Below, one piece after another: positions 1-64,000 of a stretch of DNA of 64,000 nucleotides; positions within the stretch are counted from its first letter, which is position 1; the number at the start of each line of letters is the position of its first letter. The DNA comes from Pseudomonadota bacterium (GTDB lineage: Bacteria > Pseudomonadota > Gammaproteobacteria > UBA5335), in assembly GCA_002862435.1 (NCBI GenBank), contig PKDC01000006.1, positions 1 through 64,000 of the forward strand, given 5' to 3'. The position numbers and the translations under genes are program-made. Below the pieces are notes generated by a model. The model did no database searches. It saw only the letters and a program-made list of their open reading frames with translations, and was not told where the DNA came from.

Positions 1-265
1 CGATCTTGTCCCCCGCGAACATCAGGTTGTTGCGCACCAGATCTTCGGGAAGCCCCAGATCTTCCGCCATGCGGGAATAGCGCATGAACTTGGCGGAGTG
101 GCAACTCAGGCAGTAGTTGTTGAACAGCTGGGCGCCCCGCTGCAAGGACTGAACATTGCTCACGTCGATGTTGGCCGACTCCAGGTGGAGTCCTTCGCTC
201 GCGGCCAGTGCCGTCATCGGCAACAGCGAGAAACCCAGGAATGCAATCCGTTTCCAAATATTCAT
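1..265 (-). CDS. petC: Cytochrome c1 of the bc1 complex (partial, C-terminal part outside the window)
   Basis: The ATG at 265 opens a reading frame that runs off the window at base 1, so only about 88 N-terminal residues are visible. They begin with a Sec-type signal peptide (MNIWKRIAFLGFSLLPM, then an ALAA cleavage site). A covalent haem site C-L-S-C-H follows near residues 52-56, with the cytochrome c1 context KFMRYSRMAEDLGLP behind it. Cytochrome c1 carries electrons from the Rieske protein to soluble cytochrome c in the periplasm. The start lies 11 bases after the petB stop, so petA-petB-petC form one operon. The axial Met and the C-terminal anchor cannot be seen. Confidence 0.93.
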   Translation of the reverse strand, partial: MNIWKRIAFLGFSLLPMTALAASEGLHLESANIDVSNVQSLQRGAQLFNNYCLSCHSAKFMRYSRMAEDLGLPEDLVRNNLMFAGDKI

Positions 266-276
266 CGTTCCCCCTG

Positions 277-1518
277 TCAGGTCAGTCGATCGGGCACGGG
301 CTTGGTGGAATCCAGCCGGCTGTAGATGGGCATGGCCAGGAAGAACAGGAAATAGATGACCGAGAGCACCCGGGCAATCAGGGTATAGGTCGGGCTCGGT
401 GGATTCATCCCCAGGTACCCGAGCCCCAGGAAACTGATCACGAACAGGGTCAGGGCGATTTTGTAGACCGGGCCCTTGTAGCGGATAGAGCGCACATTGG
501 AGCGATCCAGCCACGGCAGCAAGGCCAGGATCATCACCGCCCCGCCCATGCCGATGACACCGCCGAGCTTGTCGGGAATGGCGCGCAGGATGGCGTAGAA
601 CGGCGTGAAATACCACACCGGGGCAATGTGCACCGGGGTCTGCAAGGAGTCGGCCGGCTGGAAGTTGGCGTGTTCCAGGAAATAGCCGCCAAACTCCGGG
701 GCGAAGAAAATGATCACCGCAGCGACTGCAAGGAAGATCACCACCCCGAAAATGTCCTTGATCGTGTAATAGGGATGCATGGCAATCCCATCGAGCGGAA
801 TGCCGTTTTCATCTTCGTTGTCGTGGATCTCGATTCCATCGGGATTGTTGGAACCCACTTCATGCAGCGCCATCAGGTGCGCCATCACCAGCCCCAGCAG
901 CACCAGCGGCATGGCAATCACATGCAGGGCGAAAAACCGGTTCAGGGTGGCGTCAGAGACCACGAAATCCCCGCGGATGAGCTGGGACAAAGCCTCGCCC
1001 ACCACCGGAACCGCCCCGAACAGGGAAATGATCACCTGCGCGCCCCAGTAGGACATCTGCCCCCACGGCAACAGGTAACCCATGAAGGCCTCCCCCATCA
1101 ACACGAGGAAAATGAGTACGCCGAAGATCCATACCAGTTCGCGCGGCTTGCGGTAGGAACCGTAAAGCAAGCCACGGAACATGTGCAGATAGACCACGAC
1201 GAAGAACATCGAGGCACCCGTCGAATGCATGTAGCGGATGAGCCAACCCCAGTCCACATCACGCATGATGTATTCGACGGAGGCAAAGGCGTCCTGGGCG
1301 CTGGGCTTGTAGTTCATGGTCAGCCAGATGCCGGTGAGCAACTGGTTGACCAGCACCACCAAGGCCAGGCTGCCGAAGAAGTACCAGAAATTGAAGTTCT
1401 TGGGCGCGTAATATTCGGACGCCTGCTCCTTCCACATCTTGGTGAGCGGAAAGCGGCTATCGACCCAATCCAGGCCCCACAGCATCAGCTCACGGGCATT
1501 GCTCATCACACTGCGCAT
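277..1518 (-). CDS. petB: Cytochrome b subunit of the bc1 complex
   Basis: A 413-residue integral membrane protein that carries the two b haems and both quinone sites of the bc1 complex. Predicted haem ligands are His98/His112 and His199/His214. The second pair is separated by 14 residues, one more than in mitochondrial cytochrome b. The Qo-site motif normally written PEWY reads PVWY at residues 300-303. About eight hydrophobic helices are visible, and the loop HEVGSNNPDG is typical of proteobacterial cytochrome b. The petA stop and the petB start share one base, so translation is probably coupled. petC follows after 11 bases. Confidence 0.97.
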   Translation of the reverse strand: MRSVMSNARELMLWGLDWVDSRFPLTKMWKEQASEYYAPKNFNFWYFFGSLALVVLVNQLLTGIWLTMNYKPSAQDAFASVEYIMRDVDWGWLIRYMHSTGASMFFVVVYLHMFRGLLYGSYRKPRELVWIFGVLIFLVLMGEAFMGYLLPWGQMSYWGAQVIISLFGAVPVVGEALSQLIRGDFVVSDATLNRFFALHVIAMPLVLLGLVMAHLMALHEVGSNNPDGIEIHDNEDENGIPLDGIAMHPYYTIKDIFGVVIFLAVAAVIIFFAPEFGGYFLEHANFQPADSLQTPVHIAPVWYFTPFYAILRAIPDKLGGVIGMGGAVMILALLPWLDRSNVRSIRYKGPVYKIALTLFVISFLGLGYLGMNPPSPTYTLIARVLSVIYFLFFLAMPIYSRLDSTKPVPDRLT

Positions 1519-2114
1519 CAGGCCGCTCCTTTGTCATCGCCGATCACTACCCGGGTATCGCCCACAAAGCGATAGGGCGGCACCGCCATGTTGAGCGGGG
1601 CGGGAACCCCGGCGAACACCCGTCCCGCCATGTCGAAGCGGGAGCCATGGCAAGGACAGAAGAAACCGCCCGGCCAGTTGCTGCCCAAATCGCTGGCGCC
1701 CGGTTCGGGCCGATAAGTCGGCGAGCAGCCCAGATGCGTGCATATCCCGACCAACACCAAGAATTCCGGCTTGATGGACCGATGGGCATTCTTGGCATAG
1801 CTCGGCTGCTGATCCTGGTCGGAATTGGGATCGCGCAGTTCGCTCCCCAGTCCCGTCAGTTTGGACAACATTTCCGGCGTACGCCGTACGACCCATACCG
1901 GCTTGCCTCGCCACTCGACCGTGAGGCGAGCGCCGGGCTCCAGTTTGCTGATATCCACTTCCACCGGCGCGCCAGCCGCTTCAGCGCGGGCGCTGGGCTG
2001 CATGGCGGCGAGGAAGGGATAGGCTCCGAAGACCGCACCGACGCCACCCACCGCCGCCGTGGCCACGGTCAGAAAGCGTCGTCGACTGGTATCGACACCC
2101 CCATCATTGCTCAT
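1518..2114 (-). CDS. petA: Rieske iron-sulfur subunit of the bc1 complex
   Basis: A 198-residue protein that moves electrons from ubiquinol to cytochrome c1. The N-terminus has a twin-arginine motif (S-R-R-R-F-L, residues 10-15) and a hydrophobic helix at about 17-38, fitting Tat-dependent insertion with an uncleaved anchor. Cluster-binding box 1 is C125-T-H127-L-G-C130 and box 2 is C153-P-C155-H156-G-S. The 2Fe-2S ligands are Cys125, His127, Cys153 and His156, with Cys130 and Cys155 forming the disulfide. It is the first gene of petABC. A complete tatABC set lies at the other end of the window. Confidence 0.97.
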   Translation of the reverse strand: MSNDGGVDTSRRRFLTVATAAVGGVGAVFGAYPFLAAMQPSARAEAAGAPVEVDISKLEPGARLTVEWRGKPVWVVRRTPEMLSKLTGLGSELRDPNSDQDQQPSYAKNAHRSIKPEFLVLVGICTHLGCSPTYRPEPGASDLGSNWPGGFFCPCHGSRFDMAGRVFAGVPAPLNMAVPPYRFVGDTRVVIGDDKGAA

Positions 2115-2250
2115 TCCCGGGATTCTCCTAGCAACATGTCTGGCATGGGATGCCGGGGCGGGCGCTAGAGCGCGTCCCCATCAACCCGTGATTAACCCGC
2201 ACAAGCGGGCAAAATGCGAGCGGGATTTTACACCCGCGTGTCCCCATTGC

Positions 2251-3372
2251 CTACTTGCCGGCAATACCCCGCAAAGACATCAGGCTACGGGTCAGAACGT
2301 CAAGGAAGCTTGCATTCTCCGCGGGTTTGCCGACCGTGACCCGCAGGCAGTCATTCAAAGCCGGATGCCCCCCGTCCAAGGACTTGATCAGCACACCGCC
2401 CTGGCGCAATGCCTCATGAATGCCGGCGGCGTGCCCCGCCGGCACACGGAACAACAGGAAATTCGCTTCGGAAGGATAGACCGCCACCCCCGGCAGCGCC
2501 GCCAGTCGGGCCGCCAGAATGGCCCGCTCGGCGCAGATCGCGGCCGCCTGATCCTTCCACACGGCAGGATAACGCAATGCCACCTCGGCCGTGATCTGCG
2601 TCAATACATTGATGTTGTATGGCAGTCGCACCTTGTCGATCTGCGCAATCCAGGCGGCGGGGCCAGCCAGAATCCCCAGCCGCAGTCCGGCCAATCCAGC
2701 CTTGGACAAGGTACGCATCACCAGCAGTTCCGGACGCGAGCCCACCTGTTCCAGGAAACTGGCCGCGGTGAACGGCGCGTAGGCCTCGTCCACCACCACT
2801 GCGCCGGGCGCCGCATCCAGGATGGCCAGCACATCATCCCGATCGAAAAGATTGCCGGTGGGATTATTGGGACAGGCCAGAAACACCAGCGCCGGCTGAT
2901 ACTGGGCAATGGCCGCCAGCATCGCCGCGCGATCCAGGCCAAAATCATCCGCCCGCAAGGGCACGCCCACAAACCGCACCCCCAGCCAGTGGGCAATGAG
3001 GCGGTACATGACAAAGGTCGGCTCGGGAGCAAGCACCACGGCGCCGGGTCGCGCCACCGCCAGGATCAGCATCTGGATCAGCTCATCCGATCCGTTGCCC
3101 AGCAGCACCTCAGCCGCGTCAGGGATGCCTAGTGCCGTGCGCAACACGGGCAGCAAGGCGCGTGATCCGGGATCGGGATAGCGGTTGAGTGCAGCGCCGG
3201 CGACCGCCGCCAGCCAGGGCTGAACCAGTTCGGGCGGCCAGTCGTAGGGATTTTCCATGGCGTCGAGCTTGATCAGACCGGCTGCGGGCGGCACGGCATA
3301 GGCCGCCAGGGTCTGAATATCTTCGCGCACCCAACGCTGGACCCGATTCAGGGCAGCATCGTCCTGGTTCAT
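2251..3372 (-). CDS. hisC: Histidinol-phosphate aminotransferase
   Basis: A PLP-dependent class II aminotransferase of 373 residues that converts imidazole acetol phosphate to histidinol phosphate. Visible marks are [10 protein letters not shown] near residue 36, NGSDELI for phosphate binding at about 93, CPNNPTG at about 167, DEAYAPF at about 195, and the PLP lysine in [13 protein letters not shown] (Lys224). I chose the ATG at 3372 because it overlaps the hisD stop by four bases (ATGA). The frame stays open upstream, but that stretch reads as low-complexity sequence antisense-like to hisD. It is the last gene of ibaG-murA-hisG-hisD-hisC. Confidence 0.95.
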
Positions 3373-4688
3373 GGGTCGCTCGCCCGAGCCGCAGCCGACT
3401 GCGCATGCGCTTCCAGGCCCTCGCCGCGGGCGAGCAAGGCCGCCAACTGCCCCAGCGCGGCCCCGCCTGCCGGGCTGCACTGGATCAGGCTGCTGCGCTT
3501 TTGGAAATCGTAAACCCCCAGCGGCGAAAAGAACCGGGCGGTGCCAGCCGTGGGCAGGACATGGTTGGGCCCCGCGCAATAATCGCCAATGGCCTCGGGC
3601 GTGTAGCGCCCGAGAAAGATGGCGCCCGCATGGCGGATCAGAGGTAGCAGGGCCTCGGGATCCGCGACCGACAGCTCAAGATGCTCGGGCGCCAGACGGT
3701 TGGCGATCTCCGCCGCCTCGGCCAAATCGCGCGTCTCGATCAGCGCCCCCCGTCGGGCCAGGGCGCGGGCGATGATCTCCCGGCGCGGCTGACCCGGCAA
3801 GTGCGCCGCAATGCGCTCGGCAACGCGCTCCAGGAAGGCGCCATCAGGGCTCACCAGCACCGCCTGCGCATCCTCGTCGTGTTCGGCCTGGGAAAACAGA
3901 TCGAGCACGATCCAATCCGGATCGGTCTGTCCATCGCAGATGATCAGAATTTCAGACGGTCCGGCCACCATATCGATGCCGACCTGGCCGAACACCAGGC
4001 GTTTGGCTGTGGCGACATAGCGGTTGCCGGGCCCGACGATCTTGTCGACACGTGGCACGGTCTCGGTCCCATAGGCCAGGGCGCCCACAGCCTGGGCACC
4101 CCCCACCGCGAACACGCGATCTACACCCGTGATGGCCGCCGCCGCCAGCACCAAGTCATTGCGCTGGCCATTGGGAGTGGGCACGCACAGGATGATCTCG
4201 GGCACGCCAGCGACCTGCGCCGGAATCACATTCATCAGCACCGAAGAAGGGTAGGCCGCCTTGCCGCCGGGGACGTAAACGCCCACCCGATCCAGCGGAC
4301 GCACTTCCTGTCCCAGCACATTGCCCAGCGTGTCGGTGTAACGCCAGGAGGCGAGCCGCTGGTGCGCAGCATAGTCGCGCAAGCGTGCGGCCGCCGCTTC
4401 CAGGGCATCGCGCAGTTCCCGGGAAATACGCTCCCGCGCCGCGGCCAGATCCGCCGGCGCGATCTGCAACGCTGCCGCCGTGGCGGCCTGCCACCCATCG
4501 AAGCGATGGGTGTACGTCAGCAACGCCCGATCGCCTCCGCTCCGCACCGTCACCAGGATTTCCTGCACCGCATCCAGCACCTCGGCCTGTTGGGCTTCGG
4601 CCTGAACCTGCAAGGCGGCCAGATCCGTCTCGAAATGCGCTTCCCGGGTTCGCAGACGGCGCAAGACAGGCGATTGCGGCTGCGTCAT
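3369..4688 (-). CDS. hisD: Histidinol dehydrogenase
   Basis: A 439-residue zinc enzyme that oxidises histidinol to histidine in two NAD-dependent steps, the last reactions of the pathway. Characteristic stretches are [51 protein letters not shown] (metal-binding region) and [26 protein letters not shown]. Length matches the family (about 430). It overlaps hisG upstream and hisC downstream by four bases each, so the three are probably translated in a coupled manner. Confidence 0.97.
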
Positions 4689-5332
4689 GGGGCGTTCTCC
4701 GTGCCGATGGTCTCCGCCAGGGCGGACACCAGCGCGCGCACCGGCGCATGCTTGGTTTTCCAGGAAGCCGGGTTGACCACCAGCCGGGCGCTGATCTCGG
4801 CCAGCGTTTCCAGAGGCACCAGGCCATTGGCGCGCAGGGTGTTGCCGGTATCCACCAGATCCACGATCCAGTCGGCCAAATCGACGAGGGGCGCCAATTC
4901 CATGGACCCATAGAGCTTGATGACATCCACCTGCTGGCCGCGCGCTGCAAAGAACGCGCGGGTGGTGGCCACATATTTGGTCGCCACCCGGGGCTGCGCG
5001 CGATCGGGCTCACGGCCTTCGCGACCGGCCAACACCAGCCGGCAATGGCCAATCCTGAGATCCAGGGGCTCGTAAAGGATGCCGCCTGCCTGTTCCATCA
5101 AGACATCCTTGCCGGTGACCCCCAGGTCGGCCCCACCATGGAGCACATAGGTCGGCACATCGGTCGGTCGCACGATGAGCAAGCGGATATGCGGCTGGGA
5201 TGTGCTCAGGATCAGGCGCCGACTGCGCGCCGGATCCTCATCGGGAACGATGCCGACCCGCGCCAGCAAGGGCAAGGTCTCCTCCAGAATGCGCCCCTTC
5301 GACAGGGCCAGCGTCAGGCACGCTTCAGGCAT
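4685..5332 (-). CDS. hisG: ATP phosphoribosyltransferase, short (HisZ-dependent) form
   Basis: Catalyses the first and committed step of histidine synthesis, joining ATP and PRPP. At 215 residues it has the two catalytic lobes ([16 protein letters not shown] near the start; [13 protein letters not shown]) but lacks the C-terminal regulatory domain of the long form. Short forms work with the HisRS-like partner HisZ, which is not in this window. I start at the ATG at 5332, which puts the ALSKGR motif at the usual place. An earlier in-frame ATG at 5365 overlaps the murA stop by four bases and would add 11 residues, so that start is also possible. Confidence 0.94.
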
Positions 5333-5361
5333 GGTCCGCCATCGCTCCGATGAATCTCCGC

Positions 5362-6895
<1,534 letters not shown>

Positions 6896-7054
6896 CTGGG
6901 GTCAACACCATGCAGGCAACAGGAAATTGGAGGGGGACAGCCGACTCAGGATCAGAGGCGTCCCAGGGTCGATCAACTTGCCGACAATCGCCAATGATAT
7001 CGGAAAACCGCGCCCGGAGGCATGATCGAGCAGCCCACGCTCCATGCCCGATCA

Positions 7055-7083
7055 TTGCCCTGTCGCTTCTGTCTCGTTAAAAT
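7055..7083 (+). promoter_or_regulatory. Sigma-70 promoter of rpmE
   Basis: The -35 box TTGCCC (7055-7060) and the -10 box TAAAAT (7078-7083) are separated by exactly 17 bases. Transcription should start near 7090, giving a leader of about 46 bases before the rpmE ATG. The -35 box partly overlaps the right arm of an inverted repeat, ATGATCG at 7022-7028 and CGATCAT at 7049-7055. No other gene or clear signal is seen in 6896-7054. Confidence 0.65.
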
Positions 7084-7135
7084 GCTAGGTTTTCGAGAAT
7101 GGGCCGCCCGGCCCCGAACTGAGGTCATTGCCGCC

Positions 7136-7357
7136 ATGCGCCCCAATATTCATCCCGCTTACCAAGCGGTAACGGTCACCTGCAGCTGCGGGAACCGTTT
7201 TGAAACCCGTTCCACCCTCGGTCGTGAACTGCAAGTTGAGGTGTGCTCCAATTGCCACCCGTTCTATACCGGCAAGCAGAAGATGGTTGATACCGGTGGT
7301 CGCGTCGACAAGTTCCGCCGTCGTTACGGTGCGAAGGATGCCGCTGCAACGCCTTGA
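7136..7357 (+). CDS. rpmE: 50S ribosomal protein L31 (zinc-binding type)
   Basis: A 73-residue ribosomal protein. The start at 7136 gives the standard N-terminus [20 protein letters not shown]. Zinc-ligand positions C-S-C-G (about 16-19) and C-S-N-C-H (about 37-41) are both present, so this is the zinc-containing (C+) form. The ending [23 protein letters not shown] is diagnostic. The frame stays open further upstream, but the promoter at 7055-7083 lies inside that extension, which excludes the longer start. It is expressed from its own promoter, divergently from ibaG. Confidence 0.97.
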
Positions 7358-7376
7358 TCGGTTTTGGTTTTCACGC

Positions 7377-7410
7377 GGGCAGGGCAGGCGCCATCGCGAT
7401 GACCCTGCCC
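7377..7410 (+). terminator. Possible hairpin after rpmE
   Basis: Arms GGGCAGGG (7377-7384) and CCCTGCCC (7403-7410) pair perfectly around an 18-base loop, 19 bases after the rpmE stop. There is only a weak T-rich tail (CTTAGGTT), so it may be a poor terminator or an attenuating hairpin before the malic enzyme gene. Confidence 0.35.
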
Positions 7411-7456
7411 CTTAGGTTACCCCTTACAAGCGTCCCCCACCCCGGCAGCCCGCCCC

Positions 7457-8737
7457 ATGATGACGGAAGACGAACTGACTCAAGCGGCCCTGGACTACCA
7501 TGCCAAGCCCAAACCGGGCAAGCTGGCCATCGCCGTCACCAAGCCCTTCACCACCTACAACGAACTGGCGCTGGCCTACAGCCCGGGGGTGGCGGCACCG
7601 GTGCGCGCCATCGTGGCCAACCCCGACGACGCCTTCCGATACACCTCCAAAGGCAATCTGGTTGCCGTCATCACCGATGGGACGGCCGTGCTCGGCCTGG
7701 GCAACACCGGCGCCCTGGCCAGCAAGCCGGTCATGGAGGGCAAGGCGGTCCTGTTCAAGAAGTTTGCCGATGTGGACGTCTTCGACATCGAGGTGGACGC
7801 GGAAAGCCCGCAGGCCTTCATCGACACCGTGACCCGCATCGCGCCTACCTTCGGCGGCATCAACCTGGAAGACATCGCGGCGCCCCATTGTTTCGAAATC
7901 GAACGGGCGCTGGTCGAGCGGCTGGACATCCCGGTTTTCCATGATGACCAGCATGGCACCGCCATCATCGTCGCGGCCGGCCTGCTCAATGCGCTGGAAC
8001 TGCAGGACAAGCGTCTGGAGACCGCGCGCATCGTCTGCCTGGGGGCGGGCGCAGCCGGCATCGCCTCGATGAATCTGCTGCTGGCGCTGGGCGCCCGACG
8101 CGAAAACCTGATGCTGGTGGACCGGCGTGGCGTGATCCACAGCGGGCGCGAAGGTCTCGATCCCACCAAGGCGGCTTTCACCATTGACACGTCCTGCCGC
8201 ACGCTGGCCGACGCCATGGTGGACGCGGACGTCTTCATCGGTGTCTCCGGGCCCAATCTGGTGACCACCGACATGCTCAAGGCCATGGCTCCGCGCCCGG
8301 TGGTCTTCGCCCTGTCTAATCCCGATCCCGAGATCCGCCCCGAGATCGCCCTGCGCAGCCGCAACGATCTGATCATGGCCACGGGGCGCAGCGATTACCC
8401 CAATCAGGTCAACAATGTCCTGGGTTTCCCCTACATCTTCCGGGGCGCGCTCGATGTGCGCGCCAAACGCATCAACCGGGAAATGCACATTGCCGCCGTT
8501 CAGGCCCTGAGGGCGCTGGCGCATCAGCCGGTGCCGGATGAGGTGCTCCGGGCCTATGGCCGCACCGAACTGTCGTTTGGCCCCAACTACATCATCCCGA
8601 CCCCGCTGGACCCACGCCTGATCGACACCGTCCCGCCCGCCGTGGCCCGCGCCGCCGTGGATTCGGGCGTCGCCCGCGCCGCCTATCCGTCCCACTATCC
8701 CCAACCGCCGGTGGAGCTTCACGCCCCTATTTGTTGA
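7457..8737 (+). CDS. Malic enzyme (single-domain, NAD(P)-dependent)
   Basis: Oxidatively decarboxylates malate to pyruvate. The 426-residue protein contains [20 protein letters not shown] at the start, the catalytic segment [21 protein letters not shown] at about 155-175, and the dinucleotide-binding motif [17 protein letters not shown] at about 196-212. [13 protein letters not shown] and [26 protein letters not shown] follow. It corresponds to the malic domain of MaeB but lacks the phosphotransacetylase-like C-terminal half of the roughly 760-residue form. Cofactor choice cannot be read safely. gltA follows 25 bases downstream, so malate oxidation and citrate synthesis may be co-expressed. 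Confidence 0.92.
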
Positions 8738-8762
8738 GCCCACCCCTGCAGGAGTCTTGTCG

Positions 8763-10061
8763 ATGAGCGAACAGAAACTGATCCTGTCCGATCCCGCCAC
8801 CGGCAAACAGAGTGAGTTGCCCGTCCGCAAAGGCACCCATGGCCCGGCAGTGGCCGATATCGGTACCTTGTACCGCGACCACGGCATGTTCACCTATGAT
8901 CCCGGCTTCGTCTCCACGGCCAGTTGCCGCAGCGACATCACCTACATCGACGGCAACCAGGGCGTACTGCTCTACCGCGGCTACCCCATCGAACAACTGG
9001 CCGAAAAAAGCAGCTTCATCGAAGTGGCCTATCTGCTGCTGTACGGGGAACTGCCCACCCAGACCCAGCTCGACACCTTCAGCCATTCGATCCGCTACCA
9101 CACCATGATCCATGAGTCGCTGCGGGACTTTTTCCGCGGCTTCCATTACGACGCTCATCCCATGGCCATGCTGACCGGTGTGGTGGGCTCCCTGTCGGCG
9201 TTCTACGGCGTCTCGCGCGACCCGCGCGACAAGAACGATCAGGAAATCTTCGCGCACCGCATGATCGCCAAGATCCCCACCATCGCCGCCTGCGCCTACA
9301 AGCATTCCATCGGCCAGCCCTTCGTCTATCCACGCAACGACCTGGATTACTGCAGCAACCTGCTGAACATGCTGTTCGCGGTCCCGGCCGAGTCCTACGA
9401 AGTCGATCCGATGGCCGCCCAGGCCCTGGACATGCTGTTCATCCTGCATGCAGACCATGAGCAGAACGCCAGCACCTCCACGGTGCGGCTGGCCGGCAGC
9501 TCCGGCACCAACCCCTATGCGGCGATTTCGGCCGGCGTGGCCTGTCTGTGGGGGCCAGCTCACGGCGGTGCCAATGAAGCCGTGCTGACCATGCTGGAAG
9601 AAATTGGCGATGTGAAAAACATTCCCAAGTTCATCACCAAAGCGAAAGACAAGAACGATCCGTTCCGGCTGATGGGCTTCGGCCACCGCGTCTACAAGAA
9701 CTACGATCCGCGCGCCACCGTGATCCGCAGCATGTGCCACAAGATCCTGAAGCGCCTCGGCAAGGAAAACGATCCCCTGTTCGAGCTGGCGCTGGAACTG
9801 GAACAACTCGCCCTGAACGATGATTACTTCAAGGAAAAGAAGCTCTACCCCAATGTCGACTTCTATTCCGGCATCATCTACAAGGCCCTGGGCCTGCAGA
9901 CCAACATGTTCACCGTGATGTTCGCCATCGCCCGCACCGTGGGCTGGGTGGCGCACTGGATCGAGATGACCAACGATCCCGAGCAGCGCATTGGCCGGCC
10001 GCGGCAGATCTATACCGGCGCTGCGCAACGCGACTACATCGAGACAAGCCAGCGCGGCTGA
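8763..10061 (+). CDS. gltA: Citrate synthase (type II, hexameric)
   Basis: Condenses acetyl-CoA with oxaloacetate at the entry to the citric acid cycle. The 432-residue protein starts at the ATG at 8763, eight bases after an AGGAG ribosome-binding site (8750-8754); a TTG at 8757 is in frame but too close to that site. Family signatures are the start of fold [18 protein letters not shown], the active-site His segment [21 protein letters not shown] and [12 protein letters not shown], the second His in [15 protein letters not shown], and Asp in [16 protein letters not shown]. The length matches the allosteric, NADH-sensitive type II enzymes of Gram-negative bacteria. Confidence 0.97.
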
Positions 10062-10092
10062 CCTCCGTCACGACCCGCGAGCACATCAAGAT

Positions 10093-10120
10093 CAAGGCGG
10101 CCTTGTGTCGCCTTGTTTCA
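10093..10120 (+). terminator. Probable intrinsic terminator after gltA
   Basis: Arms CAAGGCG (10093-10099) and CGCCTTG (10109-10115) form a seven-pair stem with a nine-base loop, followed by TTTCATT. It lies 32 bases after the gltA stop, between gltA and a convergent gene, where a terminator is expected. Confidence 0.5.
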
Positions 10121-10137
10121 TTGCAACAGCCGCAGGC

Positions 10138-10761
10138 TCACACCGCCATGGCGTCCGTCAGCAGGGCCTTCACCTTGGGCAGACTGGCCCGGACCATCGG
10201 GCGGCCCGTGGTCGCGCTCAGGGGCGCCTGCCGGAGTCCGTCGACATCGAACACCACCGCAGCCACCCACACCCCATCGACCTGGAAACGGAACTGCGGA
10301 TAAGCCGCCTGCGCGCCGGGAGTCATGCGCAATCGACGCTCCTCCAGCCGATAGGGTATGCCCTTGTCCAACAGGTGCAAGCCGACCTGCTCGGCCGACT
10401 CGGCGAACAGGTGCAGCGTCACCTCGGAATGCGCATCGGCATGACCGCTGAGCACGGAACCCACCAGACGCGGCTGAAAGGACTGAAAAAACGCCATGGC
10501 CTCGCAAGCGATCTCGCGTAGCCGGCGCAACTGCCGGGGTTGGGAATCACTGCGGAACAGGCGCTGATAAGCGCCCAGAGCCACCTCGATTTCCTGGTTG
10601 CGGGGCAGATTGGGGCTGTTGCGGGCGATTCCGAGACGGTCGGCGGCTTTCTGCTTGGCCAGAAAGTAATCCCGTACCCCCTCCTCCGCCATGATCCGGG
10701 CCGCGGTCTGGATGAGCCGTTCCCGCTGTTGCCAACATTTCGCGCCATTGCCGTGCCCCAT
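10138..10761 (-). CDS. Conserved hypothetical protein, possible nucleotidyltransferase-like fold
   Basis: A 207-residue soluble protein with no signal peptide or membrane segment. Residues 10-110 are helical and charged (QRERLIQTAARIMAEEGVRDY; AADRLGIARNSPNLPRN). The second half, from about residue 96, reads QPRLVGSVLSGHADAHSEVTLHLFAE, followed by YRLEERRLRM and a closing GLRQAPLSATTGRPMVRASL. The G-S-V-L-S-G and D-x-H-S-E-V pattern recalls nucleotidyltransferase-type strands, and I have an impression of similar proteins in other Gammaproteobacteria, but the usual GS...DxD catalytic pair is not clear. Function unknown. It stands alone between convergent gltA and co-oriented mrcA. Confidence 0.75.
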   Translation of the reverse strand: MGHGNGAKCWQQRERLIQTAARIMAEEGVRDYFLAKQKAADRLGIARNSPNLPRNQEIEVALGAYQRLFRSDSQPRQLRRLREIACEAMAFFQSFQPRLVGSVLSGHADAHSEVTLHLFAESAEQVGLHLLDKGIPYRLEERRLRMTPGAQAAYPQFRFQVDGVWVAAVVFDVDGLRQAPLSATTGRPMVRASLPKVKALLTDAMAV

Positions 10762-10818
10762 ACTGAGCCTCCTCGGGAGAATTGAGCCTCAAGCCGTCAT
10801 TGACACTTTCTCGCGGAG

Positions 10819-13278
10819 TTAGAACAAGTCGCGCAGTTCCTCCTGTCGGATGGGGGTTGCGGTCGATCCGGATGCCTCGCCGGGACCTTCGTTGACCGCC
10901 TCGGGGGGAAGCATGTCGGCACGGAAATACTCATAATGCCCGGCCGGATCGTCCAGGCTGGTGCGTGTGCCGGTCGCTGCAGAGACCCAGACTGCCACCA
11001 CGCCAGGCGGCAGATCAATGGCGCGACGGGGGACTTCCTTAAGTGCCCGCGACATATAGTTCGTCCAGATCGGGGTTGCGCTCACGCTACCCGATTCGCC
11101 CCGCCCCAGCGAGCGCGCCAAGTCAAATCCAACCCATGTCACGGCCACAAGATCAGGCGTATAGCCCGCGAACCAGGCATCCCGCAGCCCATTGGTGGTG
11201 CCGGTCTTGCCCGCCACATCCGGGCGATTCAGACGCAAGGCGTACTGTCCAGTTCCCCGACGAATCACATCCTGCATCAGGCTGGTCATCAGATACGTGG
11301 TGCGTCCATCCATCACCCGGGGTGCACTCCGCACCGGCTCGGGGACAAAATCAGCGCCCCCCAAGGCAATCGGGGGATGATCGGCCAGCCAGCCAGGTCC
11401 TTGCGCCGGCTGCACGCGTGGCGCGGCATCCCCACAATCCTCACAGGCCAACTCCGGCGCGCGCGCGTAGAGCAGGCGCCCGTCATGGTCCTCCACCCGG
11501 GCAATCAGGTAGGGCGTCAGCAGATAACCACCACTGGCAAAGACGCCATAGCCGCGGGCCATTTCCAACGGCGTCAACTCCGCCGTACCCAGGGAGAGCG
11601 ACAGATCGGGCGGAACATGCTGCATGGGAAAGCCGAAGCGCTCCACATAGCGCACCCCATAGCCCACGTTCATTTCTTGCAACAATCGCACCGAGACCAG
11701 GTTGCGGGAATGAACCAACCCCTCGCGCAAGGGCGTGGGGCCGTAAAAGCGGCCCGAATAATTTTCGGGGCGCCAGATCTCGCCATTGACCCCCTGGGCG
11801 TATTCCACTGGCGCATCGTTGATGATCGAAGCCGGGGTATAGCCCTTGTCGAAGGCCGCCGCATACAGGAACGGCTTGAAGCTTGAACCGGGTTGACGGC
11901 GCGCCTGGGTGGCGCGATTGAAGGGGCTCTGGACGAAATCGAAGCCACCCGCCAGGGAGAGGATGCGGCCATCCCGGGGACTGATGCTGACCAAAGCGCC
12001 CTGGACCTGCGGCACCTGCGACAGTACCCAGCGATCGCCCTGTTGCCGCACTCGAATCACATCACCCGGCTTGAGCACATCATTCGCACGTCTCGGCGCG
12101 GACCCCTGTCGATCGTCATCCAGCCAACGGCGCGCCCAGCGTATCCCTTCCCAGTCCAGCTCAACGGGGCCCACGCCCGCCATCTGAATCCGGGCATTCC
12201 GCGCGTCGACCGCCAGTACCACAGCCGGTTGCAAACCACCCACCCGCGGGACTTCACTCAAGCGCCGCGTCAGCCCGTCGCCACCCTCACCGACGGGCCA
12301 GCGAGCCTCCGGACCGCGATAACCGTGGCGACGATCGTAGTCCAGCAGTCCCTCGCGCAATGAGACGTCCGCCGCCGCCTGCAGGCGGCTATCAATGGTG
12401 GTGTAGACCGTCAGCCCCGCACGATAAATCTCGCCGCCCAAGCGCGCCTGCAACTCCTGGCGCACCATTTCAGCCAGATAAGGCGCGTTCAGGCCAATCG
12501 CGGGGCCATGCAACGTCGCGGTATTCGGCGCGGACAAGCCCGCCTCAAGCTGTTCCGCAGAAATCCAGCCCAGGTGGTGCATGCGGCGCAGCACATAGTC
12601 CCGGCGCGCCAGGGCAGCAGCAGGATTGGCGACGGGGTTGATCTTCGAGGGCGCCTTGGGCAGGCCCGCCAGGGTTGCCCATTCGGGTAGCGACAGTTCC
12701 CAGACGCTCTTGCCGTAATAGACGCGCGAGGCGGCTTCCATGCCATAGGCGCGCTGCCCGAGATAAATCTTGTTGAGGTACAGGGCCAGGATGTCTTCCT
12801 TGCCCAGTTCGTGCTCGATCCGGAACGCCAGCAGGATTTCGGTGAGTTTGCGCTGGTAGGTCTTCTCGGGGCTCAGGAAAAAGTTGCGCGCCACCTGCAT
12901 GGTGATGGTGCTGCCACCCTGCTCTTTTTCACCGGTCAGGACCAGCCGCGCCACAGCCCGCAACAAGCCTTGGTAGTCCACGCCGGGATGCTCGAAGAAT
13001 CGATCATCTTCGGCGGCCAGCACCGCCTTGATGAGCAGCGGCGGAAATTGGTCAAAGGAAATCGGTTCCCGGCGCTGATCGCCGAACTCACCCATCAGCA
13101 CCCGATCCTGGGTGTAGATGCGCAAGGGGACTTCGAACTGAAAATCGCGCAGGGCCTGAACGGGGGGAAGCTGGGGTTCGAGATGAAGATAGAGCGCCAG
13201 CACAATCGCAACCAGAACGGTCACTGCAGCCAGCATGGCTCCCGCCAGCAAGCCGAAAAGCCTGATCCATAAAGGCAT
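10819..13278 (-). CDS. mrcA: Penicillin-binding protein 1A
   Basis: An 819-residue bifunctional peptidoglycan synthase, anchored by one N-terminal membrane helix (about 7-30). The glycosyltransferase domain shows EDDRFFEHPGVD (catalytic Glu near 92), GGSTITMQVARNFFLSPEKT and KEDILALYLNKIYLGQRAYG. An OB-like domain follows, as usual in PBP1A. The transpeptidase domain carries S-S-F-K in RQPGSSFKPFLY (about 467), the S-R-N motif in HSRNLVSVRL and K-T-G in VAGKTGTTNGLRDAWFAGY. It faces pilM divergently, an arrangement conserved in Pseudomonas and relatives. Confidence 0.96.
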   Translation of the reverse strand: MPLWIRLFGLLAGAMLAAVTVLVAIVLALYLHLEPQLPPVQALRDFQFEVPLRIYTQDRVLMGEFGDQRREPISFDQFPPLLIKAVLAAEDDRFFEHPGVDYQGLLRAVARLVLTGEKEQGGSTITMQVARNFFLSPEKTYQRKLTEILLAFRIEHELGKEDILALYLNKIYLGQRAYGMEAASRVYYGKSVWELSLPEWATLAGLPKAPSKINPVANPAAALARRDYVLRRMHHLGWISAEQLEAGLSAPNTATLHGPAIGLNAPYLAEMVRQELQARLGGEIYRAGLTVYTTIDSRLQAAADVSLREGLLDYDRRHGYRGPEARWPVGEGGDGLTRRLSEVPRVGGLQPAVVLAVDARNARIQMAGVGPVELDWEGIRWARRWLDDDRQGSAPRRANDVLKPGDVIRVRQQGDRWVLSQVPQVQGALVSISPRDGRILSLAGGFDFVQSPFNRATQARRQPGSSFKPFLYAAAFDKGYTPASIINDAPVEYAQGVNGEIWRPENYSGRFYGPTPLREGLVHSRNLVSVRLLQEMNVGYGVRYVERFGFPMQHVPPDLSLSLGTAELTPLEMARGYGVFASGGYLLTPYLIARVEDHDGRLLYARAPELACEDCGDAAPRVQPAQGPGWLADHPPIALGGADFVPEPVRSAPRVMDGRTTYLMTSLMQDVIRRGTGQYALRLNRPDVAGKTGTTNGLRDAWFAGYTPDLVAVTWVGFDLARSLGRGESGSVSATPIWTNYMSRALKEVPRRAIDLPPGVVAVWVSAATGTRTSLDDPAGHYEYFRADMLPPEAVNEGPGEASGSTATPIRQEELRDLF

Positions 13279-13322
13279 GGTTCACACAGCCGATAAAACC
13301 AGCGGGCGGATCGCCGGGGGGC

Positions 13323-13353
13323 ATTATACGCGGCCCATCGTCGAACCTGACAA
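13323..13353 (-). promoter_or_regulatory. Probable promoter of mrcA
   Basis: On the minus strand a perfect -10 box TATAAT occupies 13328-13323, with TTGTCA at 13353-13348 as a possible -35 box and 19 bases between them, slightly long. The start of transcription would be near 13316, about 38 bases before the mrcA ATG. Confidence 0.45.
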
Positions 13354-13359
13354 GCCATC

Positions 13360-13378
13360 GCGCGTCAAGTTGACGCGC
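13360..13378. repeat. 19-bp perfect palindrome in the mrcA-pilM divergent region
   Basis: GCGCGTCAA (13360-13368), a single central G, then TTGACGCGC (13370-13378). It lies immediately upstream of the mrcA -35 box and about 120 bases before pilM. It may be an operator for either gene; no known regulator consensus is recognised. Confidence 0.6.
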
Positions 13379-13428
13379 CAACGGCCGATCTGGATTACCG
13401 ACGGAGAAAGCAAACCGGACCGGTTTCC

Positions 13429-13446
13429 GTTTTCCAGCCGGAAAAC
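13429..13446. repeat. Inverted repeat upstream of pilM
   Basis: GTTTTCC (13429-13435) and GGAAAAC (13440-13446) pair around the four bases AGCC. It lies 52 bases before the pilM start. No T-tract follows, so it is more likely an operator or leader hairpin than a terminator. Confidence 0.5.
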
Positions 13447-13498
13447 AGTGCTTCCATCCGCGAAGATTCATCACAGCCAGGGCTGGGGAAGGAATAAC

Positions 13499-14560
13499 GT
13501 GTTGTTCAAGCGTCGCATCAAGCCCCTGCTGGGACTGGACATCAGCTCCACTGCGGTCAAGTTGATCGAATTGGGCGGAGACCGCCAGCACCCACAGGTG
13601 ATCAGCTATGCCGCAGTGGGGCTATCACCCGATTCGGTGACTGATAAACAGGTCACCGATCCGGAGGCCGTGGGGCAAGCCATCCGCAAGGCCATCAAAC
13701 AATCGGGGACGCGCACGCGTGAGGTCGTCGTTGCGGTGGGCGGCGCGACAGTCATCTCCAAAACCATTGCCATGCCGGCGGATCTCTCCGAACGCGAGCT
13801 GGAACAGCAAATTCGCCAGGAAGCCGATCAATACATCCCCTATCCCCTGGATGAAGTGGGCATGGATTTCGAGGTGCTCGGCCCCTCCGCGGAAGAAGAC
13901 CACGCTGTCTCGATATTGCTGGCCGCCTGCCGCAGCGAAACCATCGACAATCGCGTGGCCGCGGTCCATCTCGCGGGGCTCACCTGCAAAATCGTCGACA
14001 TTGAATCCAATGCCCTCGAAAACGCCTGCGTCCTCATCGGCGAACAATTCAAACTCAAGAATCCCGAGCAAGGAGTGGCCGTGGTCGATATCGGCGCCAC
14101 CACCACCACCCTCAACATCATGCAGGGCAGCAACATCGTCTACACGCGTGATCAGGCCTTCGGAGGCAAGCAGCTGACCGAGGAGATCATGGCCCATTAC
14201 GGCCTGTCCTATGAGGAAGCCGGCAAAGCGAAGCGGCGCGGCGGACTGCCGGACAGTTACGGCGACGAGGTGCTCAAGCCCTTCATGCAGGATGTGATCA
14301 GCCATGTGGAGCGTGCCCTGCAGTTCTTTTTTTCCTCCAACAGCCGCATTGAGAAGATCGGCCAGATCGTTCTGGCAGGTGGATGCGCCAGCATTCCGGG
14401 TCTTGACCAGGCGGTGGAAGAACACCTGGAAGTTGCCACCCGCATCGCCGATCCTTTCGCGGGGATGAAAATCCTGCCCCGGGCCCGCCCCCGGCAACTC
14501 AAGCTGGATGCCCCGGCCCTGATGACGGCGTGCGGGCTGGCCATGCGGAGTTTCGACTGA
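13499..14560 (+). CDS. pilM: Type IV pilus assembly ATPase-like protein PilM
   Basis: A 353-residue actin-like cytoplasmic protein that binds the N-terminus of PilN and links the pilus alignment complex to the motor. The FtsA/PilM fold is shown by GLDISSTAVKLIEL at the start, GVAVVDIGATTTTLNIM in the middle and IVLAGGCASIPGLDQAVEEHL near the end. I start at the GTG at 13499, preceded by GGAAGGA seven bases upstream, which gives the typical MLFKRRIKPLLGLDIS N-terminus. The frame is open further upstream but lacks family resemblance there. First gene of pilMNOPQ. Confidence 0.95.
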   Translation: MLFKRRIKPLLGLDISSTAVKLIELGGDRQHPQVISYAAVGLSPDSVTDKQVTDPEAVGQAIRKAIKQSGTRTREVVVAVGGATVISKTIAMPADLSERELEQQIRQEADQYIPYPLDEVGMDFEVLGPSAEEDHAVSILLAACRSETIDNRVAAVHLAGLTCKIVDIESNALENACVLIGEQFKLKNPEQGVAVVDIGATTTTLNIMQGSNIVYTRDQAFGGKQLTEEIMAHYGLSYEEAGKAKRRGGLPDSYGDEVLKPFMQDVISHVERALQFFFSSNSRIEKIGQIVLAGGCASIPGLDQAVEEHLEVATRIADPFAGMKILPRARPRQLKLDAPALMTACGLAMRSFD

Positions 14561-15129
14561 TGACTCACCACATCAATCTCCTCCCCTGGCGGGAACAGCA
14601 GCGCAAGGAACGGCAGCGTCAGTTCCTGATCAGCCTGATTGGCGCAGCGATCGTCGCCCTCGGTGGGGTGTTCCTGGCGAATTCCTATGTGCAGACCCAC
14701 ATCGATCGCCAAAATGCCCGCAACAGCCGCATTGAACAAGAAAATAAGGCACTCGACATCCAGATCGCTGAAATCCGGGATTTACAGAAAACCCGGCAAA
14801 ACCTCATCGAGCGGATGCGGGTCATCGAGCAACTGCAGGATCAGCGCACCACCAGCGTTCATCTGTTTGATGAACTGATCAGCACCCTGCCCGACGGCGT
14901 GACGGTCACCGCGATGCGTCAGGAGGCCGCGCAGATCACCCTGGACGGACAGGCCCAGTCCAACGCGCGCGTTTCCAGCTACATGAAAAACCTCGACGCA
15001 TCGTCCTGGTTCCAGGATCCCCAGCTGGTGGTGATCGAAACCAAAGAGGGCAAGAACGGACGTTTTGCCCAATTTTCACTGCGGGTCCAGCTCACCCGTC
15101 CAAACGCGGAGGCGGAGGTCAAATCATGA
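14560..15129 (+). CDS. pilN: Type IV pilus assembly protein PilN
   Basis: A 189-residue inner-membrane protein with the conserved cytoplasmic N-terminus INLLPWREQQRKER (residues 5-18), which docks into PilM. One membrane helix follows at about 26-45, then a coiled-coil stretch (NARNSRIEQENKALDIQIAEIRDLQKTRQN in part) and a ferredoxin-like periplasmic domain. The ATG at 14560 shares its first base with the last base of the pilM stop, so translation is coupled. It forms a heterodimer with PilO. Confidence 0.95.
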   Translation: MTHHINLLPWREQQRKERQRQFLISLIGAAIVALGGVFLANSYVQTHIDRQNARNSRIEQENKALDIQIAEIRDLQKTRQNLIERMRVIEQLQDQRTTSVHLFDELISTLPDGVTVTAMRQEAAQITLDGQAQSNARVSSYMKNLDASSWFQDPQLVVIETKEGKNGRFAQFSLRVQLTRPNAEAEVKS

Positions 15130-15782
15130 AACTCGACATGTCCGCCTTGTCCAGGCTACAGGCCGATCTGCGCAATCTCGATCCGAACAATCCGGGCAGC
15201 TGGCCCGTATCGATCCGCAATCTGGCCTTGGTCCTGCTGATAATGCTGCTGGGTGGGCTGGGGTATTGGTTCCAGATCCAGCCCCAGATCACCGCGCTGA
15301 AGGCCGCTCAGAACCGCGAACCCGAATTGCGCCTGAGCTTTGAAGCCAAGCAGCGTCAAGTGGCCAATCTCGACGCCTATAAAATCCAGTTGCGGGAGAT
15401 GCAGGAGCGCTTCGCCACCATGCTGCGGCAACTGCCCAGCCAGACGGAAATGGCCAACCTGCTGCAGGACATCTCCCAGACACGGGTCGGCACGGGGCTG
15501 GAAGAACAAATCTTCAAGCCTGAGGCAGAACGGCCCTTGGAATTCTATGCCGAAGCGCCGATCCGCATTCGCCTGACCGGCACCTATCACCAGATGGGCG
15601 ACTTCGCCAGCGGATTGGCCGCCCTGCCACGCATCGTCACCCTCAGCAGCATCAGCCTGGGTGACGCCAAGATGGGAGCGGGTCAACTGGTGATGGACGC
15701 CACTGCCATGACCTACCGTTACCTGGAAGAACCCCAGGTCCAGGGATCCGTTGCGGGCGCCAAACCGGGAGCCACCCCATGA
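15126..15782 (+). CDS. pilO: Type IV pilus assembly protein PilO
   Basis: A 218-residue bitopic inner-membrane protein. The cytoplasmic start SRLQADLRNLDPNNPGSWP is typical of PilO, followed by a helix at about 32-51, a periplasmic coiled coil and a domain containing YHQMGDFASGLAALPRIVTL. It partners with PilN and PilP. It overlaps pilN by four bases and pilP by four bases. Confidence 0.95.
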   Translation: MKLDMSALSRLQADLRNLDPNNPGSWPVSIRNLALVLLIMLLGGLGYWFQIQPQITALKAAQNREPELRLSFEAKQRQVANLDAYKIQLREMQERFATMLRQLPSQTEMANLLQDISQTRVGTGLEEQIFKPEAERPLEFYAEAPIRIRLTGTYHQMGDFASGLAALPRIVTLSSISLGDAKMGAGQLVMDATAMTYRYLEEPQVQGSVAGAKPGATP

Positions 15783-16339
15783 GCCATCAGATAGTCGAGA
15801 GACGCCTCCGCGCCCAGGGAACGCGTACTGACCGGCGTGGCCGCTGGATCGGCATGGTCCTGCTCGCCGCCCTGGCTGGCTGCAGCAAGGACAACTCGGA
15901 CCTGGACAGTTATTTCGCCGAGGTCAAGGACCGCAAATCCACCGATATCGAGATGGTTCCCCAGATGCGCCCCTACGAACGCTTTACCTATGTGGGTTCA
16001 GGGCGCCGCAGTCCCTTCGACAATGCCGAAACGGAAATCGCGCGCCTGAAACCCAACAATGGCCTTGCCCCGGACCTGCAACGCAGGCGCGAGCCGCTGG
16101 AAGAATTCCCCCTGGACGCCCTCAACCTGCTGGGCGTGCTCGGCTATGGCGATAAACGCTGGGCCTTGGTGCGGTCCGCCGATGGCATTGTCCACCGTGT
16201 CGCGGTAGGGCAGCACCTGGGCCGTAACAGTGGACGGGTGACTGCCATTTCCGAGCGCAAAGTGGACCTGAAGGAAATCGTCCCGGATGGCCTGGGCGGC
16301 TGGATGCAACGAGACGCCTGGATCGCCCAGAGCGAATAA
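15779..16339 (+). CDS. pilP: Type IV pilus assembly lipoprotein PilP
   Basis: A 186-residue lipoprotein that connects the PilN/PilO pair in the inner membrane with the secretin PilQ. The lipobox is L-A-G-C with the modified Cys at about residue 38, after a hydrophobic stretch MVLLAALAG. The stretch before it is long and basic (about 25 residues), so a start further inside is possible; I keep the ATG at 15779 because it overlaps the pilO stop. Signatures: YVGSGRRSPFDN, PLEEFPLDALNLLGVLGYGDKRWALV and VGQHLGRNSGRVTAI. Confidence 0.93.
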   Translation: MSHQIVERRLRAQGTRTDRRGRWIGMVLLAALAGCSKDNSDLDSYFAEVKDRKSTDIEMVPQMRPYERFTYVGSGRRSPFDNAETEIARLKPNNGLAPDLQRRREPLEEFPLDALNLLGVLGYGDKRWALVRSADGIVHRVAVGQHLGRNSGRVTAISERKVDLKEIVPDGLGGWMQRDAWIAQSE

Positions 16340-16397
16340 AAATCGGACCCTGCCTGGTTTGGCAGTCAATACGCCCTGCGCAAGGGCCCCGGAGACC

Positions 16398-18560
16398 ATG
16401 ACCATGAAAGCCCCTGTATCACTGACCCGTTGGCTGGAGATGCTGTTCTTCTGCCTGCTGTGGGCCGCCCTCGCCACACCGGCGCAGGCCGAACTGGCGC
16501 TGGAGCGCGTCGAATCCAGCCGGCGCGGCGCGGATCAACTCGAAATCGCCCTGACCCTGTCCGGGCCAGCGCCCCAGCCGGGGGTTTTCACCACCCGTAC
16601 CCCCAGCCGGATTGCGCTGGACCTGCCCCAGGTCAGCAATCGCACCGCGCGGCGCAGCCATCCCGTGGGGATCGGCCTGACGCAGGCCGTGCAGGTGGTC
16701 GAGGCGGGCGGCCGCACCCGCGTGGTCATTGAACTGACCGACCTGCCGCAATACCAGCTCAGGGTGGACGGCAACCGTATCCTGGTCACCCTGGACAACC
16801 GCGTGATCCCCGGCGCCATGGCCGCTCTGCCCCCCTCACCACAGGGGGAAACTGTCATCTCGTCAACAGGTCAGGGCATTCAAAGTCTGGATTTTCGACG
16901 CGGCGAGCAGGGGGAAGGCCGCATCATGATCCAGCTGAATGACCCCAAGACCGCCATGGACATGACTCAGCGCGGTGAAGACACCGTGGTCACGCTCAGC
17001 CGCGCGCGACTGCCGGAATCCCTGCGTCAACGCCTGGATGTGAAAGACTTCGCCACCCCGGTCCACACCATCGAGGCGCGCCAGGTGGGCAACGATGCCG
17101 TGCTCACCATCCGCGCCTTACCGGATGCCGAGGCCATGGCCTATCAGACCGATGGCCTGCTGACCGTCGCCTTTCGAACACCTGCTCGCCGGGATCAACC
17201 GGGAAGCGCGATTGGCCGCTTCGGCGGCGGACAGCCGGTGAGCCTCAATTTCCAGAACGTGGAAACCCGCGCGCTCCTGCAGATCCTGGCGGATGTTTCC
17301 GGCAAGAACATGGTCCTCTCCGACAGCATCGGCGGCACCATGGCCCTGCGTCTGCAGAATGTGCCTTGGGACCAGGCGCTGGAAATCATCATGCAAAGCC
17401 GGGGCCTGGCCCTGCGCGAAGTCGGCGACACGCTGATGGTGGCGCCGGCGACCGAAATCGCCGCCTTCCAGGATCAGCAACGCAAGACCGAACAGGCCGC
17501 GCCGATGCGCTCGGAGTTCATCCAGATCAATTACGCCAAGGCCAAGGACCTCGCTGCCCTGCTCAAGAGCGAGGGGCGCAACCTGCTGTCCCCCCAGGGC
17601 CAGGTCTCGGTGGATGAACGCACCAACACCCTGCTGGTGATGGAAACCGGCAGTCGCCTCGCCGACATCCGGGCGCTGGTCGCCAAGCTCGATGTGGCGG
17701 TCACCCAGGTGCTGATCGAGGCACGCATCGTGGTCGCGAGCGACGACTTCAGCCGTGACCTGGGCGCCCGCTTCGGTTTCACGGGGCTCGACTCCTTCGA
17801 GAAGCAACGCGGTCTGAATGTAATGAGCGGAACCCTGGCCGGCACCGACACGAGTGTTGCAGGTTCTCTGGACAGCCTGAATGATCCCGCGAATGGCACG
17901 GTATTCCCAACGAAGATACCCACCGGCGAGGGCGGCTTCCCGCAACGCCTCAACGTCAACCTGCCCGCCTTGCCCGCCGGCGGTCTCCCGGCCTCCATCG
18001 CGCTGGCCATCCTGGGCCAGGATTTCCTGGTCGATCTGGAGCTTTCCGCCCTGCAGGCAGAAGGCAAGGGCGAGATCCTCTCCAACCCGCGCGTACTCAC
18101 TGCCAACCAGAAGGCCGCCTCCATCCGCCAGGGCGTGGAGATTCCCTACCAGCAATCCGCTGGTGGCTCTTCGGGCGGCACCTCCATCGCCTTCAAGGAG
18201 GCCGTGCTGTCCCTGGAAGTGACGCCCCAGATCACACCGGATAACCGGGTGATCATGGATCTCAGGGTGACCCGGAACAACGTCGGGCAATTGGTGCCTA
18301 CCGGCTCCGGAGGCTTCGTGCCCAGCATCGACAAGCGCGAACTCAACACCCAGGTGCTGGTCAACAATGGCGAAACCATCGTCCTGGGTGGCGTGTATGA
18401 ACAGGAAAGCAGTGACGCGGTGAACAAGGTCCCCTTGCTGGGCGATATCCCGCTGCTCGGCGCCCTGTTCCGGCAAAACAGCAAATCGAGCACCAAGCGT
18501 GAATTGCTGATCTTCATCACCCCCAAGATCGTGAAGGAAGGTCTGGCCCTGACGCCCTGA
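16398..18560 (+). CDS. pilQ: Type IV pilus secretin PilQ
   Basis: An outer-membrane secretin of about 720 residues through which the pilus passes. It has a signal peptide ending near ATPAQAE and two AMIN-type domains that bind peptidoglycan (about 40-140 and 170-280). An STN/N0 domain follows (VSLNFQNVETRALLQILADVSG in part), then an N1 domain, and the C-terminal secretin core with VPLLGDIPLLGALFR and LLIFITPKIV. Two in-frame ATGs exist at 16398 and 16404. A GGAG at 16391-16394 is better spaced for the second, so the protein may begin MKAPVS. Last gene of pilMNOPQ; aroK follows after 61 bases. Confidence 0.95.
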   Translation: MTMKAPVSLTRWLEMLFFCLLWAALATPAQAELALERVESSRRGADQLEIALTLSGPAPQPGVFTTRTPSRIALDLPQVSNRTARRSHPVGIGLTQAVQVVEAGGRTRVVIELTDLPQYQLRVDGNRILVTLDNRVIPGAMAALPPSPQGETVISSTGQGIQSLDFRRGEQGEGRIMIQLNDPKTAMDMTQRGEDTVVTLSRARLPESLRQRLDVKDFATPVHTIEARQVGNDAVLTIRALPDAEAMAYQTDGLLTVAFRTPARRDQPGSAIGRFGGGQPVSLNFQNVETRALLQILADVSGKNMVLSDSIGGTMALRLQNVPWDQALEIIMQSRGLALREVGDTLMVAPATEIAAFQDQQRKTEQAAPMRSEFIQINYAKAKDLAALLKSEGRNLLSPQGQVSVDERTNTLLVMETGSRLADIRALVAKLDVAVTQVLIEARIVVASDDFSRDLGARFGFTGLDSFEKQRGLNVMSGTLAGTDTSVAGSLDSLNDPANGTVFPTKIPTGEGGFPQRLNVNLPALPAGGLPASIALAILGQDFLVDLELSALQAEGKGEILSNPRVLTANQKAASIRQGVEIPYQQSAGGSSGGTSIAFKEAVLSLEVTPQITPDNRVIMDLRVTRNNVGQLVPTGSGGFVPSIDKRELNTQVLVNNGETIVLGGVYEQESSDAVNKVPLLGDIPLLGALFRQNSKSSTKRELLIFITPKIVKEGLALTP

Positions 18561-18584
18561 AACCATCGGAGCAAGGGGGGCAGG

Positions 18585-18614
18585 CTGACTGCCCTCCCAT
18601 CCCCTGAGTATACT
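18585..18614 (+). promoter_or_regulatory. Possible promoter of aroK, placing the transcript start at the ATG
   Basis: A -10-like TATACT (18609-18614) is preceded at 18 bases by CTGACT (18585-18590). Transcription would begin around 18620-18622, which is the aroK ATG itself, and no ribosome-binding site is visible before that ATG. A small hairpin, GGGCAG (18578-18583) with CTGCCC (18589-18594), lies between pilQ and this promoter. Confidence 0.35.
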
Positions 18615-18621
18615 GTCGCCC

Positions 18622-19173
18622 ATGGACGGTTTGCCCGAGCGTATCTTTCTCATTGGGCCCATGGGAGCGGGCAAGACCACCGTGGGTCAACGCCTTGCGC
18701 ATCTGCTGGGCTACCACTTCGTCGACACCGATCATGAAGTCGAGGCCCGCACCGGCGTCGACATCGCCTACATCTTCGAACGCGAAGGCGAAGCCGGTTT
18801 CCGGCGCCGGGAAGCGGCCGTGGTGGCGGATCTCACCAAAACACCGCGCGTGGTATTGGCCACTGGCGGCGGGGCCGTCCTGCTCGCCGAGAACCGCCAA
18901 GCCCTGCAGCAACGCGGGCTGGTGATCTACCTCGCCACCTCGGTGCCCGAGCAATTGCGCCGTACCCGCCACAGCCACCATCGTCCCCTGCTGAAGACCC
19001 CGGATCGGGAAGCGCGCCTGCACGCCCTGCTCGCCGTGCGCGACCCGCTGTATCGGGAAATCGCCGACTGGGTGGTGGACACGGACAGCCAGCAGCCGCG
19101 CCATGTGGCCAGTCGGCTGGCCGAGCGCCTGCGCCCCTCCGCCGAGCCTGCGGCGAATGCCGAAACCGCCTGA
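18622..19173 (+). CDS. aroK: Shikimate kinase
   Basis: Phosphorylates shikimate at the 3-position in the chorismate pathway. The 183-residue P-loop enzyme has Walker A GPMGAGKTT at about 12-20, the shikimate-binding D-T-D in FVDTDHEVEARTG at about 34-36, FRRREAAVV with the substrate-binding Arg, and ATGGGAVL at about 80. The lid region is RTRHSHHRPLL. It sits between pilQ and aroB as in other Gammaproteobacteria. Confidence 0.96.
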   Translation: MDGLPERIFLIGPMGAGKTTVGQRLAHLLGYHFVDTDHEVEARTGVDIAYIFEREGEAGFRRREAAVVADLTKTPRVVLATGGGAVLLAENRQALQQRGLVIYLATSVPEQLRRTRHSHHRPLLKTPDREARLHALLAVRDPLYREIADWVVDTDSQQPRHVASRLAERLRPSAEPAANAETA

Positions 19174-19197
19174 ACCCGCCCATCGCAACGAGCCACC

Positions 19198-20283
19198 ATG
19201 CAAACCGTCACCGTCGATCTGGGCCCCCGCAGTTACCCCATCCACATCGGTTCCGGGCTGCTCGCCGAATCCAGTCTGTGGACGCCTCATCTGGGCAACG
19301 GCCAGGTCATGCTGGTCACCAACACCGTGCTGGCGCCCCGCTATCTCGCGCCCGTGCACGCCGCTCTCGGGGATTGGCGGGTGGAAACCCTGATCCTGCC
19401 CGATGGCGAAGCGACCAAGACCCTGGCCACTGCCGAACGAATCTGGGACGCGCTGCTCGCCGCCCGCTGTGGACGGGACGCCACCCTCATCGCCCTGGGG
19501 GGCGGCGTGATCGGCGACCTCACGGGTTTTGCCGCCGCCTGCTATCAACGCGGCATTGATTTCATCCAGATGCCGACCACCCTGCTGGCCCAGGTGGATT
19601 CCTCGGTGGGCGGCAAGACCGGCGTCAACCATCCGCGCGGCAAGAACATGATCGGCGCCTTCCATCAGCCGCGCTGCGTAATTGCAGACCTGGATACCCT
19701 GCGCACCCTGCCCGAGCGGGAATTGCGGGCGGGGCTGGCAGAGGTGATCAAATACGGCCTGATCGCCGATGCGCCCTTTTTCGACTGGCTGGAAACGAAC
19801 CTGGACGCCTTGCTGGATCGTGACTCGCGCGCCCTGACTCACGCCATCGCCGTGTCCTGTCGCACCAAAGCCGCCATCGTCGCGGCCGATGAACGGGAAA
19901 GCGGGGTGCGCGCCCTGCTCAACCTGGGCCACACCTTTGGCCACGCCATCGAGACCGGCATGGGCTATGGCGCCTGGCTGCATGGCGAGGCAGTGGCCAC
20001 CGGCATGCTCATGGCGGCCGACCTGTCTGCGCGTCTGGGCCAACTGGCGCCTGCGGAAGCCGATCGCATCCAGGCCTTGCTCACGCGCGCCGGCCTGCCG
20101 GTGCAGGCGCCGGCCAGCCTGGATGCGGGCCGGTTCCTGGAACTGATGGCCGTCGACAAGAAGGTGCAGGCGGGTCAACTGCGCCTGGTGCTGCTGCGCG
20201 GCATCGGCCAGGGGGAGCTACGCGCCGATGTCGACTCGCGTCCGCTGCGCGTGCTGCTGGAGCAGTTTCCCCGTGGCCCTTGA
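19198..20283 (+). CDS. aroB: 3-dehydroquinate synthase
   Basis: Converts DAHP to 3-dehydroquinate, the second step of the shikimate pathway, using NAD and a divalent metal. The 361-residue protein shows the NAD-binding [20 protein letters not shown] at about 100-119, [21 protein letters not shown] with the catalytic Lys, and [10 protein letters not shown]. The metal-binding [12 protein letters not shown] comes later, with [10 protein letters not shown] containing a further ligand. Length and motifs are standard. Its last bases contain the dgt start. Confidence 0.97.
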
Positions 20284-21466
20284 GCCCTTTCCCTTCGATC
20301 CGGAAGCCAACCTGGCTCCCTACGCGGCACACAGCCGCAACAGCCACGGACGTCAGCACCCGGAACCGACTCCGCCCTATCGCACCGAATTCCAGCGTGA
20401 TCGCGACCGCATCGTCCATTGTGGTGCGTTCCGTCGACTGGAATACAAGACCCAGGTATTCGTCAACCATGTCGGCGACATGTACCGCACCCGCCTCACC
20501 CACACCCTGGAAGTGGCCCAGATTGCCCGCAGCATCGCCCGCGCCCTGCGCCTCAACGAGGACCTGGCGGAAGCCATCGCGCTCGCCCACGACCTGGGCC
20601 ACACCCCCTTCGGCCATGCCGGCCAGGATGCGCTCAACGCCTGCATGCGCCCCTATGGCGGCTTCGAGCACAACCGCCAGTCGCTGCGGGTGGTGGACAC
20701 GCTGGAAGCCCGGTATGCCGAATTCGACGGTCTCAACCTGTGCTTCGAGACTCGCGAGGGCATCCTCAAGCATTGCGCCATCGCCCATGCGCGAGAACTG
20801 GGTTCCGTCGCGGCGCGCTTCCTGAACAACCAGCAACCGAGCCTGGAAGCCCAGCTCACCAACCTGGCCGACGAAATCGCTTACAACAACCATGACGTGG
20901 ACGACGGGCTGCGGGCGGGCCTGATCAGCGTCGATCAGCTCCAGCAGCTTGACTTGTTCGCCGCGCCCTATCGCGCCGTGACGGCGCAGTATGGCGCGCT
21001 GCCGCCGCGCCGACACATCGCCGAAACCGTACGGCGCATGATCAACGCTCAGGTCTGCGATCTGATCGAAACCAGCGCCGCCCGACTGGCGAGCGTCGCG
21101 CCCCCCGACCTCGATGCCGTACGCGCCCAGCCCGCGCCCTTGATCGCCTACAGCGAGGCCATGGCTGCGCAGAATCTCGCCCTCAAGCGTTTCCTCTATC
21201 GCGCGCTGTACCGCCACCCCCAGGTGGATGCCATGACCGATGAGGCGCGCCGGTTCATTCAGGCCTTGTTCACCCACTTCATGGCCCATCCCGAAGCCCT
21301 TCCTGCCGAGACGGCGAAAAAGGCGCAAAACTTGCTTTCCCAACAGGGGATAAGGGGTCAGGCGCGGACCGTAGCCGACCATATTGCCGGCATGACCGAC
21401 CGCTACGCCGTCGCCGAATGCCGCCGCCTGAGGCTTGTGCAACCGGATCCCGGCTCGTCGGTGTAG
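20273..21466 (+). CDS. dgt: dGTP triphosphohydrolase-like protein (HD domain)
   Basis: A 397-residue member of the dNTP triphosphohydrolase family, which cleaves dNTPs to deoxynucleoside and triphosphate. The start is the GTG at 20273, inside the end of aroB, with a GGAG ten bases upstream. Metal ligands of the HD domain are visible: His77 in [11 protein letters not shown], and His106-Asp107 in [12 protein letters not shown]. The second half has [18 protein letters not shown], giving the distal Asp. It matches the type 2 family, whose in vivo substrate is often unclear. It stands where Pseudomonas has damX, between aroB and gltB. Confidence 0.92.
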
Positions 21467-21488
21467 CTGGCAATGACCTCGGTATGCG

Positions 21489-21518
21489 TTGAACCACCTG
21501 AAAGCTGCGGGATATACT
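21489..21518 (+). promoter_or_regulatory. Sigma-70-like promoter of gltBD
   Basis: TTGAAC (21489-21494) and TATACT (21513-21518) are spaced by 18 bases. Transcription would begin near 21525 and leave a leader of about 147 bases before the gltB ATG. I see no known riboswitch in that leader. Confidence 0.55.
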
Positions 21519-21671
21519 GATTGGCCGCCCTGCGCTCATGGCGCGCGGCCGCTGATTGCCGGGCCAGCTTGCCTGGGGCCGAACGCCGCGGAAGGCTTGG
21601 CCTTTCCCCATTGATCACCACCTGTCATCGCGGGGCCTGCGCGGCTCCGCCTTCAGCCAGCAGAGCACGCC

Positions 21672-28309
<6,638 letters not shown>

Positions 28310-28313
<4 letters not shown>

Positions 28314-29380
28314 GCGATTCACGTCCAATCAACGACCGCTTTCTGCGCGCGCTGGCCCGCGAGCCGGTGGATCGCACCCCGGTGTGGATGATGCGCCAGG
28401 CGGGCCGTTACCTGCCGGAATACCGCGCGGTGCGGGAACGCGCCGGGGATTTCATGACCCTGTGCCGCACCCCCGAGCTGGCCTGCGAGGTCACGCTGCA
28501 GCCCTTGCGGCGCTTTGCCCTGGATGCGGCCATCCTGTTCTCCGACATCCTCACCATCCCCGATGCGCTGGGGCTGGGCCTGCATTTTGTGGAAGGCGAG
28601 GGGCCGCGCTTCGAGCGCCCCTTGCGCACGCCGCAGGCCATTCACGATCTGCCGCCGCTGGAGGTTGAGACGGATCTCGCCTATGTCATGGATGCCGTGC
28701 GGCTGATCCGCCGCGAGCTGGACGGCCAGGTGCCCCTGATCGGGTTTTCCGGCAGCCCATGGACGCTGGCCTGCTACATGGTGGAAGGCGGCAGTCCGGG
28801 GGATTTTGCGCGCATCAAGACGCTTATTTATGACGCGCCGGAACTGGCCCATCTGCTGCTTGGGCGGCTCAGCGCTGCTGTCACGGCGTATCTCAACGCG
28901 CAAATCCGCGCCGGCGCACAGGCCGTGCAGATTTTCGATACCTGGGGCGGCGTATTGAGCGGGCGGGCTTTCGAGGCGTTTTCCCGCAGCTACCTCCACC
29001 GCATCGTGGCAGGACTGATCCGTCACCACGCAGGCCGCAAAGTGCCCGTGGTCGTCTTCACCAAAGGGGGCGGACTGTGGCTGGACGCGCTCGCCGACAC
29101 CGGCGCCGATGCGCTGGGGCTGGACTGGACGGTGGACTTGGGCGCGGCGCGGCGCCAGGTCGGCGCGCGGGTCGCGCTACAGGGCAATCTTGACCCGGCC
29201 GTATTGCGGGCGCGGCCGACGGTGATCCGAGAAGAAGTGGGCCGCCTGCTGGCCGCCTACGGCGCGGGCAGTGGCCACGTTTTCAATTTGGGACACGGCA
29301 TCACGCCGGACATTGCGGTCGAGCATGCCCAGGCCTTCATCGAGGCGGTGGGAGACCTGAGTCCGGCTTATCACCGCTGA
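28310..29380 (+). CDS. hemE: Uroporphyrinogen decarboxylase
   Basis: Removes four carboxyl groups from uroporphyrinogen III to give coproporphyrinogen III in haem synthesis. The 356-residue protein has the two family signatures [16 protein letters not shown] (about 24-39) and [17 protein letters not shown] (about 145-161). It also shows the invariant Asp in [26 protein letters not shown], and the closing [10 protein letters not shown]. It overlaps pyrF by four bases and faces phoU convergently with only 20 bases between. Confidence 0.97.
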
Positions 29381-29400
29381 AGGTGTCAAGCGCTTAGCCC

Positions 29401-30174
29401 TCAATCCGCGCCGGGAAACTCCCCGCGTTCCCCACCTGGAAACGAGTCGTCCGGGGGCAGATCGAGATTTTCGCTATTCGGATCGCATTTCTGGTGGCGC
29501 ACGTCCTCGCCGGACACCAGATAGACCACGTACTCGCCCACATGGCGGGCGTAATCGCCGATACGCTCCAAGGCCTTGATGACCTGAGTCAACGTAATCA
29601 CCTGCCCCACATTGCGGGCGTCTTCCATGACATACGTCGTGAGGCGGCGCAGGCCCGCCTGGAACTCGGCATCCAGTTCCCGCCGACTGGCCGCCACTGT
29701 CTGGGCCTGGTCCAAATCCAGCCGATCCAGCGCATCCAGCGCGCGCTGCAGCAATTCCACCACGCGCCGGCCCATGGCCTGGACATCCCACATCAGGGTA
29801 TCGCCGGGATCGGCGCGAAAGCCATCGAACAGCAGCAAGGCCAGACGCGCCACCTTGTTGGCCTCATCCCCCACCCGCTCCAGTTCATTGACGGTCTTGG
29901 CGAAGGCCATGACGATGCGCAGATCCCGCGCCACCGGCGCCCGCCGCGCGATGATCGAGATGATCTCATCGTCGATGGTCACATCGAGCCGGTTGACTTC
30001 CCATTCGCGGTGGATCACCGAGCGGGCGACGTGGGCATCGCGGTCTTGCAGGGCAGCCAGCGCGTTGCGGGTCTGGTGAAGCGCGAGCCCCCCCAGTTCC
30101 AGCACCCGCAGGTGAAGATGGTTGAGCTCGCCGTCGTAACGCCGGACGGTATGACCTTCGAGGCTGGGGCTCAT
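29401..30174 (-). CDS. phoU: Phosphate-specific transport system accessory protein PhoU
   Basis: A 257-residue cytoplasmic all-alpha protein that links PstSCAB to PhoR signalling and represses the Pho response when phosphate is plentiful. It has two three-helix repeats. Each carries the metal-site pattern: VNELERVGDEANKVARL (about 90-106) and IKALERIGDYARHVGEYVVY (about 205-224). The ATG at 30174 is preceded by AGGAGGGAA and gives the expected length; the frame extends upstream without resemblance. It is the last gene of pstSCAB-phoU. Confidence 0.95.
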   Translation of the reverse strand: MSPSLEGHTVRRYDGELNHLHLRVLELGGLALHQTRNALAALQDRDAHVARSVIHREWEVNRLDVTIDDEIISIIARRAPVARDLRIVMAFAKTVNELERVGDEANKVARLALLLFDGFRADPGDTLMWDVQAMGRRVVELLQRALDALDRLDLDQAQTVAASRRELDAEFQAGLRRLTTYVMEDARNVGQVITLTQVIKALERIGDYARHVGEYVVYLVSGEDVRHQKCDPNSENLDLPPDDSFPGGERGEFPGAD

Positions 30175-30226
30175 GGCCAGTTCCCTCCTGAGGCAACGGA
30201 TTCCTGACCCATCGCGATTATTGCAC

Positions 30227-31117
30227 TCAGCCGAAGCGGCCGGTGATGTAGTCTTCGGTGAGTTTATGCTGGGGATTGGTGAAGATCTGCTCGGTGGCAC
30301 CCACTTCGATCAGATCGCCCAGATGGAAGTAGGCCGTGCGCTGGGACACCCGGGCGGCCTGCTGCATGGAATGGGTCACGATGCAGATCGAGAATTGCTG
30401 ACGCAGTTCGTCGATCAGCTCCTCGATCTTGGCGGTGGAGATGGGATCCAGCGCCGAACAGGGCTCATCCATCAGGATCACTTCAGGCTGGACGGCGATG
30501 GTGCGAGCGATGCACAGGCGCTGTTGTTGGCCACCCGACAGGCCGGTGCCCGGCTTGTCCAGGCGATCCTTCACCTCATCCCACAAGCCGGCGCGGCGCA
30601 GGCTGAACTCCACCACTTCATCGAGTTGGGCGCGGCTACGGGCTAGACCATGGATGCGCGGGCCAAAAGCCACGTTTTCCCAGATCGACTTGGGAAAGGG
30701 ATTGGGCTTCTGGAACACCATGCCGACCTGGGCCCGCAAGGGCACCACGTCGATTTCACGGGCATTGATGTTGCGCTCGTCCAACAGGATGTCGCCGGTC
30801 ACACGGCAGCCGTCGATGGTGTCATTCATCCGGTTCAGGCAACGCAGGAAGGTGCTCTTGCCGCAGCCGGACGGGCCGATCATGGCCAGCACCTCGTTGC
30901 GCCCCACATCCAGGTTGACATTCTTGATGGCCTGAGCAGTGCCATAGTAGACATTGATGTCATTGCAGCGAATGCGGGGATCGGCGACCCGCGCCTCACC
31001 CACGGTGCGTCGCACTTCCCGGTCCACTGTCGCTGTCGCCTGGAGATCGCCGCGGTCGGGCGCCCGGAAAACAGTTTCCTTGGTCTGTTGCTGCGTTTCA
31101 TTCATGGAAGTTTCCAT
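30227..31117 (-). CDS. pstB: Phosphate ABC transporter ATP-binding protein
   Basis: ATPase of the high-affinity phosphate importer. The 296-residue protein has an extra N-terminal tail of about 45 residues, then Walker A in [21 protein letters not shown], the Q-loop region [22 protein letters not shown], signature [17 protein letters not shown] and Walker [14 protein letters not shown]. The ATG at 31117 has a GGGAG just upstream; a second in-frame ATG at 31105 would remove four residues. Confidence 0.97.
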
Positions 31118-31148
31118 CAGATCAGTCTCCCGAGGGGGCGTAAGTCTA

Positions 31149-32447
31149 TCACCAGCGACGCTCGAACCGCCGCCGCAGAATCACGGCCAACGCATTCATG
31201 CTGAGCAGAAAAACCAGCAGCACCATAATGGCCGCCGAGGTGCGCTCGGCGAAACCCAGTTCAGGGCTGTCGGCCCATAAGTAAATTTGTACCGGCAAAG
31301 CGGTGGCTGGATCGAAGACGCCCTTGGGCACATCGACGATAAAGGCCACCATGCCGATCATCAGCAGGGGCGCGGTCTCCCCCAGAGCGCGCGCCATGCC
31401 GATGATCATGCCCGTCAGGATGCCCGGCATGGCCAGCGGCAACACATGGTTGGTCACGGTCTGCAAGGGCGAGGCGCCCACACCCAGCGCCGCTTCGCGG
31501 ATGGATGGCGGCACGGATTTCAGCGCCGCCCGACCCGCGATGATGATCGTCGGCAAGGTCATCAGGGTCAGCACCAAGCCGCCCACCAGGGGCGCCGAGC
31601 GTGGCAGGCCAAAAATGTTGATGAAAACCGCGAGCCCCAGCAGGCCAAACACGATGGAGGGCACGGCAGCGAGGTTGTTGATGTTGACCTCGATGAAGTC
31701 CGTCCAGCGATTCTTGGGCGCGAACTCCTCCAGATAGACCGCAGCCGCCACCCCCAGCGGGAAGGACAGCAGCATGGTCACCGCGAGGGTGAGGAAGGAC
31801 CCCATCACAGCGCCCCAGATGCCCGCCTGCTCCGGGGAACGGGAATCGCCGGTGCTCAGGAATTGCCAGTTGAAGCGCTGTTCGATCCGACCCTGCTGAA
31901 CCAGGGCGTCCATCCAGGCCAGCTCCTGGTCCGACACCCGTCGCTCGCTCTCGGGCAGGCTGCGGTCGATATGGCCCTTCTGCACCATGTCGATATCACC
32001 ACCCGCCGGAACCCACAAGCTCACGGTTTGGCCCAGCAGAGACGGGTCGTCCAGCAGCCGCTGGCGCAGAATATCCTCCGCCCCACTGCTCACCAGCGCG
32101 AACAGCTGACGCTGTTCGGCACGGCCCGTCACTTCCGGGAAGGCCTGGCGCAGCGCAGCCTTCATGACGGCGCCGTAATTGGCCGCCATCACCTGATTGC
32201 GATCGGCCGGATCAGCAATGTCCAGCAGCTCGGGGGCAAGCGTCGCCTCCATCTGGACCTGGGTCTGCCAGAAGGCCGTATAGCCCTTGCCGATGATGCT
32301 GATGAACAACAGCACCAGGAAGATCAAGGCCATCGTGATGGCCGCCACGCCGTAGAGCCGGAAGCGGCGTTCTGCCGCGCGGCGGCGGCCAAGGCCCGTG
32401 TTGATGACATCGACGGGGCGTGGCAAGGGGAGAATCTGGTTACTCAT
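31149..32447 (-). CDS. pstA: Phosphate ABC transporter permease PstA
   Basis: One of two permeases of the phosphate importer. At 432 residues it is longer than the usual 280-300 because of a large periplasmic insertion (about 60-200) after the first membrane helix. The C-terminal core has six helices and the permease loop [41 protein letters not shown] follows. I start at the ATG at 32447, which gives MSNQILPLP and overlaps pstC by eight bases. Confidence 0.95.
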
Positions 32448-33822
32448 ATTGTTCCCGATACTTGTTGACCACCCGCAGGGCAATCACGTTGAGCCCCAGG
32501 GTCACCAGGAACAGCACCAGACCCAGGGCAAATGCCGCCAGGGTTTTGGGGCTGTCGAACTCCTGATCACCCGTCAACAGGGTCACGATCTGCACCGTCA
32601 CCGTGGTCACCGACTCCAGTGGATTAAAGCTTAGATTGGCCGACAAGCCCGCCGCCATGACCACGATCATGGTCTCGCCGATGGCCCGCGAGATGGCCAG
32701 CATGATGCTGCCCACGATGCCGGGCAGAGCGGCAGGCAGCACCACCTTGCGAATCGTCTCCGAAGGCGTTGCGCCCAACGCATACGCCCCGTCCCGCAAG
32801 GATTGCGGCACGGCGTTGATGACGTCGTCCGACAAGGAGGAAACAAAGGGGATGATCATCACCCCCATCACCAGCCCCGCCGCCAGCGCGCTCTCGGAGG
32901 CCACGTCCAGACCCAGACTCATGCCCCAGGAACGAATGGCCGGTGCCACCACCAGCACGGCGAACACCCCATAGACCACCGTCGGAATTCCAGCCAGCAC
33001 CTCCAGCAAGGGCTTGGCCACCGAGCGGAAGGCGGGCGCTGCGTATTCGGAAAGATAGATGGCCGACAACAGGCCAATCGGCACCGCCACCACCATGGCA
33101 ATGGCCGAAATCAGCGCCGTGCCGACGAAGATCGGGACGGCCCCGAAGGCGCCGGAAGAGCCGACCTGGTCGGCGCGCATGGCCATCTGGGGACTCCAGG
33201 ACGTGCCAAACAGGAATTCGGTGACCGGCACCAGCCGGAAAAACAGGATCGATTCGAAGACCACCGACAGCACGATGCCAAGGGTGGTCAGGATGGCCAC
33301 ACTGGCGGCGGCCATCATCAGCACCATCACCAGCCGCTCCACCGCGTTGCGGGCGCGCTGCTGGGGATGAATGCGCGTCAGGGTGAATGCCGCCCCGAGT
33401 ACGGCGAGTACCAGGACCACCACAGCCAGCGCTGCATAAGCCATACCCTGCAAGCGGTCCCAATGCTGCGCCGCAGACACCACGGCCGGATTGGCGTTCT
33501 CGGCAGCAACCAGACCCATCCGCACATTGCGGATGTCGTTGAGCAAGAGGTTGATGCGGCCGGCATCGCCGCCGTGCAGGGACTCGGGAAGCTGGGCCAC
33601 CACCAGGTGGGCAATCACCGCGCCATCAAACGCGGTCCAGGCGATCAATACCAGCAAGGCAGGTAGCACGCACCACATGGCTGCATAGAGCCCGTAGTAC
33701 ACCGGCAGGGAATGCAGGTCGCGCAACTGGCCGTCGACCAGCCTGAACGCGCGCCGCCGACCCATCTGATAGGCCGCCAAGCTCAAGAGGAGCAGAACAG
33801 AAATCAAAATGAGCTGATTCAT
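32440..33822 (-). CDS. pstC: Phosphate ABC transporter permease PstC
   Basis: The other permease of the phosphate importer, 460 residues. Like PstA it carries an N-terminal extension, here about 180 residues with two or three helices before the permease core. The core includes YLSEYAAPAFRSVAKPLLEVLAGIPTVVYG and the EAA-like loop DGAYALGATPSETIRKVVLPAALPGIVG, then SRAIGETMIVVMAAG. The ATG at 33822 gives MNQLILISVLLLL; a TTG at 33837 is in frame but less likely. Confidence 0.95.
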   Translation of the reverse strand: MNQLILISVLLLLSLAAYQMGRRRAFRLVDGQLRDLHSLPVYYGLYAAMWCVLPALLVLIAWTAFDGAVIAHLVVAQLPESLHGGDAGRINLLLNDIRNVRMGLVAAENANPAVVSAAQHWDRLQGMAYAALAVVVLVLAVLGAAFTLTRIHPQQRARNAVERLVMVLMMAAASVAILTTLGIVLSVVFESILFFRLVPVTEFLFGTSWSPQMAMRADQVGSSGAFGAVPIFVGTALISAIAMVVAVPIGLLSAIYLSEYAAPAFRSVAKPLLEVLAGIPTVVYGVFAVLVVAPAIRSWGMSLGLDVASESALAAGLVMGVMIIPFVSSLSDDVINAVPQSLRDGAYALGATPSETIRKVVLPAALPGIVGSIMLAISRAIGETMIVVMAAGLSANLSFNPLESVTTVTVQIVTLLTGDQEFDSPKTLAAFALGLVLFLVTLGLNVIALRVVNKYREQYE

Positions 33823-33843
33823 GGCGCCATTCCGCAAGCAGAA

Positions 33844-33868
33844 GGGGGCAGGTTCAAACCCCGCCCCC
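33844..33868 (-). other. Hairpin between pstS and pstC
   Basis: GGGGGC (33844-33849) and GCCCCC (33863-33868) pair around a 13-base loop, between the pstS stop and the pstC start. There is no T-tract. Hairpins here often protect pstS mRNA so that the binding protein is made in excess; that role is inferred. Confidence 0.45.
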
Positions 33869-33880
33869 CGATGAACAGGA

Positions 33881-34921
33881 TTACTTCAAGGTCGCCAGCT
33901 TCTTGGTGTTTTCTGCGACCTGCTTGCGCTGGTCATCCGGCAGGGCGATCAGGCCTCGGTCGGCCAGATAACCCTCGGATCCGAAGGCCTTGTCGCTGGT
34001 GAACTCGGCCAAGAATTCCGGAATCCCCGGAATCACGCCGACATGGGCCTTCTTGACGTAGAAGAAGAGGGGACGCGACAGGGGATAAGCGCCGCCGGCA
34101 ATGGACTCATAGGTCGGGCGCGAGCCGTTGATGATGGCCGGCTTCACGGTGGCGAGGTTCTCTTCCAGGAAGCTGTAGCCGAAGATGCCATAGGCATCCT
34201 TGTTGGCGCCCAGCTTCTGGACGATCAGGTTGTCGTTCTCGCCCGCCTCGATGAAGGCGCCATCTTCACGCACCGTGTGACAGGCCGCCTTGAAAGCCTT
34301 CTCATCCTTCTCCTTCATTTCCTTCAGCAGGGGAAAGCCCTTGCAGCCCCCTTCCATCCCCAGCTCCACAAAGGCGTCACGCGTACCGGAAGTGGGCGGA
34401 GGACCCAGGACTTCGATCTTCTGCTTGGGCAGACTGGGATCGATGTCGCTCCACATCTTGTAGGGATTGGGGACCAGCTTGTCACCGGACTTGGGATCGG
34501 GGATATTCTTGGCCAGGGCCAGATAGAGCTGCTTGAGCTCCAGTTCCAGGGACTTGGCGGCCTTGCTGTGGGCCAGCACGATGCCGTCAAAGCCGATCTT
34601 GACCTCGACGATGTCCTTCACGCCATTTTTCGCACAATCTTCTTTCTCGGAGGACTTGATGGCGCGTGAGGCATTGGAGATGTCGGGATGCTGGACGCCA
34701 ACACCACCGCAGAACAGCTTGAAGCCGCCGCCGGTGCCGGTGGACTCCACCTTGGGGGTCTTGAACTGACCGCTCTTGCCGAACTGCTCGGCCACCACGG
34801 TGCTGAACGGATAGACTGTGGAGGAGCCGACGATGCTGATGTAGTCCCGGGCCTGGGCCGCCATGGGTGCTGCCAGGGTGGCCGCGGTGGCGAGAGCGAG
34901 ACAACTGATCTTCTTGCGCAT
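33881..34921 (-). CDS. pstS: Phosphate ABC transporter substrate-binding protein
   Basis: Periplasmic phosphate-binding protein, 346 residues. The signal peptide MRKKISCLALATAATLAAPM ends near AAQARD. The phosphate-binding start ISIVGSSTVYPFSTVVAEQF is present, as are ESTGTGGGFKLFC and GPPPTSGTRDAFVELGM. The C-terminal YSFLEENLATVKPAIINGSRPTYESIAGG is typical of the marine/proteobacterial PstS subtype. First gene of pstSCAB-phoU. A TATAGT hexamer on the minus strand (35035-35030) could be the -10 box, but I cannot find a convincing Pho box in front of it. Confidence 0.96.
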   Translation of the reverse strand: MRKKISCLALATAATLAAPMAAQARDYISIVGSSTVYPFSTVVAEQFGKSGQFKTPKVESTGTGGGFKLFCGGVGVQHPDISNASRAIKSSEKEDCAKNGVKDIVEVKIGFDGIVLAHSKAAKSLELELKQLYLALAKNIPDPKSGDKLVPNPYKMWSDIDPSLPKQKIEVLGPPPTSGTRDAFVELGMEGGCKGFPLLKEMKEKDEKAFKAACHTVREDGAFIEAGENDNLIVQKLGANKDAYGIFGYSFLEENLATVKPAIINGSRPTYESIAGGAYPLSRPLFFYVKKAHVGVIPGIPEFLAEFTSDKAFGSEGYLADRGLIALPDDQRKQVAENTKKLATLK

Positions 34922-35093
34922 GGATATAGTCCTCTGGGATCGATGATTGGATGAGAATCAACAATGGCGGGCGCACCGGAAATCGAAGGCCGCCGCCCCA
35001 TTCACCGGCAGGGCCGATGCTGCGGGTGGACTATAGTGGGGGCGGCAAGGCGCAACTACCTGCAATCTATGTCAATCATGTGACGCTTTGATG

Positions 35094-36485
35094 TCAGGCC
35101 ACCTGCAGAGCCTTGATCTTGGCGAGGTAGGCCGGCATGTCGCATTTGCGTTCCAGTCCCGCCGCGTTCATGTAACGCACGGTGCCGAAGACGGGCCGCT
35201 CCGGCCAGGGCCGGTCGTGCAAGCCGAAGATCCAGCCCACGTTGGCATGGCTGTTGGGCGCCAGACCATCGAGGAAATAGCGGTGGTTCAGATCAAGACA
35301 GCGCCGGAAGGCTTCCTCGGGCGCGGGCGACCATTCGAGGATCTTCTTGCCCCAGTACATACGCAGGTGATTATGCATATAGCCCGTTAGCCGCGCCTGC
35401 GCCATGGCGGCATTCCAGTAGGGATCATGGGTTGCCCCCGCTTCCAGTATCTTCAGATCGTACAGATGGGGTCGCGGATCAGCGGCATGGGCGGCGAGGG
35501 TGGCACGCGCCCACGCCGGCAATCCGCCGTAAGCATCCCAGGCGCTGTTGCGGAGCACATGATTGTGGGCGAGTTCGCGGCGCACGATCAGTTCATCCAG
35601 GAATGCATCCCGATCCGCGTCGCTGCCCGCATTGGCTTGCGCAACGGCCAAAGCCACCCGGAGCGACGAAATCTGGCCGTATTGCAGGTAAGGCGACAGC
35701 CCCGAGACGTTTTCGGCCTCCGGATGGCGACGCGCAGTGGCGTAATTCGCCAGTCCCTGACCCAGGAACCGCTGCAGGGCCACCTCTGCCGCCGTGGATC
35801 CACCAGGGAAAAAGCGGCTGACCGTGGCGAGCGAGCGGTCAACGTCCAGCTCGGCGCACAGGGCATCCAGATCCGCCAGCGCTTCGCCGGTCACCGGCGG
35901 CCCGACCCGCGCCTGCCGGGGACATGGAGGCAATGCGTGCAGGTGTTCGGACAACAGGCGGTTCAGGCGCGGCCGCAGGGTGCGGGCCGCCACCTCCGCC
36001 CGCAGGCTCGCCGCATCGGCCGGGACCACCAGCTCGGTCTCCACCTGCCACACGGCGCAGGCGGCATCCCGTGCCACGTGCTCACGCCATGCCATCAATG
36101 GCGGCAGATAGGCGCGATCACAGATCATGCCGGCCGCCTCGCCCGCCAGCGCCAAGGCCACCTCGGGCGGTTCCCCCCAACGCACCACCAGCGGAATCCC
36201 CAGCGCGTCAAGTTCGGCGTGGGTCTCCGCCAGCCCCTCCAGCATGAAGCGGAAATGCCGCAAACCCGCCTGCGGATAGCGGCGCATCAAGCCAAACGCC
36301 ACCACCACCGGCAAGCCGAGCCGCTGGGCCTGGCCGCAAGCGAACAACAGCGCCGGATTATCCTGCGCCCGTTGCGCCTGTTGCATCCAATAGAGCACAT
36401 AGCGTCCCGCCCGCCAGGGCTGGCCATTGAGGCGGCGCACCCGGTCGGGATGAATGAACGGGGTGTTCTCAGGAAGCAAACTCAA
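35094..36485 (-). CDS. phr: Deoxyribodipyrimidine photolyase, class II
   Basis: Repairs cyclobutane pyrimidine dimers with blue light and FAD. The 463-residue protein matches class II photolyases: YVLYWMQQAQRAQDNPAL near residue 27, RRELAHNHVLRN in the FAD domain, and LTGYMHNHLRMYWGKKILEW. The closing PNSHANVGWIFGLHDRPWPERPVFGTVRYMN is also typical. The class II type is less common in bacteria than class I. It shares four bases with the GST-family gene upstream, so the two form a small operon. Confidence 0.93.
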   Translation of the reverse strand: MSLLPENTPFIHPDRVRRLNGQPWRAGRYVLYWMQQAQRAQDNPALLFACGQAQRLGLPVVVAFGLMRRYPQAGLRHFRFMLEGLAETHAELDALGIPLVVRWGEPPEVALALAGEAAGMICDRAYLPPLMAWREHVARDAACAVWQVETELVVPADAASLRAEVAARTLRPRLNRLLSEHLHALPPCPRQARVGPPVTGEALADLDALCAELDVDRSLATVSRFFPGGSTAAEVALQRFLGQGLANYATARRHPEAENVSGLSPYLQYGQISSLRVALAVAQANAGSDADRDAFLDELIVRRELAHNHVLRNSAWDAYGGLPAWARATLAAHAADPRPHLYDLKILEAGATHDPYWNAAMAQARLTGYMHNHLRMYWGKKILEWSPAPEEAFRRCLDLNHRYFLDGLAPNSHANVGWIFGLHDRPWPERPVFGTVRYMNAAGLERKCDMPAYLAKIKALQVA

Positions 36486-37204
36486 ACCGGAGCTGCGTCC
36501 GCGTGAGCGGGGGGATAAAAGCGCGCATTCATGCGTTCAACGAAATGGATCAGATTGGCATGCGCCGCGATCGCCTCTTTGACCGGCGCGTCGACTGGAA
36601 AAGCCAGCATCCCGGCCAGAAAGGCATGCGCCACGGCATCCAGGGTGCGGGGTTGTTCGCCGAGGAAGTAGGGTCGTGCGCCCAACAGAATCGCCAGCGC
36701 CTCCACATCCTCCGCGCCCAGGCTCTGGATCTCCGGCAGATCATGGCGCCCGAGGCCCTGCCCACGCAGGTCGCGCCGCAGGCTGCGCCGCACCAGCAAC
36801 GGCACCACATCCCGTAGCGGACGCGGCAGACCGCCAAAAAACACCTCCCGCGTCACGGCCCAGCCTTGAGGATCGATCCAGCGACTGTGCAGCATCACCC
36901 AGTAGAAATGATCCTCCAGCATGCGCGTCACAGCCGTGGACAGCGCGCGCTGTGGCGGGGTCAGGCCGGCGTCGGGATCAACACCGTATTGGGCACGCAA
37001 ATAGTCCAGGATCAGATGCGAGTCGCCCAGCAGCACCCCGTCATCCTCGATATAGGGCAGCTTGCCCTTGGGCGCCTTGCGCGGATCGCCGAGCAAGGCC
37101 TGATAGGGCAGGCCGGTCATGCGCAGCCAGGTTTCCAGCTTCATGCAGAACGGACTGGCATTGGGCAGGCCATAGGCCGGTGGAAACTGGTAAAGCCGAA
37201 TCAT
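36482..37204 (-). CDS. Glutathione S-transferase family protein (Fax/metaxin-like)
   Basis: A 240-residue cytosolic protein. The thioredoxin-like N-terminal domain reads MIRLYQFPPAYGLPNASPFC, then KLETWLRMTGLPYQ, then GKLPYIEDDGVLLGDSHLILDYL, where the Asp-Ser pair would hold the glutathione gamma-glutamyl group. The C-terminal helical domain ends with LDAVAHAFLAGMLAFPVDAPV. This layout resembles the failed-axon-connections/metaxin branch rather than classical detoxifying GSTs. It is translated in overlap with the photolyase. Substrate unknown. Confidence 0.85.
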   Translation of the reverse strand: MIRLYQFPPAYGLPNASPFCMKLETWLRMTGLPYQALLGDPRKAPKGKLPYIEDDGVLLGDSHLILDYLRAQYGVDPDAGLTPPQRALSTAVTRMLEDHFYWVMLHSRWIDPQGWAVTREVFFGGLPRPLRDVVPLLVRRSLRRDLRGQGLGRHDLPEIQSLGAEDVEALAILLGARPYFLGEQPRTLDAVAHAFLAGMLAFPVDAPVKEAIAAHANLIHFVERMNARFYPPAHADAAPV

Positions 37205-37281
37205 GCGGCGCCTCCTTTGCGAGCCTCATCTCTGCGGCGTTATAGCCCACTCGCCGCCTCGCCACCACCATCCTGCGGGAT

Positions 37282-37306
37282 AAAAAAATCCCGGCGGAGC
37301 CGGGAT
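37282..37306 (-). terminator. Intrinsic terminator after the NCS2-type permease gene
   Basis: On the minus strand ATCCCGGC pairs with GCCGGGAT (37306-37289) around a GGA-like loop, followed by TTTTTTTA (37288-37281). It lies about 70 bases after the permease stop and separates the biuret-type cluster from the GST-photolyase pair. Confidence 0.8.
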
Positions 37307-37376
37307 CAAAGGTGCCATGAAGCATCAGGAAGCAAAGACCATCAATTCCTTGATGAATCGATCGGTTGCAGCAAAA

Positions 37377-38954
37377 TCACAGGGCCGGCTGCTCCAGTCC
37401 GTGATCGCTGAGCGGTGCTGTTTGGCTGGCGGACATGGTCAGGCGCGCGCAGCCATAGAGCATCCCCGCCACCACCAGGTAGCCGAAGGCAACGGTCGGG
37501 CTCTGCGCCAGGCCGATCGCCTCGCTGTGCATGAACCCGAAGAAGGTCATTACGGAGCCGGCCAGCGCGAAGCCCGCCGCCCGGCCATAGGCGCGGTCGA
37601 TGATGCAGGCCGTGACGGCCGCCAGGATCAGGCTGGTCAGGATGGCGCCGCTGCCGAGCAGTTCCAGCCCGTGGTAAAGCACGCCGCTGCCGGCCAGCTT
37701 GTCGATGCCGACCGCGGCGGCGTTGGTGCCGGCGGCGCCCAGTGCGTTGTCGATCATCAGCTTGCCCCAACCGGCCACCTGGGGAATCAGCGACAGGATG
37801 ATGGCCGGGGCGTGGTTCTTGGGGGTTTCCTGGAAGGCCTGGGCGCCGATCAGCATGCCGATGTAGAGCAGGATCGGCGAGATGGCCACCACCGGAATCA
37901 GCGCCATCATCACCGCCAGAATGCCGAACCAGGACAGGATCAGCACCATCACGCCGGTGGCCGCCGAATAACCGATGCGCCCGCCGATGGCCTTCCAGCC
38001 CGGATGGCCGATGTACACGGCGTTGATGAAGGGGTTGCCCAGCAGGCAGCCGATCAGGCTCACCACGCCGTCGGCGGTGATGACGCGAGTGGTGGGGAAA
38101 TGGTCGCCGCCGGCCTCGGCGCTTTCCACGTTGTCCATGGCCTCGACCAAATCGTAGATGCCGAACGGAATGGCGGTGACCAGGATCACACTGAGGTATT
38201 CGAAGCCACCAAACACATGACCGATCGCCGGCAGCGGCACCGAGAAGCCGAAGCTCGCGAACGACGCTCCGAGCTTGTCCAGACTCATGCCGCCGAAGTT
38301 GAAGCCAAACACAAGTCCGCCCCAGGCAATCAGCGAACCGACGCCGATCGCCACCAGACCGGCCGGGATGCCCTTCCAGTAGCGCACGCCGCCGAACCAG
38401 CTCGCCAGCAGGATGGCAAAGCAGGCCAGGCCGATCACCGGGTCCATGTACATTTCAAGCGCCGGGCGCATGGCAATGAAGGCGATCGACACGCCGGCGA
38501 GCGCCCCCAGCAGCGCCGCGCGCGGGGTGATCTTCTTGATCCACGGCGCGACAAAGCCGCCCGCCATGAGCACGAAGCTCTGCACGAACACCCAGGTCAG
38601 CCCGGCCTCCCAGCCCTTGATCGGGTCACCGCTGGCGGCTGCGATCGGCAGCATGATCACGAACACCACGACGAACATGTGCGGCACGCTGATGCCCGAT
38701 GGCAGCGCGCAGACCGTGTCGCGGCCTTCCTTCTTGGCCAGCCGGTAGGCCAGCCAGGCGTAGTAGATCGTGGACAGGAACAGCATCAGCCCGGTGGCCG
38801 GCAGAATGCGTCCGAACACGATGTCGTCCGGCAGCTTGATGACATACCGCAGCAGCGCCGTCAGCGTGAGCAGGTTGACCAGGATGTTGGTGCCGAAGCC
38901 GAAGAAGGCGTTCCAGTCGCCGGGGCTCCACAGAGCGGGTTTGGATTCAGTCAT
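37377..38954 (-). CDS. NCS2-like nucleobase-type permease
   Basis: A 525-residue inner-membrane protein with about 12-14 hydrophobic helices. It resembles the nucleobase/ascorbate (NCS2) superfamily in the xanthine/uracil permease broad group: ALPSGISVPHMFVVVFV near residue 87, the conserved acidic helix IPFGIYDLVEAMDNVESAEAGGD, and CLLGNPFINAVYIGHPGWKAIGGRIGY. The ATG at 38954 is the first Met with family resemblance. It follows the isochorismatase-like hydrolase gene by 17 bases and is last in that unit. The substrate may be biuret, triuret or a related ureide, inferred only from context. Confidence 0.85.
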   Translation of the reverse strand: MTESKPALWSPGDWNAFFGFGTNILVNLLTLTALLRYVIKLPDDIVFGRILPATGLMLFLSTIYYAWLAYRLAKKEGRDTVCALPSGISVPHMFVVVFVIMLPIAAASGDPIKGWEAGLTWVFVQSFVLMAGGFVAPWIKKITPRAALLGALAGVSIAFIAMRPALEMYMDPVIGLACFAILLASWFGGVRYWKGIPAGLVAIGVGSLIAWGGLVFGFNFGGMSLDKLGASFASFGFSVPLPAIGHVFGGFEYLSVILVTAIPFGIYDLVEAMDNVESAEAGGDHFPTTRVITADGVVSLIGCLLGNPFINAVYIGHPGWKAIGGRIGYSAATGVMVLILSWFGILAVMMALIPVVAISPILLYIGMLIGAQAFQETPKNHAPAIILSLIPQVAGWGKLMIDNALGAAGTNAAAVGIDKLAGSGVLYHGLELLGSGAILTSLILAAVTACIIDRAYGRAAGFALAGSVMTFFGFMHSEAIGLAQSPTVAFGYLVVAGMLYGCARLTMSASQTAPLSDHGLEQPAL

Positions 38955-38971
38955 GGTCAGGTCCCCCAAGA

Positions 38972-39664
38972 TTAGGCAATGGATGACAAGCCCGCTGAGC
39001 TCGGGCTCAAGGCGGCCAGGATTCGCGTTGAATCGGATACCCAGCCGAAAATGCCGCCCTGCGCCGTGATCATGGCCAGAGCCGCCTGCTGGAATTCGGG
39101 AAAATAGGAGCCCACGGCGTCGGCGGGCACGATGCACTTGAAACCCCGGTCATTGGCTTCACGCACGGTGGTGTGCACGCACACCTCGGTGGTAACGCCA
39201 CATACGATCAGTGACTGAATCCCCCCATTGGCGAGAATCAGCGCCAGATCGGTCTGGTAGAACGCCCCCTTGCCCGGCTTGTCGATCACGGGCTCGCCCG
39301 GTGCGGGCGCAAGCTCCGGGATAATGCCGTGACCCGGCTCGCCCCGGATCAGGATGCGCCCCATCGGCCCGACCTCACCAATGCGCCGGGGCGGATGACC
39401 GCGACTGATCTTGGCGGGCGGGGCATCGGCAAGGTCCGGCCGGTGTCCCTCGCGGGTGTGGATGACCATCATCCCGACGCCCCGTGCTGCGACCAGTAAA
39501 GCCTTGCAGGGCGCAATGGTGCTCCGCAGCAGGGACACGTCATTGCCCAGCATCTCCCCGAATCCCCCCGGTTCGAGGAAATCGCGTTGCATGTCGATCA
39601 GGATCAGCGCAGTAGTAGCCGGTTCGAATCGAACCGGTTCGGGTTGGGCATCCAACAACAGCAT
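38972..39664 (-). CDS. Isochorismatase-like cysteine hydrolase, BiuH paralogue (candidate triuret hydrolase)
   Basis: A 230-residue cytosolic amidohydrolase of the isochorismatase-like superfamily. The catalytic triad is visible as Asp24 (LIDMQRDF), Lys129 ([10 protein letters not shown]) and Cys162 (GVTTEVCVHTT). It shares [12 protein letters not shown] and RGEPGHGIIPELAP with the BiuH protein at 40235-40921. It differs in the substrate lid (EPGGFGEMLGND versus [13 protein letters not shown]) and lacks the basic KRWRSRR segment. A triuret hydrolase (TrtA) from Herbaspirillum belongs to the same superfamily and acts just before BiuH, so this gene is a candidate. That substrate is my inference. 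GGGGAGG precedes the ATG by five bases. Confidence 0.85.
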   Translation of the reverse strand: MLLLDAQPEPVRFEPATTALILIDMQRDFLEPGGFGEMLGNDVSLLRSTIAPCKALLVAARGVGMMVIHTREGHRPDLADAPPAKISRGHPPRRIGEVGPMGRILIRGEPGHGIIPELAPAPGEPVIDKPGKGAFYQTDLALILANGGIQSLIVCGVTTEVCVHTTVREANDRGFKCIVPADAVGSYFPEFQQAALAMITAQGGIFGWVSDSTRILAALSPSSAGLSSIA

Positions 39665-39702
39665 GACAACCTCCCCGGCCTCTCAGCCACTTCATGCATC
39701 GT

Positions 39703-39712
39703 TGTATACAAT
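39703..39712. promoter_or_regulatory. Candidate GntR/FadR-type operator before the hydrolase-permease unit
   Basis: TTGTATACAA is a perfect 10-bp palindrome and fits the t-n-GTa/tAC-n-a pattern of the FadR branch of GntR regulators. It lies 39 bases before the hydrolase ATG at 39664. Read on the minus strand, the surrounding 18 bases match the site before the tsx-like gene at 14 positions. A TATACA inside it could also serve as the -10 box, so a bound repressor would block the promoter. The interval 39665-39875 holds no gene. Confidence 0.55.
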
Positions 39713-39875
39713 GCAACGAGCGTACCACCCTGAATTTTCCATCCTGGGCGCCTCGAAAAGAATCAACTATTTGATTTTATTTTGGAAAAAATCCATGGGG
39801 CAAAGCCGTCCAGGGAATGGCGTGCACTCTCCTGGCACGACCGGCCGACTGCGCCCCAGACTGGCGCAGCCGCCT

Positions 39876-40238
39876 TCACAAAAAACGCACCGGCCGCGCC
39901 CAGATTGCCAGCACCACACACCCCAGCGGACTCTGCACCGCATGGCAGGAACCAGGCGCATTGACCAGCAAGGTGCCGGACGCATAGTGGCCGCGCTCAT
40001 CCTGCTGGACGCCCTGCAGCACCAGGATGTGTTCATAGCCCTCATGGGCATGGGCGGGCACGCTGGCTCCCGGCGCGTAGCGCAGCAAGGCCGCGCGCGG
40101 ACCGTCTGGGCCGGCATCGTAAAGGGGCACTTGTTCAACGCCTTCGCGGAATGGCTCCCAATGCCAGGCCGCGACGTCGAACGCGCCATTCTGAAACAGG
40201 GTCAAGATCCGGCTGGGGAAATCCGGTGCATCGTTCAT
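39876..40238 (-). CDS. Cupin-domain protein (ChrR-like)
   Basis: A 120-residue single-domain cupin. The metal-binding motif 1 reads [19 protein letters not shown], with the two His and the Glu/His in place, and motif 2 is weaker ([11 protein letters not shown]). The start at 40238 overlaps the biuH stop by four bases (ATGA), so the two are translated together. The fold resembles ChrR-type cupins, which can act as sensors or enzymes. A function in biuret metabolism is inferred only from the tight linkage. It might sense the substrate or product, or act on a toxic by-product. Confidence 0.8.
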
Positions 40239-40921
40239 CGGCCAAGCGCCGCGAGCAGGGCCGATGACTCGGCCACCGCGCCGAATACCCCGCCCTGCAT
40301 CTTGATCATGTGCAACGCCGCGCGGTGATTGCCGGGGTCTGTCGCGCCACAGCAATCGGCCAGCAACAGACACTCGAAGCCGCGGTCATTGGCCTCGCGC
40401 ATCGTGGTGTGCACGCAGACATCGGTGGTGATGCCGGTCAGGATCAGATTGCGCACGCCGCGCAAATTCAGCATGAGTTCGAGATCCGTGGCGCAAAACG
40501 AGCCCTTGCCCGGCTTGTCGATCACCGGCTCGCCGGGCAAGGGCGCCAGCTCCGGAATGATTTCCCAGCCCGGCTCGCCGCGCACCAGAATCCTGCCGCA
40601 GGGACCGGGGTCGCCGATGCCCGCGCCAATGCGCCGCGAGCGCCAGCGCTTGTTGGCCGGCAGGTCGGCCAGATCCGGCCGATGCCCCTCGCGGGTATGG
40701 AAGATGTGGAAGCCTCCGGCGCGAAAGGCCGCGAGCACGGCGTGGATGGGCGCAATGGGCGCACGGGTCAGCGACAGGTCGTAGCCCATCTTGTCGACAT
40801 AGCCGCCGACACCACAAAAATCCGTCTGCATGTCGATCACGATCAACGCTGTGTTTTGCGGGCGCAGGTCGCCGTCGAAGGGCCAGGGATAGGGGTCGGC
40901 GTCGAGGGTGCGTTCGGCCAT
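40235..40921 (-). CDS. biuH: Biuret hydrolase (biuret amidohydrolase)
   Basis: Hydrolyses biuret to allophanate and ammonia in the cytoplasm. The 228-residue protein is very close to the BiuH sequence I remember from Rhizobium leguminosarum. The start is [11 protein letters not shown] and the lid reads [16 protein letters not shown]. Long shared segments are [20 protein letters not shown] and [16 protein letters not shown]. The predicted triad Asp30, Lys136 and Cys169 keeps the spacing of Asp36, Lys142, Cys175 in that enzyme. Upstream lies the ABC transporter ATPase gene (63 bases away), downstream the cupin. TTGTT-N4-AACAA at 40952-40965 is a weak operator-like repeat in front of it. Confidence 0.9.
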
Positions 40922-40984
40922 GGATTGAAACTCCTTGCGTTGTGCTACGGATTGTTCTGCAACAAGCGCGCCGCGCGACTTGTC

Positions 40985-42538
40985 TCAATGTCCCGCTGCC
41001 ATGTGGCGGCCGATCTCGGCGCGATCGGCCATGGCAACGGGAACTTCGTGGACAATATGGCCGCCGCTGATCACCAGCAGGCGGTCGGCAAGCTGCAGCA
41101 ATTCGTCGAGATCGTCGCTGGCGACGAGCACCGCCGCACCGGAATTGCGCGCCTGCACCAGCCGCGCGTGCACGTCGGCGACCGCCTTGAAGTCGAGACC
41201 GAATGCCGGGTTGGCGACGATCAACACGTTCACCGGCTCCGACAGCTCGCGCGCCAGCACGGCGCGCTGCACATTGCCGCCGGACAGCGTCGTGATCGGC
41301 CGCGTTGGATCGGCGGGGCTTACGTTGAAGGCCTGAATACGCGCACGCGCCTGCGCGCGAATGGCGCCGTAATGGATGAAACCGCCCCGGCCGATCGGCG
41401 GGCGGTCAAAATTGCGCAGCGCCATGTTGTCCGCAACGCTGAGCTTGCCGACGCAGCCCTTGAACAGCGGCTCTTCCGGCAGGCTGAAGACGCGATGCCG
41501 GCGCATCTGGGCGCGCGTTGCCTGGTAGGCCTCACCGTCGATCCGGATTGTCCCGGCGCTGGCCTGGCGTTGACCCGTCAAGGCCTCGATCAGCTCCTTC
41601 TGGCCGTTGCCGGAAATGCCGGCGAGGCCGACCAGCTCGCCACCGTTCACATGCAGCGAGACTGCGTGCACGCGCGGCAGGCCACGATCGTCGCGCACGC
41701 TGAGCCGATCCGCTACCAGTCGCGCGGCGGTGGACGACGCCACGCGCGGCAGCGCACGCGTCTCGGTTGCGGCGGCAAGCTCGCCGATCTCTGTCTCGCC
41801 CATGATCCAGCGCGCCATGCGCTCGTGCGTCGCCTCCGTCACCGGCGATTGCGCCACCATGCGGCCGCGCCGCAGAACCGTGACCTCATCGGCGTACGCC
41901 AGCACCTCGCCGAACTTGTGCGTGATCATCAGCACCGTGATCTCGCCGCGATGCGCCATATCGCGCAGCAGGCCGAGCACCTCGTCGGCCTCCTGCACGG
42001 TCAGCACCGAGGTTGGCTCATCGAGGATCAGCAGGCGGTGCTTCAGGTACAGCTGCTTGAGGATCTCCAGCTTCTGCTTTTCGCCCGCGCCCAGGCTGGC
42101 AACGGGCGCATCCAGCGATAGACGGAACGGCGCGCTGTCCATGAATGCGTCCAGCGCCGCGCGCGTGCGGCGCCACGGGATGCGCCAGGGCAGGCGACCA
42201 CGCGCCAGCAAGAGGTTTTCGGCGACGGTGAAGCCCGGCGCCACCGTGAAATGCTGGTAGACCATGCCGATGCCGAGCTGCTGCGCCGCGCGCGGCGAAC
42301 CGATCTCGACTTCGCGCTCATCGAGCAGGATCTGGCCTTGATCCAGGGGCTGATAGCCGATCAGGCCCTTCACCAGCGTGCTCTTGCCGGCGCCGTTTTC
42401 GCCAAGCAGGGCATGCACCGTACCGGGCGCGACGCGCAATGAAACTGCATCGAGCGCGCGAAACGCGCCAAAGGATTTGCCGGCGCCAATCACTTCCAGC
42501 GCGATTGATTGCCCGGCGTGACGCGCGACAGCGTTCAT
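40985..42538 (-). CDS. BMP-type ABC transporter, double ATP-binding protein
   Basis: A 517-residue ATPase with two fused nucleotide-binding domains, as in the RbsA/YufO (NupA) group that energises nucleoside-type importers. Domain 1: Walker A GENGAGKST (46-54), Q-loop VYQHFTVAPGFTVAENLLL, an odd signature LGAGEKQKLEILKQL, Walker B LLILDEPTSVL. Domain 2: Walker A is replaced by GISGNGQKEL, the signature is TLSGGNVQRAVLARELS and Walker B VLIVANPAFGLD. Loss of a normal second Walker A is usual in this group. It belongs with the two permeases and the BMP protein upstream. Confidence 0.92.
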   Translation of the reverse strand: MNAVARHAGQSIALEVIGAGKSFGAFRALDAVSLRVAPGTVHALLGENGAGKSTLVKGLIGYQPLDQGQILLDEREVEIGSPRAAQQLGIGMVYQHFTVAPGFTVAENLLLARGRLPWRIPWRRTRAALDAFMDSAPFRLSLDAPVASLGAGEKQKLEILKQLYLKHRLLILDEPTSVLTVQEADEVLGLLRDMAHRGEITVLMITHKFGEVLAYADEVTVLRRGRMVAQSPVTEATHERMARWIMGETEIGELAAATETRALPRVASSTAARLVADRLSVRDDRGLPRVHAVSLHVNGGELVGLAGISGNGQKELIEALTGQRQASAGTIRIDGEAYQATRAQMRRHRVFSLPEEPLFKGCVGKLSVADNMALRNFDRPPIGRGGFIHYGAIRAQARARIQAFNVSPADPTRPITTLSGGNVQRAVLARELSEPVNVLIVANPAFGLDFKAVADVHARLVQARNSGAAVLVASDDLDELLQLADRLLVISGGHIVHEVPVAMADRAEIGRHMAAGH

Positions 42539-42545
42539 GCGGCGC

Positions 42546-43463
42546 TCATCGGGTCAGCGACAGCTCGCCGGGCGTACCGGCCAGTGTCTGGCGCGGCCGG
42601 GAGCTGGCGATCATGATGCCCAGGGTCAGCGCGTAGGGTACGGCGTTGAACAGGTGATAGCCCCAAGTGACGCCGATGGATTGCAGCGCAGGGCCGAGCG
42701 CGCCGGCTGCGCCAAACAGCAGCGCCGCTGCCAGGCAGCCCAGCGGCCGCCAGCGCGCGAAAATCACCAGCGCCACGGCCATGATGCCCTGACCGCTCGA
42801 TAGCCCTTCACTCCACGACCCCGGATAGGACAGCGACAAATAGGCGCCGCCAACGCCGGCGAAAGCCCCGCCGATAGCGGTCGCGGCGATACGCACCTTG
42901 AGCACCGGATACGCCAGTGCGCGCGCCGTGCCTTCGTGATCGCCCACCAGCCGCAGCGCGAGACCCAGCGCCGTGCTGCGCAGGCCCCAGTGCAGCAGCA
43001 GCGCCAGCGCGATGCCGATGGGGAACAGCGCGTTCACCGCCAGCGCGCTCTGCCAGCGCGGATCGCCACTCCAGGCCCCAAGCGCAAGACTGGGCAGTTG
43101 CGGCGCCTGCGGCTGGATATAGGGCTTGCCGAGAAAGAACGCGAGTCCGGTGCCGAGCAGCATCAGCGCGATGCCGAAGGCGATGTCGTTGACGCGCGGC
43201 AGCGAGCACGCCAGGCCATGCAACAGGCCCAGCATCAACCCCACGCCGGCGGCGCAGCCGACGCCGATCCAGGCCGACTGCGTCAGATAGGAGACCGCGT
43301 AGCCACACATCGCGCCCGACACCAGAATGCCTTCCAGGCCCAGATTCACGCGCCCACTCTTCTCGGTGATGCACTCACCCAGGCTCACGAACAGATAGGG
43401 CGTGCCGACGCGCACCGCGCCGGCGATCATACCGATGGCCAGCGTGACCAGCGCCTCAGACAC
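42546..43463 (-). CDS. BMP-type ABC transporter permease (YufQ/NupC-like)
   Basis: A 305-residue permease with about 8-10 helices, starting MSEALVTLAIGMIAGAVRVG and containing GECITEKSGRVNLGLEGILVSGAM, the standard segment in this subunit. It shares eight bases with the first permease gene and ends seven bases before the ATPase gene. With the ATPase and the other permease it forms the inner-membrane channel of the importer. Confidence 0.9.
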   Translation of the reverse strand: MSEALVTLAIGMIAGAVRVGTPYLFVSLGECITEKSGRVNLGLEGILVSGAMCGYAVSYLTQSAWIGVGCAAGVGLMLGLLHGLACSLPRVNDIAFGIALMLLGTGLAFFLGKPYIQPQAPQLPSLALGAWSGDPRWQSALAVNALFPIGIALALLLHWGLRSTALGLALRLVGDHEGTARALAYPVLKVRIAATAIGGAFAGVGGAYLSLSYPGSWSEGLSSGQGIMAVALVIFARWRPLGCLAAALLFGAAGALGPALQSIGVTWGYHLFNAVPYALTLGIMIASSRPRQTLAGTPGELSLTR

Positions 43464-44526
43464 GGGCAGGCTCCGCCGGCGCGGACAGCTGTAACTGCCA
43501 GCGGCCGATGCGGCCGTTGAAAGCCTCCCATGCCAGCAGATTTGCGAAAATCAGGCCTTGCAGCACCAGCGTCGCCGCATCGGGCAAATCAAGCCGCCGC
43601 TGCAGCAGGCTGCCGCTGGCGCCGATGCCGCCAACCAGAATCGCGCAGACGATGACCACCAGCGGATTCTGCCGCGCCGCGAACGCCACCAGGATGCCGG
43701 CCGTGCCGTAGCCAGACAGCAAGGACGCATTTGCACTGCCCTGCACGGCGGCAACTTCGAACATGCCGGCCAGACCCGCGGCCGCGCCGCCGGCAAAGCA
43801 GGCGCCGACGATGAGCGCATTGACTGGCAGGCCGACCAGCCGCGCCGCCTGCGCATTGCCGCCCACCACATTCAGTGCGAATCCGGGCACGCTCCAGCGC
43901 ATGAACACCCAGGCCGCGATGCAGAACAGCGCGCCGACGGCAAAGCCCCAGTGCGTGTCGAGACCCGGCAGGGTACCGATCATCCAGCCAGCCGGCAGGG
44001 GCGGTGTCGAGGGCTTGTTGAGGCTGGCCGGGTCGCGCAGAGCGCCTTCCACCAGATGATTGAACAGCGCAATGGCGACATACGAGAGCAGCAGCGAGCC
44101 AATTGTTTCGTTGACGCCGCGCCATTGCCGCAGCGCGCCGCTGGCGGCGATCCACAAACCACCGGTGAGTGCACCAGCCAGGGCCATCAGGGGAAGTGCA
44201 ATGGTCGGCGACAGGCTCGGCGCGGCCATGGCGATCGATCCCGCCGCGAGGCCGCCGAGCGCGAGCGCACCCTCGCCACCGATGATGATGAGCCCAGCCC
44301 GCGCCGGCAGCACCACGCACAGCGCCGTCAACATCAAGGGCGCGGCGCGTTGCAGTGTGTTGGCGAAGGCAAACGCGGAGCCGAATGCGCCCTTGACCAT
44401 CAGTTGCAGAGCTTCGGTCGCCGGAACGCCATGCAGTTCCAGAAACGCACTGAACATCGCCAGCGCCGAGAGCACCGCCAACAGCGTCGGCAGGCCACCG
44501 AGCGCTGTGCGCAGAACCGCCCGCAT
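43456..44526 (-). CDS. BMP-type ABC transporter permease (YufP/NupB-like)
   Basis: A 356-residue permease. The start MRAVLRTALGGLPTLLAVLSA at 44526 shares one base with the stop of the binding-protein gene (TGATG). The segment LPARAGLIIIGGEGALALGGLAAG corresponds to the conserved loop of this permease type. An alternative start upstream in frame gives a highly basic, improbable stretch. It pairs with the YufQ-like subunit. Confidence 0.9.
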   Translation of the reverse strand: MRAVLRTALGGLPTLLAVLSALAMFSAFLELHGVPATEALQLMVKGAFGSAFAFANTLQRAAPLMLTALCVVLPARAGLIIIGGEGALALGGLAAGSIAMAAPSLSPTIALPLMALAGALTGGLWIAASGALRQWRGVNETIGSLLLSYVAIALFNHLVEGALRDPASLNKPSTPPLPAGWMIGTLPGLDTHWGFAVGALFCIAAWVFMRWSVPGFALNVVGGNAQAARLVGLPVNALIVGACFAGGAAAGLAGMFEVAAVQGSANASLLSGYGTAGILVAFAARQNPLVVIVCAILVGGIGASGSLLQRRLDLPDAATLVLQGLIFANLLAWEAFNGRIGRWQLQLSAPAEPARV

Positions 44527-45632
44527 CAGCCGCCGACCGTGCCGATGACGCCCTCGACCAGGTAGTTCATGCTCTCCAGCGCAATGTCCGTCTGGGCATG
44601 GGTGGTGCCGGCGGCGATCACGGTCTTGCCGGTGTTGTCCTTCAACGGGCCTTTGAAGATGTCGAACTTGCCGGCGATCATCGCGGCCTTGGTCGCGTCG
44701 ATCGCCGTCCTGGCGGCGGGCGGCGTCACCGCGGTGTAAGCGGACATGCGCACGAAGCCGTCCTTGAGCCCGCCGCGCGTCATGTTCGCGAAGGGCGCGC
44801 CGGATTGCGCGGCGCTGACGTACTGTTTGTACACCGTCTCCCAGTTCCACTCCGCACCGGTCAGGTAAAACTTGGGGGCGAGCACCGACTGGTCGGCGTG
44901 ATAGCCGCAGACGTACATGCCGCGCTTGGCCGCGGTCTCGACCAGCACCTTCGGGCTGTCGACGTGGCAGGTCACCACGTCGACGCCCTGATCGGCCAGC
45001 GCGTTGGTGGATTCGGCTTCCTTGACCGGCATCGACCAGTCACCGGTGAAAATCACCTGCGTGGTGATGTCCGGCTTGATCGAGCGCGCGCCCATGGTGA
45101 AGGCGTTGATGTTGCGCAGCACCTGCGGGATGGGTTTAGCGGCAACAAAGCCGATCTTCTTGCTCTTGGTGGCGTGGCCGGCAGCGATGCCATTGAGGTA
45201 CTGGCATTCGTCGATGTAGCCGAAGTAGCTGCCGACGTTGACCGGGTCCTTGCCCGCCTGCCATAGCCCCCCGCAGTGCGCGAAACGCACCTTCGGATAC
45301 TTCGGCGCCAGCTTCACCGCATGCGCGAAATAGCCGAAGGAGGTGACGAAGATCAGTGCAGCGCCATCCTCCACGATCATCGCCTCCATCGCTTTCTCGA
45401 CCGCGACGGTTTCGGGCACGTTCTCCTGCTCGATCACCTTCAGCCCGGGCAGGCCCTTCAGCTTGGCAATGGCTTGCGCGTGAGCCTGGTTGTAACCGTA
45501 ATCGTCGTGCGGGCCGACATAGAGCGCGCCGACCGTGAGCGTCTGCGACGCGGCAAGCAGCCGGCCGAAGGGCGCGAGGCCAGCGGCAAGGGCAGCCGTG
45601 GAAATCAGAAACTGGCGACGATCAAGACTCAT
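44526..45632 (-). CDS. BMP family ABC transporter substrate-binding protein
   Basis: A 368-residue periplasmic protein of the basic-membrane-protein (PnrA/NupN) family. The N-terminus has a twin-arginine-type signal (D-R-R-Q-F-L, residues 4-9, then ISTAALAAGL), so export may be by Tat. Typical segments: VGPHDDYGYNQAHAQAIAKL, FVTSFGYFAHAVKLAPKYP and FGYIDECQYLNGIAAGHATKS. The family binds nucleosides or related ureides; in this cluster a biuret-like ligand is inferred. The interval 45633-45800 before it holds no clear promoter or gene. Confidence 0.9.
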   Translation of the reverse strand: MSLDRRQFLISTAALAAGLAPFGRLLAASQTLTVGALYVGPHDDYGYNQAHAQAIAKLKGLPGLKVIEQENVPETVAVEKAMEAMIVEDGAALIFVTSFGYFAHAVKLAPKYPKVRFAHCGGLWQAGKDPVNVGSYFGYIDECQYLNGIAAGHATKSKKIGFVAAKPIPQVLRNINAFTMGARSIKPDITTQVIFTGDWSMPVKEAESTNALADQGVDVVTCHVDSPKVLVETAAKRGMYVCGYHADQSVLAPKFYLTGAEWNWETVYKQYVSAAQSGAPFANMTRGGLKDGFVRMSAYTAVTPPAARTAIDATKAAMIAGKFDIFKGPLKDNTGKTVIAAGTTHAQTDIALESMNYLVEGVIGTVGG

Positions 45633-45800
45633 CTGGAATTGCTCCTGCGCAGGGACTACCGGGATTCAAAATCGCTGGGTCAGCCATGAACTTGCCTCAC
45701 GATTGGGGCAATGCCTGGTTGTGGCTGCAAATCGGACCACTGTCCGAGCGGCATCACACCGGCGCGGCGCGCGGGCACGGCCGGGCATGATCGATTGCGC

Positions 45801-47600
45801 TCACCGACTCGCCAGCCAGGCGCGCCAACCACCGAAGCGCGTGATGTCGTGCGCGCCCGCCACCGCATGACCCTCGCAGACGAAACCCTTCACCCAGCGA
45901 CCATCGGCCAGCTCCACGCTGCCGATGGCCAGCGGCGCCGGCACACCGGCGAGAAACGCACCGACCTGCGCCATGGGCAACTCCCACACCTCGATCTCGA
46001 TGGGGCTGCCGGATGCATCACGCACCAGGCCGGGACGCGGCGGCTGGAAACCATCCAGGGCAAAGAGGCAATAGGCGCTGGCCGTGTGGGTGCGCTGCTG
46101 CAGCCGGGCGCCCAGCGCGGTGAGTTCGCCGTTCAAGGGCAAGCCCTGCATGTGACCACCACAGACGGCGAGCGCGAGCATGGCGGCGCCTGCCGATCGT
46201 TCCGTCAAGGCGGGCGTCTCAGCGAGCGGCAGATTGCTGGCGCCCAGGCGGGTGCTGGTGGCCCGATGCAGCCGGTCAGCGAGTGCGAGCAGCCGCGCGT
46301 CGTGGCCCGCCGGCGCCTGCAAGGTGATCCCGTATGGCAGCCCGATGGGCAAGCCGCCACACGGCACTGCAACCGCGCAAAGATCCAGCAGATTCAGATG
46401 ATTGGTGTAATAGCCCAGGCGATCATTCAACCCGACCGGATCGGCCAGTGCCTCGGCGCGGGTATAGACCGTGCCGATCGTGGGCGTCACCAGCAGATCG
46501 ATGTCCTCCCACAGCGGCCGCAGCGCCTGGCGCAAGGCGCGCAGCCGGTACTGCCCTGTAAAGGCATCGGCTGCCGAGAATCGACTGCCCGCCTCAATGA
46601 TCTGCCGCACCACAGGCAACACGGCTTCGGGACGGCTGCGCAACAAGTCGCGAATGACGAGGTGGCGTTCCGCGAGCCACGGCCCGTCATAGAGCAACCG
46701 GGCCGCCTCGCGAAAGGGCGTGTAGTCCACCTCGACCGCCTCACCACCCAGCGCTTCGAGAGCCGTCACGGCGTACTCGAAGGCCGCGGCACTCGCGGCA
46801 TCGCCAAAGAATTCCCGTTGCGCCGGCCGGGGCACACCAAAACGAAAAACCGCCCCGATCGCAGCAGGGGTTATCGCTAGGTCACGCGAAAACGGATCGT
46901 CCCCATCAAAGCCCGCAACCACATCGAGCACCGCCTGGGCATCAGCGCAGGTCAGCGCGAACACCGAAACGCAGTCCAGTGAACGACAGGCGGGCAGCAC
47001 ACCGCGCGTGCTGACCAGACCGCGGCTGGGCTTGAGTCCGACCAGATTGCCCAGCGCCGCCGGCACGCGGCCGGAACCCGCCGTGTCAGTGCCCAGCGCG
47101 AAGCTGACCAGCCCCTTGGCCACTGCCACCGCCGATCCTGAACTCGATCCGCCGCTGATGTAGGCGGGATCGAAGGCATTGGCCACCGCGCCGTAGGGCG
47201 AGCGGGTGCCGGTCAGACCCGTGGCAAATTGATCCAGATTGGTCTTGCCGATCAGGATGGCGCCGGCATCCAGCAAGCGCTGTACCGCCGGCGCCGTCAC
47301 GTCGGGTACGTAGGCAAAATCCGGGCAGGCCGCAGTGGTCGGCAGTCCGGCGACATCGATGTTGTCCTTCACGGCGAACGGGATGCCGAACAGCGGCAAG
47401 CCATTGGCACCCCGCGCCGTAAGGGCTGCTGCAGTGGCGCGTAACGCATCGCTCCCGATCCGGCTGATCCAGATCGCCGGATCGGACTCGGCTTCAAGTC
47501 GCGCGATCAGCGCTTCCACGAGCCCTACCGGAGTCAATACGCCATCGCGATAACCCCGGCTCAATGAAGCGAGGTCCAGGCCAGGAATCACAGGACTCAC
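45801..47600 (-). CDS. atzF: Allophanate hydrolase
   Basis: Converts allophanate to two ammonia and two CO2, the last step after BiuH. I place the start at the GTG at 47600, which has a GGAG eight bases upstream and gives 599 residues, close to AtzF of Pseudomonas ADP (605); longer starts at 47645 (ATG) and 47663 (GTG) are possible. The amidase-signature triad matches AtzF spacing: Lys78 (FAVKDNID), Ser152 in SGGSSSGSAV and Ser176 in TDTAGSGRVPA. The C-terminal domain (from about 460) ends with AVAGAHDITRFGGWRAWLA. That this domain carries out allophanate specificity is known from the family. Confidence 0.93.
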   Translation of the reverse strand: MSPVIPGLDLASLSRGYRDGVLTPVGLVEALIARLEAESDPAIWISRIGSDALRATAAALTARGANGLPLFGIPFAVKDNIDVAGLPTTAACPDFAYVPDVTAPAVQRLLDAGAILIGKTNLDQFATGLTGTRSPYGAVANAFDPAYISGGSSSGSAVAVAKGLVSFALGTDTAGSGRVPAALGNLVGLKPSRGLVSTRGVLPACRSLDCVSVFALTCADAQAVLDVVAGFDGDDPFSRDLAITPAAIGAVFRFGVPRPAQREFFGDAASAAAFEYAVTALEALGGEAVEVDYTPFREAARLLYDGPWLAERHLVIRDLLRSRPEAVLPVVRQIIEAGSRFSAADAFTGQYRLRALRQALRPLWEDIDLLVTPTIGTVYTRAEALADPVGLNDRLGYYTNHLNLLDLCAVAVPCGGLPIGLPYGITLQAPAGHDARLLALADRLHRATSTRLGASNLPLAETPALTERSAGAAMLALAVCGGHMQGLPLNGELTALGARLQQRTHTASAYCLFALDGFQPPRPGLVRDASGSPIEIEVWELPMAQVGAFLAGVPAPLAIGSVELADGRWVKGFVCEGHAVAGAHDITRFGGWRAWLASR

Positions 47601-47650
47601 CGCTAGCACTCCGGGACCAGATGTGGATCCGGCCGTGTGAACCATGGCAT

Positions 47651-48460
47651 TCAGAAAATCCACTTCACCATGGCCTGGGGCACATCCTCGTCCATCCCAT
47701 CGATGCCGAACTTGTTGCGCCAGACTTGGTACTCCACGCCCGCTTGCAGCTTGCCGCCACCAAAGCCCGCGAGCTCGCCCACATCCACCAACAGCCGTGG
47801 TCCGGTGATGATGTTGTCCTCCAGCGGTTCCTCGCCCCAGGCGTAGTCAAAGAATCCCTCGAACAGCAAGGGCACCGGGCCCAACTTGAACGGCGCGCCC
47901 CACACTAGGGTGATCTGCTGGCCGGTGTCGATGCCGGAGCCCTGGTTGTCGCGGATGTACCAGTTGACCTGGAAAAACTGGAAGCCGGGCAGCTTGAGAT
48001 CGACCGCCAAGCCATAAAGGTAAGTTTGATCGACGGGGGATTCCGGGATTTCCACCGTGGCGGTGAACAACACATCCTGGATCAGCCCCCAGGACAAATC
48101 CTTCCCGGCCATCTTGCCAAAGGAGAGCCGCGGCGAAATTTCGGCGTAAAAGCTGGCGCTTTCCTCAGCCGTTGTGCCGAAAGCATCCCCCTCGCCAAGC
48201 GGATTGGTAATGTCGACAAACATGAAGTTGTCGCCATATTTCCAGGTGTTGAAATGTTCGATCGTGATGATGCTCGACTCGTCGTCTTCGCTGAATCCAC
48301 CGCTCGGATCGAAATCTGCGTAGCGGGTGCCATGCAGGTACTGAATATTGGTGGTGGCGAAGTTGGCGGAACCCGCCTCGGCGGCAGGATTGGCGAGGAT
48401 CGCGAACAGGCAGCCCGCGCTGAGCGCGCCAGGCCCACGGTAACGGTCAAGTACATGCAT
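47651..48460 (-). CDS. Tsx-like outer-membrane channel protein
   Basis: A 269-residue predicted outer-membrane beta-barrel of the nucleoside-specific channel (Tsx) family. It has a signal peptide (SAGCLFAILANPAAEA at about 13-28), repeated amphipathic strands (FMFVDITNPLG, FYAEISPRLSFGK, FFQVNWYIRDNQG, LQAGVEYQVWRNKFG) and a terminal aromatic residue (VKWIF). GGGGAAG precedes the ATG at 48460. It comes first in the long minus-strand unit, so it may let the substrate of the following ABC importer across the outer membrane. Confidence 0.85.
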   Translation of the reverse strand: MHVLDRYRGPGALSAGCLFAILANPAAEAGSANFATTNIQYLHGTRYADFDPSGGFSEDDESSIITIEHFNTWKYGDNFMFVDITNPLGEGDAFGTTAEESASFYAEISPRLSFGKMAGKDLSWGLIQDVLFTATVEIPESPVDQTYLYGLAVDLKLPGFQFFQVNWYIRDNQGSGIDTGQQITLVWGAPFKLGPVPLLFEGFFDYAWGEEPLEDNIITGPRLLVDVGELAGFGGGKLQAGVEYQVWRNKFGIDGMDEDVPQAMVKWIF

Positions 48461-48513
48461 AAAAGCGCTTCCCCATGTTGGCAATGAATTTTTGGCATAC
48501 CCTGAAATACGAC

Positions 48514-48525
48514 GTTGCATACAAC
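48514..48525. promoter_or_regulatory. Candidate GntR-type operator before the tsx-like gene
   Basis: GTTGCATACAAC, a near-palindrome centred 60 bases before the tsx-like ATG. On the minus strand it reads TTGTATGCAACG and continues TCGTAT, matching the site at 39703-39712 at 14 of 18 positions. It is the second of three such sites in the cluster. Confidence 0.5.
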
Positions 48526-48684
48526 AGCGAGCACGATTCATGCCGCAGCAGGAAAAAACACCTAACTTGTTTATTTTAAAGATCTTTAAAGCGTCATACC
48601 GGTTTGGCCTCGAAACCCGCGCCACCCGGTGCGCCAAGGCTGGGCACGCCACGCACTGATTTAAGGCGACGGCATTCCGCGGGC

Positions 48685-48698
48685 ATACAATCATGTAT
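48685..48698. promoter_or_regulatory. Candidate operator between the tsx-like gene and the GntR gene
   Basis: ATACA (48685-48689) and TGTAT (48694-48698) form an inverted repeat around ATCA, 32 bases before the regulator ATG. The minus-strand reading TTGTATGC repeats eight bases of the site at 48514-48525. It is placed for autoregulation. The rest of 48461-48730 shows no gene. Confidence 0.45.
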
Positions 48699-48730
48699 CC
48701 TTAAATCCGTCCTCCATTCCGGAAATCCGC

Positions 48731-49423
48731 ATGCGTCATCGGCCTTCCACCCAGACCATCTATAACGAGTTGAAGGAGCGCATCCTGAGTTTCGCGCTGT
48801 ATCCCGGCACCCGGGTCACGGAAACCGAGCTCAGCCTCGATTTTGGCGTCAGCCGCACGCCCATCCGTGAAGCCTTGCAGCGGCTGGCGGTGGAAGGCTT
48901 CGTCACGATCCGCCCCAAACAGGGCTGCTTCGTGCGGGAACTGGACATCGACGAGATCGACCAGTTCTACCAGGTGCGCACCGCACTGGAAGGCCTGTCG
49001 CTGGAACAGGCGTTGCTCCAGATGCCTCGCGCCGCGCTGGAGGAATTGGCGCAGCGCTGGCACCCGTCCCGGTCCAGTGAGGCGCCCCCGTCGGTCGAGG
49101 CCATGGCCCAGCACGACGAAAGTTTCCATATGGCCCTGGCCGAGGGCTCGGGGAATCGTGTGCTTGTGGGTCTGCTGAAAGATGTGAATGCCCGCATCCA
49201 CATCATCCGCCGACTGGATTTCACCGCCCGCGAGCGCATCGCTATCACCTATGCCGAACACCACCGCATGCTGGAACTGCTGCTGGATGGCGACCTCAAC
49301 GCCGCCCGCGTACTGATGCAGGCGCACATCCGCTACAGCCAGGAATTCGCCCGCAGCCTCACGCTGCGTCGGCTGGCCGAATTGCGGCACCCGCCGCTTC
49401 AGGCCGGCACCGGGAATGGCTAA
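48731..49423 (+). CDS. GntR-family transcriptional regulator with FCD domain
   Basis: A 230-residue DNA-binding regulator. The winged helix occupies about 5-75 (TIYNELKERILSFALYPGTR, DFGVSRTPIREALQRLAVEG with the recognition helix) and ends FVTIRPKQGCFVREL. The all-helical FCD ligand domain follows (YQVRTALEGLSLEQAL; HDESFHMALAEGSGN; AEHHRMLELLLDGD), with Asp/His positions for a metal. It is divergent from the biuret-type cluster, and palindromes fitting its subfamily precede the transcription units, so it is the likely local regulator. The effector could be biuret or allophanate; not shown. Confidence 0.92.
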   Translation: MRHRPSTQTIYNELKERILSFALYPGTRVTETELSLDFGVSRTPIREALQRLAVEGFVTIRPKQGCFVRELDIDEIDQFYQVRTALEGLSLEQALLQMPRAALEELAQRWHPSRSSEAPPSVEAMAQHDESFHMALAEGSGNRVLVGLLKDVNARIHIIRRLDFTARERIAITYAEHHRMLELLLDGDLNAARVLMQAHIRYSQEFARSLTLRRLAELRHPPLQAGTGNG

Positions 49424-49475
49424 GCGTCGGATAAGTGGATAAAATCACCGCCCCTCGCTCCCAAGGCCAGCGCCC

Positions 49476-50798
49476 ATGACCACCCAGGTTCCCAAAGTCG
49501 GCTTTGTCAGCCTCGGCTGCCCTAAGGCGCTGGTGGATTCCGAACGCATCCTCACCGAGCTGCGCCGCGAGGGCTACCAGGTCTCGCCCAGCTACCAGGA
49601 TGCCGATCTGGTGGTGGTGAATACCTGCGGCTTCATCGATGCCGCCAAGGCCGAATCCTTGGAAGCCATCGGCGAGGCCCTGGCGGAGAATGGGCGGGTC
49701 ATCGTCACTGGCTGCATGGGTGCCCAACCCGAGGACATTCGCGCGGTGCATCCGGCCGTGCTCGCGGTAACCGGCCCGCAAGCCTACGAGCAGGTGATGG
49801 CCGCAGTGCATACCCACCTGCCGCCCGTGGCGCATGACCCCTACCTGGATCTGGTGCCGCCCCAGGGCATCAAGCTCACGCCACGCCATTACGCCTACCT
49901 GAAAATTTCCGAAGGCTGCAACCACCGCTGCAGCTTCTGCATCATTCCTTCGATGCGCGGCGATCTGGTGAGCCGGCCGGCGGGAGAGGTGCTCGGCGAG
50001 GCCGAACGGCTGGTGGCCGCCGGCGTGAAGGAATTGCTGGTCATCTCGCAGGACACCAGCGCCTACGGCGTGGACCTCAAGTACCGCACGGATTTCTGGA
50101 ACGGCCGCCCCGTGCGCACGCGCCTCACCGAGCTGGCCCGAGCGCTGGGCAGCCTAGGTGCCTGGGTGCGGCTGCACTACGTCTACCCCTACCCTCACGT
50201 GGACGAGGTCATCCCGCTGATGGCCGAAGGGCTGGTGCTGCCCTATCTCGATGTGCCGCTGCAGCATGGCAGCCCGCGTATCCTGAAGCTCATGAAGCGC
50301 CCCGCCGCCACCGAAGGCACGCTGGAGCGCCTGCGGGCCTGGCGCAGCATCTGCCCCGAGCTGACCCTGCGCAGCACCTTCATCGTCGGCTTTCCCGGCG
50401 AAACCGAGACCGACTTCCAGCAACTGCTGGATTTCCTGGAACAAGCCCAGCTCGACCGGGTTGGCGCCTTCACCTACTCCCCGGTGGCGGGCGCCACGGC
50501 CAATACCTTGGCTGATCCGGTGCCGGAAGCCGTCAAGGAGGAACGCTATGCGCGCCTGATGGAACACCAGGCCCGCATCAGCGCCGCTCGTCTGCAGGAC
50601 AAGATCGGACGCACGATCGACGTATTGATCGATGCGGTGGATGCGGACGGTCCCATTGGCCGCAGCGCCAGCGACGCGCCCGAAATCGATGGCGTGGTCT
50701 ACATCGACGATGCGCCCGCCCTCAAGCCCGGCGACAAAGTCCGCGTCGTGGTGACAGACGCGGACGAACACGACCTCTACGCCGATCTGGCGCCCTGA
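49476..50798 (+). CDS. rimO: Ribosomal protein S12 methylthiotransferase
   Basis: A radical-SAM enzyme that adds a methylthio group to Asp of ribosomal protein S12. The 440-residue protein starts with the UPF0004 domain ([37 protein letters not shown], whose three Cys bind the auxiliary cluster). Then comes the radical-SAM motif [15 protein letters not shown] at about 149-163, and a C-terminal TRAM domain. RimO is distinguished from MiaB by CPKALVDSE. It seems to be monocistronic. Confidence 0.96.
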
Positions 50799-50851
50799 AT
50801 CCCCTCTGCAGCCGGTGCGTCCACCGACCTGGCTACGTCATGGCCCGTACA

Positions 50852-50882
50852 TTGCATTTTCGGTGCCGTTCTGACATATAAG
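50852..50882 (+). promoter_or_regulatory. Possible promoter of the HNH nuclease gene
   Basis: TTGCAT (50852-50857) and, 17 bases later, CATATA (50875-50880), overlapping TATAAG (50877-50882). It lies about 45 bases before the GTG start of the HNH gene. Confidence 0.4.
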
Positions 50883-50925
50883 GGCAAGCTTCAGGGAGCA
50901 AAGGGCCAACCGGCAGAGGTGTCCC

Positions 50926-51531
50926 GTGTACGACTTGAGCCAGCATGTGCTCCGGACGGATGCCAGCGGCATGCCGCTGGAATGGATCGATTACCAACAG
51001 GCGGTGCGACTGCACCATCTGGGGGAGGTCGCCTATACCCTGGGCGCGCCGCTCTATCGCATCCGGGGCGGCATCAATGCCCACAGCGGCCGGCGCAGCC
51101 TGGTCCAGATCCATTCCATCATGGCCACCTTCGGCCACAATCATGTACTCCATGAACTGCGCGACCGCTACACGCCGCCGCTGGGCAATCGCACGCTGTT
51201 TCGCCGTGACGGCCATCTCTGCCTGTACTGCGGCGGCCGCTTTTCCGTCTCCGACCTATCGCGCGATCACGTGACGCCCTTGAGCCAGGGCGGCAAGGAC
51301 GTCTGGACCAATGTGGTGGCCGCCTGCAAGCGCTGCAACAACCACAAGGCCGGGCGCACGCCGGAACAGGCGGCCATGCAGTTGCTCGCCGTGCCCTTCA
51401 CCCCGACCCATGCCGAATATGTCTATCTCCAGGGTCGCCGCGTGCTGGCCGACCAGATGGCCTTCCTACGCGCCCATTTCCCCCGTTCCAGCCCGCTCCA
51501 TGCCCGCGTGACGCGCCAGATTTTCGATTAA
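50926..51531 (+). CDS. HNH endonuclease family protein
   Basis: A 201-residue protein with a C-terminal HNH nuclease domain. It starts at a GTG preceded by AGAGGT five bases upstream. Zinc-finger Cys pairs are CLYCGG (about 102-107) and CKRCNNHKAGRTPEQA (about 135-150). The HNH core is SRDHVTPLSQGGKDVWTNVV, where the His is the first of the motif and Asn the second. The N-terminal 95 residues (WIDYQQAVRLHHLGEVAYTLG) resemble the stand-alone HNH proteins found on many proteobacterial chromosomes. No partner methylase or toxin gene is adjacent. Its role is unknown. Confidence 0.88.
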   Translation: MYDLSQHVLRTDASGMPLEWIDYQQAVRLHHLGEVAYTLGAPLYRIRGGINAHSGRRSLVQIHSIMATFGHNHVLHELRDRYTPPLGNRTLFRRDGHLCLYCGGRFSVSDLSRDHVTPLSQGGKDVWTNVVAACKRCNNHKAGRTPEQAAMQLLAVPFTPTHAEYVYLQGRRVLADQMAFLRAHFPRSSPLHARVTRQIFD

Positions 51532-51549
51532 GCCGGCATTGAACCCGCA

Positions 51550-52557
51550 TCAGGCCCGCCAGGGCGCCGTCCTGGCGCACACCAGATCGGTCAGAAAAGC
51601 GACGTGGTCGGGTGCATCGTTCAGGGCGGGAATATAGCGCAGCTTGCCGCCCCGGGATTCGAGCGTCTCGGCATAGCGGATCGCAATCTCCTCCAGCGTT
51701 TCCAGGCAATCTGCCGCAAACCCGGGGCACAGCGCATCCACCGTGCGGACCCCGGCGCCTGCCCAAGCGTTCAGCACCTGATCGGTGTACGGCCCCAGCC
51801 AGCGGGTGGGACCGAAACGGGATTGGAAAGCCAAGGCCCAGCGATCCGCTTCAAGGCCCAGCGCCGCGGCCAAGGCATGGGCCGTGGCCCGACACTGCTC
51901 GGCGTAAGGATCACCCTGATCGGCGTACTGCTGCGGAATGCCATGGAAGGACAGCAGCAGCCGCTCGCCCTGGCCTTCTCGCGCCCAATACGTGCGCACG
52001 CTGGCGGCGAGGGCTGCGATGTAGCCGGGCGCCACGGCATATTGGTTGACCCATTGCAGTTCCGGCAGCGCCCGTTGGCGGCGCAGCCAGGCGCCCACCG
52101 CGTCGCTCACCGAGGCCGTGGTGGTGGCCGAATACTGGGGATACAGCGGCAAGATCAAAATGCGTGGGCATCCCATCGCCTGCAGGCGGTCCAGCCCGGC
52201 GGCCACCGAGGGTTGGCCGTAGCGCATCGCCAGCGCCACCTGATAGGCCCCCGGGACATGCTGATCCAAGGCGACCTGCAATGCAGTCTCCTGCCGGCGC
52301 GAGTACACCATCAAGGGCGAACCTTCAGGCATCCAGACGCTGGCATAGGCCAGGGCACTGCGCCGTGGCCGAGTCCGCAGGATCACCCCGTGCAGGATGG
52401 GCAGCCAGAACCAGCGGGGCGCCTCGATCACGCGCGGATCGGCCAGGAACTCGGCCAGGTAGCGCCGCACGGCGGACGGGGTTGGCGCGTCGGGACTGCC
52501 CAGGTTGACGAGCAGGACGCCCACGGCCGGTGCAGGGGAAAAAGGCGAATTTGGCAT
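51550..52557 (-). CDS. hemH: Ferrochelatase
   Basis: Inserts ferrous iron into protoporphyrin IX, the last step of protohaem synthesis. The 335-residue version from the ATG at 52557 begins MPNSPFSPAPAVGVLLVNLGSPDAP. Other segments are YGQPSVAAGL, LPLYPQYSATTTASVSDAV, LLLSFHGIPQQYADQGDPY with the metal-binding His, and LAFQSRFGPTRWLGPYT, CPGFAADCLETLEEI. An earlier in-frame ATG at 52605 with GGGGA in front would add 16 residues. It converges with the HNH gene (18 bases). Confidence 0.95.
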   Translation of the reverse strand: MPNSPFSPAPAVGVLLVNLGSPDAPTPSAVRRYLAEFLADPRVIEAPRWFWLPILHGVILRTRPRRSALAYASVWMPEGSPLMVYSRRQETALQVALDQHVPGAYQVALAMRYGQPSVAAGLDRLQAMGCPRILILPLYPQYSATTTASVSDAVGAWLRRQRALPELQWVNQYAVAPGYIAALAASVRTYWAREGQGERLLLSFHGIPQQYADQGDPYAEQCRATAHALAAALGLEADRWALAFQSRFGPTRWLGPYTDQVLNAWAGAGVRTVDALCPGFAADCLETLEEIAIRYAETLESRGGKLRYIPALNDAPDHVAFLTDLVCARTAPWRA

Positions 52558-52813
52558 TAAAAAAATTCCGCTTGGCGTGATCAGGACCGGTTGGATATCG
52601 CCCATCGATCCCCGTTCCCTGAATCTCGTATTGATGAGCCATGACGCGAAACGGTCATAGCTCGGGGATCAAACTCGCTTCCGGGCCAGCAGAAACATTG
52701 GCCCCCTTTTTGCTTTTATCTCACCGCACAGATCGCGTGATCGCATGCGAGACAACTGGCGTTCATCGCGCTTGTGAACGCCGGATCTTCACACAATGAC
52801 ACGAAGGTGAACC

Positions 52814-53224
52814 ATGAAAAAGCCCTCCCTCCTGCTGTCCCTGGGCAGTCTGCTCGCGCTTCCCCTTCCTGCGATGGCCGCCATGACGGAAATGGCGGAC
52901 AGTGAGCTGGCCGACGTGTCGGGTCAGGCCTATATAGTGGCGTTCGGCCGTTACGAACGCACCATTCCCGATCTTACCGAGCGGAACGTCGCCATCGGAC
53001 CAATCGCCGTAAGTGACGCAGCCCGCAGCGTGGAAGCAGGCCTTCCCAATCTGACCGATCAGGTCCGCCAAGGGGTGGTATCTAGCACAAATTCTGCGCT
53101 AGCGGCAGGTAAGTTGGCCTTGGTCGGCAGCGTGGCAACCGTGCCGGGTGTCGGCACCGTTGTTGCCCCCATACTCGCGTTGCTGCCCACCCCAAAGATT
53201 AGCTACAAGATAAGCAACGGGTGA
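52814..53224 (+). CDS. Small exported protein with a DVSGQ motif, function unknown
   Basis: A 136-residue protein with a clear Sec signal peptide (KKPSLLLSLGSLLALPLP, cleavage near AMAA). The mature start MTEMADSELADVSGQAYIVA matches the short E-L-x-D-V-S-G-Q pattern seen in several exported proteobacterial proteins, some linked to pilus-like or surface systems. The rest is small and Gly/Ala/Val-rich with one hydrophobic stretch (GVGTVVAPILALLPTP). GAAGGTGA precedes the ATG. The 52606-52813 interval in front contains a perfect palindrome TCGCATGCGA (52741-52750) and no gene. I do not recognise a function. Confidence 0.75.
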   Translation: MKKPSLLLSLGSLLALPLPAMAAMTEMADSELADVSGQAYIVAFGRYERTIPDLTERNVAIGPIAVSDAARSVEAGLPNLTDQVRQGVVSSTNSALAAGKLALVGSVATVPGVGTVVAPILALLPTPKISYKISNG

Positions 53225-53229
53225 CCGGT

Positions 53230-53268
53230 TTCCCCGGCGTCTCCGGCGTCTCCTGCGGCGCCGGGGAA
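53230..53268. terminator. Long GC-rich hairpin between convergent genes
   Basis: TTCCCCGGCG (53230-53239) pairs perfectly with CGCCGGGGAA (53259-53268) across a 19-base loop. Two tandem GGCGTCTCC units occupy 53236-53253. No T-tract on either strand, so it may stop transcription in both directions weakly or protect mRNA ends. It lies between the exported-protein gene and the Nudix gene. Confidence 0.4.
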
Positions 53269-53297
53269 GTCACTCATCCCTAAGACCGGCCAGCGAC

Positions 53298-54080
53298 TCA
53301 CTTGGGCAGGGTCGGCGTTCCCAGCACCGTCGCCAGATCCACATCCCAGGCGTCATAGCCTGCCTCTTGGGGAATCCGCATGCGCTTGCCCTGGGGCATG
53401 TCCACCAGGCAGGGCAGCACCGTCACCACAGTTCCCTCCTGGGTCGTCCGCCAAGCCTCCGCCACCGAATGATTACGGGCCAACTTTTTCAGATTCATCA
53501 ACGTGGGCCAGATGATGGTGTGCTGGCCGGCCTGGGCGGCCGCAATGGCATCGCTCGGGTTGATCCACAGCGAATCAACCGTCTCGCCGCCATCGTGGCG
53601 CAGCACGGTGTCGCCCGTCATGCGGGCGAGGAAAAAATGCGTATCGAAGCGCTTGGGCACCATCTCCGGCGTGATCCAATGGGCAAACGGCAGCAACGCC
53701 CCGAGATCCGGGCGTAGTTCCAGACGCTCCAGCAGGAGGGTGAAGCCGACGCCTTCTTGCACCAGTTCGGTGCGAAGACGATCCAGTGGCGCGGCATTCA
53801 ATCCGTGCCCGCCGCCCATAGCGCCTCCAGCCAGAAGCAGACCGCTTTCCTCGAACAGCTCCCGAATGGCCGCCACCCGGAACGGCGCCAGTGCATCATC
53901 GAGGGCCAGCGTTTGCCCCAGTTCGACATCCTCCGGCGCCAGCTTGCCGCCCGGAAACACCAGGGCGCCGCCGGCGAAATCGATCTGGTGGTGGCGCCGC
54001 ACCATGAACACTTCCAATCCCTGCGCCCCGTCCCGCAACAACACCACGGTGGCTGCCGGCCGTGCTTCGGCGATTTTCAT
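53298..54080 (-). CDS. Nudix hydrolase family protein
   Basis: A 260-residue protein with the Nudix fold. The box is in two parts: GGALVFPGGKLAPED at about 34-48 and, after a loop, AAIRELFEESGLLLAG, where R-E-x-x-E-E-S-G holds the metal-binding glutamates. The loop between them is longer than in the canonical 23-residue box, as in NUDT19/YfcD-like relatives. Start ATG at 54080 follows a purine-rich AAGGAAGGGGGCAGGAG stretch. The substrate, perhaps a CoA ester or a nucleotide, is not evident. Confidence 0.85.
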   Translation of the reverse strand: MKIAEARPAATVVLLRDGAQGLEVFMVRRHHQIDFAGGALVFPGGKLAPEDVELGQTLALDDALAPFRVAAIRELFEESGLLLAGGAMGGGHGLNAAPLDRLRTELVQEGVGFTLLLERLELRPDLGALLPFAHWITPEMVPKRFDTHFFLARMTGDTVLRHDGGETVDSLWINPSDAIAAAQAGQHTIIWPTLMNLKKLARNHSVAEAWRTTQEGTVVTVLPCLVDMPQGKRMRIPQEAGYDAWDVDLATVLGTPTLPK

Positions 54081-54117
54081 CTCCTGCCCCCTTCCTTGGG
54101 TGAATTGTGTCTTGAGT

Positions 54118-55401
54118 TTAGCGGGATGGGCGTGCCGCACGATCCGACGTGATCCCCAGGGTCAAGAATAGCGCTCCCGCGAACATCACCAGCACCACCG
54201 ACAAGCCAAGGCGCTGGCTGCCGCTGGCGGCAGTCAGCCCGCCCACCAGGAAGGGACCCATAAAGGTGGTCGCCTTGCCAGAGAAGGCCATCAGGCCAAA
54301 CAGCTCGTTGCGTTGGGCGACGGGCGCCATGTGCGCCAGATAGGAGCGGCTGGCTGCCTGGGCAGGTCCCACGAACAAGCCCAGCAAGCCACCCCACCAC
54401 CAAAAGGCCGGGGCATTCGGCGCCACCAAGAGTGCGGCGCCCGTCAGCAGCAATCCGACCAGACTCCAGACCATGGTGGACTTGGCCCCAAAACGGTCAT
54501 CAAACCAGGCAAAACCCACCGCGCCCACCGCGGAGGTCAGATTCAGCACGATGGCAAACAGCAGCACCTGCCGCTCATCAAACCCAAAGGTCCCGGCCGC
54601 GAACAGGCCGCCAAAGGCGAACACGGTAGTGAGCCCGTCGATCAACAGCAGTCGACCGAGAAAAAATCGCAGCAAGGGGCCATCGCGCAGCAAGCGGCGC
54701 AAAGACACCACCAGATCGCCGAACGCGGCCCGCATCAACGACTGATTGGACGGCGCCACAACGCGCGCCGGATCGCGAACCGTCAGCAGCAAGGGCAGCG
54801 CGAACAGCGCAGTCCACGCCGCGGTCAGGAGGAACGTGGCCCGCACCGGCTCCGCCTGGACAGGGTCCAGCCCAAAGGGCGGCGGATCCGCCTGCACGAA
54901 GCCAAACAGCGCCACCAGCAGGCAGGCCAACCCTCCCACATACCCCAAGCCCCAGGCCCAACCCGACCAGCGCCCAATGCGCGCAGGGGTGGCCAGATCC
55001 GCCAATTGGGCGTTGTAGAGCACGAAAGCCAGTTCCAGCACCACCGTTCCCAGCCCCGCCAACAGCAGGGCACGCAGGGCGAAATCCGCTTCCGGACGCA
55101 CCGTCCAGAGCGCCGCGGTCGCCAACACATTCACCAGGGTCAGCAGCACGAGAAAAGCCCGCCGGTGCCCGCCCCGATCCGCCACCGCGCCCATCAGCGG
55201 CGCCAGCATGGCAATGAACAAGCCCGCCACACCCATGGTCTGCCCCCACCAGGCGGTCCCCGTGGCGGCGTCCGGGGCAATGGCGCGGGCGAAATAGGCA
55301 GGGAACAGGAAAGTCTGGATCAAGGCAGCGTAGGCGCTGGTGGCCCAGTCATAGAGCGACCAGGCAATCAGCGGGCCGCGGCGTTCCGGGGCGGTCGACA
55401 T
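54118..55401 (-). CDS. MFS transporter, UMF1 (Atg22-like) family
   Basis: A 427-residue inner-membrane protein with about 12 helices. The N-terminus IAWSLYDWATSAYAALIQTFLFPAYF matches the UMF1/Atg22-like branch, whose marks are SLYDWANSAF and VLYNAQLADL in the fourth helix. Further: GLGYVGGLACLLVA and VGPAQAASRSYLAHMAP. Its substrate is not known; relatives export amino acids or similar solutes. The ATG at 55401 is chosen because the upstream frame is unlike the family. The Nudix gene starts 37 bases after its stop on the same strand. Confidence 0.88.
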   Translation of the reverse strand: MSTAPERRGPLIAWSLYDWATSAYAALIQTFLFPAYFARAIAPDAATGTAWWGQTMGVAGLFIAMLAPLMGAVADRGGHRRAFLVLLTLVNVLATAALWTVRPEADFALRALLLAGLGTVVLELAFVLYNAQLADLATPARIGRWSGWAWGLGYVGGLACLLVALFGFVQADPPPFGLDPVQAEPVRATFLLTAAWTALFALPLLLTVRDPARVVAPSNQSLMRAAFGDLVVSLRRLLRDGPLLRFFLGRLLLIDGLTTVFAFGGLFAAGTFGFDERQVLLFAIVLNLTSAVGAVGFAWFDDRFGAKSTMVWSLVGLLLTGAALLVAPNAPAFWWWGGLLGLFVGPAQAASRSYLAHMAPVAQRNELFGLMAFSGKATTFMGPFLVGGLTAASGSQRLGLSVVLVMFAGALFLTLGITSDRAARPSR

Positions 55402-55573
55402 GAAAAGGTGTCCATCTTTGGGGTTAAGCAAGCGCTGGACAATGAACGATCGGTGCGACCGCGCGACGGATCGCACTGGATGGCGTGCGGTTTTCTCCGG
55501 GCGCGGCACGAAACTCGGCGTTCCGAACAGGTGCAACCAGGGATTCTAGTGATTTTGTGTGACAGCGCCCAAC

Positions 55574-55606
55574 AAAAAACCCCGGTCGGCGTGATACCGA
55601 CCGGGG
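55574..55606 (-). terminator. Intrinsic terminator of the CsrB-like RNA
   Basis: A ten-pair stem, CCCCGGTCGG with CCGACCGGGG (55580-55589 and 55597-55606), followed on the minus strand by TTTTTT (55579-55574). No protein gene lies upstream of it on this strand for about 8 kb apart from the proposed RNA, so it must end a non-coding transcript. Confidence 0.85.
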
Positions 55607-55910
55607 CTGCGTGAGCCAAAACATGGCTGGAAGCAAAGTCCTCGTGTGCACTGAACTGCCGATTGATGGCCGATCCCGCCGGCATCCTGCCATCCGATCC
55701 CCTCGTCCCTGACCGGAGGGGGGTCCATCAATCCGCGGTGGCCTTCCTGGCCCCCGGCAACCATCCTGGCTACCGATCCGTTTTGCTGCGTCCCTGCCTC
55801 TTCCCTGAGTAGCGGCTTCCTGCCACCATTCATCCCTGATCGGGCCAATCCTTTGGCCCTGTGGTATCCGTACCACGTCATCTCCGGACGGTTTCCATCA
55901 TCCCCCAACA
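55574..55910 (-). ncRNA. CsrB/RsmZ-type regulatory RNA (CsrA-sequestering)
   Basis: The region of about 610 bases between the MFS gene and dtd has no protein-coding sense but, read on the minus strand, holds about 20 GGA triplets in 340 bases, in contexts such as CAGGGA, CAGGAT and CAGGAAG. Several sit in hairpin loops: GTGGTA-CGGA-TACCAC (55876-55861), GGGCCAA-AGGA-TTGGCCC (55859-55842), GGCC-AGGAA-GGCC, CCA-GGA-TGG and GGCA-GGA-TGCC. This is the layout of CsrB/RsmB/Z RNAs, which bind many CsrA dimers. The 3' end is the terminator at 55574-55606. The exact 5' end and promoter are not resolved. Confidence 0.8.
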
Positions 55911-55946
55911 AAGTGACAAAAACAGTCAGACAGTGCCGAGAATCGG

Positions 55947-55964
55947 TGTAAGCATTTTCTTAAT
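55947..55964. promoter_or_regulatory. GacA/UvrY-like activator box upstream of the CsrB-like RNA
   Basis: TGTAAG (55947-55952), six bases, then CTTAAT (55959-55964). The GacA consensus in Pseudomonas is TGTAAG-N6-CTTACA, so the first half is perfect and the second matches at four positions. It lies about 40-50 bases upstream of the proposed RNA start. Confidence 0.5.
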
Positions 55965-56014
55965 ACATAGCATTAATGGACTCTCTGCTCATCCATGGCT
56001 TATCGGATGTCCCC

Positions 56015-56473
56015 ATGATCGGATTTCTGCAACGCGTGCGGCGAGCCTGGGTGGAGGTGGATGGACACCGCGTGGCCCGCATCGAGACCGGCCTGCTGGT
56101 GCTGGTCGGCATGGAGCGCAGCGACACCCATGCCATCGGCACCCGACTGTTGCAGCGCGTGCTGGACTACCGGGTGTTCCCCGATGCGCAGGATCGCATG
56201 AACCGCAGCCTGCGCGACATCCAGGGCGGACTGTTGCTGGTACCCCAGTTCACCCTGGCGGCAGATACCCGCAAAGGCAACCGTCCCGGTTTTTCCCCGG
56301 CCATGCCACCCGACGAAGCCCAAGCTTTATATGGCGAACTGCTGCAACACGCTCGCACCCAGCATCCGATCGTGGAAAGCGGCGTCTTTGGCGCTGTCAT
56401 GCAGGTCAGCCTGACCAATGATGGGCCGGTGAGTTTCTGGCTGCAGGTGACAAATGAAATGGCGGTGCGTTGA
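56015..56473 (+). CDS. dtd: D-aminoacyl-tRNA deacylase
   Basis: Removes D-amino acids (and glycine) wrongly attached to tRNA. The 152-residue protein from the ATG at 56015 begins [17 protein letters not shown]. It keeps [13 protein letters not shown], then [21 protein letters not shown], the S-Q-x-T-like motif [18 protein letters not shown] and [20 protein letters not shown] with the Gly-cis-Pro region. In the first motif it has PQFTL where the usual reading is SQFTL. An in-frame ATG at 55976 adds 13 residues without resemblance. Confidence 0.93.
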
Positions 56474-56535
56474 CGCGCCGGGGCGGATTGTTCAAACTCA
56501 AAGGTCTACACCCTGCCACCCCATCCAGCCACGCC

Positions 56536-57129
56536 ATGTCTGCCCGTACTGCCCGCGTTGAACGGGCCACGCTTGAAACCCGCATCAGTGTCGATCTGAA
56601 CCTCGACGGCAGCGGGATATCGCGCCTGGCCACCGGCCTACCCTTTTTCGACCACATGCTGGACCAGATCGCCCGCCACGGCGCCCTGGATCTCGCCATC
56701 ACGGCGGATGGCGACCTCGCGGTGGACGCCCACCACACGGTGGAAGACGTCGGCATCACCTTCGGCCAGGCCCTGGCCCGCGCGCTGGGGGATAAAAAAG
56801 GCATCCAGCGCTATGGGCATGCCTATGTGCCGCTGGACGAGGCGCTGTCCCGGGTGGTGATCGACTTCTCCGGCCGGCCCGGGCTCGAATACGAGGTGAG
56901 CTACAGCCGCGCGCGCATCGGCGATTTCGATGTCGATCTGATCCGTGAATTCTTCCAGGGTGTCGTCAATCACGCCCAGGCCACGGTCCACATCGATAAC
57001 CTCAAGGGCCGCAACGCCCACCATGTGGCCGAAACCGTGTTCAAGGCCTTCGGCCGTGCGCTGCGCCAGGCCGCCGCGCCCGATGAGCGGCAGGCCCAGG
57101 TCATCCCCTCGACCAAGGGAAGCCTTTAA
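56536..57129 (+). CDS. hisB: Imidazoleglycerol-phosphate dehydratase
   Basis: Sixth step of histidine synthesis. The 197-residue monofunctional enzyme has the two mirror-like halves with the metal-binding clusters: [15 protein letters not shown] and [11 protein letters not shown] in the first half, [10 protein letters not shown] and [17 protein letters not shown] then [20 protein letters not shown] in the second. There is no phosphatase domain, unlike enteric HisB. The ATG at 56536 gives the typical length. It leads the hisBHAFIE operon. Confidence 0.96.
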
Positions 57130-57149
57130 CCCTCCAGCGGATTGCGTCA

Positions 57150-57809
57150 ATGCAGACCCTCGCGATACTGGATTACGGCATGGGCAACCTGCATTCCATG
57201 GCGAAAGCCCTGGAGCGGGTCGCTCCGCAGGCACGCATCCGCATCACCCAGTCCGCCGCGGAACTGCGCGCCGCCGACCGGCTCATCTTCCCCGGACAGG
57301 GGGCGATGGGGCATTGCCGGACGGAACTGGCACAGCGCGATCTGTTGGATCTGCTGCCCGAGCTGGCGCGGGAAAAGCCCACCCTGGGCGTCTGCCTGGG
57401 GTTGCAGGCGGCCCTGGACTTCAGCGAGGAAAACGGCGGCACCCAGGGACTGGGCCTGTTTCCCGGCGTGGTGCGGCGCTTTCCGACCGGCCTGCCCGAG
57501 GCGCCGGGCCTGCCCCCGATACGCATCCCCCACATGGGCTGGAATCGCGTGGAGCCGACCCGGCCCCACCCGCTGTTCGAGGGGATTGCGCCGGGTAGCC
57601 GGTTTTACTTCGTACACAGCTACTACGCCCCGGCTGGATCGCCGGAGGTGGCCGCCGTGACCCATTACGGCCTGCCATTCGCCGCGGCGCTGGGGCGGGA
57701 TGGTTTTTTTGCGGTACAGTTTCACCCCGAGAAAAGCCAGCAGGCGGGTCTGCGCCTGCTCTCCAACTTCAGCCGCTGGGATGGCGCTTCCCCGGCAAGC
57801 ACTTCCTGA
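57150..57809 (+). CDS. hisH: Imidazole glycerol phosphate synthase, glutaminase subunit
   Basis: Releases ammonia from glutamine for HisF. The 219-residue class I glutaminase has [19 protein letters not shown] at the start, the oxyanion region [10 protein letters not shown], the nucleophile Cys in [22 protein letters not shown], and the His-Glu pair of the triad in [16 protein letters not shown]. The usual GVGAF oxyanion motif reads GQGAM. Confidence 0.96.
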
Positions 57810-57823
57810 CCCCGAGGTCCGTC

Positions 57824-58561
57824 ATGCTGCTCATTCCCGCTATCGACATCAAGGACGGCCAGTGTGTTCGCCTGCGCCAGGGCCGGATGGATGACGTCAC
57901 AGTATTCGCCGAAGATCCCCTCACCATGGCCGATCGCTGGGTCCAGGCCGGCGCCAAGCGCTTGCACCTGGTGGACCTGGATGGCGCTGTGCAGGGTCGG
58001 CCGGTGAATCGGGATGTCGTCGAGCGCATCTGCGCCGCCCATCCCAACGTGCCGGTGCAGATCGGCGGCGGCATTCGTGACGAGGAAACGGTGCAGAGCT
58101 ACCTGGATACGGGGGTGCGCTACGTCATCATCGGCACCAAGGCGGTCAATACGCCCCACTTCATCAATGACCTGTGCATGGAGTTCCCCGGCCACATCAT
58201 CGTGGGTCTGGATGCGCGCGACGGCAAGGTCGCCATCGATGGCTGGTCCAAACTGTCCCATCACGAGGTCACCGACGTCGCGCGCCGACTGGAAGACGAC
58301 GGCGTCGAGGCGATCATCTACACCGACATTGGCCGCGACGGCATGATGCAGGGGGTGAACGTTGATTCCACGGTGGCCCTGGCGCGCAGCGTTCACATTC
58401 CCGTCATCGCCTCCGGCGGCGTCCACAGCCTGGATGACATCCGCGCGCTGTGCGCCGTGGCGGATGAAGGCATCATCGGCGCTGTGATCGGCCGCGCCCT
58501 TTATGAAGGCTCGCTGGATCTGGCTGCGGCCCAGCGGCTGGTCGACGGGCTGGGCGGCTGA
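57824..58561 (+). CDS. hisA: Phosphoribosylformimino-5-aminoimidazole carboxamide ribotide isomerase
   Basis: An Amadori isomerase in histidine synthesis, 245 residues, TIM barrel. The catalytic Asp of the first half is Asp8 in [16 protein letters not shown], and the second-half Asp is in [16 protein letters not shown]. The phosphate sites read [11 protein letters not shown] and [12 protein letters not shown]. It sits between hisH and hisF, as usual. Confidence 0.97.
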
Positions 58562-58562
58562 G

Positions 58563-59357
58563 GTGGCTCTTGCCAAGCGCCTCATCCCTTGCCTGGACGT
58601 TGACGGTGGACGGGTGGTCAAAGGCGTGCGCTTCGAAGGCCTGCGCGATGCCGGTGATCCGGTGGAAATCGCCCGGCGCTATGATGAACAGGGAGCGGAC
58701 GAACTCGCTTTCCTCGACATCACCGCCAGCCACCAGGAACGGGATACCCTGCTGCATCTGGTGGAGGCCGTCGCCGCTCAGGTGTTCATCCCGTTGACCG
58801 TCGGCGGCGGTGTGCGCGATTGCGCCGATGTGCGGCGCCTGCTCAACGCCGGTGCCGACAAGATTTCGATCAACAGCGCGGCAGTGACCCGACCGGCGTT
58901 CATCGCAGAAGCCGCCGATCACTTCGGTTCCCAGTGCATCGTGGTGGCCATCGATGCCCGCCGCGTACCGGGAACGGATGCCGCCCCGCGCTGGGAAATC
59001 CACACCCACGGCGGACGCCGACCCACCGGACTGGATGCATTGGACTGGGCCGAGCGCATGGCCCGCGACGGGGCCGGGGAACTGCTGGTGACCAGCATGG
59101 ACCGCGACGGCACCGGCTTGGGATTCGACAACGCACTCAACCGCGCCATCGCCGCGCGGGTCGAGGTGCCGATCATCGCCTCCGGCGGCGTGGGCAAGCT
59201 GGACCACTTGCGCGATGGCTTGCTGGTGGGCCATGCCGATGCCGTGCTGGCAGCCAGCATTTTCCACTTTGGCACCCACACCATCCCCGAAGCCAAGGCT
59301 TTCCTGGCCGCCGCCGGGCTGGAAATGCGCCTGGATCCATCGCAGGTGGGGCGATGA
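58563..59357 (+). CDS. hisF: Imidazole glycerol phosphate synthase, cyclase subunit
   Basis: Uses HisH-derived ammonia to form IGP and AICAR. The 264-residue TIM barrel begins [22 protein letters not shown] from the GTG at 58563, two bases after the hisA stop. The catalytic Asp11 (CLDVDGGR) and Asp in [16 protein letters not shown] are both present, with phosphate loops [15 protein letters not shown] and [12 protein letters not shown]. Confidence 0.97.
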
Positions 59358-59746
59358 ACGCGCCCGATCTGGACCGTGTGTGCTGGAACGCCGATGGCTT
59401 GGTGCCGGCCATTGCCCAGGACGCGGACAGCGGCCAGGTGCTGATGCTGGCCTGGATGAATCGGGCCGCCCTGACGGAAACCCTGGCCAGTGGCCGCGCC
59501 GTCTATTGGTCACGCTCGCGCCGCGCCCTGTGGCGCAAGGGAGAAACCTCCGGCCACAGCCAGCAGGTGCGCGAAGTGCGACTCGATTGCGACGGTGATG
59601 CCGTGCTGCTGAGGGTCACCCAAGCGGGCGGCATCGCGTGCCATACTGGACGCAGCAGCTGCTTCTTTCGCCGTTGGGAGCCAGCCAGTGGCTGGGAAAC
59701 GATCGATCCGGTGCTGAAGGATCCGGAGGATATCTATGGCGCCTGA
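59354..59746 (+). CDS. hisI: Phosphoribosyl-AMP cyclohydrolase
   Basis: Opens the purine ring of PR-AMP in the third step. The 130-residue protein has [36 protein letters not shown], the metal-binding DCDGDAVLL, and the C-terminal Cys in [14 protein letters not shown]. It is separate from hisE, unlike the fused enteric HisIE. It overlaps hisF by four bases and hisE by eleven. Confidence 0.96.
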
Positions 59747-60068
59747 AGCTGCATTCGCGAGCTATCGCGCTCTAGTGACCACGCTCCAGGCGCGGCGCGG
59801 CGCGGACCCGCAGACCTCCTATGTGGCGCAGCTCTATGCCAAGGGGCTGGATGCCATTCTCAAAAAAATTGGCGAGGAGGCGACCGAAACGGTCATGGCC
59901 GCCAAGGATGGGGTACCCGATGCCCTGATCCGGGAAGTGGCGGACCTGTGGTTCCACAGCCTGGTGCTGTTGGTTCACCTGGACCTGGATCCCGATGCCG
60001 TGTGGGCCGAACTCGCCCGCCGTCATGGGGTCTCAGGGCTTACTGAAAAAGCCGCGCGGGACCCTTGA
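59736..60068 (+). CDS. hisE: Phosphoribosyl-ATP pyrophosphatase
   Basis: Second step of histidine synthesis. The 110-residue all-alpha MazG-like protein carries the pattern [36 protein letters not shown] with the E-E-x-x-E metal ligands, and [20 protein letters not shown]. It overlaps hisI by eleven bases. Confidence 0.96.
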
Positions 60069-60090
60069 GCCCGGCGGAAGGAGCGTAGTG

Positions 60091-60336
60091 ATGTTCAGCG
60101 GCGTAAGTATTTGGCAACTTTTGATTCTACTGGTGATCGTGGTGCTGGTATTCGGCACCCGACGCCTGGGCAGCATGGGCAGCGATGTCGGCGAGGCCAT
60201 CAAGAATTTCCGCTCGGCCATGTCCGATGGCGACAGCAACAAGCCGACGGCCAAAGCCCCCGAGGTCCTGCCCGGATCGGCCCCGACGGCCAGCGCGCCG
60301 GTCGAACCGAGCCGGGACGAATCCCGGCCGGGCTGA
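60091..60336 (+). CDS. tatA: Sec-independent translocase subunit TatA
   Basis: Pore-forming subunit of the Tat system, 81 residues. One short helix ([17 protein letters not shown], about 6-22) is followed by the hinge [19 protein letters not shown], an amphipathic helix, then an acidic, Pro/Ala-rich tail. AAGGAG lies seven bases before the ATG. The G-S-D-V-G motif identifies TatA. It follows hisE after 22 bases, a common his-tat link. Confidence 0.95.
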
Positions 60337-60411
60337 TCCCCCAACCGTATCCCGCTGCCCCTGGGGCGGGATGCCACCGCAGCCCGGAGATTTCCGGGGA
60401 GAGATGCCGGC

Positions 60412-60753
60412 ATGTTCGATATCGGCTTCTGGGAGCTGGTTCTGGTTTTTGTGATTGCCCTTGTCGTGCTGGGACCGGAGCGTCTGCCTGCCGCCGCGCG
60501 TCAGGCGGGCCTCTGGGTGCGCCGGATCCGCAGTCTGGCCCATGTCGCGCAGCAGGAATTGGAGCGGGAGCTGAAAATCAGTGAACTGCGCCAGCAACTG
60601 CACGATAATCCGGACCTGAAAACCCTGCAGTCCGTGCGCGAGGATCTCCAGCGCCTGCGCCGTCTTCCGGCGCAATCAATCCAGCCGCCGCCACCCTCAT
60701 CCCCGCCCGGGGAGCCCAACCCGAATCCATCGCCCCAGGATCCGCAGCCATGA
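60412..60753 (+). CDS. tatB: Sec-independent translocase subunit TatB
   Basis: Substrate-binding subunit of the Tat receptor, 113 residues. The start FDIGFWELVLVFVIALVVLGPERLP has the Glu8 and the L-G-P-E-R-L-P hinge typical of TatB. A long charged amphipathic helix (ARQAGLWVRRIRSLAHVAQQ and onward) precedes a Pro-rich tail. It overlaps tatC by four bases. Confidence 0.95.
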   Translation: MFDIGFWELVLVFVIALVVLGPERLPAAARQAGLWVRRIRSLAHVAQQELERELKISELRQQLHDNPDLKTLQSVREDLQRLRRLPAQSIQPPPPSSPPGEPNPNPSPQDPQP

Positions 60754-61529
60754 CCCCGGATGAGCCCGGCGAAGCCTTCCCCGAGCAACCTTTCCTGACC
60801 CATCTGATCGAGTTGCGCAGTCGTTTGCTGCGTTGCCTGTGGGCCGTGGGTATTTTGCTGGTGCCGCTGACCGTTTTCGCCAACCGGCTGTTTTCCATCC
60901 TGGCAGCGCCCATGCTGGCCAAGCTCCCGATCGGCAACAGCCTGATCGCGACCCAAGTGGTGACGCCCTTCCTGACCCCGTTCAAACTGGCTGCCGTCAC
61001 GGCCGTGTTCATGGCCATGCCCTACCTGCTGTGGCAGGTCTGGTCCTTCGTCGCGCCCGGGCTCTACCAGCACGAGAAGCGCTTCGCCTATCCGATGCTG
61101 GTGATGAGCATCGTGCTGTTCTATGCCGGCGTGGCGTTCGCCTTTTTCATCGCCCTGCCCATCACCTTCGGCTTCATCACCCGCACCGCGCCCGACGGGG
61201 TGGCGGTGATGACCGACATCGCCAGCTATCTGGATTTCACGCTCACCGTCTTTTTCGCCTTCGGCCTCGCCTTCCAGATCCCGGTGCTCACAGTGCTCCT
61301 GGCGTGGGCCGGCATCACCACCCCCCAGGCCATGACACGGGCCCGGCCCTATGTGCTGGTGGGCGCTTTCACGGTGGGCATGTTGCTCACGCCACCGGAT
61401 GTGTTTTCCCAGACTCTGCTGGCCTTGCCGACCTATCTGCTCTACGAGGTGGGCATCGTGCTCGCCCGGATCATGGTCCCCGGCGCCCGCGAGGTGGATG
61501 CGCAGCGCCAGGACTCCAAGACCTCCTGA
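60750..61529 (+). CDS. tatC: Sec-independent translocase subunit TatC
   Basis: The signal-peptide receptor of the Tat system, 259 residues with six membrane helices. The N-terminal FLTHLIELRSRLLRCLWAVG contains the conserved E-L-R. SFVAPGLYQHEKRFAYPML with the F-x-x-P-G-L-Y loop and ALPITFGFI follow. With TatA and TatB it would export the Rieske protein and perhaps the BMP protein at 44526-45632. Confidence 0.96.
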   Translation: MTPDEPGEAFPEQPFLTHLIELRSRLLRCLWAVGILLVPLTVFANRLFSILAAPMLAKLPIGNSLIATQVVTPFLTPFKLAAVTAVFMAMPYLLWQVWSFVAPGLYQHEKRFAYPMLVMSIVLFYAGVAFAFFIALPITFGFITRTAPDGVAVMTDIASYLDFTLTVFFAFGLAFQIPVLTVLLAWAGITTPQAMTRARPYVLVGAFTVGMLLTPPDVFSQTLLALPTYLLYEVGIVLARIMVPGAREVDAQRQDSKTS

Positions 61530-61572
61530 ACAGGCCGGCCGCCCCGACCCGACCAATGGGTGTCGAAGGGGT

Positions 61573-64000
61573 TCAGCGCACCGGCTGGCCGTCGGTATCC
61601 ACCACCTGCACCTCACCCCAGCCCAGCGCCCTCACCTCGGCCTCGATTTTCTTCAGATCCCCGACCACCACCCAGGTGAGCTGCTGCGGATCGATCCAGG
61701 CGCGCGCCACCTCGCCGGTCTGTTGAGGGGTCAGCGCGCGGATGTCCCGCACAAAATTGGCATAATAATGATCCGGCAGGCCGTATAGCACCAGATTCTC
61801 GATGCCACCCGCCACCTGAGCCGCCGTTTCGAACTGGCCGGGAAGCTTCAGGGTCATGTTCTTCTGGGCCTTGCCCAACTCCTCTGCGGTGACCGGCTTG
61901 GATCCCAGAATGGCGCCAATCTCCGTCGCCATCTCGCGCATGGCCGCGGCAGTCTTGTCGCGCTGCACCGGGGCGTACAGCATCCAGGGGCGCTGGCCCT
62001 TGGCATCGCCGAGCGTGGAGCCGGCGCCATAGGCCCAGCCCTTCTGTTCACGCAGATTGAAATTGATGCGCGAAGTAAACATGCCGCCCAACACCGCATT
62101 GACCGCCCGGAAGGCCAGGTCGTCCGCATGGCCGGTGGGTGCGATGAGCTCTCCAGCCATGATCATGGATTGGGCGTAGTCGGGTCGGTCGATCAGGAAG
62201 ATGCGCGGCTTCTCGGGCCGCAGCCGCGTTGGCAGGACAGGCGTGGTCACCGCATCCTCAGGCGCTTTCCAGTCCCCGAAGACCCGCTCCACCTGAGCCT
62301 TCAGGGTCGCCAGATCCACATCCCCGACCGCGACCAGCACCGCGTCCTTGGGATGCACATGGCGTCGGTAGAAGTTGCGTAGATCATCTGCCTTGGCTTC
62401 CCGGATCACCTCTTCCCGGCCACTGCCCGTGAGCGGCTGCCCATAGGGGTGATCGAGCCCGTAAAGCAGCGGAGGCAGCACACGCTGCGCCATGCTCGAG
62501 GGCTTGGTCTTCTCCTGCGCGATGGCTGCCAGGCGCTGTTCCTTGAGCAGGGCCAGGCGATCCTCGGGGAAAGCTGGATCACGCACAATCTCGGCAAACA
62601 GGGTCAAGGCGGGTTCAAGCGTCTCGCGCAGCGCCGACAGGCCTATCACCCCCGCATCCAGCTCCGCAGAAGCCCCAATCTCGGCCCCCAGGCGTTCCTT
62701 TTCCGCAGCGATCTGTTGCGCATCCTGCCGGCTGCTGCCTTCTTCCAGCATGTCCAGCGTCAGGCCGGCCAGCCCGGAGCGGCGCGGGTCGTCACTGGCA
62801 AAACCGGCAGACACCATCAGTTCCAGCTCCACCGTGGGCGCATTGGGCCGACGCGCGAGCACGACCGTCAGGCCATTGTCCAGCCGGGTCCGTTCCAGGG
62901 CGGGGAAATTCAGATCGGGCGGCGTGCCGGTGACGGGCACGGCGCTGCGATTCACGTCTTCGCCCACGGCGGCGTAGGTCGGGTACGGGTCGACGGTAAT
63001 GGTCAGCCGCCCCTCACCCAGCCAGGACTGCGCCACGGCGCGCAACTGTTCGGGGGTCGCTTCCCGCAGGCGATTGAGATCGGTCTTCCAGGCGTCGGGG
63101 GCTCCCCCCAGGGTCTGGCTTCCCGCCAACACCTGGGCCTTGCCGGCAAAGCCGCCGACCTTCTCGATGCCACGCAGGAATCCGGACAACGCGCCCATCC
63201 GTGCCCGCGCCAGCTCATCCACGGTCGGCCCTTCCTTGGCAAAGCGGGCCAGCTCCTCGTTGGCCACTGCCTCGATGCGCGCCAGGTCGGCTCCGGGTCG
63301 AGCGGTCGCCATCAAATACACTTGCGAACCCAGTTCACCGGGATCAAGCCCCAGGCTCACGTCGGTGGCCAGTTGCTCCTGCTCCACCAGGCGCCGATGC
63401 AGCCGAGAGGTCTTACCGGATCCCAGCACGGTGGTCGCCAGATCGAGCACCGGCAGGTCCGCGTGCCCCCATTCGGGCACATTCCACACCGCATACAGAC
63501 GGCCCTGGGCCACGCGGTCCTGCAGGCTCACGCGGCGTGGCTGCGCCAGTGGCGCGAAGTCCTTGGCGGGGCGCGTCACCGACGGTCCCGGCGGGATGCT
63601 GCCGAACGCCTGCCGCGCCTTGGCGATCGCCGTGTCCGTGTCCACATCCCCCGCGATCACCAGCACCGCATTGGTCGGACCGTAGTAGGTCTTGAACCAT
63701 TCATGCACGTCCTCCACCTTGGCCTGATCCAGATCTTCCATGGCGCCGATCGTGGTCCAGGAATACGGGTGGCCGGCGGGATAGGTGTTCTTCGCAATCA
63801 GCTCCCACACTTTGCCGTAGGGCGCGCTTTCACGCTGGCGTTTTTCGTTTTTCACCACCGCGCGCTGTTCATCGAGCTTGCCCTGGTCGATGGCGCCGAG
63901 CAGATGGCCCATGCGGTCGGACTCCATCCACAGGGCGAGATCAAGTGCCGGCGCGGGGACGTTCTGGAAATAGTTGGTGCGGTCGCGGCTGGTGGTACCG
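61573..64000 (-). CDS. M16 family zinc peptidase, two-domain (partial; N-terminus outside the window)
   Basis: The frame continues beyond base 64000 (visible upstream residues GTTSRDRTNYFQNVPAPALD), so the first ATG seen at 63927 is internal. About 808 residues are visible, two M16 units. The catalytic H-x-x-E-H of the first unit must lie outside; its distal Glu is in RAVVKNEKRQRE. In the second unit the place of the motif reads SGLAGLTLDMLEEGS, so that unit is a non-catalytic one, while its substrate pair R-Y is kept (LREQKGWAYG). Such proteins are usually exported. It converges with tatC. Confidence 0.92.
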   Translation of the reverse strand, partial: GTTSRDRTNYFQNVPAPALDLALWMESDRMGHLLGAIDQGKLDEQRAVVKNEKRQRESAPYGKVWELIAKNTYPAGHPYSWTTIGAMEDLDQAKVEDVHEWFKTYYGPTNAVLVIAGDVDTDTAIAKARQAFGSIPPGPSVTRPAKDFAPLAQPRRVSLQDRVAQGRLYAVWNVPEWGHADLPVLDLATTVLGSGKTSRLHRRLVEQEQLATDVSLGLDPGELGSQVYLMATARPGADLARIEAVANEELARFAKEGPTVDELARARMGALSGFLRGIEKVGGFAGKAQVLAGSQTLGGAPDAWKTDLNRLREATPEQLRAVAQSWLGEGRLTITVDPYPTYAAVGEDVNRSAVPVTGTPPDLNFPALERTRLDNGLTVVLARRPNAPTVELELMVSAGFASDDPRRSGLAGLTLDMLEEGSSRQDAQQIAAEKERLGAEIGASAELDAGVIGLSALRETLEPALTLFAEIVRDPAFPEDRLALLKEQRLAAIAQEKTKPSSMAQRVLPPLLYGLDHPYGQPLTGSGREEVIREAKADDLRNFYRRHVHPKDAVLVAVGDVDLATLKAQVERVFGDWKAPEDAVTTPVLPTRLRPEKPRIFLIDRPDYAQSMIMAGELIAPTGHADDLAFRAVNAVLGGMFTSRINFNLREQKGWAYGAGSTLGDAKGQRPWMLYAPVQRDKTAAAMREMATEIGAILGSKPVTAEELGKAQKNMTLKLPGQFETAAQVAGGIENLVLYGLPDHYYANFVRDIRALTPQQTGEVARAWIDPQQLTWVVVGDLKKIEAEVRALGWGEVQVVDTDGQPVR

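Follow-up and report, generated by a model that had tools for sequence, protein, structure and literature searches.

A predicted CsrB-type antagonist RNA gene divergent from dtd and its syntenic relatives in Gammaproteobacteria

An unannotated RNA gene was found on the minus strand at 55891-55574 of the window (the whole 64,000-nucleotide stretch of the UBA5335 contig that was analysed), and its features make it very probable that it encodes a CsrB-type antagonist RNA, activated by UvrY/GacA and sequestering CsrA. The predicted gene (55574-55891, ~318 nt, or roughly 320 bases) lies between its divergent neighbour dtd, encoding D-aminoacyl-tRNA deacylase (55976-56473, plus strand; PF02580, E 8.5e-49), and a downstream gene for an MFS/Atg22-like transporter (54118-55401, minus strand, with a probable start at 55401; PF11700 and PF07690). 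Attributes of the Csr/Rsm class were found together: GGA in loops, a non-coding transcript unit with a terminator, a palindromic upstream activating sequence (UAS), and genes for CsrA and UvrY/BarA. The encoded CsrA has the usual N-terminal sequence, the UvrY/GacA orthologue is 52% identical to E. coli UvrY and has uvrC close by, and there is a BarA/GacS-like hybrid kinase (35% over ~886 aa). Elsewhere in the window, a 136-aa ORF between ferrochelatase and NUDIX genes (52814-53224, plus strand) gave a weak match to DUF6160, below the cut-off (E 6.6e-05).

The initial annotation had put the number of GGA triplets on this strand at about 20, and 20 were counted in the 345 nt of 55574-55918. This is the GGA density peak of the 64 kb on both strands, with 20 to 21 per segment of that length, vs a mean of 5.6 to 5.9 and a plus-strand maximum of 16; no same-length segment of either strand lay clearly above it. 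ANGGA (9 vs 2.8 in dinucleotide shuffles) and CA(N)GGA (8 vs 1.8) reached these counts in none of 500 shuffles. In the relative G003 total GGA (13) did not exceed such shuffles, but CA(N)GGA did. A GGA-rich spacer arisen by chance would accord with the G-rich composition of the region, where the bare GGA count exceeds dinucleotide shuffles only moderately (20 vs 13.1, with 3 of 500 reaching 20). Architecture, promoter, hairpins and synteny are nevertheless kept in independent genomes, and the covariation and synteny of the tail-model matches described below also speak against such a spacer, which we regard as scarcely credible. A second GGA-rich place in the same genome (L091) proved to be coding, inside an apparent nusA, and so did not yield a second Csr RNA.

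Much of the GGA lies in hairpin loops. The folding and loop count that had been proposed as a check placed 9 of the 19 GGA of 55900-55574 in the loops of hairpins whose stems have 4 bp or more, where shuffles averaged 3.4 (2 of 300 reach 9); the same loop test gave 11 of 22 for E. coli csrB, and the stretch as a whole is more stably folded than its shuffles (z = -4.1). Two hairpins named in the initial annotation were both exact: gtggta-CGGA-taccac at 55861-55876, in which G002 shows one compensatory and one broken pair, and gggccaa-AGGA-ttggccc at 55842-55859. The latter is supported by the loop test and the pairing comparison, as are tggtggc-AGGAA-gccgcta (55810-55828), ggcc-AGGAA-ggcc (55740-55752) and tggc-AGGAT-gccg (55680-55692), while in tcggtagcc-AGGAT-ggttgccgg (55754-55776) pairing is preserved through one two-sided change and four one-sided ones; all are on the minus strand. 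An intrinsic terminator (ten-pair core plus T tract) follows at 55576-55606, and the ten-pair stem with six U described earlier was recovered at 55608-55578, with TTTTTT after it. Across 19 relatives, two-sided changes affect seven pairs of its stem, in an alignment fitted to the model.

In four genus-level sequences 98.7% of cells in the proposed hairpins were paired, a percentage biased toward the window because the structure was drawn from its sequence. Five pairs changed on both sides in this set, a small number of which three fall in the terminator, vs at most one when partners were slid. Pairing of the GGA hairpins was kept across ~80% identity; within the genus, GGA triplets were only slightly better kept than others (10/18 vs 42%).

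The same strand also carries a 121-aa ORF (55911-55546) over the RNA gene, with the MFS gene next in line, which is what a small protein gene (this ORF, or one of 150 aa) or a long 5' leader of the transporter gene would look like. The ORF has no Pfam match, however; a 1-nt deletion throws it out of frame in G001, which is 99% identical, and stops interrupt it in G002 and G003, both 82% identical. Gap lengths among the relatives (1, 2 and 3) are not confined to multiples of three. The substitutions neither follow a clear codon phase nor are in excess at third positions, so that conservation does not follow codons and the earlier view of a stretch without a credible protein held. Against a leader, the strong, covarying terminator stands between the RNA and the MFS gene, and the downstream gene differs in G006 and at the typA/pip-dtd loci while the RNA is retained. 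We consider a protein gene or leader very unlikely.

Upstream of the antagonist RNA gene lies a GacA/UvrY-type box (ATTAAGAAAATGCTTACA; 55947-55964, minus strand) that reads ATTAAGN6CTTACA, with two mismatches to TGTAAGN6CTTACA, which we take to be the GacA/UvrY consensus and against which it was scored. TAAGN6CTTACA with no mismatch has a single site in the 2.88-Mb assembly, and that site is this box. The box occupies an equivalent place in seven relatives (G001-G004, G006, G008, G048); its left half is imperfect in the window's genus and fuller in some relatives (L160, L167, L177). With at most one mismatch allowed, sites resembling the UAS numbered 12 in the 99 kb that diverge from dtd vs 13 in 819 kb elsewhere; 7 of those 13 come from reading the same palindromes in the opposite direction. 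A more permissive pattern gave hundreds of chance matches in the window's own genome and was dropped. In P. brassicacearum the GacA UAS, also palindromic and upstream, is TATAGCGAAACGCTTACA (PMC7911923).

A CYGACTG box, here CTGACTG (55923-55929, minus strand), begins 17 nt after the UAS and overlaps the -35 region; the gap is exactly 17 nt in the window, G002, G003, G004, G006, G008, G048 and L048. At a further constant distance past it, xATxAT was found in every same-order relative examined, aligned with a probable -10, GATGAT, at 55897-55902. The two elements are read as -35 region and -10. A sigma-70 consensus promoter scan of the locus found nothing good, and the -10 is therefore one that we infer from the relatives. 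This placement, at 55902-55897, puts the start of the RNA near 55891 and not 55910, with transcription probably beginning within 55889-55892; the 3' end of the span first proposed (55574-55910) stood, and its 5' end was revised.

These elements suggest a route of control. The BarA/GacS kinase would activate UvrY/GacA by phosphorylation, and phosphorylated UvrY/GacA would bind the palindrome at 55947-55964 and may switch on the promoter whose -10 lies at 55902-55897. The resulting ~318-nt RNA, ending at the terminator, would offer many GGA hairpin loops on which several CsrA dimers could load, lowering free CsrA and lifting repression of its mRNA targets. Such targets may include motility, pili and carbon flow.

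Membership in a known Rfam family was not recovered. An Rfam 15 scan of the locus and of the relatives scanned gave nothing at cut-off, and relaxing the thresholds brought up no more than a weak resemblance to CsrB. CsrB (RF00018) scored 17.6 bits against the locus (E 0.0095 in a 651-nt search), far from its gathering score of 71, vs 380 bits for the E. coli csrB control, and genome-wide it gave no match at E<=1. For PrrB_RsmZ (RF00166; cut-off 44 bits) the highest score, 20.9 bits, fell at another place in the genome. The Rfam CsrB/RsmX/Y/Z test suggested earlier thus produced no match at gathering score, and membership in RF00018 or RF00166 was rejected. The term 'CsrB/RsmZ-type', used in the initial annotation for a CsrA sponge, is accordingly retained for the mode of action, to which the UAS, GGA hairpins, partners, broken ORF and synteny point, and not for Rfam membership.

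On all testable counts the predicted RNA looks like CsrB in its mode of action. It resembles E. coli CsrB (RF00018) in length (~318 vs 369 nt), GGA number (20 vs 22), loop GGA (9/19 vs 11/22), terminator, intergenic place and presumed UvrY control, but adjoins dtd, not syd/yqcC, and has its own 3' tail. With Pseudomonas RsmX/RsmY/RsmZ, which carry 6-10 GGA (PMC7911923), it shares an upstream palindromic GacA UAS and GGA loops, although it is about three times longer, has more GGA and has different neighbours. The Pseudoalteromonas fuliginea Csr sRNAs Pf1, Pf2 and Pf3 (25, 21 and 9 GGA) were likewise recognised by GGA, promoter and terminator (PMC9927453, PMC11882849). Pf1 and Pf2 are reported to be confined to one genus (PMC9927453, PMC11882849), whereas tail and synteny allow the dtd-linked family to be recognised in several families. 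No Csr RNA linked to dtd or pip was described in the literature searched; some of these loci may be among the older genome-wide predictions of Csr sRNAs.

The 3' tail (55609-55652, minus strand) consists of AGUGCACACGAGGACU, then UUUGCUUCC, an AGCCA...UGGCU hairpin and ACGCA. UUUGCUUCC is the counterpart of UCAAUCACCUCC in other families, and the consensus of the tail, UCAAUCACCUCYAGCC, is followed by a small hairpin and the terminator. A GAGG/CCUC tail hairpin was discarded as a universal feature, its upstream half missing in G188, G297, G051 and others. A first tail model (R1) gave matches that below 36 bits were mostly generic terminators. For a second covariance model (R2) only the 65-nt tails of seven sequences were used, and 369 class-level genomes were scanned with it; dtd, pip, the UAS/promoter and the GGA region were all left out of the model, so it provides an independent check for six new high-scoring genomes. 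Thirteen matches reached at least 34 bits, and 11 of them adjoin dtd and/or pip (prolyl iminopeptidase). Weaker matches in G051, G191 and G009 also adjoin pip and have a UAS matching TGTNRGN6CYNACA, and Ectothiorhodospira species match R2 too. The synteny-supported matches span seven family labels (f1, f2, f3, f42, f45, f47, f166). In two Competibacteraceae (L010, L054) no such RNA was found within 750 nt upstream of dtd, nor anything further upstream by the R2 scan, and blastn against plasmids found none. By these comparisons, which support a Csr/Rsm antagonist RNA, the predicted RNA is part of a syntenic, Rfam-invisible family over at least seven families.

The tail also bears on whether this is instead a structured sRNA of the Hfq/ProQ type that acts by base-pairing, its GGA incidental in G-rich DNA. 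The most conserved piece is indeed a single-stranded tail (UCAAUCACCUCY; UUUGCUUCC here) with hairpin and terminator, as in seed-and-terminator sRNAs, and contains AUCACCUCC, which we take to be the anti-Shine-Dalgarno end of 16S rRNA. Loop GGA and CA(N)GGA exceed shuffles, however, and the GacA-type box is kept; moreover, in the window's genus the UCAAUCACC part of the tail has diverged to UUUGCUUCC and is lost, yet the GGA hairpins and UAS are retained. A base-pairing sRNA is therefore very improbable. The antagonist RNA might itself represent a Csr-sRNA family, undescribed and inherited vertically, that is anchored between typA and pip-dtd; besides sequestering through GGA, such a family would use its common tail UCAAUCACCUCYAGCC for a second function, for instance CsrA competition by pairing to GGA/SD sites, which the presumed anti-Shine-Dalgarno identity of the motif would allow, or a controlled RNase E entry site; we put this forward tentatively, as a possibility we rather doubt. 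A role of the conserved unpaired tail in RNA turnover is an attractive idea, given a position similar to that in a known E. coli case.

Further GGA-rich RNAs were seen at other loci. A shorter RNA, driven by a UAS and carrying another tail (GCCAACCAAGC), occupies the same place at other dtd loci (Sedimenticola-like, Chromatiales). Such RNAs (L024:2008-1800, L027:1987-1782, L029:2770-2590, L035:1454-1256, and L079, ~957 nt upstream of dtd) have a divergent dtd/pip position and a common 3' part made up of GCCAACCAAGC and a GGCGAC that closes on a 5' GUCGCC; an Rfam scan of those in L024, L027, L029 and L035 gave no match. At L177:1330-1840 and L181:1330-1850 a second UAS (CCTACA), CCGACTA/CCGACTG, a GGA-rich stretch and a terminator come directly after the first, apparently forming tandem Csr-type RNAs between pip and an apparent typA. 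Ectothiorhodospira has a UAS-driven GGA RNA (L036:1926-1673, between ttcA and pip-dtd; L016:1858-1604; L046:1857-1605) with GGA in the loops of the tail hairpin and terminator themselves. In Thiohalocapsa (L037:1956-1700), ~14 GGA with repeated (g)GATGCACC/GGACGC follow a box that resembles the UAS, ~1 kb upstream of dtd, in what seems to be a Csr RNA undergoing rapid expansion.

Sequence conservation is said to be absent among Csr antagonist RNAs, and this makes them hard to find (PMC11882849). The tail-plus-terminator model, the fixed promoter layout and the address, divergent from dtd or pip-dtd, find predicted Csr RNAs where Rfam is silent, in many gammaproteobacterial families. They would open the Csr switch to study in purple sulfur bacteria, in Sedimenticola-like symbionts and in uncultivated groups, and the conserved tail becomes a testable element.
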